Under the pieces are notes generated by a model. That model saw only the letters and a program-made list of their open reading frames with translations, ran no database searches and was not told the origin of the DNA. Below are positions 1-40,745 of a DNA stretch of 40,745 nucleotides, one piece after another. The DNA lies in NCBI GenBank assembly GCA_005808865.1, contig SYKU01000249.1, positions 1 to 40,745 on the forward strand, written 5' to 3'. The stretch is from Acidobacteriota bacterium (GTDB taxonomy: Bacteria > Acidobacteriota > Terriglobia > Bryobacterales > Bryobacteraceae). Each line of letters opens with the position of its first letter. Positions within the stretch are counted from its first letter, which is position 1. A program made the translations under genes and the position numbers.

Positions 1-145
1 CGGCAAGTGCGGCAAGCGATCGACGACTTTGTTGAAGTCTACAACGAAAAGGCAGCGCCGTTTGAATGGAAGAAGGCAGTCGTGTTCCCTTCCGGCCCCA
101 AAGCCAAGTACTCTGACTTATGCAACTAGGTACTAGGCCAAGTTA
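1..145 (+). mobile_element. 3' end of an IS630-type insertion sequence (transposase C-terminus)
   Basis: The first 129 bases are an open frame without a start that ends in TAG at 127-129. The peptide contains RQAIDDFVEVYNEKAAPFEW and then the segment VFPSGPKAKYSDLCN, which is the usual C-terminal end of IS630-family DDE transposases. The stop is followed by a short AT-containing stretch ending at a TA dinucleotide (144-145). IS630 elements use TA as target, so the right end of the element probably lies there. Immediately afterwards an unrelated protease frame resumes, which supports insertion into that gene. The left end, the rest of the transposase and the inverted-repeat partner lie outside the window. 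The family assignment rests on recall of the C-terminal motif, not on a search. Confidence 0.75.
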
Positions 146-1082
146 ATTGCCTGACCGGGACTTTCTTCTATCTCGGTCTGGATAACAACCACGGAGCGAG
201 TATCGACCTGGTGGCCGTCGTGTTGCACGAGTTGGGTCACGGGCTTGGTTTTCAACCACCACGAGCAGTACCACGGGTGCCTATTTGCTCGGATTCCCAA
301 GCGCTTTCGACAATTTTCTTTTTGACAACACCACTTTGAAGTTCTGGAATCTGATGACGGATGCCGAGCGCCTGGCGTCGGCCATCAATACGGGTAAGCT
401 CGCCTGGACTGGGGCTAACGTTACCGGATCCGCGCCGGCAGTGCTGCAAGGGAACCCTCAAATGGTTGTCAGCGCCCCTGCAAGCGTGGCGGGTACGTAC
501 CTGGTAGGAACGGCCGGCTTCGGGCCCGCTCTCACAGCCGGCGGAGTCACGGGGGATCTCATGCCTATCTCCGACCTTGGGTGTGCGGCGTTCTCGCCGT
601 TAAACGCCGCCGCGGTTAACGGAAACATCGCTCTTATCGACCGCGGGACCTGTAGCTTCACCGTGAAGGTGAAGAACGCCCAGAACGCTGGGGCCAAGGC
701 TGTTGTGATAGCTGACAATGTGCCGGGTTCCCCTCCACCCGGCCTTGGAGGAGCGGACCCCACGATCACCATCCCAGCCGTCAGGATCACTCTGGCGAAT
801 GCGAACACACTCAAAGCCCAGCTTCGCTTCCGATCGAGGACGCGTTCCGGCGTGGTTACGACGCTGAATGTCAATACCGCGCTTCTCGCCGGTGCGGACG
901 CGGCCGGGAGGCCGTTGATGTTTACCCCGAATCCGGTGCAGCCCGGGTCGTCCGTCTCGCATTGGGACACAAGCGCGACTCCGAATCAGTTGATGGAGCC
1001 GAGTATTAACGCGAACCTGACCCACTCGGTTGTCCCGCCGCAGGATTTGACGAAGCAGTTGTTGTTGGACCTCGGCTGGTAA
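146..1082 (+). pseudogene. Interrupted secreted zinc metalloprotease with PA domain
   Basis: In frame 1 the sequence after the IS end encodes a segment including LDNNHGASIDL and then VVLHELGHGLGF, a zinc-binding HExxHxxG motif (H224-G region of the DNA). That frame is lost around 250-260. Frame 3 then continues with STTTSSTTGAYLLGFPSAF and runs to the TAA at 1080-1082. It carries a protease-associated (PA) domain (roughly bases 540-820, including LIDRGTCSFTVKVKNAQNAG) and a C-terminus with HWDTS, MEPSIN and a final LDLGW. The whole looks like the 3' two-thirds of one secreted metalloprotease gene, broken first by the IS630 insertion and then by a frameshift of one or two bases. The TTG at 285 is not a real start. 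The PA domain usually helps substrate recognition in secreted proteases. The product is presumably inactive unless the frameshift is an assembly error. Confidence 0.75.
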
Positions 1083-1119
1083 CGCGTTTTCGCGGGACCT
1101 GGCGGGCGGAGGCAATGCC

Positions 1120-1809
1120 TTACCCCGCCGGGTCCGTCAGCCCTGCCTCGGCGAAGCCTTTCGCTCGCAGCAAACAGGAGTCGCAGCCCCCGCAAGGCCG
1201 TCCTTCGGCATCCGGGTCATAGCAACTGAACGTTAGACCCGGGTTAACACCCAATTCCGTGGCAAGCTCCACAATCCCCGCCTTGCTCAACTGCATTAAC
1301 GGCGTGTGAATCCTCAATTTCGTATGACCCTCAACCCCGGCGCGTGTCGCCAGATTCGCCATCCGTTCGAATGCCTCAATGTACTCAGGGCGGCACTCGG
1401 GATAGCCGGAATAGTCGAGCGCGTTCACTCCGATGAAAATATCGGCCGCGCCCAGAGTCTCGGCCCACGCTACGGCGAAGGATAGGAAGATCGTGTTGCG
1501 AGCCGGAACATACGTCACCGGAATGTTGTGGGACATCTCGTCGAGCGAGCGCCCCTTCGGCACGTCGATTTCAGCCGTGAGCGCGGAATGGCCGAAAAGC
1601 CGCAGGTCGATCGTGGTGATCGCGTGTTTCGCCGCGCCCAAACTCTCCGCTATGCGCGCGGCAGCCTTCAGTTCCACGAGGTGACGCTGCCCGTAGTCGA
1701 AGGAGAGGGCGTAGCACTCGAATCCGTCCCTGCGCGCGGCAGCGAGGCACGTGGCAGAGTCGAGGCCCCCGCTCAGAAGGCAGACGGCTTTCCTCTTGCC
1801 CGGCGTCAT
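1120..1809 (-). CDS. queC: 7-cyano-7-deazaguanine synthase QueC
   Basis: QueC converts 7-carboxy-7-deazaguanine to preQ0 with ATP and ammonia, in the queuosine/7-deazaguanine pathway in the cytoplasm. The protein has the PP-loop ATP motif [12 protein letters not shown] close to the N-terminus. At the C-terminus is the zinc site: a [17 protein letters not shown] cluster with four cysteines. The ATG at 1809 (MTPGKRKAV) puts the PP-loop at the normal distance and lies 13 bases after the stop of the MFS gene. A longer reading from 1872 would overlap that gene and is unlikely. No queD, queE or queF is present in the window. It is cotranscribed with the upstream transporter on the minus strand. Identification is firm. 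Confidence 0.95.
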
Positions 1810-1822
1810 CGCAGGCCGGCTT

Positions 1823-3040
1823 TCATTCGAGGCCAGCCCTCTTGGGCAGCCACAGTGCGAGGATGAACCCAATGAGCGGAAATGCGATCAGTCCGGCAAA
1901 GGCGTGCTGCAAGGAGTAGTGATCCGCAATCCATCCCGTAAGGGGGATAAACACCATGCCCGCCATTCCCCACGCCGCGCCCATCATCAGCGCGGACACC
2001 GTACCGGCCTGCGCGGTCGCGAGACGCTGACCCATGACCACATTTACCGGAATCGTGAAGAGCAGCACCAACCCGCCCGCTATCAGGGCCGCAATCGACC
2101 AAATACCCTTCGTGAAGACGAATAACGCCAGGAATGGAATCGACCCCAGCATGGAAACCAGGATCACGGTGCGACCGCCGATGCGGTCGGCGATGTTGCC
2201 TCCCATGAAACCGCCCAACGCGCCTCCGGCGAGATAGAGAGAAGTGACGTAACTGGCGGCCGCCAGGGTGTAGCCGCGGTGGACGGTCAGGTAGAGCGGT
2301 AGAAACTGCGTGAAGGTAATCTGAACCACCGATCGGATTACAACCAGGAAATAGAGGATCGTCATCGGTTTCCAGACCGCGCGCAAGGGGCCGGCGTCGA
2401 ATTTCGAACGAGTCCCCGCATGGCCGTGCACGGGCGGAAGAAACAGCCACAGCAGTATTGAGACGGCAACCCCCGGCACTGCGGCCCAGGGCATTAGCCC
2501 GAGTCCCCAGCGTCCTGTCACGAAGGAGAAATACGTAGGACCGAGCGCCATGCCCAAGGTTCCGGCGCTAATGAAAGCAGCCATCGCGCGGCCTGGGTTT
2601 GCCTTGACGCCCAAGGCCGCGTTGGCGGTTGCCTGGGGATGGAAGGACCCGATGCCCGCCCCTCCAAGGAATACCATGGCCAGCAAACCCAGGTACCCCG
2701 GCGCCCATCCAAGCGAAGAAATGAAAACACCTGCCGCGGCCGGCGCGATGACCGTGAATAGCCGTGATCCGGTGCGGTCCGAGAAGTACCCGTAGACCGG
2801 CTGCATCACGGAACCCGAGAACACAAGCACTCCACCGAGCAGGCCCGCCTGCGTGAGGGTGATTCCAAACTGCGTGATGAGGAGCGGTTGCAGCGCGCCG
2901 AGCGCCCCCGAATACAGGTCGATGAAAAAATGAGCGAGCGAAAACAGCGCCAGGGGAATGGCAGTCGCGCGCATCCCGGCATCAGGCGTTGCTCGCTTCG
3001 CGGCGGCCGCCGGGTCGACGGAAATGGTCGGGGAGTTCAT
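1823..3040 (-). CDS. MFS transporter, fosmidomycin-resistance (Fsr)-like
   Basis: A 405-residue integral membrane protein with about twelve hydrophobic segments and the MFS loop motif [10 protein letters not shown] between TM2 and TM3, repeated in its second half as [11 protein letters not shown]. The segment [11 protein letters not shown] resembles the FHP motif of the fosmidomycin-resistance subgroup of MFS exporters. The substrate cannot be read from sequence; drug or small-metabolite export is the family expectation. The N-terminus has a soluble extension of about 25 residues before TM1. The ATG at 3040 lies 21 bases from a perfect TATAAT on the minus strand. The gene is followed after 13 bases by queC, so the two are probably one transcript, although no functional link is obvious. 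Confidence 0.85.
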
Positions 3041-3060
3041 TGCGGCGGGCGCTCAGCCCC

Positions 3061-3066
3061 ATTATA
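3061..3066 (-). promoter_or_regulatory. Candidate -10 box (TATAAT) for the MFS-queC transcript
   Basis: The minus strand reads TATAAT exactly, 21 bases before the MFS start at 3040. No good TTGACA-like -35 is seen 16-18 bases upstream, so this is a tentative promoter. The intergenic space between the divergent genes is only 63 bases. Confidence 0.4.
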
Positions 3067-3103
3067 ACGGAACGAATTGGACTGTTTGGGGTTTAATGAA
3101 GAC

Positions 3104-5561
3104 ATGAGGTTTCCCGTATTACTCCCGGTCTTCCTGCTTGCGGCGACCGCCGAGGCTCAAAATCCGCCCGCGGGAAATCCGCGAGGTGTGGTGAACGCTT
3201 ATTCGCTTGCGCCCGCGCTTTCTGTAGTCGGGCGCGGTGGGCTGGTAATGATCGGGGGAATCAATCTGGGACCCGATACGGAGGTCGTGACGCCTGGAGT
3301 GCCGTGGCCCACATCCCTCGGGGATCCGGCTGTTGAAGTCTCCATCGGAGGGCGTCAAGCGCCACTATATTCGGTGAGTTCCACGAAGATTGTGGCGCAG
3401 GCGCCATTCGAAACCGCTCCCGGAATCGTGGATGTGATCGTGAAGCGGGCGGGCGTATCAGGCCGCCCCACTCGTTTGACCGTTACCGCGACCGAACCGG
3501 CCGTGCGGTCCGCAAGCGGCGATGGCTCTGGGGCCGCGGCCGCGACCCTCTCCGGCTCTACTTTCAATTTCGTGGTCAGCGGACTCGGCGTCACCTCGCC
3601 GCGCGTCGGCACGGGCGAAGCTGCCAGCCCCGATTCCCCTTCGGCGCCCGTAGCCCCGGTCACCGCCTACATCGGCGGATTAAGAGTAAATGCGGTTGTG
3701 GCGCACTCCACAAAGCGCGCCGGGGAGTACGACGTTCAGGTTGAAGTGCCCGCGGCCGCGAGGCCGGGAGACGTGCTCACGCTTGTGTCCGGAAATCGGG
3801 CATCCAGCCGCACCACCTACCAGAGCCTGTCCGCGCCGGAAGTGCAGCTTCTAAATCTGCCCGCGGGGACGCCGGATCTGCGCTCAATCGCAAGCCCAGA
3901 CCTAAACGGAAGTTATTGGATCGGCTCCGCTGCGCGCGGAACCGACGGCTGTTATCCCTCACTCATGTTCGACGCGTTGAAGCAAACTGTGGCGGCTGTC
4001 GAAGGCTGCCTGACGAACGGAAACGCGAATGCCATAACGCCGGCAGTGACCCCAAACGAAGGACCCGCCATGGCCGCGCTGGCCGGACTACCCCAGGCGG
4101 CCGCCCCCAACGGCGTCAGTTCGAAGGTCCAGATTTTCAACCCCGCCCTGACAGGTACACTCTCAGTCGACCTTCCTGCCGCGGCGTCGCAACTTGGGGG
4201 TGCGGCCGGGGGCAATTTCAGCGCGGTTATCCCCGGCTCTCCCAATCGTGTCGTCATCATTGATGCCCACACCGGTGAATTGCAGGACGGACCTTCGGGT
4301 GGCGGCGCCGTTGGCGGCGGTCAGGGCGCGTTTCTTGGCTTGCAAGTGAACGTGGACGGATTGACAAGTTTGCTTTCACTCCCGGTGCAGCTTCCGCAAG
4401 GAAGATTTGGCGTGGTTGTCGGCGACAGCGCCGATGCGCCCAAACAGGCGAAATTCGCGATTCTCACAGCCTCAGGAGACGTGGCCGCATCCAAATCTTT
4501 TCCGGACGGTTGGCAGGCGCTTATCGCGCCGGGGCCGCCCGTGAATCCGGGTGGCGCTCCGGGTGGCCCCGGTGGGGCCGCACTTCAGATCCCTCGCGGC
4601 GCGCTTTCGTACGACGCCGACCGCCGCGTCGTATACGCACTTGCCCGCACCAGCGACAACAAACATGGATTTGCGGCGTTCACGCTCGACGCAGCCCCGG
4701 CGAAGGCTATCCCTTTCCCCGACGGCTGGTACGCTCCTACCTGCACCGCGCAGATTCGCATCGTCGATCTCGAACTCGGGAGGCAGAAGGCGCTTGTCGC
4801 GACTAACGTTGTGGAAACGGCCTTCAAGAATGTGTGCCCGGGCGTGGGCTTCCTGCTGCTGGATCTGCCAACGGAAAAAGTGTCCGCTGTGCCGCTCCCG
4901 GGTACCGCGCAGTTCAACGCTTCTCCCGGCACTTCCGGCGAAGTGAACGATTACGTTTATGGAACGAACTCCGATCCCGCGCGCCCGAATACTTCAGATT
5001 CGCTCTTCATCCTTGACGGCGCTTTCAATTCGGCGTATCGGCTGGATCTGCCATCCGGCGTCACGAGCTTCGGCAACGTAGCCGTCGCCGCTCAACTCGG
5101 TCTGCTGATCGCTCCGGGAACCAACCGCGTGGCAGGGGATGCCGGAGTGGTTGTTTTCGATCTTGACAAGCTAGAGACGCGTCGGCTTCCCGTTCCAGAC
5201 GGCTTTGTGACGGTGGCCGTAGCCGGTGTTTTTCCCGCAACGCGAAAGCTTGTTGCACGGGGCATCAAGCCGCAGAATGGGGGCTCCCAGTTCCTGGTGT
5301 ACGATCTGAGGACGTCTGATGTGACGGTTGTTGCGAATCCGGAGGGCGTAGCCTCTATTGGTCCGGCCGCGGCTGCCGCGCCGGGCGGAGGTGGACCCGG
5401 CGGGCTTCCAGGCGGACTACCGGGGGGGAGTGCCAGGCGGCGCGGCGGGAGCTGGGCAAGTGCGATTGATGGTCGCCAATAGCAAGGCCAATTCCGTAGC
5501 CGCGATTGCGCTCGCGGCCGACGGCAAGCAGGTCGGCCTCGTGGTGCTCAGGGTTCCGTAA
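3104..5561 (+). CDS. Secreted TIG-domain/beta-propeller protein, frameshifted near the 3' end
   Basis: The ATG at 3104 gives a clear signal peptide (MRFPVLLPVFLLAATAEAQ). Next comes a TIG/IPT-like region opening with GVVNAYSLAPALSVVGRGG, an arrangement typical of the repeated secreted proteins of Solibacter-type Acidobacteria. Two Ig-like segments cover about residues 25-240, followed by repetitive beta-strand-rich blades with the recurring phrases PDGW and LPDG (about 260-760), and a Gly-Pro-rich stretch. As written, the frame ends at 5482 with an Arg-rich nonsense tail. Removing one G from the G7 run at about 5421-5427 joins GLPGGLPGG to VPGGAAGAGQVRL and continues to MVANSKANS and a TAA at 5559-5561. 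A strong hairpin begins one base later. I therefore give the end as 5561. Function is unknown; extracellular or periplasmic binding is likely. Confidence 0.75.
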
Positions 5562-5587
5562 ACGGGCCTGAGGCCGGTCAGGCCCGT
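5562..5587 (+). terminator. Hairpin after the TIG/propeller gene
   Basis: A perfect 10-bp stem (ACGGGCCTGA / TCAGGCCCGT) with a 6-base loop starts directly after the TAA at 5559-5561. There is no run of T after it, so it is only a probable intrinsic terminator or RNA-end stabiliser. Its position supports 5561, not 5482, as the original gene end. The remaining bases to about 5794 show no recognisable gene. Confidence 0.55.
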
Positions 5588-5794
5588 TCGGTCGTAGAGG
5601 CCGAAGACCAAGTGTCCGATCTGGGTGACGTCCCGAGTGGCTTTACGCGACCCACGTCCAGGTTTTCGACGGGGCATGGCTTGGCAAACCTGATCCGTTG
5701 CGTTGATGGACCTGGAACAGCCCCCGTTTCGGAATCATGCCGCCGGCGACCCTGCTCGGGCAAGCCAACTCGGACACAAATACCCGCGCCGGTA

Positions 5795-6261
5795 TCATCG
5801 AACCATCACGCTAACCGGGAAGGAGCGGACCCGCGAGAGGGAGTGCCGTCGAGTGCGGTCAGCGCACAAGCGCTCCCGGAGCCGCGCCGCCGGAGACGGC
5901 CCAAACAGGAGAATCGCGAGTCCGATTGGCAGCAGCCCGCCCTTCGAGCAGGTTGTAATTTGAGGCCAGGGATCGCACGAGTACCCGGGCACGAACCGCC
6001 CTAAGCCCCATTGGAACGCCAGCGTGAGCGCGAGCCACAATGAGCCAACCGGAAGCGGCGCGTTCATCGAGTCCGTGTCGAGCCATGGGAGCGCCCAGCA
6101 GGACAGGGCAAGGATGATCGCGCTGCCTTTGAATACGCTTGCCTGCCGTGCCGGGAAATCGCCGGGAAGGGTGGAAGATATGGAGTCCTCAGAGTGCCGT
6201 GGACCACTTCGGCGCCAGTCAAGGCAACCCAGACGGCGATGGCTCAGAGGACAAGCCGCAT
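5795..6261 (-). pseudogene. Decayed small membrane protein gene (several frameshifts and a nonsense codon)
   Basis: Pieces of one membrane protein can be read on the minus strand in shifting frames. From the ATG at 6261: MRLVL, then an in-frame TGA, then AIAVWVALTGAEVVHGTLRT and PYLPPF. After a frameshift come ARQASVFKGSAIILAL, WALPWLDTDS and LWLALTLAFQWGLGRFV. The part LASNYNLLEG sits in another frame, and the original frame resumes with GLLPIGLAILLFGPSPAARLR. Together these give a protein of about 140 residues with four hydrophobic segments, a pattern seen in small uncharacterised membrane proteins of soil bacteria. The start ATG overlaps the stop of the upstream gene (TGATG), so the two were once translationally coupled. 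At least three lesions are needed, so a sequencing error alone is unlikely. No function can be assigned. Confidence 0.65.
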
Positions 6262-6704
6262 CACGGATTCGTGTGGTCGAGAATGATCTTCCACCCGGCG
6301 GTGGTCTTTCGAAAGACCAAGGTGAAGAGGCCGCCCTTGTCACCGCCGCCTTCCGCTGTGCGTTTCAGGACAAAGCGGCCGATGACCGATGCGTTCTCCG
6401 GGCCGAGCGGACGAACGTCGAGGACCGTGAAGGTCAGCGTACCCATATGGTCGCGGGACGGATAACGCTTCAAGTAGTTGGCCAGCACGGCGTCCCTGCC
6501 TTTGGTTACCGTGGCTGCCACGAACGTGGTCGATTCGCCCGGTTCGTAGCCGTCCATGAAGGCGTGCAGGTCGTCGCGATTCCAGTCGTCCTGCTGCTGT
6601 TGAAGAACGGCGCGGATTTCACGTTCCTGGTCGGTTGCAACCGAGCCGAGCAGGAGGGCAGTTGACAAATACTTAACTATAGTGAATATTGGAGTATTAA
6701 TCAT
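6261..6704 (-). CDS. NTF2-like (SnoaL/DUF4440-type) protein with signal peptide
   Basis: A 147-residue protein. The N-terminus (MINTPIFTIVKYLSTALLLGS) looks like a signal peptide or membrane anchor. It is followed by an NTF2-like cone fold signature: the helix with DQEREIRAVLQQQQDDWN and DDLHAFMDGY, the segment TTFVAATVTKGRDAVL, and the end strands LFTLVFRKTTAGWKIILDH. DUF4440 proteins are small scaffolds used as ketosteroid-isomerase-like enzymes or as ligand-binding subunits. The specific role is not visible. Its start is only 21 bases from the start of the divergent porin gene, so the promoters of both must lie inside each other's coding sequence. The stop overlaps the start of the decayed membrane gene. 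Confidence 0.8.
   Translation of the reverse strand: MINTPIFTIVKYLSTALLLGSVATDQEREIRAVLQQQQDDWNRDDLHAFMDGYEPGESTTFVAATVTKGRDAVLANYLKRYPSRDHMGTLTFTVLDVRPLGPENASVIGRFVLKRTAEGGGDKGGLFTLVFRKTTAGWKIILDHTNP
6662..6690 (+). promoter_or_regulatory. Candidate sigma-70 promoter for the porin-cupredoxin-dihaem operon
   Basis: TTGACA at 6662-6667, a 17-base spacer and AATATT at 6685-6690, 35 bases before the porin start at 6726. It lies inside the 5' end of the divergent NTF2-like gene, in a locally AT-rich patch. The -35 matches consensus exactly and the -10 at four positions. Confidence 0.5.
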
Positions 6705-6725
6705 AAGGTTGTCTCTAATGTCGCT

Positions 6726-8042
6726 ATGGTGAAGTTCTTTTGTTTCGCTCCTGTTTTGTTAGCGTGCACGGCCTATGGGCAGTCTACCGCCGATTTGGAG
6801 CGTCGTGTCGGTGAGTTGACAGCCCGCGTCCAGTTTCTGGAACAGAAGCTAAACGAGCTTCTGTCGGTCAAGCCGCAACCCGTTGTGACGCCGCCGGCAG
6901 AGGCATTCGTCCCGCCGCCTGAACCTGTCTCGCCGGCTGAACCTGTTTCGCCGTTTGAAACCATTTCGGTCAGGGGTGATTCCAGGTCGAGCGCCGATCC
7001 GGAATTGCGGCTTCCAGTTTCCGGTTACATGGATTTTCATTTCAACAAGGATCGGGGTCTTCCAGGTGAGTTCGACTTTCACCGCTTCGTGCTCCTGTTC
7101 GGCCACAGCTTTTCGAGCCGGCTCAAGTTCTGGAGCGAACTGGAATTCGAGCACGCCTTCATCGGGGGCGGCGAGGAGCGGGGGGAAGTGGCGCTCGAAC
7201 AGGCCTACATCGATTTCCTCATCAAGTCGCAATTCAACCTTCGCGCCGGAATGCTGCTAGCGCCAGTCGGCATCATCAACGAGAGGCACGAACCGCCTTC
7301 GTTCAATGGAGTGGAGAGGCCCTTCGTGGAGACGTTCATTATTCCCTCGACGTGGCGCGAGATGGGCTTCGGGGCGGCGGGCGATCTGGGCCGCGGCTTC
7401 CGCTACAGGGCGTACCTGATGTCGGGTCTCGATGCGTCGCGATTTACATCCGGGGAGGGCTTCGGGTCGGGTAAGACGAACGGTTTCGGCGCTTCCTTCC
7501 GTAACCCGGCCAAGGTAGCGCGTCTCGAATACGTGGGCTTGCGGCGGCTGGCGTTGGGGGCGAGCGTCTATTCGGGTCACACCGGCTTCAACCTTAGCGG
7601 CGTCAATCCACGGGTGAGGATTCTTGACGTTGACGGCCGTTACAGCTACAGCCGCTTTGACCTCCGCGGACTGTTCGCAGACACCTGGATCTCGAAGGCG
7701 GGCGAACTGAACCGCGCACTCGAGCTCGATACGGGTACGAACCCGAATATCGCGAGCCGGATGCGCGGCGCTTACATCGAGCCGGCGGTGCACATCTTTC
7801 CGCGACGGAGCCGCCACGACCTGATTCTGTTTGCGCGGCGCGAGGCATGGAACACGCAACACAAGATGCCGGATGGTTACGTTCCGCTACCGCAGTTCGA
7901 CCGTAATTCATGGGTGGTGGGAGCGACATTCAAACCGCACGCGGACATTGCGTTCAAGTTCGACTACGGATTCAACCGGAGTGCACGTTCAATTTTCCGG
8001 CCGGCGGATTCAATCAATCTCGGCATCGGATGGTGGTTCTGA
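6726..8042 (+). CDS. Outer-membrane porin with N-terminal coiled coil
   Basis: A 438-residue protein with a signal peptide (MVKFFCFAPVLLACTAYGQS). A short heptad coiled coil follows (about residues 22-47: TADLERRVGELTARVQFLEQ), then a Pro-Val-Glu-rich linker with EPVSPAEPVSP repeats. From about residue 100 the sequence alternates polar and hydrophobic strands typical of a beta-barrel: SGYMDFHFNKD, EFDFHRFVLLFGHSF, FNLRAGMLLAPVG, and so on. It ends in a terminal aromatic motif, INLGIGWWF, the usual outer-membrane insertion signal. The coiled coil plus barrel resembles phosphate-selective porin O/P-type and related outer-membrane channels. The substrate is unknown. The stop overlaps the next gene's start (TGATG at 8040-8044). 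Context suggests it serves the redox proteins encoded downstream. Confidence 0.85.
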   Translation: MVKFFCFAPVLLACTAYGQSTADLERRVGELTARVQFLEQKLNELLSVKPQPVVTPPAEAFVPPPEPVSPAEPVSPFETISVRGDSRSSADPELRLPVSGYMDFHFNKDRGLPGEFDFHRFVLLFGHSFSSRLKFWSELEFEHAFIGGGEERGEVALEQAYIDFLIKSQFNLRAGMLLAPVGIINERHEPPSFNGVERPFVETFIIPSTWREMGFGAAGDLGRGFRYRAYLMSGLDASRFTSGEGFGSGKTNGFGASFRNPAKVARLEYVGLRRLALGASVYSGHTGFNLSGVNPRVRILDVDGRYSYSRFDLRGLFADTWISKAGELNRALELDTGTNPNIASRMRGAYIEPAVHIFPRRSRHDLILFARREAWNTQHKMPDGYVPLPQFDRNSWVVGATFKPHADIAFKFDYGFNRSARSIFRPADSINLGIGWWF

Positions 8043-8377
8043 TGAAAGCTATTCTCGCAATGCTGCTACTGGCCGCCGCGCCACCCGAGACCAAACCGGA
8101 TCGGACGGTCTCGATCGCCGCGGAGCGTTTCTTTTTTTCGCCTTCCCGCATTACGGTCAAGCAGGGGACGCTTGTGGAATTCGTTCTCACGAGCGAGGAC
8201 ACAGAGCATGGTTTCCTCTTCGCGGCCGCGAGCGTCAACGCCGTGATTCCGCAACAGGGGAAAGGCGAATTGCGCGTCAAATTCCGCGCGTTGAAGAGAG
8301 GAAAGTACCCATTTGAATGCTCGCGCGCATGCGGGGCCGGCCACACTATGATGCGCGGAGAGGTTGTGGTGAGATGA
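8042..8377 (+). CDS. Single-domain periplasmic cupredoxin with a CuA-type site
   Basis: A 111-residue protein: a hydrophobic N-terminus (MKAILAMLLLAAAPPE) for export, then one cupredoxin fold. The ligands are visible: His56 (TEHGF), then C93-x3-C97-x3-H101-x2-M104 (CSRACGAGHTMM). This spacing is that of the binuclear CuA centre of cytochrome c oxidase subunit II and nitrous oxide reductase. Type 1 blue copper sites have only one Cys. Unlike those enzymes, the protein has no transmembrane hairpin and no fused catalytic domain. Free-standing CuA-like domains can carry electrons or deliver copper. It starts at the ATG overlapping the porin stop, and its own TGA overlaps the ATG of the dihaem gene, so the three are translationally coupled. 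The fold and site are strong calls; the role is inferred. Confidence 0.85.
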   Translation: MKAILAMLLLAAAPPETKPDRTVSIAAERFFFSPSRITVKQGTLVEFVLTSEDTEHGFLFAAASVNAVIPQQGKGELRVKFRALKRGKYPFECSRACGAGHTMMRGEVVVR

Positions 8378-9525
8378 TCAAGGTCGAAGTGAGATTGGCG
8401 CTGCTATTTGCCGCCTTCGTTGCTTTTGCAGCCGAACCTGGGGCGCCGCTACCGGGCGTCACCTCCGCCCAACTCGAACTGTTTCGTTTGGGGCAGGAGG
8501 ATTTCAACGAAGTTGAAACCGCCCAGGAAGGTCTTGGCCCCGTTTTCAATGGGACAAGCTGCGGACAGTGCCATAGTGTGCCGGCGATCGGCGGGATCGC
8601 TACGATGACGGAGGTGCGCGCGGGCCACGTCGACGCCGACGGCAAGTTCACGGCGCTTAACGGGGAAACGCTCTTTAGCGTATTCTCAATCGGCAAGCAC
8701 GAATGCCAGATTCAGATTCCGCGGGAAGCGAACGTGATTGCGCGGCGTGTCCCGACTCCGCTATTCGGCGCCGGGTTGATCGAGGCGATTCCCGACGCGG
8801 CCATTCTTGCGCTTGAGAAACCCGTGGGTAACGCCGACGGTGTGAAGGGGCGCGCGTCGCGCGTCACCGACATTGCCACGCGTCAACCCCGCATCGGGCG
8901 CTTTGGCTGGAAAGCCCAACATGCGACGCTGCTCGCATTCTCGGCCGACGCCTATCGCAATGAAATGGGAATCACCAGCGACCTGTTCCCGGACGAGCTG
9001 TCACCCGGTCTTACCGCGCGCCAACTGAAACTCTGCGATTTGAAACCGGATCCGGAAGACGTCCGCAGCCGGGTGACCGGCCTGCGGGCCATCGACAATT
9101 TCGAGAATTTCATGAAATTCCTCGCGCCGCTCGATCGTGGGGCAGCGGGACCCGACGACGACGCTGGTGAGCGGCTTTTCGCCGCCGTTGGGTGCGCCGC
9201 GTGCCACGTTCCGTCGATGACCACGGGGCCGAGCGCGAATCCGCTGTTCGATCGCAAGCGCGTTAACCTCTACTCGGACCTCCTGCTTCACGACGTGGGC
9301 ACGGGCGACGGCATCGAACAGGCGGACGCGAGCGGCGACGAGATGCGAACCCCTCCGCTGTGGGGACTACGTTTCAGACGTCCGCTCCTTCACGACGGCA
9401 GCGCCGCAACGGCGCTCGAAGCGATCCGCCGGCATGGCGCGGAAGCGGAGGCGGCCCGCTCGCGATTCCTGGCGCTCGAACCGGTGGAACAAGGAAATCT
9501 GCTGGCGTTCCTCGGTTCGCTTTGA
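8374..9525 (+). CDS. Dihaem oxidoreductase, DUF1111 family (cytochrome c peroxidase-like)
   Basis: A 383-residue protein with a signal peptide (MIKVEVRLALLFAAFVAFAA) and two haem c sites, C63-GQ-CH67 and C274-AA-CH278. The central phrase IGRFGWKAQHATLLAFSADA with NEMGITSDLFP is the hallmark of the DUF1111 dihaem family, sometimes called thiol oxidoreductase. These periplasmic proteins are related in architecture to dihaem peroxidases; their substrates are mostly unproven. The start ATG at 8374 overlaps the TGA of the cupredoxin gene (ATGA). Being coupled to a CuA-like protein suggests direct electron exchange between the two in the periplasm, with the porin providing access to an external substrate or metal. 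That functional reading is inference. Confidence 0.88.
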   Translation: MIKVEVRLALLFAAFVAFAAEPGAPLPGVTSAQLELFRLGQEDFNEVETAQEGLGPVFNGTSCGQCHSVPAIGGIATMTEVRAGHVDADGKFTALNGETLFSVFSIGKHECQIQIPREANVIARRVPTPLFGAGLIEAIPDAAILALEKPVGNADGVKGRASRVTDIATRQPRIGRFGWKAQHATLLAFSADAYRNEMGITSDLFPDELSPGLTARQLKLCDLKPDPEDVRSRVTGLRAIDNFENFMKFLAPLDRGAAGPDDDAGERLFAAVGCAACHVPSMTTGPSANPLFDRKRVNLYSDLLLHDVGTGDGIEQADASGDEMRTPPLWGLRFRRPLLHDGSAATALEAIRRHGAEAEAARSRFLALEPVEQGNLLAFLGSL

Positions 9526-9944
9526 TACGCCGGCGCTGGCGTTTGCGTGGAATAAGCACGTGACAGCCTCGGTGATCGCCTCCGTTCCCAGGAAGCGAAA
9601 GGAGCGAACCTCGGTATCATACTGATCCGGTGAGCCAGTTCTGGCACCACAGAGTCGCGGCCCGGGCGTCAGGAAGCGGGTCAATGACATCGTTCCGCTT
9701 CGGACTTGCGTATGTGAATACCGAAGTTGCGCCATTCCAGCCCGAAGTGATCGCTGCCGCCCAGCACTCTCCGCGATCAGGGGAGAACGGCTGGAGAACG
9801 CGATTGCCTGCCTTTCGCCGTGATCAAGCCCTGCGGCTTTGTGGAAGCGCTCACCACGGATCATTCTACGAACATCTCTGCATATTGACCCCGCACCCTT
9901 ACGCGCGACAGGCCTACGTGGCCTCCCTGACAGCCCGTCAACCC
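9526..9944. other. Intergenic region without a confident gene
   Basis: About 420 bases between the dihaem gene and the ccsA-like fragment. Several short open frames exist on both strands. None has a ribosome-binding site with a protein-like product. On the minus strand at about 9725-9775 a stretch reads GGSDHFGLEWRNFGI, which looks protein-like but is closed by stops on both sides, so it may be a relic. No hairpin terminator was recognised. Confidence 0.4.
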
Positions 9945-10050
9945 TCACCCGAGATACTGAAATTCTCGAACGGCACACTCCAGGCCCCATGACAAAACTG
10001 AGTGTACTCTGATGCGGCTCGTACCTGTTCGTGTTTGGCCATACAAGATC
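9945..10050 (+). pseudogene. Truncated duplicate of the promoter and 5' end of the CcsA/HemX-like gene
   Basis: Bases 9985-10010 (CCATGACAAAACTGAGTGTA, continuing CTCTGATGCGG) match the start of the intact gene at 10168 (CCATGGCGGAACTGAGTGTA, continuing CTTTGGCTGCGG). The next bases (CTCGTACCTGTTCGTGT then ACAAGATCGAGTCG) match 10412-10454 of the same gene. About 218 bases of the parent are missing between them, with CGG at the junction in both places. Upstream, GATACTGAA at about 9951 parallels the -10 region ATATACTGAA of the intact gene. The copy is therefore a partial tandem duplication with an internal deletion, now non-coding because a TGA falls soon after the ATG. Confidence 0.7.
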
Positions 10051-10133
10051 GAGTCGGTCGCGGCCGGCTTGCCTTCCTTCACTGTGCCGGGGTGAATTCC
10101 CGCCTACGCATCCAGCGCTCCAACCCCGCACGA

Positions 10134-10139
10134 TATACT
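10134..10139 (+). promoter_or_regulatory. Candidate -10 box (TATACT) for the hem operon
   Basis: TATACT, followed by GA, lies 30 bases before the ATG of the first gene of the hem operon. It is preserved in altered form in the upstream duplicate. A convincing -35 was not found at the expected distance. Confidence 0.4.
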
Positions 10140-10168
10140 GAAACGTTGACCGGCGCACGCAAAACTCC

Positions 10169-10987
10169 ATGGCGGAACTGAGTGTACTTTGGCTGCGGAC
10201 GGCCGCCGCTCTCTACGCGCTCGGCCTGCTGCACGGGATCGTCACGCTGGTCCGGAAGCGCGACCATCTGTTCCGTCCAGCACTCGTCGCTTTCGGTTTC
10301 GCCGCGCTGCTCCACCTCGTTTCGATCGTCGAAGAAGGCGCTCTCTCCGGCTCGCTGCCCGTTAACAACATCTACGAATCGCTCTCGCTGTGCGCGATGA
10401 TTATCGCCGGCTCGTACCTGTTCGTGTATTGGCGCTACAAGATCGAATCGCTCAGCGTATTCGTTTTTCCGGTCGTCTTCATTATGACCCTGATGGGCAC
10501 GTTCGGGAACCCCATTGACGTCCACACCAGCCCCGAGGTTCGCAGCACCTGGCTCGCCATCCACATCGTCCTCGTGCTGCTCGGCTACGCGGCGCTGCTG
10601 TTTACCGCGGTCGCGTCCGTGCTCTATCTCTTTCAGGAACGAGAACTCAAACGAAAGAAGCCTCGCAACTTCTATTACAAGCTGCCGCCGCTGGGCGATC
10701 TCGACGACCTGATCTCGCGCTCCATGGCCTTCGGCTTCGTGTTCATCACGCTTGGAATCGTGGTCGGAAGCACGTGGGCATTCGTCGAGTGGGGTACCGG
10801 CTGGATCGGCGAGCCGCGAATCGGGATCTCTATTGCCACCTGGGCCATCTACCTGGCGATGGTGTTTCTGCGCGTTAACGCCGGATGGCGCGGGAGAAAA
10901 GCGGCATTGCTCTCGATCGCCGCGCTCTGCTGCTCCGCCATCACCTGGGCAGCGCACAGCGGCCTGCGGCTGGGTGGGACGCAATGA
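10169..10987 (+). CDS. HemX/CcsA-like cytochrome c assembly membrane protein
   Basis: A 272-residue membrane protein with about eight hydrophobic helices. The family marks are the conserved histidines in LLHGIVTL, ALLHLVSIVEE and WLAIHIVLVLLGYAALLFTA, and a WWD-like region GSTWAFVEWGTGWIGEP. The Trp-rich loop of true CcsA/ResC haem-handling proteins is only partly kept. Proteins of this type next to hemA are called HemX; related ones hold haem for cytochrome c maturation. The position as first gene of the hem operon fits control of haem synthesis or haem export to the periplasm. The TGA overlaps the start of hemA (ATGA at 10984-10987), so translation is coupled. I leave the symbol empty because HemX and CcsA cannot be separated here. 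Confidence 0.82.
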   Translation: MAELSVLWLRTAAALYALGLLHGIVTLVRKRDHLFRPALVAFGFAALLHLVSIVEEGALSGSLPVNNIYESLSLCAMIIAGSYLFVYWRYKIESLSVFVFPVVFIMTLMGTFGNPIDVHTSPEVRSTWLAIHIVLVLLGYAALLFTAVASVLYLFQERELKRKKPRNFYYKLPPLGDLDDLISRSMAFGFVFITLGIVVGSTWAFVEWGTGWIGEPRIGISIATWAIYLAMVFLRVNAGWRGRKAALLSIAALCCSAITWAAHSGLRLGGTQ

Positions 10988-12249
10988 GAGTTTCTATCAC
11001 CGGCGTCAGCCACAAGTCGGCGCCCGTCGAAGTGCGCGAACGACTGGCGTTTCCCACCGCGGCGCTCGAAGAAGCGGTGGGGAACCTAAAGTCTCGCGAC
11101 GGAGTTTCGGAGGCCGTGATTCTCTCGACGTGCAATCGCGTCGAGATCGCTCTCTCCTGCGAAGACGGCGCGGATTCCGAATTGACTGTGGGGCGGTTCC
11201 TGCTCGAAACGAGGCCTGTCACCTCCGATATGGTGACGCCCTACCTTCAGAGATTCGAGGGACGCGAGGCGATCCATCATCTCTTCCGCGTGGCCGCAAG
11301 CCTCGAATCCATGGTCGTGGGCGAGCCTCAGATTCTCGGCCAGTTGAAGCACGCCTATGCCGTCGCTAAGGCCTCTGGCGCGCTGTCGGGAACGCTTGAA
11401 GGCATTGTGACGCAGGCGTTCCGCGTGGCGAAGCGGGTGAGGTCGGAGACCGGAATCGGACAGATGGCGGTTTCCGTCAGCTACGCGGCGGTGGAGCTGG
11501 CGCGCAAGATTTTCGGATCGCTGGCGTCGCGCGGCGTGCTGATCGTAGGGGCCGGCAAGATGTCGGAACTGGCCGCGAAGCACCTGCTGCGCTCCGGTGC
11601 GTCGCGCATCTTTGTGACGAACCGCACGCACGAACGCGCCCTCGAAATGGCCGCGCTGTTTCATGGCACACCGGTCGAGTACGCGCGATTCCTCGGGATT
11701 CTGCCCGAAGTCGATATCGTGATCACGTCGAGCGGCGCGCCTCACTTCATCATCCGAAAGGAAGACATGCAGCGCGTGATCGCCGCGCGCAAGAACCGCC
11801 CGATGTTCCTCATCGATATCGCGGTGCCGCGAAACATCGAGCCTTCGGTCAACAAGATCGACAACGTATTTCTCTACGACATCGACGACTTGCAGGAAGT
11901 GGTGAACTCGAACGTGCGTGAACGGCAAAAGGAAGCCGACCACGCCGAACGCATCGTATCTCAGGAAGTGGAACGCATGATGGCGCGCCTCAAGGTGCAG
12001 GAGATCGCGCCGACCATCGTGAACCTGCAGGCGCAGCTGGAACAGATTCGCGCCGCGGAAATGGAGAAAATGAGGCGGAAGCTCGGTCCGCTCACGCCGC
12101 AGATGGAAGAGGCGCTTGAGGGCATGACGCGGGCGCTGATCAACAAGATCGCGCACGGGCCGATCGCGGAACTGCGGAATCAGGCCGGCCAGCCCGACGG
12201 CGCGCTTGTGATCAACGCGATTCGAAAGGTTTTTCATCTTCGTGACTGA
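10984..12249 (+). CDS. hemA: Glutamyl-tRNA reductase HemA
   Basis: This NADPH enzyme reduces glutamyl-tRNA to glutamate-1-semialdehyde, the first committed step of C5-pathway tetrapyrrole synthesis. The 421-residue protein has the N-terminal catalytic segment with Cys50 in ILSTCNRVEI. It also has the signature HLFRVAASLESMVVGEPQIL, the NADPH-binding glycine motif VLIVGAGKMSELAAKHL, and the C-terminal helical dimerisation domain with RERQKEADHAERIV. Length is normal for the family. The ATG at 10984 sits in the ATGA overlap with the upstream membrane protein gene. It overlaps hemC by eight bases at its end. Firm identification. Confidence 0.97.
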   Translation: MRVSITGVSHKSAPVEVRERLAFPTAALEEAVGNLKSRDGVSEAVILSTCNRVEIALSCEDGADSELTVGRFLLETRPVTSDMVTPYLQRFEGREAIHHLFRVAASLESMVVGEPQILGQLKHAYAVAKASGALSGTLEGIVTQAFRVAKRVRSETGIGQMAVSVSYAAVELARKIFGSLASRGVLIVGAGKMSELAAKHLLRSGASRIFVTNRTHERALEMAALFHGTPVEYARFLGILPEVDIVITSSGAPHFIIRKEDMQRVIAARKNRPMFLIDIAVPRNIEPSVNKIDNVFLYDIDDLQEVVNSNVRERQKEADHAERIVSQEVERMMARLKVQEIAPTIVNLQAQLEQIRAAEMEKMRRKLGPLTPQMEEALEGMTRALINKIAHGPIAELRNQAGQPDGALVINAIRKVFHLRD

Positions 12250-13141
12250 GTTGATTATCGGGTCGAGAGGCTCGCAACTGGCGTTGTGGCAGGCGCATTG
12301 GGTGAAGGCGAAGCTTGAGGAATTGGGGCATGCCTGCCGTATCGAAATCATCAAAACCACGGGCGACCGTGTGACGGAGCTGGCGCTCGCCGATACCGGC
12401 ACAAAAGGCCTGTTCACTAAGGAGATCGAGGAAGCGCTACTCGAAAGACGCGTCGATTTGGCGGTGCATAGTTTGAAGGATTTGCCCACCGATCTGCCGG
12501 ACCCGTCGCTTCAACTGGCCGCGATTCCGGCACGCGAAGACCCGTTCGATGCGCTCGTGGGCAAGCGTTTGAACGAACTTCCTCAGGGCGCTCGCGTTGG
12601 TACGAGTTCTCCCAGGCGCGCGGCGCAGCTTCGGCACGAGCGTCCGGATCTGCTCGTCGAATCCGTCCGAGGCAACGTGGACACGCGGCTGAGGAAGCTC
12701 GATGAGGGCCAATTCGCGGCCATCGTTCTGGCTTCCGCCGGACTGCGGAGGCTAGGCTGGGCGTCGCGCATCGCGGAATCGTTCGCGCCGGAAGTGATGT
12801 GTCCCGCGGTGGGACAAGGTGCGCTCGCGATCGAAACGATTAGGGAAAGCGCGGGCGCGGCCGCTTGCGCGGCGCTCGATCACCGCGAGACGCGACTGGC
12901 GGTACAGGCGGAACGCGTTGTGCTCGGAGCGCTCGGCGGTGGGTGCAAAGTGCCAATCGGAGCCTATGCACGCATGGAACAGGGATCGCTACGAATCATG
13001 GCTGTTGTGATTTCACCCGATGGCGCGTCGTTGATTCGCGATTCCGAGGCGGGCGCCGCCACCGATGCGGAAGCGTTGGGACGAAACCTCGCGGCGAAGT
13101 TGCTGGAGCGCGGCGCGGACGAGATTTTGAAGCGCCTATGA
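12242..13141 (+). CDS. hemC: Porphobilinogen deaminase (hydroxymethylbilane synthase) HemC
   Basis: HemC polymerises four porphobilinogen molecules into hydroxymethylbilane. The 299-residue sequence has the N-terminal IIGSRGSQLALWQ, the substrate-side loops KTTGDR and HSLKDLPTDLP, and the arginine motif GTSSPRRAAQL. The cofactor cysteine is Cys235 in GGGCKVPIGAY, where the dipyrromethane cofactor is attached. The start is a GTG at 12242, overlapping the end of hemA. The stop overlaps the start of the fused cobA-hemD gene (ATGA at 13138-13141). The enzyme's product is the substrate of the HemD half of the next protein. Confidence 0.97.
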   Translation: MTELIIGSRGSQLALWQAHWVKAKLEELGHACRIEIIKTTGDRVTELALADTGTKGLFTKEIEEALLERRVDLAVHSLKDLPTDLPDPSLQLAAIPAREDPFDALVGKRLNELPQGARVGTSSPRRAAQLRHERPDLLVESVRGNVDTRLRKLDEGQFAAIVLASAGLRRLGWASRIAESFAPEVMCPAVGQGALAIETIRESAGAAACAALDHRETRLAVQAERVVLGALGGGCKVPIGAYARMEQGSLRIMAVVISPDGASLIRDSEAGAATDAEALGRNLAAKLLERGADEILKRL

Positions 13142-14613
13142 GCAAAGTCTATCTGGTCGGGGCCGGGCCGGGCGACGCGCGCCTCATCACGTGCCGCGGC
13201 CGCGAAGTGCTCGAATCCGCCTCCTGCGTGCTTTACGATCATCTTGTCAGCCAGTCGCTGCTTGATCTTGCGCCGCCAGAAGCTGAGCGAATATACGTAG
13301 GCAAGAAGCGCGCCCTGCACGCGTACACCCAGGAAGAGATCTGCGCGATGCTCATCGACCGCGCCCGCCACGGCGGACGCGTCGTGCGGTTGAAGGGCGG
13401 CGACCCATTCATTTTCGGACGCGGAGGCGAAGAGGCGGAAGCGCTGTTTGACGCGGGGATTCCGTTTGAAGTGGTGCCGGGAGTGACAACGCCGCTCGGA
13501 ATCGCAGCGTACACGGGAGTGCCGCTCACGCACCGCGAGCATACTTCGGTGGTCACGTTTGTCACGGGTCACGATGTCGCGCAGATCGATTGGGAACGCG
13601 TGGGCGGGGCCGACACGCTGGTGCTCTTCATGGGACTCACGAATTTTGCCGGGATCGCGGCGGAAATTGTAAGGCGCGGCCGGTCTCCCGAGACGCCCGC
13701 GATGGTGGTGCGCTGGGCCACTCTACCGTCTCAGCAGACCCTGACGGGGACGCTCGCAACCCTGAGCGACCTGATTCGAGGCGCGAATCTCAAGCCGCCG
13801 GCAACCATCGTGATCGGCGACGTGGTCCGCCTTCGCGAGAAGCTCAACTGGTTTGAGCGCCTGCCGCTGTTCGGCAAACGTATGGCAGTGACGCGCGCCC
13901 GCGGCCAGGCCGACGCGCTCTCCGCGAAATTGAGCGAACTGGGCGCCGAGACCGTCGAGGTTCCGACAATCGAAATCCTCCCCGCCGAAGACTATGGGCC
14001 GCTCGACCGCTCCATCGAATCCCTGCCGGAATACGACTGGCTCGTCTTCACGAGCGCGAACGGTGTACGCTTCTTTCTCGACCGGCTTCGGAAATCCCGC
14101 TTCGATCTTCGCGCCATCCGCGGCCGCATCTGCGCCATAGGACCGGCGACGGGCGCGGCGATCGAGGCCCTTCATTTGAAAGTGGATTTGACGGGACGGG
14201 AGTTTGTCGCGGAGGGATTGTTGGAAGCCTTCGCCGCGCACGATGTCGCGGGCAAACGCATACTGCTCCCGCGGGCGGCCGTCGCGCGCGATATACTTCC
14301 AACCACTCTCAGAGATCGCGGCGCTCTAGTGGACGTCGTCACCGCCTACCGCACGGTATCGCCGGAAGACGCCGCGGAGCGCATCCGTATAGCCTTCGAC
14401 GGTTCGCGAAAACCCCACTGGGTCTTGTTTACCAGTTCCTCGACGGTCGAGAATTTTGTCCGCGCGGCGGGCGCGGCGACGCTCGCGGGAGTGAAAGTGG
14501 CGGTCATCGGCCCAGTAACAGCGTCGACCGCGCGGCGGCACGGAATCGCCATAGACGCGGCCGCTGAAGTCTTCACTGCAGGCGGCCTGATTGATGCAAT
14601 CCTCAGATCGTAA
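13138..14613 (+). CDS. Fused uroporphyrinogen-III methyltransferase and uroporphyrinogen-III synthase (CobA-HemD)
   Basis: A 491-residue two-domain enzyme. Residues 1 to about 240 are an SUMT/CobA methyltransferase: YLVGAGPGD at the start, RLKGGDPFIFGRGGEE near residue 85, PGVTTPLGIAAYTGVPLTHR. This half makes precorrin-2 from uroporphyrinogen III with two SAM. Residues from about 245 to the end are uroporphyrinogen-III synthase (HemD): MAVTRARGQADALSAKL, YDWLVFTSANGVRFF, and HWVLFTSSSTVENFV near the C-terminus. HemD cyclises hydroxymethylbilane made by the preceding gene. The fusion puts the branch-point intermediate directly at the sirohaem/cobalamin branch. Such fusions are known in several phyla. 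HemB and later haem enzymes are not in the window. Confidence 0.95.
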   Translation: MSKVYLVGAGPGDARLITCRGREVLESASCVLYDHLVSQSLLDLAPPEAERIYVGKKRALHAYTQEEICAMLIDRARHGGRVVRLKGGDPFIFGRGGEEAEALFDAGIPFEVVPGVTTPLGIAAYTGVPLTHREHTSVVTFVTGHDVAQIDWERVGGADTLVLFMGLTNFAGIAAEIVRRGRSPETPAMVVRWATLPSQQTLTGTLATLSDLIRGANLKPPATIVIGDVVRLREKLNWFERLPLFGKRMAVTRARGQADALSAKLSELGAETVEVPTIEILPAEDYGPLDRSIESLPEYDWLVFTSANGVRFFLDRLRKSRFDLRAIRGRICAIGPATGAAIEALHLKVDLTGREFVAEGLLEAFAAHDVAGKRILLPRAAVARDILPTTLRDRGALVDVVTAYRTVSPEDAAERIRIAFDGSRKPHWVLFTSSSTVENFVRAAGAATLAGVKVAVIGPVTASTARRHGIAIDAAAEVFTAGGLIDAILRS

Positions 14614-14625
14614 ACATAATTTCCT

Positions 14626-15444
14626 ATGCCCATCTATCAGGTCGTGCTCCTGGCCATCGTGCAGGGAATCACCGAGTTTCTACCGATCAGCAGTTCCGCC
14701 CACCTCTACCTGACGTCGTGGCTGCTCGGCTGGCAGCCCGAAGAGCTGAACTTCGACATCGCGCTGCACGTGGGAACGCTGCTCGCCGTCCTTTTCTATT
14801 TTTTCAAGGCGTGGGTTCAGGTAACAGCCCAGGGGTTGGGCGTCCGTTACGGAAGCGACCCGGAACTGCGCAAGCGGCCAATGCTCCTGTGGTTCCTTGC
14901 GCTTGGCTCGCTTCCCATCGGCGTGCTCGGCTTCAAGTTCAAGGATCAGGCGGAGACTACCTGGCGCAATCCGTTCGTGATGGGCGGAATGCTGGTAGGC
15001 GTAGGAGTCCTGATGTGGATCGCGGAGCGCGTCGGGAAACGCGAGCGCGGAATGGGCGAACTCTCCTGGACCGATAGCGTGGCCATCGGCGCGGCGCAGG
15101 CCCTTGCGATCGTCCCCGGAACGTCGCGGAGCGGCATCACGATCGCGACGGCCCTTTTTCGAGGTCTTGACCGGGACACGGCGGCGCGGTTCTCGTTCCT
15201 GCTTTCGACGCCGGCGATTGCAGGCGCGGCAGCCAAGGCGCTGTACGATTTGATGAAGCAGGGGCACGTCGAGTGGGGTCAGTTCCTCATCGGCGCGGGC
15301 GTAAGCGCGATCACCGGATTCGTCGTCATCGGGTGGTTCCTCCGTCATCTTCAGCGGGGCAACTTGAACATTTTCATTTACTATCGGGTAATTTTTGGCA
15401 TAATAGTGCTTGCTCTGGCTTTCTCCCGCGGCTCAACGGGATGA
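14626..15444 (+). CDS. uppP: Undecaprenyl-diphosphatase UppP (BacA)
   Basis: UppP dephosphorylates undecaprenyl diphosphate to recycle the lipid carrier of peptidoglycan and other envelope polymers, and confers bacitracin resistance. The 272-residue polytopic protein has both family motifs: [14 protein letters not shown] (residues about 14-27) with the catalytic Glu and Ser, and [20 protein letters not shown] (about 164-183) with the key Arg. Length is normal. It begins 12 bases after the cobA-hemD stop. Its last bases overlap the ftsK start (ATGA at 15441-15444), so it belongs to the same transcription unit although its function is unrelated to haem. Confidence 0.96.
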
Positions 15445-17834
15445 AGCTGATAAATCCGACCGAATACAAACGGCTCAACGAGGCGACAGGGTTTGTGTTG
15501 CTTTCATGCGGCCTTCTTGTCTGGCTTAGCCTGATTTCGTATCAGGCAAGTGATCCGTCCTGGAACACGGCCTCCGGAAGCGCGCGTCCGCTAAACCTCA
15601 TCGGCTACCCGGGCGCATATCTGTCCGACATTCTTTATCAACTCTTTGGCCTCGGCGCGTTTCTATTCCCCATTGCGGCGTTGATTCTGGGATGGAAGTG
15701 GATACGCTCGGAAGCGTTTGAAGCGCCAACGGCCAAGGTTATTGGCACGCTGACCTTCTGGCTTGCTTCCTGCGCCCTCCTGTCGTTCAGGCCCGGCTGG
15801 CGATTCTTCGGTGGCACGCTCATTCCCGGCGGCGTCGTGGGGCAAACGGCCGCGGACCTGCTTATGGCTTCGATGAACCTGACAGGAGCACTGGTCGCGA
15901 CGCTTACAGCGATGATCGTCGCGGTGTATCTCGTGTCGTCGTTCTCCGTCGAGAAGTTCGGCGTCTGGTTTGCCAGGCCGATCGCGTGGTTCAGGTCCGC
16001 CGGGGCGCGATGGAGCGCTTGGCGCGTACGCAGACGCGACGCCCGCTTGCTCCGCCGCGTAGAGAAAGAGCGGCTTCGCGAAGAGAAGCGCGACGAAAGA
16101 ATAAGGAAGCGCCCGCGAAAGACGATCGCGGATGTTCCAATAAGCGAAGCTCCGGAAGTATCCGGGGAGCCCGATATCATCGCGGAACTTGAAGCGGCCG
16201 CGCCCCGCAGGAGAGCCGCGCAGGCGCCTGAGGTCGAAGACATTCCCATCTGCGCTCTTGAAGACCAGCGTCCGCCGTGGGACGAACCGGCGCCACACGC
16301 GATCGAGCTGGTTACTAACCCACGCGCGGAGCATGAGACCCTACGGCAGTCCTACCGGCTCCCGCCGACCTCGCTGTTGAACGAAGCGCAGCCGCGGTCG
16401 GATTACGACGAACAGGAATTGAAGGACGTCGCGGCGCGGATCAAATCAAAATTCGAGGAGTTCAACGTTCTAGGATCGGTCGTGCAGATCAACCCAGGAC
16501 CCGTGGTCACTACGTTCGAGTTCAAGCCCGAGGCAGGCATCAAGTACAGCCGCATCATTTCGCTGAATGAGGATCTGTGTCTGGGTCTTCAGGCGGAATC
16601 GATTCTTATCGAACGCATTCCGGGCAAGCCGACCGTCGGGATCGAAGTGCCGAACACGAAGCGCGAGATCATCGCGTTGCGGCAGATTCTCGAGTCGGAC
16701 GAATTCACCAGTTCGCCCTCGAAACTCACCATATCGATGGGCAAGGACATCAGCGGGCGGATCAAAGTAGCGTCTCTTGAGACGATGCCGCACGCGCTGA
16801 TCGCAGGTTCCACGGGTTCCGGCAAGAGCGTGATGATCAATTCGCTCATCATGTCGATCCTCTACAAATCGACGCCGGACGAAGTGCGCATGATCATGGT
16901 GGACCCGAAGCGCGTCGAACTCGGCGTCTACGAAGGCATACCGCACCTGCTGACTCCGGTGATCACGGACCCGAAGAAGGCCACCTACGCGCTGAAGAAT
17001 GCCGTGCTCGAGATGGAGCGGCGGCTGCGACTGCTTGCGGAGCAAGGCGTGCGGAATATCGACCAGTACAACAAGAAAATCCTGAAGCTTCAGCACGAGC
17101 CGCGCAGCCTGTTCGAGGAAGACGAAGACGGCGTCCCGCCCATCGAAGAGTTGAAGCCGCTTCCGTACATCCTGATTTTGATCGACGAATTGGCGGACCT
17201 GATGATTCTCGAAGGCCGCAACGTGGAGGAGTCCGTCACGCGACTGGCGCAGATGGCGCGCGCGGTGGGCATGCATCTGGTGCTTGCGACGCAGCGGCCG
17301 AGCGTGGACGTGATCACGGGTTTGATCAAGGCGAACTTCCCGGCGCGGATGAGTTTTCGCGTGGCCACGCGGGTCGATTCCCGCACGATTCTCGACATCA
17401 TGGGCGCGGAGCATCTGCTGGGGAAGGGAGACATGCTGTTCTTGCCGCCGGGATCGTCGCGGCTGCGGCGCGTCCACGGGGCGTTCGTTACGGAGACGGA
17501 GATCAATTCAGTGGTTGAGTTTTGGAAGGAGCAGGCGACGCCCGAATACGACCAGTCGTTCCTCGTCGCGCCACCGGCAGAAGAGGAGGCTGCGGAGGGC
17601 GAAGGGGAGCCGTCGGACGAGCAGGATCCGATGTACGAAGAAGCGCTGCGCGTGATCTTGGAGGTCGGGAAAGCGTCGACCTCGACGTTGCAGCGGCGCC
17701 TCCGGTTGGGTTATGGGCGCGCGGCGCGCATCCTCGACATGATGCACCGCGACGGAATTATTGGCCCGCCCGACGGGAGCAAGCCGCGCGAAGTGCTGAA
17801 GCGCCCGGACTGGCTAAGGGAGCCCGTAGGGTAG
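15441..17834 (+). CDS. ftsK: DNA translocase FtsK/SpoIIIE
   Basis: FtsK pumps chromosomal DNA across the division septum and aids dimer resolution. The 797-residue protein has four or five N-terminal membrane helices (about residues 15-175), a basic Arg/Lys/Glu-rich stretch (about 190-230) and a short linker. The motor has Walker [16 protein letters not shown] (about 455-469) and Walker [16 protein letters not shown] (about 575-589). The phrases [20 protein letters not shown] and SRTILD follow. The C-terminal gamma domain is a winged helix (about 730-795) with [20 protein letters not shown], which reads KOPS sites. The linker is short compared with E. coli, as usual outside Gammaproteobacteria. 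Start at 15441, overlapping uppP; an upstream in-frame extension lies inside uppP and lacks sense. Confidence 0.96.
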
Positions 17835-18176
17835 CGCGTCCGAATGCTTGTTCCAACTCGGTTTGCCTGAAAGCCCGAGCCTAACGTCATCGACAACGAT
17901 GGAAACGCCTTAGCTCTGGGCTGCTATAGAATCTCGTGTTCCATCAACGCGGCATTGTTCTACCGCCGACGGCGCACTTGATATCGACATCACGGTGACG
18001 CGCCGCGCCGGTCGATCAGGACGTCGCTGTTTTGCCGGCGATCACGCTGGAATTGCCGCCAAGTTGCCCGAGGCGGCTTACTCCAAACCGGCCTACGTAC
18101 GTCCAGTGCTGCTGGCCGGCATTCTCTCACAGCCCAGCACTAGCGCTCGCTCAGCCCGGCGGGTTGAATGCTCGCT
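17835..18176. other. Intergenic region between ftsK and the convergent membrane protein gene
   Basis: About 340 bases. A short imperfect inverted repeat (CTCGG and CCGAG, about 17857-17875) follows ftsK but has no T-run. On the plus strand from about 17960 an open stretch reads STADGALDIDITVTRRAG; it has no start codon with a ribosome site and could be a gene relic. Nothing else is supported. Confidence 0.35.
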
Positions 18177-18689
18177 CTATGCCGCCGCGCCGGCGGTCTT
18201 CCCACTAGCCGCTCCGCCCCGGATCAGGATGGCGAACATCCACACATGCGTCACTACCAGGCTCGGCACGAAGAACGTCGGCAGGAACCAGAAGCCGCCC
18301 AATTGGTAATTAAAAGCCTCATAGCGGGTCGCCTGGATCCCCGCATTCGCGAAATCCGCGAATCCCACAATATTGGTCAGCCAGACCAGCCCGATCGCAA
18401 TCGGCCACCGGCCCCGCAGCGCCAGAAGCGTCACAATCGCCAGTCCCGCCGTGATCAGATCGCCGTACCCGACCGGTTGCGACCACTCCTTAGGAACCTT
18501 CGGGTCTACGACGACCTGTACAATCGCCGTAAGGCCGATGTGCCTCAGGGCATGCGGTAACATCAGGTAGCCGAATTTCTGATGAAACGAAAACCTCGAC
18601 ATCGCCGGAGCGAGATACCACCGTGCGATGAGCGCATAGACAAGGATTGTCAGAGCCATCTGAAGAACAAACACCTGCTGATTCGTCAT
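18177..18689 (-). CDS. Small multi-pass membrane protein, unknown function
   Basis: A 170-residue protein with four or five hydrophobic helices: QVFVLQMALTILVYALIARW, HIGLTAIVQVVVDP, LITAGLAIVTLLALRGRW, AIGLVWLTNIVGFADFANAG, and FFVPSLVVTHVWMFAILIRG. Charged and His residues lie between the helices (MLPHALRHIG, VVTHVW), but no family motif is recognised. The ATG at 18689 has a strong ribosome site, AAGGAGG, eight bases upstream, which supports a real gene. A TATACTGA on the minus strand 56 bases upstream is a likely -10 region. It is divergent from the paralogous pair at 18847 and convergent with ftsK. Function is not assigned. Confidence 0.75.
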   Translation of the reverse strand: MTNQQVFVLQMALTILVYALIARWYLAPAMSRFSFHQKFGYLMLPHALRHIGLTAIVQVVVDPKVPKEWSQPVGYGDLITAGLAIVTLLALRGRWPIAIGLVWLTNIVGFADFANAGIQATRYEAFNYQLGGFWFLPTFFVPSLVVTHVWMFAILIRGGAASGKTAGAAA

Positions 18690-18744
18690 CGGAATATTCC
18701 TCCTTCCTCTCCGTGGCAGCCCAGCGCAGCCAAGGTCGCGGTAG

Positions 18745-18752
18745 TCAGTATA
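18745..18752 (-). promoter_or_regulatory. Candidate -10 region (TATACTGA) for the small membrane protein
   Basis: The minus strand reads TATACTGA 56 bases before the start at 18689. The same eight bases occur on the plus strand at 18818, before the divergent gene, and before the hem operon at 10134. Confidence 0.4.
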
Positions 18753-18817
18753 TCGGAATTACAGGGAAAATGGGTGGCTTTTCCGGCAGGGGCAGACAAT
18801 TCGGAATAAAATGCAGG

Positions 18818-18825
18818 TATACTGA
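18818..18825 (+). promoter_or_regulatory. Candidate -10 region (TATACTGA) for the paralogous pair
   Basis: TATACTGA lies 21 bases before the ATG at 18847, with a ribosome site AGGAG at 18834-18838. A canonical -35 is not evident. Confidence 0.4.
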
Positions 18826-18846
18826 GGGGCGACAGGAGTCACCTCA

Positions 18847-20109
18847 ATGGCTAACGACTCTCCGACTGCCGCTCCGGCCTCGACTTCCGCCGATGCTTGG
18901 ATCCTGGCTGATGTAGATCGCGCGCTTGCCGACGGTCTTCGGCTCCGGCAATGGTGGGAACGTACCGATGCCACAAATGCCTACCGGGACAGGTTCCATT
19001 TTCTCGAGAATCTGACGCCTCCCGATCATGCGTTTGGTTTCTTCGCCGACGCGGAAATCGAATCGGGGCCGATCGGCGTGATGGGCTACTCTCACGAGAT
19101 GATCTTCGACGTGCCGAAGGCAGGCTCTCCCGAAGAGTATCGCGACCAGATCCGAGAATTTGTTCTTCACTATCTCTTTCGCGTCTCAGGTATAGCGCCG
19201 CCCGAGCCCGAACGCCAACTCGGATTCGGACCGCTGTTCGCACCCCTGTTCCAACTTTTTACCGAGCGGCCGCCCAACCTCGATGTTCGTCGCGGCTTTG
19301 CCCACACACAGCTCTACTATAAGGACGCCTTAAGCGGTGTTGTCGCGCCTTTTCCGCCGGAGCTTCGCGAGCGGATTATCGATCTACGCGAGATCGGGCC
19401 GAAGTACGGCTGGGTGGTCCTGCGCGCGCGGCCGTTCGATTATGAAATGATGCTGGCACCCTCCGGCCCGGCCGGTCCGCGACTGGTAATTCCGCTGCCC
19501 GATTCTCCCACGATAGCCTTAGACCCCGGCTCGGTGATCGATCAGCACCAGCCGGCCCCGGGGATTCTTGGGCGCTACGGATTCAGCTATTCCCTTCTCC
19601 ACGATCCCACTCCTCGTGGTCCTCAGGTATACGGGCCCGCCCAGTTCCGCGCCTGCTTTCAGAGCATCCGCTTTGATGTCCTGGAAAATGGCGAGAGCCG
19701 CGTGCGCCTGATCTTCGCCGGCAATTTGCCGGACCGAATTCTCGACGTCAAAATCGATCCTATTGGAATCGCTCTTAAAGCCGGCAGTCTCCTTACGTTC
19801 GGCCTGTCGGACCGGCTGCTCAGGCCCTTTGACGACCTGGTTGCCCTGCGGCCCACGTTCGGAAGTTTCGATCCGCTTCTTGGATTCATCTCGACCGCCA
19901 ACGCCGCCACCGGCGGTCTCGCCTCCGGCGGATTCGCCATATCCCGGCGGCAACTCTTCAGCGATATTTTGGCGCGGCACTTTCAGCTCTACTATCAGTT
20001 GATCCTCGATTCCTTGCTCGCCTACCGGCAGGTTGGGAACTGGCTCGACACGGGTAATCTGCCGCCTTGGGCCTCCGGCACCCAAACCCAGCAAGCGGGA
20101 GTTCACTAG
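18847..20109 (+). CDS. Protein of unknown function, first of a paralogous pair
   Basis: A 420-residue protein with no signal peptide, no membrane segment and a single Cys. I do not recognise the family. It shares a long collinear pattern with the next gene: a WWxRTDxxNxYxxRF motif near residue 40, FFxxAxxxSGxI, a QIREFxLxYxxRV helix, a YYK motif followed by IxDLRE, WVVLRARPF, and GPRLVIPL. Later come PGxxGRYGFxY, DPxxxGPxxxGPxxFR, an NLPDRILDVKIDPIGIALKA segment, and a C-terminal helical region ending YQLILDSLLAYRQVGNW. The middle is beta-rich, the ends helical. A good ribosome site (AGGAG) precedes the ATG. Its 3' end carries a 17-bp tandem duplication. A cytoplasmic binding or enzymatic protein is possible; nothing in the sequence decides. 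Confidence 0.85.
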   Translation: MANDSPTAAPASTSADAWILADVDRALADGLRLRQWWERTDATNAYRDRFHFLENLTPPDHAFGFFADAEIESGPIGVMGYSHEMIFDVPKAGSPEEYRDQIREFVLHYLFRVSGIAPPEPERQLGFGPLFAPLFQLFTERPPNLDVRRGFAHTQLYYKDALSGVVAPFPPELRERIIDLREIGPKYGWVVLRARPFDYEMMLAPSGPAGPRLVIPLPDSPTIALDPGSVIDQHQPAPGILGRYGFSYSLLHDPTPRGPQVYGPAQFRACFQSIRFDVLENGESRVRLIFAGNLPDRILDVKIDPIGIALKAGSLLTFGLSDRLLRPFDDLVALRPTFGSFDPLLGFISTANAATGGLASGGFAISRRQLFSDILARHFQLYYQLILDSLLAYRQVGNWLDTGNLPPWASGTQTQQAGVH

Positions 20110-20128
20110 ATGCGGGAGTTCACTAGAT
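20095..20128 (+). repeat. 17-bp tandem duplication across the stop codon
   Basis: GCGGGAGTTCACTAGAT occurs twice without a gap, at 20095-20111 and 20112-20128. The first copy contains the last codons and TAG stop of the upstream gene (GVH then stop). The second runs into the ribosome site AAGGAG of the downstream gene. It looks like a recent slippage or replication duplication. Confidence 0.9.
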
Positions 20129-20139
20129 AAGGAGAAATC

Positions 20140-21375
20140 ATGTCCGCATCCCCGAAGGCCGCTTTCGAACACGAAAGTACTCCATTCCCGGAGGTCGAAC
20201 TCACTGGCGATGACCGGAAGCTGCTGGCTCTGGTCGAACCCTCCCTGGCAGAGGGGAAGGATCTCTACGCCTGGTGGCGCAAGACGGACCGCGCGAACAA
20301 CTACGTGAACCGTTTCAAGCTGCGCCGAGGTCCGTACGACGAGAATCCGTCCGTTGGATTCTTCGACGAGGCAAAACTGTCCTCCGGCGCAATTCCTGTC
20401 CTCGGCGTGGTTCAGAACCTGACTTGGGGACGGACTTCGAACCCGTCGGCGAACTCGCAGATCCGCGAGTTCGCCCTCCGCTACTTCATGCGCGTGGCTG
20501 ATTTCAATAGACCCGCGTCCTTTTCTCTCCGCGAGCTCGCCGGCCGCGCGGCCGATACGAGCGACCCTGGCGGATGGGGCTATTCGCAGATCTACTACAA
20601 GCTCCGCGCCGGCCGCGTCGGCAAGTTTCCCACCGGTGCCCGCCACAAGATCGTCGATCTGCGGGAATTGAAGCCGGGCGGCGCGTACGAATGGATCGTT
20701 CTCCGGGCACGTTTGTTTAACGTCGAGATGAACTTGAGTCCTCTCGGCGACGGCGGCCCTCAGTTGGTGGTTCCGCTCGCCAGGTTCACCGAGGAGTACC
20801 TGATCGCGAGTTCGGAGTTTATTATCGACGAAACCAACCCGGAGCCCGGCGTCGCCGGCCGCTATGGCTTCGGCTACGCAACCATCTCCGACCCCGCCTA
20901 CGAGAACGGCCCTTTGCTCTGGGGACCCGGGCGGTTTAGACCGGGTTTCGAGAGCTTTGTCTTCGAAGTCTCCGAGTGTTCCGATGGCGTCTCGGAGGTG
21001 AGCATTTCGTCACCCTTCGCCGTGAACCGTCCACCGAGGATCTTCGGGATTAACCCGGATCCGATCGCGCTCGGCATTCGTGCCGCCGATTTTTTTTCGC
21101 TCGGTTTTGCCTCGCGCCTTTTCCCCGATTTGAGGGACGGCATCGACCCGCTCCTCACGCCCGTCTCGATCCTCAATACAACAACCGGCGGATTGAGCAG
21201 CCGCTTCCTCGGAATCTCCGTTGACAATCTCGAGCGCTACTTCCTGGTCCAGCATTTCATGTCGGCTTACGATTTGCTGACAGGCGCGCTGCTGACTTAC
21301 GCTCAGGTCCCGGACTGGGCAGCCGGCGAATCAAAGTTGCCATTCTGGGTGCGCGAGGGCCAAGTCGAGGAATAG
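20140..21375 (+). CDS. Protein of unknown function, second of a paralogous pair
   Basis: A 411-residue paralogue of the preceding protein, again without signal peptide or membrane segments. Corresponding blocks in order: LYAWWRKTDRANNYVNRFKL, VGFFDEAKLSSGAIPVLGVV, QIREFALRYFMRVADF, YSQIYYKLRAG, HKIVDLRELKPGGAYEWIVL, and GGPQLVVPLARF. Further on: PGVAGRYGFGYATISDP, GPLLWGPGRFRPGFESFVFE, NRPPRIFGINPDPIALGIRA, ILNTTTGGLSS, and YDLLTGALLTYAQVPDW. The two differ most in the segment between the REF helix and the YYK motif, which is longer in the first. The ribosome site AAGGAGAAATC precedes the ATG. The pair is cotranscribed with a 30-base gap. Two diverged copies side by side suggest heteromer formation or related ligands, which is inference. 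No family is known to me. Confidence 0.85.
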   Translation: MSASPKAAFEHESTPFPEVELTGDDRKLLALVEPSLAEGKDLYAWWRKTDRANNYVNRFKLRRGPYDENPSVGFFDEAKLSSGAIPVLGVVQNLTWGRTSNPSANSQIREFALRYFMRVADFNRPASFSLRELAGRAADTSDPGGWGYSQIYYKLRAGRVGKFPTGARHKIVDLRELKPGGAYEWIVLRARLFNVEMNLSPLGDGGPQLVVPLARFTEEYLIASSEFIIDETNPEPGVAGRYGFGYATISDPAYENGPLLWGPGRFRPGFESFVFEVSECSDGVSEVSISSPFAVNRPPRIFGINPDPIALGIRAADFFSLGFASRLFPDLRDGIDPLLTPVSILNTTTGGLSSRFLGISVDNLERYFLVQHFMSAYDLLTGALLTYAQVPDWAAGESKLPFWVREGQVEE

Positions 21376-21399
21376 GGCGCCGCGCTAGCCTGGCTGTTG

Positions 21400-21600
21400 T
21401 GCCGTGCACCGGGCGCTTCCAAGGGCGCGACATACGGGAGTTTCCCGGTGATCCTCAAACCGGTCGTTGAGAACACAGCATTGCAGGCGATGATGGCGTT
21501 GGCCCCCCGGAGTGTGCAGAACATTCCCGGCTGTATGAGCCGGGGACCGATCACGGTCTGGTAGGGGCCGTGGCCAGGATCATCATCCCGGTAACAATAA
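21400..21600 (-). pseudogene. Relic of a transposase C-terminus
   Basis: On the minus strand at about 21545-21480 one frame reads GPRLIQPGMF and RGANAIIA. After one deleted base it continues in the next frame as CCVLNDRFEDHRETP. Joined, this resembles the C-terminal end of a group of DDE transposases that close with RGANAIIALRCC and RFEDYW. I place it tentatively with ISKra4-like elements from memory. No catalytic domain or inverted repeats were seen, so it is a fragment. The rest of the interval from 21376 to 21693 shows no other gene. Confidence 0.5.
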
Positions 21601-21693
21601 CAGTTTGGATTTCCACAACGACCACCGGCGTTGCGGCGACAGGCTCCGCCCGCGGCGCGCCAGAATGCCCCACCCGGGTGTAAACTTGGCTGC

Positions 21694-23130
21694 ATGAACC
21701 GCAGACAAGCCCTCGCTGCTTTGGCTGCCGCGCCCTTCCCTGCCGCGGCTCAGCCTGCAACCAAGCCCAACATTCTCTTCGTTCTCTCGGACGACCACAG
21801 TGCCCCCTACCTCGGCCCTTACGGAGCGGACTGGATGTCGACGCCGACCCTCGACCAGTTCGCCCGGGAGGGCGTAGTCTTCGAGCGCGCCTTCACCGCC
21901 GCGCCCCAGTGCGTGCCTTCCCGAACCGCGCTCATGACAGGACGGTCACCCGTCGCAGCCCGCATGGGACGCTTCAGTTCGCCGCTGCCGCCCGACATCG
22001 TTACCGTTCCCGAGGTCCTCCGGACGCAGGGTTATTTTACAGGCGTTTGCGGCCGGTACTTCCATCTCGATGGCGTTGTCAATCCGTCACCCATCACCGC
22101 GCAGGTCTACGAACAGCACCAGATGCGTACGTGGAAGAACCGCGTTGACTACCTCGACATCTCCTCGCAAGGTCCCACGACCGAGCGCTTCGACGACTTC
22201 CTCAACAAGGCGCCGAAGGACCGTCCGTGGTTCTTCTGGATCAACTACAACGACCCGCACCATCCCTGGGATCGCGATAAAGGCCACGTCGATCCCGCGA
22301 AGATCAAACTTCCGCCGCATCTGCCCGACCTGCCCGGCGTGCGCGAAGATCTGGCCCAATACTGCGCTGAAATCGAACGCGCCGACCGCTCCTTTGCCGA
22401 TGCGCTTGCCGTTTTGCGCCGCCATGGCCGCGAAGCCAATACCCTGGTTGTGTTCATGGGCGACAACGGAATGGCTTTTCCGCACGGCAAGGGCAGCCTC
22501 TACGATCCCGGCCTCAACGTGCCTCTGATCGCCCGCTGGCCGGGACACATCAAGCCTGGCCGCACAAGGACGCTGATCTCCGGCGAGGACGTTGCCGCGA
22601 CTTTCATGGACATCGGCGGAGCATCGCCTCCGAAGGGTGTTTCCGGCCGCAGTTTCTGGGCGCTCCTGCTGGGCAAAAGGTATCAGCCGCGCGATTACGT
22701 CTTCGCCGCGCGCCTGCACCATGGCAACAGCGAGTTTGGTCCCGGCACGCGCGCCAGCGGTTTCGATCTCTCCCGCTGCGTGCGCAACAATCGTTTCAAG
22801 CTGATCTACAACCTGACGCCACAGATGGAGTACTGGCCCGTCGATAGCGGCAGCGACCCCGGTTGGCAGCAAATGGTTGCGGCACATCAGGCCGGCACGC
22901 TTAAGCCTGAGATTGACCGGGCGTACTTCCAGCGCCCGCGTCCGGTCCTTGAACTCTACGACCTCGATGCCGACCCGAGCGAACTGCACAACATCGCCGG
23001 GCAGCTTGAGTACCGGGACATCCAGCGGACTCTCATGGCCGCCCTTCAGGAGAAACAGATCACCGACTACGACTATCTTCCGCCGGTGCTCAACGAAGCC
23101 TTGCCAAGGGCCGCGTCGAAGAAGAAGTAG
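21694..23130 (+). CDS. Secreted sulfatase, type I (CxPSR)
   Basis: A 478-residue arylsulfatase-family enzyme that would hydrolyse sulfate esters outside the cytoplasm. The N-terminus MNRRQALAALAAAPFPAAAQ has a twin-Arg pair and an Ala-rich export signal. Metal-binding NILFVLSDDHS (D33, D34) is followed by the formylglycine site C73VPSR77 in PQCVPSRTALMTGRSP, the substrate for formylglycine-generating enzyme. The second metal site FMGDNGMAFPHGKG lies near residue 255. The usual GKWHLG after the active site is replaced by GRYFHLDG. The C-terminal LYDLDADPSELHNIA is typical. Best compared with heparan/choline-type sulfatases of Bacteroidota and Acidobacteria; the substrate is unknown. It starts a plus-strand cluster with a TonB-dependent receptor and a second sulfatase. 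Confidence 0.9.
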   Translation: MNRRQALAALAAAPFPAAAQPATKPNILFVLSDDHSAPYLGPYGADWMSTPTLDQFAREGVVFERAFTAAPQCVPSRTALMTGRSPVAARMGRFSSPLPPDIVTVPEVLRTQGYFTGVCGRYFHLDGVVNPSPITAQVYEQHQMRTWKNRVDYLDISSQGPTTERFDDFLNKAPKDRPWFFWINYNDPHHPWDRDKGHVDPAKIKLPPHLPDLPGVREDLAQYCAEIERADRSFADALAVLRRHGREANTLVVFMGDNGMAFPHGKGSLYDPGLNVPLIARWPGHIKPGRTRTLISGEDVAATFMDIGGASPPKGVSGRSFWALLLGKRYQPRDYVFAARLHHGNSEFGPGTRASGFDLSRCVRNNRFKLIYNLTPQMEYWPVDSGSDPGWQQMVAAHQAGTLKPEIDRAYFQRPRPVLELYDLDADPSELHNIAGQLEYRDIQRTLMAALQEKQITDYDYLPPVLNEALPRAASKKK

Positions 23131-23702
23131 GATGCCGGACGCGCGGGCATGGAGCGACTTCGGGCGCAGCGTGCACAACCGCGCTCTGTCCGCCCGGTCC
23201 CACTGACCCAGGGATTATCGGTGAAGCACCGGGAAGCAACAGTCAGACGAATATCCGCTGCCGCCTGCCACCCAACCCGTTTGTTACTTCAGGAACTCCG
23301 CACGCCGAATGAATCCCCAAATAACTCAATGAGATAAGCAGGAAAGTCACACTTGTGAAATTCGCATTTGCATTTTTGTTCGAGCGCCCTCCGAAGGGAA
23401 AATGGGCGGCTATTCGCCTCCGGGATTCTCAGGAATGCAAGGCGGGTTTTGAAGGCGAAGATGAGGGGCGGATGGAAGCGCTCCTCCCGGGGCCGCTTCC
23501 CGGCCGAGCCACTCCGAGCGTGACCGTATGTGGTCAGATGTTCGAGCACGGCCGGTCACCTGACGGCGCCTCGGAATGGAAGGTTTCTCCAGTTATTGAA
23601 TCGCCCAGGCAGTGGTTTGCCAAGCTGGTACTAGACCGTCCTGCGCGTTCCGCGCGCGGGGAAGAAACATTCGAGGTGTAAAATCAAGGGGGAATGCCCG
23701 AG
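23131..23702. other. Intergenic region before the TonB-dependent receptor
   Basis: About 570 bases with no convincing gene. A 108-codon open frame starting at 23355 has no family resemblance and Pro/Arg-rich content. The stretch 23206-23275 loosely resembles parts of a cobalamin riboswitch but lacks conserved core bases. A ribosome site (AAGGGGG, 23686-23692) precedes the receptor start. Confidence 0.35.
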
Positions 23703-26483
23703 ATGCGCAATATGCTGCTTGCTGCTTTCTACGCGCTGGTTCTCACACCCGCCGCGCCGGTAAGTTGTGCAGCCACGCTCGAGCGCGCCACCGTCGCCGG
23801 GACCGTCTTCGATGCCTCTGATGCGCGAGTTCCGGGAGTGAGTGTGGCGGTAATGAGCGCTCAGGGCGCGGTGATCAGCGAGTCCACAACTAACGCGGCC
23901 GGCGGCTTCGAGATTCGCGATCTGCCGGAGGGGGTAGGCGCTCTGGTGGTCCGCGGCGGAGGCTTCGAACCGTACCGGCAGCGCCTGGTATTGAAGTCAG
24001 GTGGCGTGGTCACGGTCAGAGTTCAGATGCAAATTTCGAGCCTTCCGTCCTCCGTCACCGTAACCGCCACGCGAGGTGCGGTCGAAGACGTAAATTCGGC
24101 GGCGCAGGTGGTCACGATCCGCGATTCGGCACTTCGCTGGACGCCCCGGGCGACGCTGGGCGCCGCGCTCGAAGGCAGTCCTGGTGTGATGGCGCAGCAG
24201 ACGACTTACGGCGCGAGTTCTCCTTATCTTCGCGGTCTGACCGGATACCAAACGTTGACATTGATGGATGGCGTCCGCTACAACACTTCCATTTTCAGAT
24301 CTGGACCGAACCAATACCTCGCCTTCATCGATCCTAGCCAGGTGGAACGGATTGAAGCTATCCTGGGACCGGCGGGCGCGTCTTATGGCAGCGACTCTCT
24401 GGGCGGCGCCATCCAGGTGATCAGCCGTCAAATCCCGTATAGCGGAGGGCAGCGCCCGGAAGCGCATGGGGAGGCATCGGTGGCAGGTGGAAGCGCGGAT
24501 GCGTCGCTCGCAGCCGATGCGCATCTTTCCCTGGGAACCCGGCGACTCGCCTGGCTCATGGGGGCGAGCGAGAGGAAGCTCAACGATCTCCGCGCAGGCG
24601 GTGGAGCCGATTCCAGGAATGCTTTCCAGCGCTTTCTAGGCTTGTCCGAACAAGAGGTTCGAGGCCTGCTTGGGAACCGCCTCCAGGATACGGGCTTTGA
24701 ACAACGAAGTCTCGAATCGAAGCTCGCGTTCCGCCCGAATTCCAGCGGGACTCTCACTTTCCGTTATCTTCGCGCCGACATGAGGAACGTGCGCTCCTAC
24801 CGCGACCAGCTCGGCGGCTCAGGAAGGCTCCAGGCCCGCTTCGATCCCCAAGGCGTCCAGTTTGGCTACGCCCGCTTCGAGAAGCGCGGTTTATGGAAGT
24901 TCGATTCCATCTCGGGAACCTTCTCGGTAAACTCGCAGGGCGACGGATCCATTCTGCAAAACTCGCGATTCACGGATCCGGTCACAACGGACTATGCGCG
25001 CGTCAACGCCCTTGGATATACCGTCCAAGCCGCGACGCACGCCGGATCGAGGCATTTGATCGTACTCGGAGCTGAAGCCTATCGCGAGAAGGTGGCCGCC
25101 ACACGTTTTGTTCACGATCCCGTGACGCGAATCACCGCTCAAGAGCGCGCGCTATTTCCGAACGGATCGCGCCACAACACTACCGGGCTATTTGTGCAGG
25201 ACTCGATTGACTTGTTGCCCGGCAGGCTGCGGGCCACTCTGGGGACGCGCTATACGAACGTCGGTTACCGTTCGCGCGCGAGCGAGAACCTCGACCGGCT
25301 GGGGCGGGATATGGGTGTCGTCGATTCGCGCAGACGCTTTCACGACCTGACCTTCAACGCCGGACTTACATTGAACCTCAACGAACGCTGGAGCGTAAAC
25401 GGCTTGGTGGGGAGGGGATTCCGAGCCCCAAATCTCAACGACCTCGGGGCCGTCGGCTTGCGATCGCTGTCCTACGACGTTCCCGCCGAGGCGGTGCTGG
25501 CTCTGGGAGCGCTGGCTGGAGCTGATGCCGGAGACGGATCCCTGTCAACGGGCAAGCCCATCCGGAAACTTGGAGCGGAGAGCCTGATAAATTATGAGCT
25601 CGGAGTCCGCTACCAGGATCGAAGACTGTATGCCCGGGTCCATGTCTTTGACGCGGAACTGCACAACCCGGTCTCCTCGAGGACGCTGTTATTCCCGGCA
25701 GGACAGGTTCCGGCCGCGGTGTCCGGAATTCCCGTGAAAGCCATTCCGCCGGTTCCAGGGCAGCTTTTGCAGGGCGTTGTCGCTGTGACGACGCCGCTTA
25801 CGCCGCGTGCGGTAAAGACCACAATCAACGACGGCCAATCCCGCTACTACGGCGGAGAGGCGATATTGCGCTACTCCATTTCGGCGCGCTGGAATATCGA
25901 GGCAAACTACGGGTTCCTGGCGGGACGCGACTTGAGACCCAACCGGCCTGTCAGGCGTCTGCCGCCCCAGTCGGGCATGATCAGTCTGCGGTACCTGCCC
26001 TCGGGAAGGCGGCTGTGGATACAACCTTCAGTGCGGTTCGCAGGTTCGCAGAGAAGGCTCGCCGGCGGTGACATCGATGATGACCGCATAGGAGCCTCCA
26101 GGCGGAGAAGCGACATCGCCGGATTTTTCGCAGCCGGAATCGTGCAGCCGCATCTGTTGCCGGGCGCTGATGGCAGCCTCGGAACGCTGGACGATCTGTT
26201 TCGACCTACGAGAGAGACTTTGCATCAGATCCAGGACCGGGTACTCCCACTGGGCAGCATCATCAATGGAGTGGCTGTTATTAACGACGCGGTGCGCGTC
26301 CCGCTCTACCTCAAGACCGCCGGGTGGTGGACGGGAGAGGTCGTGGCCGGAATGCCGCTGACCGAACATTTCGCACTGAACCTGGGTGTCATGAACTTGC
26401 TGGACCGGAACTTCCGGGTGCATGGATCGGGTGTGGACGCGCCAGGGATCGGCGTTACGGTGGCGATTCGCTACTCGTTTTGA
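23703..26483 (+). CDS. TonB-dependent outer-membrane receptor
   Basis: About 926 residues from the ATG at 23703, preferred to the ATG at 23694 because the AAGGGGG ribosome site is then about ten bases away. The order is a signal peptide (MRNMLLAAFYALVLTPAAPVS), a carboxypeptidase-regulatory-like domain (about 25-110: VAGTVFDASDARVPGVSVAV, with TTNAAGGFEIRDLP), and a plug domain (about 120-250: GSPGVMAQQTTYGASSPYLR, LMDGVRY, QVERIEAILGPAGASYGSDS, LGGAIQVIS). A 22-strand-type barrel follows, with the outer signature GRGFRAPNLNDL and a C-terminal aromatic residue in VAIRYSF. The FRAPNLNDL box and plug are those of haem, cobalamin and siderophore receptors rather than SusC. It lies between two sulfatase genes. 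The ligand is not known. Confidence 0.92.
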   Translation: MRNMLLAAFYALVLTPAAPVSCAATLERATVAGTVFDASDARVPGVSVAVMSAQGAVISESTTNAAGGFEIRDLPEGVGALVVRGGGFEPYRQRLVLKSGGVVTVRVQMQISSLPSSVTVTATRGAVEDVNSAAQVVTIRDSALRWTPRATLGAALEGSPGVMAQQTTYGASSPYLRGLTGYQTLTLMDGVRYNTSIFRSGPNQYLAFIDPSQVERIEAILGPAGASYGSDSLGGAIQVISRQIPYSGGQRPEAHGEASVAGGSADASLAADAHLSLGTRRLAWLMGASERKLNDLRAGGGADSRNAFQRFLGLSEQEVRGLLGNRLQDTGFEQRSLESKLAFRPNSSGTLTFRYLRADMRNVRSYRDQLGGSGRLQARFDPQGVQFGYARFEKRGLWKFDSISGTFSVNSQGDGSILQNSRFTDPVTTDYARVNALGYTVQAATHAGSRHLIVLGAEAYREKVAATRFVHDPVTRITAQERALFPNGSRHNTTGLFVQDSIDLLPGRLRATLGTRYTNVGYRSRASENLDRLGRDMGVVDSRRRFHDLTFNAGLTLNLNERWSVNGLVGRGFRAPNLNDLGAVGLRSLSYDVPAEAVLALGALAGADAGDGSLSTGKPIRKLGAESLINYELGVRYQDRRLYARVHVFDAELHNPVSSRTLLFPAGQVPAAVSGIPVKAIPPVPGQLLQGVVAVTTPLTPRAVKTTINDGQSRYYGGEAILRYSISARWNIEANYGFLAGRDLRPNRPVRRLPPQSGMISLRYLPSGRRLWIQPSVRFAGSQRRLAGGDIDDDRIGASRRRSDIAGFFAAGIVQPHLLPGADGSLGTLDDLFRPTRETLHQIQDRVLPLGSIINGVAVINDAVRVPLYLKTAGWWTGEVVAGMPLTEHFALNLGVMNLLDRNFRVHGSGVDAPGIGVTVAIRYSF

Positions 26484-26524
26484 GTGATCGCCACACTCGA
26501 GTTTGGAGCTATCATTGTAGCCGC

Positions 26525-27772
26525 GTGACTTCTCGCCGCAAGTTCCTTTCCGCAGCCGCCCTCGGCGCCGCGCCTGCACTCCCCCAAGCCGCACGTCTCA
26601 ACGTCCTCGCCGTCATGTCGGATCAGGAATCGGCCTTACTTCCCGGACCGGTCAAGCTCCCTAATCGGCGCCGTATAGAAAAGGGCGGCGTGAATTTCTC
26701 CAACGCCTTTTGCAATACGCCGCAGTGCTCGGCCGCGCGTTCCGCATTGCTGACCGGGCACGAGCCGCACCGGACCGGCGTGCTCACCAATGCCGACGGG
26801 GCGTCGCTGGGCAATGGCCTTCCATTCTCGATGCCGAATGTGGGTAGTGTATTCAAGACAGCGGGATACCGCACCGGGTACTTCGGCAAATGGCACCTGG
26901 GCGGAGGTGACAGGCTTTCGCAATTCGGTTTTGACGCCTTCGAAGCTGGTTCCGACGAAGCGGTGGCCGCCGCGGCCGCCGCATGGATTCGCGCACAAAC
27001 CGGCCCGTGGCTCGCCTGGGTCTCGTTCCTCAATCCGCACCACATCTACGAATTGCCCAAGCCGCTGGGCGGCTATCCCGTGCGCCCCGGCGTGAAACCG
27101 CCGGCTTCGGGTCTATCCAATCTCGCGGGCAAGCCTTCCGAGCAGAGACAGTTCGTCGACGAGGACCAGGGCCGCCAGGCGAAAGACTTCGCGCCCGGCG
27201 ACTGGCTTCGTTACCGCAGCTATTACTGCGAGCTTGTCGAGAAGGTGGATGCTGCGCTGGGCACGGTGCTGGATGCGGTCCCGAGTCTTGATTCGACCGT
27301 GATTGCGTATACCACGGACCACGGCGATGCGCTCGGTGAACACGGCCTTCCGTTCAAGGGGCCTTTCATGTACGAGGAACTGATCCGGATTCCACTCGTG
27401 ATTCGGGCTCCCGGACTCGCGGACGCGGCGAGAGACGAACTCGTGACGCAGACCGATGTCGCGCCGACCCTTTCCGGGCTGGCGGGAGTGCGGTGGCCGT
27501 CCGCCGTCGCGGGCCGCGACCTTTCGAGGCCGCACGAAGCGCGCGACGCCGTGTTCCTTGAATACTACGCTAAACAAAAATGGGTGAATCCGATCCGGAC
27601 CATTCGGACGAGAGGCTGGAAACTCAATTGGTACGACCGTGGCAACAAGGAGTTGTACGATCTGACTGCCGATCCGCGCGAGCTAAACAACCTCACGGGA
27701 AAACCCGCTGCCGCGAAAATGCAGGCGAGTCTCGAGGCGCGCTTGAACGCCTGGCGCGCGCCGCTGACTTGA
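26525..27772 (+). CDS. Secreted sulfatase, type I (CxAxR)
   Basis: A 415-residue sulfatase-family protein starting at GTG 26525 (VTSRRKFLSAAALGAAPALP), which gives a twin-arginine SRRKFL export signal. The formylglycine site is C68SAAR72 in NTPQCSAARSALLTGHEP, the CxAxR form, unlike the CxPSR form of the other sulfatase in the cluster. GYRTGYFGKWHLGG follows at the usual distance, and VIAYTTDHGDALGEHGL gives the second metal site. The first metal motif is LNVLAVMSDQE, with one Asp where most relatives have two (DD). It begins 41 bases after the receptor stop and is likely cotranscribed. The substrate is unknown; the C-terminal LYDLTADPRELNNL is typical for sulfatases. Confidence 0.9.
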   Translation: MTSRRKFLSAAALGAAPALPQAARLNVLAVMSDQESALLPGPVKLPNRRRIEKGGVNFSNAFCNTPQCSAARSALLTGHEPHRTGVLTNADGASLGNGLPFSMPNVGSVFKTAGYRTGYFGKWHLGGGDRLSQFGFDAFEAGSDEAVAAAAAAWIRAQTGPWLAWVSFLNPHHIYELPKPLGGYPVRPGVKPPASGLSNLAGKPSEQRQFVDEDQGRQAKDFAPGDWLRYRSYYCELVEKVDAALGTVLDAVPSLDSTVIAYTTDHGDALGEHGLPFKGPFMYEELIRIPLVIRAPGLADAARDELVTQTDVAPTLSGLAGVRWPSAVAGRDLSRPHEARDAVFLEYYAKQKWVNPIRTIRTRGWKLNWYDRGNKELYDLTADPRELNNLTGKPAAAKMQASLEARLNAWRAPLT

Positions 27773-27899
27773 TAGGCGCAGATGGCGCCGCGAGAATGCA
27801 CAGTGCTGACCCGGCTATAACCGGTGACTTCGCTCGAGACATCTTGCTGAGTCAAGGGGCTACTCAGCCGCGCACATGTGTTGTAGTAATAAAATTAGC

Positions 27900-28290
27900 A
27901 GTCAAGCCAATATGAATACTTCCTGCATTGCTACGATGCCAAGATCGAACCTGAGGAGCGGCGGCAGGAGCGCGGGCGGTACTCCGCTACGTTCCGGGTG
28001 GCGGACGAGGACTCCGCGCTCAACGAGCGGCAGAATGTCAGGAAGGAGCCGTGTCCTGGGAACGCCTGGCGACTGTGGAGTAGTTCGATGCCGTCAGTTC
28101 GCCCTCCGACCCCCGCCGCGTGGAGTTCTTCCCAGAGCTACTCCGCGCTTTCATCCGCCATATTCAGAAATCACGCAGCAGTTTCCGGGTACGCATCTCT
28201 TGGCGCGCAAGATAACACTGGCAAGCGACTTCGGATTTATACAATTCGGGCACGTTCCGTTCGGACGGTAATGCCAATTCTGAGATGAGA
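27900..28290 (+). pseudogene. Decayed gene, unrecognised
   Basis: A stretch without a usable start reads YEYFLHCYDAKIEP, then EERRQERGRYSATFRVADED and NAWRLWSSS. A one-base shift at about 28085 restores protein-like sequence: FDAVSSPSDPRRVEFFPELL and RAFIRHIQKSRSS. The composition on either side of the shift is coding-like (Arg/Glu-rich). I do not recognise the family. The interval 27773-28308 otherwise holds no gene; a small GGCGC/GCGCC inverted repeat at about 27776-27790 follows the sulfatase stop and may act as a weak terminator. Confidence 0.4.
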
Positions 28291-28308
28291 GATGCCTCCT
28301 TGAAGGTC

Positions 28309-30051
28309 ATGAATCGCACGTTATTGTCACTCATCGTGGCTTTCGGGCCTTTGGCTGCCCAGTCCCCGCCGCCGCTGTTGAGCGAGTCTGGAGCCGCTTT
28401 GTTTCCGGCAATTTCGAGCGATGGCCGCTGGCTCGCCTACTCGTCCAGCCGTGATGGGTCCGCTTTCTTGCACCTCTGGCTACGCCCGTTTCCCGATGGT
28501 GAAGCCCGAAAGCTCACCTGGGGATCATTCGGCAATTACGAGCCTGCCTTTTCCCCGGATGGCCGAACCCTGGCCTATCGCTCCGAAACAAACGGGGGCG
28601 GCGTTTATCTTCTGCCGGTTGATCGAGGCCGGCCGCGCCTGCTCGCTCGGGGCGGACGGAGGCCCCGATTCTCACCTGATGGGACTCGCATCGCATATTG
28701 GTCCGCCCCGTCCGGATTGTTCCTCATCGATGCCGCTGGTGGCCGGCCTCGCGCGGTTCAGGCCGGCTTCCATTCCGCGCAGGATCCGGTCTGGTCGCCT
28801 GACGGGACATCTCTGGTGTTCGCGGGTTGCAAGGACGCCTCGCCCGAAAGCTGTGACTGGTGGGTGGCTTCGATCAACGGCGGCGAAGCGGTCGCGACAG
28901 GAGCGGCAAGGCTTTTCCGGCAGCATCACTTCATCGCGCAACCGTCGCCGGACCTTTGGCTGGCCTCCGCGAATGCCGTTGTCTTCACCGCCAGGACCGT
29001 CGAAATGACCCGTCTTTGGGTTCTGAACCTTATCGCTGACCCGTGGCGTGCGGGCGAAACGGCCCGGCGCTTGACGTCGCGCGATACCGATGAACGCCAC
29101 CCCGCCTTCGCGGCTGACGGCCGCATCGTCTTCGCGAGCCGCTCGGAGAGCATCGATATCTGGAGCCTGCAGATCAGCTCCAATCGCGCCAAGCCGAAGG
29201 GTAAGCTCCATCGATTGACCAACGATCCGTCCATTGACCAGCGGCCGAGTCTATCGCTCGACGGCCGTAAGGTCGCTTGGGAAACCAGCCGGGGCGGCAA
29301 CTTCGAAGTGTGGGTGAAGGACCTTGAATCCGGACAGGAAAAGGCTCTCACGAACGGGCCGTTGCGGGAACATATGCCGGCCCTGTCACGCGACGGCTCG
29401 CGAGTGGTCTACGACACGCATGACGGAGAGAAGGTAACGGTCTTTGCAGCGCCTTTTCACGGCGGTGACCCCGCGAAGGTTGTTGAAGAAAGCGTCGGCC
29501 AAGGCTCGTTTCAGTGGGCCGACGGCGGTGAATCCGTTCTCTATTTCCATCGCGCGCCGCCCGGCACTGTGGGGCTCTTAAACCTATCGACCGGAAGACG
29601 CACGGTTCTGCTGCGCCATTCCAGGCTGAATCTCTCGCTTGCCGACGCGCGTCTGTCACCCGATGGCCGGTCGATCGCGTTTCCGGTCCCAATTGGGCCC
29701 CACCGCTCACGCCTGGCGGTAGCGCGGCTTTCGGGCAAGGTAATCGAAGACGAGCGGGACTGGACCTATCTCACGCCGGAGCGCTTCAACGCATCGCAAC
29801 CCGAATGGTCTCCGAATGGCCGGTGGTTGTATTTTCTCTCCGATCAGACCGGCTCACCGGCGGTCTGGGCGATGCGGATGTCTCGCGAGAATACGCTCCA
29901 GGGCACGCCGAGACTTATTCTCGATTTTCCCAATGCCCTGCGGACTATCGCCGAAATGCGCCCGCGCGACAGCGGTCTGTCTGTCGCGATGGATAAACTC
30001 GCCCTTGGTGTGACGGAGTATCGCGGCACTCTATGGGCCGTGAGATTTTGA
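28309..30051 (+). CDS. Exported TolB-like (PD40) beta-propeller protein
   Basis: A 580-residue protein with a signal peptide (MNRTLLSLIVAFGPLAAQS) and a series of PD40/WD40-like blades marked by SDGRWLAYSSSRDG, SPDGRTLAYRSETNG, SPDGTRIAYWS, SPDGTSLVFAG, SLDGRKVAWETSRGG, SRDGSRVVYDTHDG, SPDGRSIAFP and SPNGRWLYFLSDQTG. Such propellers occur in TolB, in tricorn-like and DPP-IV-like proteins, and as C-terminal domains of Acidobacterial transcription regulators. Here there is no DNA-binding or peptidase domain. A ribosome site (GAAGG) sits just before the ATG at 28309; the ATG at 28285 would add eight residues and lacks one. It precedes the PQQ dehydrogenase by 33 bases. It is probably a periplasmic binding scaffold; function not assigned. 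Confidence 0.85.
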   Translation: MNRTLLSLIVAFGPLAAQSPPPLLSESGAALFPAISSDGRWLAYSSSRDGSAFLHLWLRPFPDGEARKLTWGSFGNYEPAFSPDGRTLAYRSETNGGGVYLLPVDRGRPRLLARGGRRPRFSPDGTRIAYWSAPSGLFLIDAAGGRPRAVQAGFHSAQDPVWSPDGTSLVFAGCKDASPESCDWWVASINGGEAVATGAARLFRQHHFIAQPSPDLWLASANAVVFTARTVEMTRLWVLNLIADPWRAGETARRLTSRDTDERHPAFAADGRIVFASRSESIDIWSLQISSNRAKPKGKLHRLTNDPSIDQRPSLSLDGRKVAWETSRGGNFEVWVKDLESGQEKALTNGPLREHMPALSRDGSRVVYDTHDGEKVTVFAAPFHGGDPAKVVEESVGQGSFQWADGGESVLYFHRAPPGTVGLLNLSTGRRTVLLRHSRLNLSLADARLSPDGRSIAFPVPIGPHRSRLAVARLSGKVIEDERDWTYLTPERFNASQPEWSPNGRWLYFLSDQTGSPAVWAMRMSRENTLQGTPRLILDFPNALRTIAEMRPRDSGLSVAMDKLALGVTEYRGTLWAVRF

Positions 30052-30084
30052 CGCTCCTTGAGATCGCGCGCTCCGTGTACAACA

Positions 30085-31923
30085 ATGAGCAGTATGTTCA
30101 TTCCGCCGCGCAGCTTGTTCCTGGCGCTATCCATCACCGCAGCCGCCAGTGCCGCCGATTGGCCGGCATACGGAGGCGATGCCGGCACCAGCCGTTATTC
30201 TCCACTGAAGCAGATCAACACCGCCAATGCCGGTTCCCTCAAGAAGGCCTGGACTTTCCGTACTGGCGACAAGACCGACAGGCCGGCGACGCAGATTCAG
30301 TGCACGCCGATTGTGGTCGACGGAATCATGTACGTCACCAGCGCGCAACTGAAGGTCATCGCCCTTCGCGCCGCGACGGGCGAGAAACTCTGGAGTTTCG
30401 ATCCCTTTGCTGGAATCGATGACGACCGGCCCCGAGGAGTGAGCCGCGGAGTTTCTTACTGGGCGAACGGAAAGGACAAACGGATTCTCTTCACCTACCG
30501 CGCGAAACTGGTCTCGCTCGACGCCGCGACCGGCAAGCCTGTACCCGCATTCGGCGACAACGGGCAACTTGATCTAACCCGCGGTCTTGACCGCGACATC
30601 ACCGACCTTGCGTATTACGTGACCACGCCCGGCGTCGTGTTTCGCGACACGATCATCCTCGGTTCCACCACTGGTGAGGGACCGCGGCTGTCCGCTCCCG
30701 GCCATGTGCGCGCCTTCGATGTCCGTACCGGGAAGCAGAAGTGGATCTTCCACACCATTCCGCACCCGGGCGAATTCGGTTACGACACCTGGTCGCCCGA
30801 TTCCTGGAAGCATTCAGGAGGCGCGAACGTGTGGGGCGGTCTAACGGTCGACGCAAGGCGGGGGATGGTATTTCTCGCAACGGGATCCCCGACATTCGAT
30901 TTCTGGGGCGGCGACAGGATCGGCAACAACCTTTTCGGCAATTCTGTCGTGGCGCTCGATGCCGCGACGGGTCGGCGGATCTGGCATTTCCAGGTGGTTC
31001 ATCATGACGTGTGGGACTACGACTTGGCGAATGCACCCTCGCTAGTCACGGTCAAGCGAGATGGCCGCCCGGTCGATGCTCTTGTCCAGGTTTCGAAGAT
31101 GGGGTTCGTGTTCGTGTTCGATAGAGTAACAGGCAAGCCTCTCTTCCCAGTCGAGGAGCGGCCTGTACCAGCGTCTGACGTGCCCGGAGAAGTTCTATCC
31201 CGCACACAGCCGTTTCCGGTGAAGCCACCTCCCATAAGCCGCCAGCGCCTATTGGAAGAGGACCTCACGGACGTTACTCCGGCGAAGCGGGCCTACATCC
31301 TGGAGCGATACCGCAAGCTCCGCGCCGGGAACATTTACACTCCGCCCAGTGTCCAGGGCACCCTGATTTATCCGGGATTCAACGGCGGCGCGAACTGGGG
31401 CGGGGCGTCCGTGGACCCTGAGAACGGACTGCTCTTCATCAATTCCAATGAGAACGTGAATTGGATGACGCTCAAGAAGGCCGAGGCCGGCGCCGGATAC
31501 ACGTTCGATTTCCAGGGCTACACGCAGTTGCTTGACGACGAGAGCTACCCGGCGATGAAACCGCCATGGGGCTGGCTCACGGCGATCGACCTAAACTCCG
31601 GCGACTTCCGCTGGCGCAACTCCTTCGGCGAACACCCCGAACTAACCGCTCGCGGCATTCCGCCAACGGGCACGACGAACTTCGGCGGTTCCATCGCGAC
31701 CGCGGGCGGCCTGGTGTTTATCGGCGCCACGCAGGACCACAAGTTCCGCGCCTTTCATTCAGGCAGCGGAAAGGTCGTTTGGGAAACGCAACTGGAGACC
31801 GGCGCCTATGCGACGCCCTGCACCTACGCGGTCAACGGCAAGCAATACGTCGCAGTGTCCGCAGGCGGCGGGCGGTGGAAGAGTCCGGCGGGCGATTCAT
31901 TTGTGGCTTTCGCTCTTCCATGA
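30085..31923 (+). CDS. PQQ-dependent dehydrogenase (quinoprotein, glucose/alcohol dehydrogenase-like)
   Basis: A 612-residue quinoprotein. The signal peptide (FIPPRSLFLALSITAAASA) is followed by the family opening DWPAYGGDAGTSRYSPLKQI, then NTANAGSLKKAWTFRTGD. Propeller blades then carry GxxxW tryptophan-docking motifs: ATGEKLWSFDPF, RTGKQKWIFHTIPHPGEFG, ATGRRIWHFQVVHHDVWDYD, SGDFRWRNSFGEHPE and SGKVVWETQLETGAYATP. The phrase HHDVWDYDLANAP is typical of membrane-bound glucose dehydrogenase relatives. It has no membrane helices and no fused cytochrome, so it is a soluble periplasmic enzyme. Substrate is probably a sugar or alcohol, unproven. The ATG at 30085 or 30094 is possible; the difference is three residues. 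Its TGA overlaps the start of a multihaem cytochrome gene (ATGA at 31920-31923), a strong hint at the electron acceptor. No pqq biosynthesis genes are in the window. Confidence 0.93.
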   Translation: MSSMFIPPRSLFLALSITAAASAADWPAYGGDAGTSRYSPLKQINTANAGSLKKAWTFRTGDKTDRPATQIQCTPIVVDGIMYVTSAQLKVIALRAATGEKLWSFDPFAGIDDDRPRGVSRGVSYWANGKDKRILFTYRAKLVSLDAATGKPVPAFGDNGQLDLTRGLDRDITDLAYYVTTPGVVFRDTIILGSTTGEGPRLSAPGHVRAFDVRTGKQKWIFHTIPHPGEFGYDTWSPDSWKHSGGANVWGGLTVDARRGMVFLATGSPTFDFWGGDRIGNNLFGNSVVALDAATGRRIWHFQVVHHDVWDYDLANAPSLVTVKRDGRPVDALVQVSKMGFVFVFDRVTGKPLFPVEERPVPASDVPGEVLSRTQPFPVKPPPISRQRLLEEDLTDVTPAKRAYILERYRKLRAGNIYTPPSVQGTLIYPGFNGGANWGGASVDPENGLLFINSNENVNWMTLKKAEAGAGYTFDFQGYTQLLDDESYPAMKPPWGWLTAIDLNSGDFRWRNSFGEHPELTARGIPPTGTTNFGGSIATAGGLVFIGATQDHKFRAFHSGSGKVVWETQLETGAYATPCTYAVNGKQYVAVSAGGGRWKSPAGDSFVAFALP

Positions 31924-32426
31924 TCGTTCGCGTTTCCTTATACCTCCTGGTCACCGCGGCCGCCATGGCGCAGAAGGAACCGGCGCCTCCGGTCGGCGTC
32001 GCACCGGTGCAGCCGCTGCCGTTCAGCCATCGTGTCCACGTTGCGACGGGTCTCAAGTGCGCGGAGTGTCATAAAACCGTGCTGACGGCGAGCGCAGCGG
32101 GGATGCCGGGGGTTGATTTCTGCATGCGCTGCCATGTCGCGATCAAGAAAGACAGTGCAGCCATCGTCACTTTGGCCCAGCACCAGAAAGAGAACAAAGC
32201 GCTGGAGTGGATTCCCGTGTACCGCCTTCCAGCGTTTGTCTACTTCTCTCACCGGCGTCACCTTGCAAAGGGGCAGATCGCCTGCGAGACTTGCCACGGA
32301 GACGTCGCCCGGCAGAATGTGCTTTCCAAGGAAAAATCGATCGCGATGTCAGCCTGCCAGGCGTGCCATGATACGCGCAAGGCGAACAACAACTGCGATG
32401 CGTGCCACGTCCCTCATCCGGGCTAG
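31920..32426 (+). CDS. Pentahaem cytochrome c, periplasmic
   Basis: A 168-residue exported cytochrome with signal peptide MIVRVSLYLLVTAAAMAQ and five CxxCH haem sites: C47AECH, C68MRCH, C122ETCH, C146QACH and C159DACH. Distal histidines are supplied by PFSHRVH (about 35-40), YFSHRRH (about 109-114) and other free His. The layout resembles the class III/cytochrome c7-like proteins of the FSH..H type. In other bacteria these serve as subunits of menaquinone-linked electron-transfer complexes. It starts within the stop of the PQQ dehydrogenase, so it probably accepts electrons from PQQH2 or passes them to the respiratory chain. A hairpin terminator follows after 68 bases. Confidence 0.92.
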   Translation: MIVRVSLYLLVTAAAMAQKEPAPPVGVAPVQPLPFSHRVHVATGLKCAECHKTVLTASAAGMPGVDFCMRCHVAIKKDSAAIVTLAQHQKENKALEWIPVYRLPAFVYFSHRRHLAKGQIACETCHGDVARQNVLSKEKSIAMSACQACHDTRKANNNCDACHVPHPG

Positions 32427-32494
32427 ATCCGCCTGCGATACGCGTGGACCCATGCCCGGCTTCCGCTGCCGGCAGGCGCCGCTGAACATCAGAC

Positions 32495-32519
32495 CGCACC
32501 GGACCGGCGGTCCGGTGCG
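32495..32519. terminator. Bidirectional hairpin between convergent genes
   Basis: An 11-bp perfect stem (CGCACCGGACC / GGTCCGGTGCG) with a 3-base loop lies between the cytochrome gene (plus) and the M81 protein gene (minus). The plus-side flank is AT-rich with several T (ATTAGATAGTTATTAG) but has no long T-run. It is placed where a shared terminator would be expected. Confidence 0.7.
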
Positions 32520-32531
32520 ATTAGATAGTTA

Positions 32532-34082
32532 TTAGTCGATGCCGAACAATGGACGACGGACGTTCTTGTAGGTAAACCGTGCCGGGTTGATGTCGGTGGC
32601 GCCGGGCGTATTCACTTCAACGATCCGCGCGGCAACCGGCTCATAGGCGGCGCGCGGTGCGGTCGTGCCCTTGGCCACCAGGATCCTTTGCCGCTGCGGA
32701 TATACTCCGTTGCTGATCAATTGGTGCAGGCTGTCGGGGCTCGTGGGGTGGTCGGTCAGGAGTAGCAGATTGGGCAGGTCACGAGTGGATCCTTCCGCTT
32801 CAATCACCGATGTTCGCCCCATGTCCTTATAGCGGCCGCCCCCGTGCCGCACCTCCGTCTCCACATACTTGCCGTCGTGCAACGCCTTCACACGGCCCGT
32901 CACACGTACTGGATCGCCGTGCATGCGGTCCGTCTTGCCGCCCACCATCTGGCTGAATGCACCGCCTATTCCCTCTTGAAACGCCGCACGGTTCGCTTCC
33001 GCGTCGGCAATCACCACAACCCAGCCTTGCGCCTTCTGCCGTAGCAACTCGCTCAGCAAAGTGGTTCCATCTCCCGCCGAACCGCCGCCGATGTTGTCCC
33101 CCGTGTCCATCAGCACCACCGGGAAGCGTGTGCCGGCAATGGCGTCCTTCACGGCCGCGGCTGCATCCGGAGCTCGAAACGCGAGACGATCCTTGAGCGC
33201 CCAAAGCATGTCGCTCAGCCGCTTGGCTTCGCGCTCAGCCAGCGCGCGGTCATTGTCGGTAACGACAATCACGCTCGGACCTAAGGCCGGCACATCGCCC
33301 CATTGGTACCCGCCTGGAACGCTTACCGCGAGTATCTTCGGGTTCGTGCGCTCCAGCCGGCGGCTCTCATCCACGAGCGGTTTGTAGGGCGCGTGGAACG
33401 TGTCCTGATAAACAATGTTTACAATCATCGGCGGCCTGGCGATCGCCTGCACTGGCTTGATGGAGCCGCGAATCATCCCGGCGATGATGGTCGCCGCCTG
33501 TATGCCACGCTGCTTGGGATCGAGGTGCGGGTTCTCCTTGTAGGTGATCAGCACATCGGAATCATCCACGATCTCCTGGCAAACGTTCGAGTGGAAGTCG
33601 TGAGTCACCACGATCGGGAACGGCCTGCCCATGGCTTGGCGCACTCGATGGACCACCTCCGCGTCCCCCTGCGGATAGCCGTCCACCACCATCGCCCCGT
33701 GCTGGACCAGGATCGCTCCGTCGTATGGTGGACTCGCGGTCCTGATCTGGCGCACCAGTTCATTGAGCTTCTCATCGAAGGAAGATTTCTCGACGTAACC
33801 GAGCGAACTCGCGCCGGCTTGCAAGACCGGGTATACGTCGAGCCCCAACTTCCCCGCCGCTTCGACAATGCCGCTGGGAACGGTGTTCGCCACGGCCGCG
33901 TAGTGCAGCCACTCCTCCCGTGAAACGGGACTCGACTCCCGCATCGGATTCGCGCGCGGATACAACGAGTTCGACTCCGCCACCAAACCACCCACCGCGA
34001 TGCGCGGCTTGCGCGGCTGCCCCCATGCCACGCCTCCCAATCCATAAACCGCGGCCAGGATCAACACAGTGAGTCTATTCAT
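32532..34082 (-). CDS. Exported M81-family metallopeptidase (MlrC-like)
   Basis: A 516-residue protein with a signal peptide (MNRLTVLILAAVYGLGGVAWG). The family signatures are IAVGGLVAESNSLYP, ILVQHGAMVVDGYPQGDAE, the zinc-ligand segment VVTHDFHSNVCQEIVDDSD, TYKENPHLDPKQRG, and the C-terminal MDTGDNIGGGSAGDGTTLL. M81/MlrC proteins include the microcystin-degrading peptidase MlrC; many relatives have unknown substrates. The ATG at 34082 has an AGAGGA ribosome site. It begins one base after the stop of the upstream gene (TGAAATG), so it is cotranscribed as the last gene of the minus-strand operon. Export to the periplasm is inferred from the signal. Catalytic metal residues look intact. Confidence 0.9.
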   Translation of the reverse strand: MNRLTVLILAAVYGLGGVAWGQPRKPRIAVGGLVAESNSLYPRANPMRESSPVSREEWLHYAAVANTVPSGIVEAAGKLGLDVYPVLQAGASSLGYVEKSSFDEKLNELVRQIRTASPPYDGAILVQHGAMVVDGYPQGDAEVVHRVRQAMGRPFPIVVTHDFHSNVCQEIVDDSDVLITYKENPHLDPKQRGIQAATIIAGMIRGSIKPVQAIARPPMIVNIVYQDTFHAPYKPLVDESRRLERTNPKILAVSVPGGYQWGDVPALGPSVIVVTDNDRALAEREAKRLSDMLWALKDRLAFRAPDAAAAVKDAIAGTRFPVVLMDTGDNIGGGSAGDGTTLLSELLRQKAQGWVVVIADAEANRAAFQEGIGGAFSQMVGGKTDRMHGDPVRVTGRVKALHDGKYVETEVRHGGGRYKDMGRTSVIEAEGSTRDLPNLLLLTDHPTSPDSLHQLISNGVYPQRQRILVAKGTTAPRAAYEPVAARIVEVNTPGATDINPARFTYKNVRRPLFGID

Positions 34083-34083
34083 T

Positions 34084-35313
34084 TCAAGTCCTCTGGTAGT
34101 AGGCGTCGCGTGGAGCCGAATATACAACGCCCAGTTCCGGCGTTTGGATTCGCTCCTTCCACGCCCGCGATTCAAAAAGAAGGGACAGCGCGCAAGTAGT
34201 AAGCAAGGTCCTCTCCACCGGATAGAGCGGCCTACCCGTTACGAACATCTCCTCCATGCAATGGACCAGCCCGTCGAAGTGCGCGAGCGGACGGGCGCGG
34301 CCCGCCTGTCTCGGCTGCCCGAAATAAGTTGCCACCGGATCGGCCTTTCCTTTCACCTTTCCCGCGACGGCCCAACCACTGGCATGACCGTTCATCATGT
34401 AAGCAACGGCCTTCAGGCCGTCGCGATATTCGATGAGAAAGGCGGCCGGAGTTTTCGCATTGTCCTCCATGCGGCCTGCCTTCACCGATGGACTGTGCGA
34501 GAGCGCGGCTTCGAGCAGCGGCACGCTCCAACCGCCGTCCGTGTCCCGCCACTTCCAAACGGCCTCGCCATCCAGCCACTCCACCGAACGAATCCCGGTC
34601 TCGCCGCCTTTGCGCCGTTCCACCATGCATTGGAGCGATTCCAGCGTATGGAACCCATAAGCGTCCATGTCCCCATACCCGAGCACGACCGCGCTTTCCA
34701 TCTCAGCGCCGTAGGGTATCTCCACGTCCGGCGTGCGCACAGTGAGGGGAATCGAAGAACCGGCCATGAGGGGAAACTTCAACTCTCGCGACCATGAGTA
34801 CATGGCCTTCGCCTTGAGCCAGGAATATGACAGATGCTTGTCACAGAACACTGGCACGGTCTTGCCTGTTCGCCGGAACACCTCCACGATCTGTTCCATT
34901 AACTCATAACGCGGGTAGAGCTTCTGGCCCCGGTGGTTCCTGGGATAGTCCCCGTGTTCGCCGACAAAGCACACCGCGTCGACCGCCAGATCGTTCCCGC
35001 CGGCGGTGAGCGCCTCCCGTATGGTGGGATGGATCTGGAAACCGTGCTTCTCCGCAAGACCGCGGCTCAAGTCGTGGGGAGGAACCTGATCGGTAAACAT
35101 GGAAACCAGGTGCGTGCGCGGCCGGGTAAAGACCCCGTTTGGCGCGTAGCCGTCCAGCAGTCTGCCGATGATCACGTTGGCATGCGTGTTCAACCGGCCA
35201 TCGTTCGTGTACATGGTGACGACGGCGGCCACCCTCTTCCGGGCTGACTGTGCGCCGGCCTGCGGGCTGCCGCCAATGCCGAGTCCAGCGGCAATCACCT
35301 GCCGGCGGTTCAT
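34084..35313 (-). CDS. Tat-exported protein of unknown function
   Basis: A 409-residue protein with a twin-arginine-like start (MNRRQVIAAGLGIGGS). Family-like blocks are VTMYTNDGRLNTHANVIIGR, LVSMFTDQVPPHDLSRGLA, VDAVCFVGEHGDYPRNHRGQ, PVFCDKHLSYSW, and LMAGSSIPLTVRTPDVEIPY. Further on: YGFHTLESLQCMVERRKGGE, FLIEYRDGLKAVAYMMNGHA, and a C-terminal RPLYPVERTLLTTCALSLLF. This resembles exported hypothetical proteins that are common in Planctomycetes and Acidobacteria; I know of no assigned activity. The GEHGDYP motif and MAGSS segment could form an active site, but no catalytic family is recognised. It lies between the creatininase-like gene and the M81 gene, both metal amidohydrolases, which suggests a shared pathway. 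Confidence 0.85.
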   Translation of the reverse strand: MNRRQVIAAGLGIGGSPQAGAQSARKRVAAVVTMYTNDGRLNTHANVIIGRLLDGYAPNGVFTRPRTHLVSMFTDQVPPHDLSRGLAEKHGFQIHPTIREALTAGGNDLAVDAVCFVGEHGDYPRNHRGQKLYPRYELMEQIVEVFRRTGKTVPVFCDKHLSYSWLKAKAMYSWSRELKFPLMAGSSIPLTVRTPDVEIPYGAEMESAVVLGYGDMDAYGFHTLESLQCMVERRKGGETGIRSVEWLDGEAVWKWRDTDGGWSVPLLEAALSHSPSVKAGRMEDNAKTPAAFLIEYRDGLKAVAYMMNGHASGWAVAGKVKGKADPVATYFGQPRQAGRARPLAHFDGLVHCMEEMFVTGRPLYPVERTLLTTCALSLLFESRAWKERIQTPELGVVYSAPRDAYYQRT

Positions 35314-35335
35314 CTTCCCGTGCCTTCTTCCGTCG

Positions 35336-36160
35336 TCAGGTATCGCATAACTGACGGAGCCTGGCGGCAGTCCATCGCACCGAGATTTCGATCATCTTTT
35401 CACCCTTCGCGGCGGTGGCCAGTTTGGCCTCGCGCGCAAACTCCTCTTCCTGAATGGCTGACTTCGAGTCCCTAATATTCAGGCGCGATTTGATCTTGTC
35501 GTAATCCACTCCTTCCCAATGGATGCGCTCAGGGAAGGCGGCCATGGCGAAGGAAGTTTCGAACTCCGCCGCGTGGCCGGGAGCCTTTCCACTCACCATG
35601 TATTTCTTGACGATCTCCGGCGTATAGGCGTCCCAATATGAATTGGTCTCGATCCGGATGCCCAGTTTGGCGGCGAACTTCGGTACGCTTTCCCGCAGAG
35701 GCGCAACGTTGCCGCCATGCCCATTGAGAACCAGGATGTTCCTGACCCCGTGCGCCTGGAGGCTCTCGCAGATTTCGAATACCACTGCCAGGAACGTTTC
35801 TTTCCTCAGCGTGAGGGTCCCTTTCCTGTCCATCCAGTGCGGGGAGATGCCCACCGGCACTGGCGTCGCCACCATCACTTTCGGATAGAGCAGCAGTGCG
35901 GCTCTTTGCGCAACAAGCGTGACGCTGGCGGTGTCGTTGATCATCGCCAGATGCTCATTGTGTTGCTCCGTGCTGCCGGTAGGAACGACCACCGCCTTTA
36001 GCGCCCCGCTTTCGATCGCCTCTCGAAACTCCTTGCGTGTACTTTCATAGAGCAGTACCTTCCTCGGGTCGGCTTCGGCGGTCGCGCCGTTCGCCATCGT
36101 GGCCAGCGTAACGCCTGCAATGGAGCGGACAAATGAGCGGCGGCGAGTTTGGGGATTCAT
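35336..36160 (-). CDS. Exported creatininase-family amidohydrolase
   Basis: A 274-residue protein of the creatininase/creatinine amidohydrolase family. From the ATG at 36160 it begins MNPQTRRRSFVRSIAGVTLA, a twin-arginine signal. An in-frame GTG at 36256 would add 32 residues ahead of the signal and is less likely. The metal site is clear: GSTEQHNEHLAMINDTAS, with Glu65, His67, His70 and Asp76 in the family positions. Further on are VGISPHWMDRKGTLTLRKET, NILVLNGHGGNVAPLRE, and GHAAEFETSFAMAAFPERI (second metal Glu). The family contains creatininase, FAPy deformylase and the MftE mycofactocin peptidase, so the substrate cannot be named. Tat export is unusual for the family. It is part of the minus-strand operon. 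Confidence 0.88.
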   Translation of the reverse strand: MNPQTRRRSFVRSIAGVTLATMANGATAEADPRKVLLYESTRKEFREAIESGALKAVVVPTGSTEQHNEHLAMINDTASVTLVAQRAALLLYPKVMVATPVPVGISPHWMDRKGTLTLRKETFLAVVFEICESLQAHGVRNILVLNGHGGNVAPLRESVPKFAAKLGIRIETNSYWDAYTPEIVKKYMVSGKAPGHAAEFETSFAMAAFPERIHWEGVDYDKIKSRLNIRDSKSAIQEEEFAREAKLATAAKGEKMIEISVRWTAARLRQLCDT

Positions 36161-36267
36161 GCCGAATCGACTTCCCGAAACTTCCACGTTCGCATCCTGC
36201 TTGTCGATGCCCTTGGCAGGAATCCGTCTCTCTTGTTGATTCATGAAGGCATTCACCCCCGCCTTAA

Positions 36268-37377
36268 TTAACGCCGCTGGTGCTGCATTGGCTCGCCATT
36301 CAACGAGGCCACATACTCAACCTGCGCGATTCCAATCCCATGCTCGCCCGCACTTGCATACAGCAAGTACACCTTACCGCTATCGCGAAAGATTGCCGGG
36401 TCCCTTAAGCCGCGTTCCCAGGCTCTCGACCGTCCTCCCTTAGAATAAGCTAACGGAAGGCCGGCCCCTTCCCAGTCCGTTTCAGGCCGTAACACTTCGA
36501 CAACGCCCCGTGCTTTCCACCGCGCCGGATCGCCCGTCATGCTCACGGAGGTGGCAAGAATGCGCTCCGGTTGATGACCAACGCAACTGAAGTAAACCCA
36601 CATTCGGCTCCCGTCGGTATCTACCCCGACATGCCGGATCGAGTAACGGTCCGGTCCATTCTTTGGCTGGCCGGACCGCGCACCGGGTTCACCCAGCCTT
36701 GCCGGGTCCACCAGATCTTCGATATCAGCCCCAACCACGCTGGATACAGACTCAAACGCCTTCCCCAATTCGGGAGAACGCAGCAGGTTCCCTCGCCCAG
36801 CCATCCCGTACCACTGTCCGCCGTGCCGAAAAACGCGCAGGTAAGCGGGGCCCACAATAACTCCGGTAGGGTGAAACTGCAACCCGTCCGGGGAAACCGC
36901 AGCAGCCGTTTTCTGGCCTGCCTCTGGATCGGACTCTCCCACCGCCTTGGTCTTATCCCTCTTCTTGAAGGTCGTTGGGTGGCCGTGATAGAAGAGAACG
37001 ATTTTCTTGTTCTCCTCATCCACCACCGCTTCGGGCGATGCCAGGTGTCTGGTCAGTGTGTTCTGGTTCTCAAGCCTGACAGCACCCCGATCATTGACCC
37101 TCCACGGTCCTTCCAAACGGTTCGCGTAGGCCATACGGATGTACTTTCCCGCGTGGTGGGCGAAGTAGAGGTAGTACTTGCCGCGGGGATTTGTGACCCA
37201 AGCGGGTACCCTGATAAGGCTCGGACCGTTGATGCTTCCGCCATCTTCTCCCGGCAGCATCTTCTCGCTGATGATCGGATTGCCGGAGAGGCGCTTCACC
37301 GCGATTCGCTGCGGCGGTTGCGCGTTCACGCTCGACGCGGCGGCCAGCAGACCGAGTACGATACGGCGGCGTGTCAT
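36268..37377 (-). CDS. Exported GH43-like five-bladed propeller protein
   Basis: A 369-residue protein. The ATG at 37377 (MTRRRIVLGLLAAASSVNAQ) gives a twin-arginine-type signal and has a GGGGGA ribosome site. The longer reading from 37521 runs through the end of the upstream gene. Blade phrases are GPSLIRVPAWV, GKYYLYFAHHAGKYIRMAYA, ASPEAVVDEENKKIVLFYHG, MWVYFSCVGHQPERIL and RDPAIFRDSGKVYLLYASAG. These are typical of the GH43/GH32-like glycosidase propellers and of related non-catalytic relatives. A complete GH43 catalytic triad is not obvious. A carbohydrate-linked role is the family expectation. The ATG overlaps the stop (TGA, 37376-37374) of the extended reading of the upstream gene, so the two are translationally coupled. 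Confidence 0.8.
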   Translation of the reverse strand: MTRRRIVLGLLAAASSVNAQPPQRIAVKRLSGNPIISEKMLPGEDGGSINGPSLIRVPAWVTNPRGKYYLYFAHHAGKYIRMAYANRLEGPWRVNDRGAVRLENQNTLTRHLASPEAVVDEENKKIVLFYHGHPTTFKKRDKTKAVGESDPEAGQKTAAAVSPDGLQFHPTGVIVGPAYLRVFRHGGQWYGMAGRGNLLRSPELGKAFESVSSVVGADIEDLVDPARLGEPGARSGQPKNGPDRYSIRHVGVDTDGSRMWVYFSCVGHQPERILATSVSMTGDPARWKARGVVEVLRPETDWEGAGLPLAYSKGGRSRAWERGLRDPAIFRDSGKVYLLYASAGEHGIGIAQVEYVASLNGEPMQHQRR

Positions 37378-38639
37378 TTCCCCCGGTCTTTCCTCAGCAC
37401 GCGAATACGGAACATCTGCCGTGTGCGGTCCCGGTCGTCCGCGATCGCCGTGAACAGAACCTGGTCGCTTGTGCGGTTCCATCATGGTGCGCCGTCCACA
37501 CGGAGATCCCCGGACGTCCACCCGGGATGAGGGAAACCCTTTGTTGTCTCAAAACTTGAGTCCAGCCGGCGGAAGATCGTGTAGAAATTCTCCGCCTTGA
37601 TTCGGAAGCCGCTCGCTAGCCACTGCGAGTCCGGCGAAAGTCCGATATCGCTGCCGGCATCCGGAAATGCCGCCCTCGTGCCGATCGTGCCTACGACGGC
37701 TTTCCGATCCACATCGTAAATGATCTGTTTTCCGTCGACGGTCCCGATCATCCGCGACTCGGATTCCCACTCCGGGTGTCCGCCTATAAAGATGGGTTCC
37801 TCGGTGAATCCGCTCCCATCGGGCCTGATGGTGCAGGGAATGTTCACGCGGTTCGGCTTTTCGAAGTTTCCGCGGAGGTAGAAGTAGATCCGGTTACCGG
37901 CGCGGTTCCAAAGCGTGTGGTTGATGAATAGCGGCACTCCCTCCATCTCGGGATGCTTTGCCTTCAGCCGAACGAGCATTTCGCGATAGGAAATCAGAAG
38001 CCGCTGCTGCGCGGTCTCCACGTTTACGAGAAAAATGCCGTCGTTCCCGGGCGCGTGGTCTTTCGGGTTCCAGTCGAACGCACCCGGATACCCGGTTACC
38101 GGACGGAGCCTCGCGAGTCGCCCGTAGTTCAGGCCGAGAAAATAGCCGCCGTTCTGGGCGACTCCGCTATTCGCGAAGTGCACGTCCGGATAACGGTATT
38201 CAAGAATCCGTTTCCGCGAGCCAATGTCGAACAGAACGGTAAAGGTCTGATTCGTCTCAGGATCCCGGTCGTTGAAAAACACTTGGGTATCGGGGGCCTT
38301 TGGATTCCAGTAGAACATGGTCCCCTGCTGGAAGTTCCAGGCACGCGTCCGGTCGATCACAACGATGGCATTATTCCGCGCGGTATCGATGAGAACGACA
38401 TCCGCGGCGTCGGCTGGCGAAGGCATGTGGTCCTGAAACGCCGTGCGCAGGCCGACGATGTAACGCCCGTTCCCATTCCAGGGAATGTTCTGGACGTGGC
38501 CTATATATCCGAAGAAGTGATGGCCGGGGCCGGAGGTGACCTGATCGATTTCAAGACGCCAGTCAGGCGCCGCAGCCTCGCACGGCAGTGGGCGAAAGGC
38601 GGCCACGAGCGCGAGCGCCAGGAACCGGTGAGTGTCCAT
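37374..38639 (-). CDS. Exported propeller protein interrupted by an in-frame TGA
   Basis: From the ATG at 38639 a signal peptide (MDTHRFLALALVAAFRPLPC) leads into a propeller-type protein with blades such as GHVQNIPWNGNGRYIVGLRT, VFFNDRDPETNQTFTVLFDI, LFINHTLWNRAGNRIYFYLR and GLSPDSQWLASGF. The pattern is that of oligogalacturonate-lyase-like and related seven-bladed propellers. As written it ends at the TGA 37484-37482 after DLRVDGAP (385 residues). The same frame then continues for 35 codons (WNRTSDQVLFTAIADDRDRT, then RQMFRIRVLRKDRGK) to a second TGA at 37376-37374. That second TGA overlaps the next gene's ATG (AATGA). The continuation is blade-like and the overlap is an operon-type junction, so the gene likely ended there. 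The first TGA is a nonsense mutation, an error, or a read-through codon. Full length would be 421 residues. It starts four bases after the upstream stop. Confidence 0.75.
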
Positions 38640-38643
38640 CGTT

Positions 38644-40002
38644 TTATTTCATTTCTAAGATGTAGGTGGGAGCAAGCCCCGCTGCCGTCGAAAAGCCTCC
38701 GGCGCCGCTCGCCGCGAGCCAACTCGCGCATCCGGCAATCTTGCCGACGTACGCGTGCGGGTGCAGATCGACGCGCATTTCGCGGAACTCCAATTCGCCG
38801 TACGTCTGTAGTGGAAAAACGGCCTTCGCCGGTTCTACTTTTTCCTGCACCACGTAAGGCGCCCGCATCGCTTCGCGGAGAGCGCGCTCCCATCCGGAAG
38901 CGTCCATTTCCCAGCCGAAAAACGCACCTTTTCCGCCATATTCGTCGTTCGGTTTGAGGACGAGTTTTTCCTGGTTCTTGAGGATGAACTCCTGTAGATC
39001 CACGGTTTCGCCTTCGTAGGTGGTTTTCATGGGCGAAACCAGGCGGGTCCACGGTACGTGATCGAGTATGGCTCTCCGCTCCGCCGCGGGAAATTTTGCC
39101 GTGAGTGTCTCATCCGTCAGCAATCCAAACATCGCCTTCTTTTGAGCCAGTTCGGAGCGGAAGCTGTTCACAATGCACACGGCGCGGCTCTTATAAGCCT
39201 GTACCAGCGGATGCGACAGGTCGAAGCGCAGCAGGAATTCTTGAGCGCTGACACGCCGGTGAATGAGGTTGATTTCGAAGTTGCCCCACCGGAGCACGCC
39301 GTTACGGAACTCAAGCTGATCGGGCGAGACGATTTCAGACTGGAATCCGGATGCCCGGTAGAAATCGCGAAAGATCTCATATTCGCTCGGGGCGGAGGAC
39401 TGGAAGGACGGCCGAAACTCCAGAATCCCGATTTTCGGCTGCAAGTTCCTGCCTGCGAACTGGCGAAAGGCCTTGAGCAGGGCCGAAAGCAAAAGCTTCT
39501 TCCCTCCGATACGCGTCAGGGTATAGCGCTTGCGAAACTCCTTGACCGGAGGGCAATCGTAGAAAATATCGGCCAGCCCTTCCGCCCACGCGAGTCCGGC
39601 CGGCGACTCGGCGCAATACTGCACGAGGTGGAGCGAACCGTTGTTGAGATGGGAGTCGAGCCGCGCCGTGACATCCGGAATGTTGTACCCCGGATCGATC
39701 GAGGCCAGCATCTTCTCACCCGGAAGCAATTCCATTCGCGCAAGGAGGGCCGGCGAATTGAGCACCATCTGCCCCATGCGTTCAATAGCCCCGATAAGAG
39801 TTTCAGCGGTCTTGGACAGTGAATCGAACTGGCGCCGCGAAAGAAAATGAGGGCGAAGGAAAGGGCAGAGCAAACGGCCGGCCGTCGAAAGATTTTCGGC
39901 GTGCATGCGCTCGCGCATCGCTTCTACCCACGATAGATCTTTGGAATAGCCGTTCTCAAGGAGCTTGTGGTAGCGTGAAATCGCTTCGTCCAACTGGGAC
40001 AT
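38644..40002 (-). CDS. ATP-grasp-like protein, possibly a ligase
   Basis: A 452-residue cytoplasmic protein with no signal peptide. The C-terminal half has ATP-grasp-like motifs: EKLVLKPNDEYGGKGAFFGW (about residue 343-362), YVVQEKVEPAKAVFP, and a long end block FREMRVDLHPHAY, VGKIAGCASWLAASGAGGF and STAAGLAPTYIL. The N-terminal half holds GYNIPDVTARLDSHL, PKIGILEFRPSFQS and a segment INLIHRRVSAQEFL. This order resembles circularly permuted or glutathionylspermidine-synthase-type ATP-grasp proteins; the substrate is unknown. As first gene of the minus-strand operon it is the only cytoplasmic protein among exported hydrolases. A possible extended -10 (TGC then AATACT) lies 28 bases upstream. 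A peptide-bond-forming role is inference. Confidence 0.75.
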   Translation of the reverse strand: MSQLDEAISRYHKLLENGYSKDLSWVEAMRERMHAENLSTAGRLLCPFLRPHFLSRRQFDSLSKTAETLIGAIERMGQMVLNSPALLARMELLPGEKMLASIDPGYNIPDVTARLDSHLNNGSLHLVQYCAESPAGLAWAEGLADIFYDCPPVKEFRKRYTLTRIGGKKLLLSALLKAFRQFAGRNLQPKIGILEFRPSFQSSAPSEYEIFRDFYRASGFQSEIVSPDQLEFRNGVLRWGNFEINLIHRRVSAQEFLLRFDLSHPLVQAYKSRAVCIVNSFRSELAQKKAMFGLLTDETLTAKFPAAERRAILDHVPWTRLVSPMKTTYEGETVDLQEFILKNQEKLVLKPNDEYGGKGAFFGWEMDASGWERALREAMRAPYVVQEKVEPAKAVFPLQTYGELEFREMRVDLHPHAYVGKIAGCASWLAASGAGGFSTAAGLAPTYILEMK

Positions 40003-40029
40003 GCTAAGTGTTAACCTTTTCTAAGACTT

Positions 40030-40038
40030 AGTATTGCA
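40030..40038 (-). promoter_or_regulatory. Candidate extended -10 for the ATP-grasp operon
   Basis: Minus strand TGCAATACT, an extended-10-like sequence, 28 bases before the ATG at 40002 in an AT-rich intergenic stretch. No clear -35. Confidence 0.35.
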
Positions 40039-40098
40039 TATGACTTGCCGAAAGGGAAGCGAATAGAGGGCCCGTAAGCAGACGTAATTTATTGAAAA

Positions 40099-40131
40099 CA
40101 AAGCAATTAAAATTAACTATTAGTTGCTTTG
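40099..40131 (-). terminator. AT-rich hairpin downstream of rpoD
   Basis: CAAAGCAA and TTGCTTTG pair perfectly (8 bp) with a 17-base AT-rich loop region that can pair partly itself. Read on the minus strand, the hairpin is followed by TTTTCAATAAATT. It lies 49 bases after the rpoD stop. It fits a weak intrinsic terminator. Confidence 0.5.
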
Positions 40132-40179
40132 AAACATCCAGGCCGACCGCCTCGCGGCTTTGATGGCAGTGCTCTCGCG

Positions 40180-40745
40180 TCAGCGCGCGGCCATCAGTGC
40201 CCGTAGCCGCCTTGCTCTTTCCGGAGCCCGAAGTTGTCTTAGAGCCTTCGCCTCAATCTGCCTGATCCGTTCTCTGGTAACATCGAACTCCTGGCCGATT
40301 TCCTCAAGCGTGTGCTCCCGCTCGCAGCCGATGCCGAAGCGCAAGCGGATCACCTTTTCCTCCTTGGGAGAGAGCGTTTTCAGAATTCCCGCGGTTTCGT
40401 CGCGAACGTTCGCTTCGATCACGGCATCCACGGGTGACCCAACCCACCGATCTTCGATCAGATCGCCCAACGCACTCTCTCCGTCGCGGCCCACGGGCGT
40501 CTCGAGAGACACGGGATCGCGCGAAATCGTCTTCAGCTTTTGAACCTTCTCAACAGGAATGTCCATGCGCCGTCCGATCTCTTCGTTCGTTGGCGTGCGC
40601 CCGAGTTCCTTCTCTAATTCCCTCGATGCACGCAGGAACTTGTTCATACTCTCGTTCATGTGCACCGGAATGCGAATGGTCCGGGACTGGTCGGCGATTG
40701 CGCGCGTAATCGCCTGCCTTATCCACCACGTGGCGTAAGTGGAGA
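40180..40745 (-). CDS. rpoD: Primary sigma-70 factor RpoD, 3' part (5' end outside window)
   Basis: The reading frame is open to the window edge, with the gene entering from the right. The visible 188 codons start in region 2.3-2.4: [20 protein letters not shown] then [15 protein letters not shown], identical in pattern to the -10-binding helix of housekeeping sigma factors. Region 3 follows ([33 protein letters not shown]). Region 4 contains [16 protein letters not shown] and the helix-turn-helix [20 protein letters not shown], then EAKALRQLR, which binds the -35 element. It ends at 40180. The strong match to the primary sigma factor fits an essential gene. The ATG at 40665 is internal and not the start. 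Confidence 0.96.

Follow-up and report, generated by a model that had tools for sequence, protein, structure and literature searches.

Proteins of the DUF1111 (DHOR) family have been linked to imelysin operons of iron uptake (PMC3143127), and MnoP of Bradyrhizobium is an outer-membrane protein proposed for the entry of Mn(II) (PMC9334652). The canonical CuA motif has been given as Hx34Cx3Cx3Hx2M (PMC6189053). In Granulicella, mntH and mntR-like genes have been described, and no mention of a porin, a cupredoxin or a peroxidase was found in the available part of that source (PMC7315648). How manganese and iron pass the outer membrane of diderms, and whether redox chemistry is needed for it, is little known, and knowledge of Mn/Fe uptake is poorest in Acidobacteriota, a dominant soil phylum. 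The component families of the locus reported here are known. Among the matches listed for open-licence PMC text, none described a porin-CuA-DHOR triple or these families joined to a free canonical CuA protein with Mn/Fe-type control.

We analysed a stretch of 40,745 nucleotides (the window) from a Bryobacterales member of Acidobacteriota, which contains the following features:

6662..6690, + strand: sigma-70-like promoter TTGACA-17-AATATT, 10/12 consensus matches
6673..6686, + strand: putative DtxR/MntR-type operator TTAACTATAGTGAA, overlapping the promoter spacer and the first bases of the second hexamer
6726..8042, + strand: porin gene, 438 aa, stop TGA at 8040-8042
8042..8377, + strand: gene of a free-standing CuA-type cupredoxin, 111 aa, ATG at 8042-8044, stop TGA at 8375-8377
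8374..9525, + strand: gene of a dihaem DUF1111/DHOR protein, 383 aa, ATG at 8374-8376
DHOR residues 63-67 and 274-278, + strand: haem sites CxxCH; E197 and H354 are also conserved

The ORF coordinates agree with the first-pass annotation, which had described three genes overlapping by a few bases: the porin/cupredoxin junction TGATG is a 1-nt overlap and the cupredoxin/DUF1111 junction ATGA a 4-nt overlap. The porin-cupredoxin-DHOR triple is a self-contained operon, and its gene order is not due to chance, since it is kept in 58 non-redundant copies. Pfam identified none of the three operon genes as M75 or FTR1, which would have placed the triple among EfeUOB/imelysin systems. The promoter is a consensus match only, and the scan of positions 6550-9800 found 1 such match where 0.5 were expected in shuffles.

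To describe the distribution of the triple, all sets were merged at 98% DHOR identity, giving at least 58 non-redundant triples, nearly all from Acidobacteriota records; L116, where the cupredoxin was not detected, is not among them, and neither are L090 and L115, in which a contig end truncates the porin. Among the 61 nearest genomes (the window's included), 14 encode a close cupredoxin (E <= 1.3e-29), and all 14 have the porin-cupredoxin-DHOR order, one with its porin cut by a contig end. Co-occurrence elsewhere, which the first-pass annotation had named as its own check, is therefore borne out. In a phylum-wide sample of 396 genomes, a cupredoxin of at least 130 bits was found in 19, and porin and DHOR adjoin it in 18 of these, with one DHOR truncated at a contig end. 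The one exception, the complete genome G185 (L162), has the cupredoxin and a piece of the DHOR, and the porin is absent; L162 appears to be a decayed or rearranged copy. The same sample held a close porin alone in G084 and a close DHOR alone in G192 and G447. A scan of named genomes recovered at least 48 loci with all three genes among the best 80 of at least 560 relatives. Distant DHORs from Verrucomicrobia and Betaproteobacteria records had neither porin nor cupredoxin among the matches listed. Some triple-bearing MAG records are titled Opitutaceae, Cyanobacterium or Acidimicrobiia, and two loci titled as other phyla, L097 and L119, match G243 and G227, which are placed in the window's phylum. 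The triple is carried by many soil and water Acidobacteriota.

On a DHOR tree of 94 rows, built by a quick method and with six rows lacking upstream DNA left uncounted, the triple label changes 3 times, as against 24.6 times in shuffles. The operon therefore probably arose once and has mostly been inherited. Genome G034 carries two extra porin-cupredoxin pairs without a DHOR, followed by ECF-type sigma genes (L075:346-2212 and L076:5065-6311); L076 also carries genes of CorA, SelO, MsrA and MsrB type. In genomes of family f8 (L163, L164 and others), free-standing second-tier CuA-like cupredoxins of ~60-85 bits occur without porin or close DHOR.

Most flanking genes were rejected as clues to function, as the neighbours vary between loci: Pfam searches of selected neighbours gave, among others, an RND pump, a pyruvate oxidoreductase-type enzyme, an amidohydrolase, LexA and an S13 peptidase. 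Only a DtxR/MntR-type gene recurs among them, with FeoB at two loci. Downstream of the operon in the window (10169-14613) lie a cytochrome c assembly gene (PF01578) and then ORFs of haem-supply type, which by eye resemble hemA, hemC and uroporphyrinogen methyltransferase/synthase.

The recurring DtxR/MntR-family gene lies within 1.5 kb of the triple in 19 of the 58 loci, either upstream of the porin in divergent orientation or downstream of the DHOR, and its product has Fe_dep_repress, Fe_dep_repr_C and FeoA domains. Across 32 genomes we counted 47 genes of this type; in eight of the genomes such a gene adjoins the triple, and several of these eight showed no second one. FeoB adjoins the regulator/triple region at L108 and at L116. 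Among the loci with a lone DHOR, taken as a control, only L116 showed the regulator; a porin accompanies the DHOR there, and no cupredoxin was detected. No DtxR/MntR-type gene stands beside the triple in the window, and the single regulator of the window's genome (G000:C395) is 63-68% identical to the triple-adjacent ones. At the metal site of the regulators, the position of DtxR C102 is occupied by E, and that of M10 by N or D. These residues are nearer to the list published for MntR (PMC4805248). The best NCBIfam match of the regulator is an MntR model, below its cut-off. Manganese is thus favoured over iron, without being proven.

The putative operator is palindromic, and similar boxes precede the porin in most Bryobacterales-type loci. 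Upstream regions could be compared for 56 of the 58 triples, those of L065 and L099 being too short. With at most one mismatch, a first spelling, A (TTARSYNNRSYTAA), occurs in 21 of the 56 porin upstream regions, where ~0.2 are expected in flanking DNA, and a second spelling, B (TTTTGANNNNTCAAAA), found in other lineages, occurs in 16 of the 56 (0.15 expected). Allowing one mismatch for A or two for B, 44 of the 56 regions contain a box (~0.7 expected), and 12 contain neither. Because the patterns were derived from these same upstream regions, the independent test lies elsewhere in the genomes.

In the 5.7-Mb genome of the window (G000), a search for TTMACTATRGTKAA that allowed one mismatch gave two places only, and the exact one is the promoter of the triple. 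A box related to the window's is found at the start of the high-scoring class of Nramp genes in all five Bryobacterales-type genomes (G000, G001, G002, G005 and G015), with 16 nt between box and ATG in G000. Of 15 Nramp genes of the second class that were inspected, none has a box upstream (L219 has one site inside the gene), and spelling A is absent from the Nramp regions of G037, G088, G155, G320, G407 and G185. Nramp boxes were found only in these five genomes, which belong to f1, and in G176, G227 and G344.

The second spelling (TTTTGA-N4-TCAAAA) was scanned in 11 whole genomes. G227 and G344 each have only two exact B sites, at the triple and in the mntR-like/Nramp intergenic region, with six and two one-mismatch sites elsewhere, respectively. 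The only two B sites of G250 are at the triple and in a dtxR/dtxR-feoB intergenic region, those of G176 at the triple and Nramp, and the single B site of G243 is at the triple. G167 has B sites at the triple (one mismatch), at dtxR and at one more place, and G352 at the triple (one mismatch), at dtxR and at two more; in G137 the only B site is at dtxR. G088 has no B site, and the single B sites of G320 and G407 lie away from the triple. The dtxR-feoB loci of G034, G047, G049, G054, G068 and G397 are likewise preceded by boxes. A third exact TTTTGANNNNTCAAAA site in G167 (L237:4297) and in G352 (L238:4110) is divergent from transport-type genes, and by eye adjoins a putative outer-membrane protein gene.

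Together, an operator common to metal-transport genes, as defines an MntR/DtxR regulon, was found at the triple, and the triple is very probably a member of an MntR-type (DtxR-family, manganese/iron-responsive) regulon. The assignment of the predicted operator to a DtxR/MntR-family regulator rests on position. As the operator is common to Nramp, mntR and dtxR-feoB loci, it points to manganese/iron homeostasis. The first-pass annotation had named a metal or an organic substrate as possibly entering through the porin; a metal is supported as the likely theme, and nothing was found in support of an organic substrate.

We propose that the operon works in the acquisition or handling of manganese and/or iron in the cell envelope, a proposal to which we give an even chance of being right. 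A sensor without its metal would lift the repression of the operon. The porin would then admit the metal or a small complex to the periplasm, in the way proposed for MnoP and Mn(II) in Bradyrhizobium, and the cupredoxin and the DHOR would form a redox relay that brings or holds the metal in the divalent form for Nramp or FeoB. Such a relay, acting on manganese or iron, would account for the joint regulation of electron carriers and importers. Co-regulation does not by itself give the reaction, since metal-starvation regulons also hold stress genes. We regard as tentative and rather unlikely the narrower version, in which a dedicated outer-membrane metal port is joined by a CuA/dihaem relay that reduces periplasmic Fe(III), Mn(III) or Mn(IV) for Nramp/FeoB.

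The first-pass annotation had also described the porin as a dedicated barrel, and the predicted fold supports a real barrel. Against Pfam the porin reached Porin_O_P only at a borderline score (20.9 bits, equal to the cut-off), and its alignment, run as a profile against the PDB, returned chance matches only. An AlphaFold2 model from 61 rows (pLDDT 85) has an N-terminal helix (21-47) followed by a 16-strand barrel, and Foldseek matched it to OmpC/OmpF/OprP-type porins (best E 4e-13), so that the predicted model belongs with the general 16-strand porins. Residues H105, D117, H119, H127, E138, E140 and E142, in strands 1-3 and each at least 98% conserved, are predicted to form an inward ladder, as judged from alternation and hydrophobicity rather than from coordinates. 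The net charge of the barrel ranges from -18 to +12, a spread too wide to support a general cation preference.

With a porin and redox proteins together in one operon, and transfer between a cupredoxin and a dihaem cytochrome known from Acidithiobacillus (PMC5982212), the porin could instead hold its redox partners so that electrons cross the outer membrane, in a respiratory or extracellular conduit. Mtr/Pio-type conduits combine a large barrel with a multihaem cytochrome, whereas here the predicted barrel is a general-porin fold of 16 strands and the partner has two haem motifs. The regulation is moreover tied to Nramp/feoB, and we consider such a conduit improbable.

The cupredoxin carries the ligands H56, C93, C97, H101 and M104 (codon starts 8207, 8318, 8330, 8342 and 8351). 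Its upstream spacing is Hx36, versus Hx34 in the published CuA motif, and the remaining spacing fits. C-x3-C-x3-H-x2-M is present in 58/58 triples and HGF in 57/58, the remaining one being masked by X. It matches Cupredoxin_1 in Pfam (8e-12) and COX2 only below the cut-off; its best PDB matches are CuA domains of oxidase subunit II (6pty, 1e-12). The earlier description, a CuA protein with exact C-x3-C-x3-H-x2-M spacing plus an upstream His and no oxidase domain, thus holds for all five canonical ligands and for the free 111-aa form. The protein is of CuA type by its ligand set, and the copper centre is predicted. Plasmid records contained weak cupredoxin relatives only (18 records, all <60% identity).

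The third protein matches PF06537 with 161.8 bits (cut-off 22; 3e-47) and has two CxxCH motifs, which makes it a DHOR/DUF1111 member, dihaem as first annotated. In the DHOR alignment, the first CxxCH is kept in 93/94 rows (the other is a gap) and the second in 94/94; an EMG motif is conserved as E197 (94/94), M198 (93/94) and G199 (94/94), and H354 is found in all 92 rows with a readable letter. In profile alignments, EMG aligns with a region of the CcP structure 3o5c that we take to be the catalytic-Glu region, and H354 falls on a Met of 1iqc, 3o5c and 9qdt that is presumably the axial ligand of the C-terminal CcP haem. By alignment, then, H354 stands where classical bacterial cytochrome c peroxidases have their axial Met, which argues that the DHOR is not a plain CcP; bis-His ligation via H354 is an idea. 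A DHOR model predicted from a 14-row alignment reached a pLDDT of 38. G002 has a second, lone DHOR copy (L079:5789-7006), 55% identical to the operon DHOR, with a broken relative in G001. In Verrucomicrobia records, an MbnP + MauG-type-domain protein is encoded directly upstream of a lone DHOR (L149:2115-3896, with a cluster mate in L156), another copper/dihaem link.

Cupredoxins are known electron donors of CcP/MauG-type enzymes. The dihaem protein could be a peroxidase of the CcP/MauG kind, reduced by the CuA cupredoxin, with the porin as an accessory, and stand in for Mn-dependent protection when manganese or iron is short. Manganese shortage causes oxidative stress (PMC9334652), and SelO, MsrA and MsrB-type genes lie within ~6 kb downstream of one of the paralogous porin-cupredoxin pairs (L076). 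As the catalytic-Glu region is aligned with 3o5c and kept (E197 94/94), such peroxide defence is the strongest rival. However, it leaves a strictly kept, dedicated porin unexplained, and with H354 in place of the CcP Met (92/92) the high-potential electron-entry haem would not be conserved as such; we think this reading possible but on balance doubtful. The occurrence of DUF1111 in imelysin/Efe-like iron operons (PMC3143127) raises the opposite reaction, a ferroxidase or Mn(II) oxidase in which Fe(II) or Mn(II) would give up electrons to DHOR/CuA, on the model of oxidative iron-uptake schemes. Such oxidation would oppose Nramp and FeoB, which carry divalent metal, and it seems to us a poor prospect.

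If the acquisition or handling of manganese and iron is indeed the role of the operon, its canonical CuA centre would put a copper site known from respiration to a new use, in metal homeostasis, and for the DUF1111 family a role would emerge that can be tested. Were redox-coupled acquisition true, a free-standing canonical CuA protein would have a role outside respiration.

The cupredoxin resembles the CuA domains of oxidase subunit II in fold, by profile, and in the full His-Cys-Cys-His-Met set, but it is a free 111-aa protein in an operon without an oxidase or N2O-reductase partner. With the PmoD/AmoD CuA protein it shares the occurrence of CuA outside oxidases, whereas PmoD uses a Cys/Met/His set at a dimer interface and the window cupredoxin a canonical single-domain set (PMC6189053). 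The DHOR is distantly homologous to the bacterial dihaem cytochrome c peroxidases and MauG, including the catalytic-Glu region, and differs from them in that His354 takes the place of the axial Met that binds the C-terminal haem. MnoP is Mur-regulated, unlike the triple, and to our knowledge has no redox partners. By its described role it is similar, an outer-membrane protein proposed for the entry of Mn (PMC9334652). DUF1111 proteins with imelysin/Efe-like iron operons share with the triple the dihaem family, the metal-uptake context and the cupredoxin theme (EfeO), while the triple is without imelysin or FTR1 and has a separate CuA cupredoxin and a porin (PMC3143127). The imelysin operon of P. 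aeruginosa is Fur-regulated (PMC3143127), whereas the triple is predicted to be under DtxR/MntR-type control.

Follow-up and report, generated by a model that had tools for sequence, protein, structure and literature searches.

Two adjacent paralogous genes of an acidobacterial draft genome encode a new protein family inside a known superfamily. Structure models make it very likely that this family adopts a START / Bet v 1 helix-grip fold, and folds of this kind are soluble and bind lipids, sterols or carotenoids. Since relatives of the pair are encoded among genes for lipid-modifying enzymes and the predicted fold is START-like, the two proteins probably bind and hand over a greasy molecule rather than representing a new kind of enzyme. 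We consider it reasonably likely that they are soluble cytosolic carriers that present a hydrophobic lipid or isoprenoid to a set of lipid-modifying enzymes. Two proteins without an assignment in four libraries now have a predicted fold and a testable job, and they are tied to a rare, patchily inherited lipid gene set in Acidobacteriota and their relatives. If the carrier reading is true, START-like lipid carriage in bacteria would be coupled to UbiB/ABC1 ATPases, a pairing that is known but poorly understood in coenzyme Q biology.

The window, i.e., the whole stretch of 40,745 nucleotides that was analyzed, makes up contig C190 in an approximately 5.7-Mb draft genome, and the pair lies in it between ftsK and a sulfatase gene. 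As an earlier note on this DNA had described, the two ORFs are adjacent paralogues of 420 and 411 residues. P0001 (18847..20109, plus strand) and P0002 (20140..21375, plus strand), both of the long START-like type defined below, stand head to tail with a gap of 30 nt and align end to end, far beyond chance (35% identity, 210 bits, E 3e-68). Their GC contents by codon position (0.67/0.46/0.68 and 0.60/0.47/0.75) are those of real genes, the neighboring FtsK gene having 0.62/0.44/0.74. The strong ribosome site reported before the pair was found as AGGAG, 8 nt 5′ of the P0001 ATG, and AAGGAG stands shortly 5′ of the P0002 ATG. The claim of a promoter element is weak, as the window contains TATACT five times when both strands are counted and no promoter was detected ahead of the pair in a consensus scan. 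P0001 and P0002 lack any 19-residue stretch with the hydrophobicity of a membrane span, and the label "cytoplasmic-looking" therefore stands. The small membrane protein said to be divergent from the pair corresponds to a 170-aa hydrophobic protein on the minus strand (18180..18689); it has no Pfam match, and its link to the system is putative only. Among the motifs listed as shared by the paralogues, YYK followed by DLRE, GRYGFxY, GPxxFR, and DPI hold as written, but the first block reads WWxxTDxxNxYxxRF, as the position of its Arg differs between WWERTD in one copy and WWRKTD in the other. A perfect 17-nt tandem duplication (GCGGGAGTTCACTAGAT twice, at 20095-20128) runs across the P0001 stop and the gap before the P0002 ribosome site.

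By sequence, the proteins belong to no named family. Pfam, NCBIfam, PHROGs, and PADLOC gave zero matches for P0001 and P0002 (Pfam at E up to 10, including START in the strict sense, PF01852), and the family profile had only a chance match among PDB sequences. Similarity to Polyketide_cyc or COQ10-type SRPBCC proteins was also not detected, either with Pfam or with hhalign, which gave a probability of 0.1% against a single Polyketide_cyc2 protein of a related genome. As there is no sequence-profile link to the START or polyketide-cyclase families, which counts against the carrier reading, we claim a shared fold and not membership of a named family. The earlier view that the pair matches no known family is correct for these four libraries but not for the fold, which is already known. 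The viral contigs, plasmids, and phages searched contain no relatives of the family, which leaves a mobile or defense role unsupported.

The fold was computed from two models. The AlphaFold model of P0002, built on a 23-row alignment, has a mean pLDDT of 84.4 and a pTM of 0.84. The short-type protein of genome G065 (32 alignment rows, pLDDT 94.6) was picked as a more independent test, although the two models are not fully independent because their alignments have rows in common. The top Foldseek matches of the P0002 model were CERT START domains (E 6.5e-5, prob 0.99). In structural alignments, StAR, MLN64, and STARD3 matched the same model with a Z of 11.7 (for the MLN64 START domain, 213 residues were aligned at 4.7 Å), a START protein that binds carotenoids did so with 11.5, and Bet v 1 proteins with about 10, while the G065 model reached 12.4 to MLN64/STARD3 over 202 residues. 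The values of 11.7 and 12.4 are well over the 7-8 typical for models without a clear match. In the second-look lists of both models, the top rows belong to START, Bet v 1, and related helix-grip proteins, some of which bind carotenoids or lutein; the rmsd is 4-5 Å for START and about 3 Å for Bet v 1 cores. The Foldseek TM-scores are low (0.2-0.45), and the Foldseek lists include low-probability fluorescent proteins too; the case for a START / Bet v 1 fold in these models is carried by the second-look alignments. Both predicted models have the antiparallel sheet curved round a long C-terminal helix that characterizes the helix-grip superfamily. The Foldseek search proposed in the earlier note, run on P0002 and the short-type relative, led to this known fold and to no family named by sequence. 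Similar to the START domains of MLN64/STARD3, StAR, and CERT (PF01852), the predicted fold extends over nearly the whole domain, including the N-terminal helix (202-213 residues, Z 11.7-12.4). In contrast to them, the family is bacterial, occurs in operon-like settings, is only 3-7% identical in the alignments with no Pfam START match, and is longer, a helical insertion preceding its last helix.

This insertion (P0002 residues about 305-357, 21052..21210, plus strand) is present only in the long type, between the last sheet strand and the C-terminal helix; its modeled helices span residues 308-320, 323-327, 339-348, and 352-357, and it is possible that they form a lid. The long C-terminal helix itself was placed at residues 361-389 (21220..21306, plus strand) by secondary structure; it includes the nearly invariant H372, and the structural matches reach residues 388-394. 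Another segment that the long type has in addition to the short type, as seen in long/short alignments, covers residues about 102-144 (20443..20571, plus strand) and ends before a GxGxxQxxYK block; the model has low confidence at residues 121-140 (pLDDT 60 and 53). A GPGRF motif (residues 262-266, 20923..20937, plus strand), in the loop between strands 238-249 and 269-279, is conserved in both subfamilies; among 23 sequences, G262 and P263 are invariant and G264 and F266 almost invariant. Over both subfamilies, the invariant columns of these 23 sequences are mostly Gly, Pro, and aromatic residues; D173, R297, and H372 are nearly invariant, and no catalytic-type residue is invariant. Conservation of this kind favors a fold and a pocket over an active site. 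Of the two roles that had been suggested for the conserved polar and aromatic residues, a binding site fits the START-like fold, whereas the lack of an invariant catalytic-type residue makes an active site the less favored of the two.

Few genomes have homologs of the family (12 of 299 in the class and 8 of 396 in the phylum). The P0002 search matched six other genomes of the phylum, which were confirmed with both P0001 and P0002, and 15 named loci were obtained from GTDB contigs, most of them titled as Acidobacteriota lineages, one as Zixibacteriota, and one labeled Deltaproteobacteria. The computed homology divides the family into a long type of about 410-440 aa, to which the window pair belongs, and a short type, whose members mostly have about 320-350 aa and share 20-25% identity with P0002; fully supported branches separate the two. 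Homologs do not always come in pairs, a point raised in the earlier note, but are nearly always found as one copy per locus: the only exception among the 16 other long-type loci is L064, with two intact copies 4 kb apart. Pairing is therefore not a family trait. A recent tandem duplication of the pair finds no support in identity, as the two copies are 35% identical to each other and their closest counterparts in other genomes 38-40% identical to them. In the free tree, the window copies are not clearly sisters and have long end branches (1.1-1.2). A tree constrained to join them fits equally or better (AU p 0.76), and an old tandem duplication is accordingly a possible origin of the pair as far as the sequences go. 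In genome G308, one family gene is broken over two frames; the N-terminal part of the homolog (L025 8943-10604) is the downstream part of a fusion with an unrelated, unnamed domain (about 350 residues), the C-terminal part is in the other frame, and the gene adjoins complex I subunit genes.

The family is strongly linked to a lipid-processing gene set. At the 16 long-type loci outside the window, where families were assigned with Pfam, the most frequent neighbors are an unnamed family, A3 (13 loci), a patatin phospholipase (11 loci, usually adjacent and co-oriented with the family gene), and an ABC1/UbiB kinase-ATPase (9 loci). Less common are a large secreted-looking protein (6), an acyltransferase (5), a FAD monooxygenase-like protein (4), and a CrtI-type desaturase (3). 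Short-type loci contain A3 in 10 of 15 cases, and also FadL-type porins, GMC oxidoreductases, and acyltransferases. The Zixibacteriota locus has a gene of the RPE65/carotenoid-oxygenase family, for which the closest NCBIfam names are lignostilbene dioxygenases. No similar cluster was found in the literature among open-licence papers. The patatins at long-type loci keep the catalytic Ser and mostly the Asp, and two patatin-like proteins beside short-type genes (L023 1080-2354 and L032 8029-9135) have lost both the Ser (GTGAG / GSGAG) and the Asp of DGG (YGG) and are probably pseudo-enzymes.

Family A3, with the motifs WxxEGLGH, HAGIG, and WHGxGR (for example, L047 9853-11208 and L028 2872-3963), is without a match in Pfam or NCBIfam, and its N-terminal 100 residues also occur as a separate small protein. 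Its pattern of GxGR-type motifs is vaguely like that of DUF1702 (PF08012), but it was not filed there because Pfam gives no match and the profile comparison only 23% probability. Among the 299 class genomes, those with an A3 profile match are exactly the 12 that have the family (Fisher p 1e-21, relatedness ignored); in the phylum set, the profile marks 7 of the 8 family genomes plus two genomes with its N-terminal part only. Full-length A3 is present in 10 of 12 class and 6 of 8 phylum family genomes and in zero of the other genomes searched. Shared ancestry, which the Fisher tests ignore to the disadvantage of the carrier reading, inflates the p-values, yet the co-occurrence persists across 8 of 106 genera.

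Bet v 1-type folds include enzymes as well as carriers, and it is conceivable, if rather unlikely, that the pair are Bet v 1-like enzymes, such as aromatase/cyclases or hydrolases whose substrate is an acyl or polyketide chain from the ketosynthases of the same gene set. The G065 model does match the WhiE-ORFVI aromatase/cyclase (Z 9.8) and thebaine synthase (Z 9.9), the homolog at L035 adjoins genes for an acyltransferase, a TetR protein, a CrtI-type protein, an SDR, HMG-CoA reductase, and a ketosynthase, and a comparable set in the window genome includes an ACP and two ketosynthases. However, START rows outscore the cyclase rows, D173, R297, and H372 are only nearly invariant, and at most long-type loci, which are partially annotated, no ketosynthase was seen. 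It is less probable still that the proteins are ligand sensors, in which a lipid-bound START-like domain contacts a partner as the PYL abscisic acid receptors do and might in this way switch the ABC1 kinase. The fold searches do list PYL receptors (Z about 9.6-10), and ABC1 genes lie near many homologs, but this likeness reflects the shared superfamily fold only, the family has no fused output domain, and its neighbors are mostly enzymes.

Under the carrier reading, which we prefer, and on the model of START domains, a single hydrophobic molecule would sit in a cavity between the curved sheet and the long C-terminal helix. Candidate ligands are a lipid, an isoprenoid, or a carotenoid-like, polyketide-like, or acyl lipid. 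We infer that the bound molecule would be shielded from water and carried between the membrane and modifying enzymes, with the membrane-associated patatin phospholipase, the PlsC-type acyltransferase, and the CrtI-type desaturase as putative recipients. UbiB/ABC1 ATPases might help to lift the molecule off the membrane, as proposed for Coq8, and the two copies may bind different ligands or work in sequence. The silkworm carotenoid-binding START protein BmCBP is similar in predicted fold (Z 11.0-11.8), and loci of relatives hold CrtI-type and once carotenoid-oxygenase-family genes; however, a carotenoid is at most a candidate ligand of our family. A START domain that binds lutein has been described (PMC4973302).

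Two known systems offer analogies at the level of gene sets. Coq10 is a START-type protein, and coenzyme Q synthesis, similar to the family loci, combines such a lipid-binding protein with UbiB/ABC1 ATPase-kinases (Coq8) in one gene set, but no sequence relation of the family to Polyketide_cyc-type SRPBCC proteins was found, and the other neighbors differ. Coq8 may extract coenzyme Q intermediates from the membrane (PMC11495197), and Coq10 is described as a coenzyme Q chaperone (PMC11541779). In the plant plastoglobule proteome, ABC1 kinases, an acyltransferase, prenyl-lipid desaturases, and a carotenoid cleavage enzyme co-occur (PMC9725166), as their counterparts do here; this is an analogy, and no fibrillin-like coat was identified. 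One could imagine, more speculatively and with little expectation of being right, an undescribed bacterial lipid module with a plastoglobule-like parts list: a prenyl or polyketide lipid would be drawn from the membrane by UbiB-type ATPases, ferried by START-like proteins, and remodeled by patatin, acyltransferase, and CrtI-type enzymes, with the tandem copies of this genome forming a two-carrier relay.

The window pair itself fits the carrier reading less well than its relatives do. It lies outside the lipid cluster, beside ftsK and the sulfatase gene, with none of the tested cluster genes in the 40 kb window, and the only trace of A3 seen in its genome is a small protein that matches the first 100 residues of that family. 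Even if the relatives are carriers, the pair could have become a relict or been recruited to another role after leaving the cluster, which we regard as improbable. The long end branches of both copies and the truncation of a third copy would agree with such a fate, but both ORFs are intact with normal codon-position GC and retained motifs, and the genome keeps CrtI-type, acyltransferase, ABC1, and patatin genes on other contigs. One of these, C328, has an ABC1 gene and the small A3-like protein; two further patatins lie elsewhere, and C220 (L084) has the run acyltransferase-TetR-CrtI-SDR-HMG-CoA reductase-ketosynthase-ketosynthase-ACP-patatin. The acyltransferase of C220 is PlsC/DAGAT-type, its patatin has a cNMP domain, and an UnbV/ASPIC protein is also encoded, in what appears to be an unusual fatty-acid/polyketide-like cluster with a mevalonate-pathway-type reductase. 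The third family copy (C486:861-1412, L022) is truncated, has an in-frame stop, and lies just before a long gene; it looks like a decayed copy, or the contig is rearranged or misassembled. A stretch of the sequence of that long gene is repeated at the start of C486.
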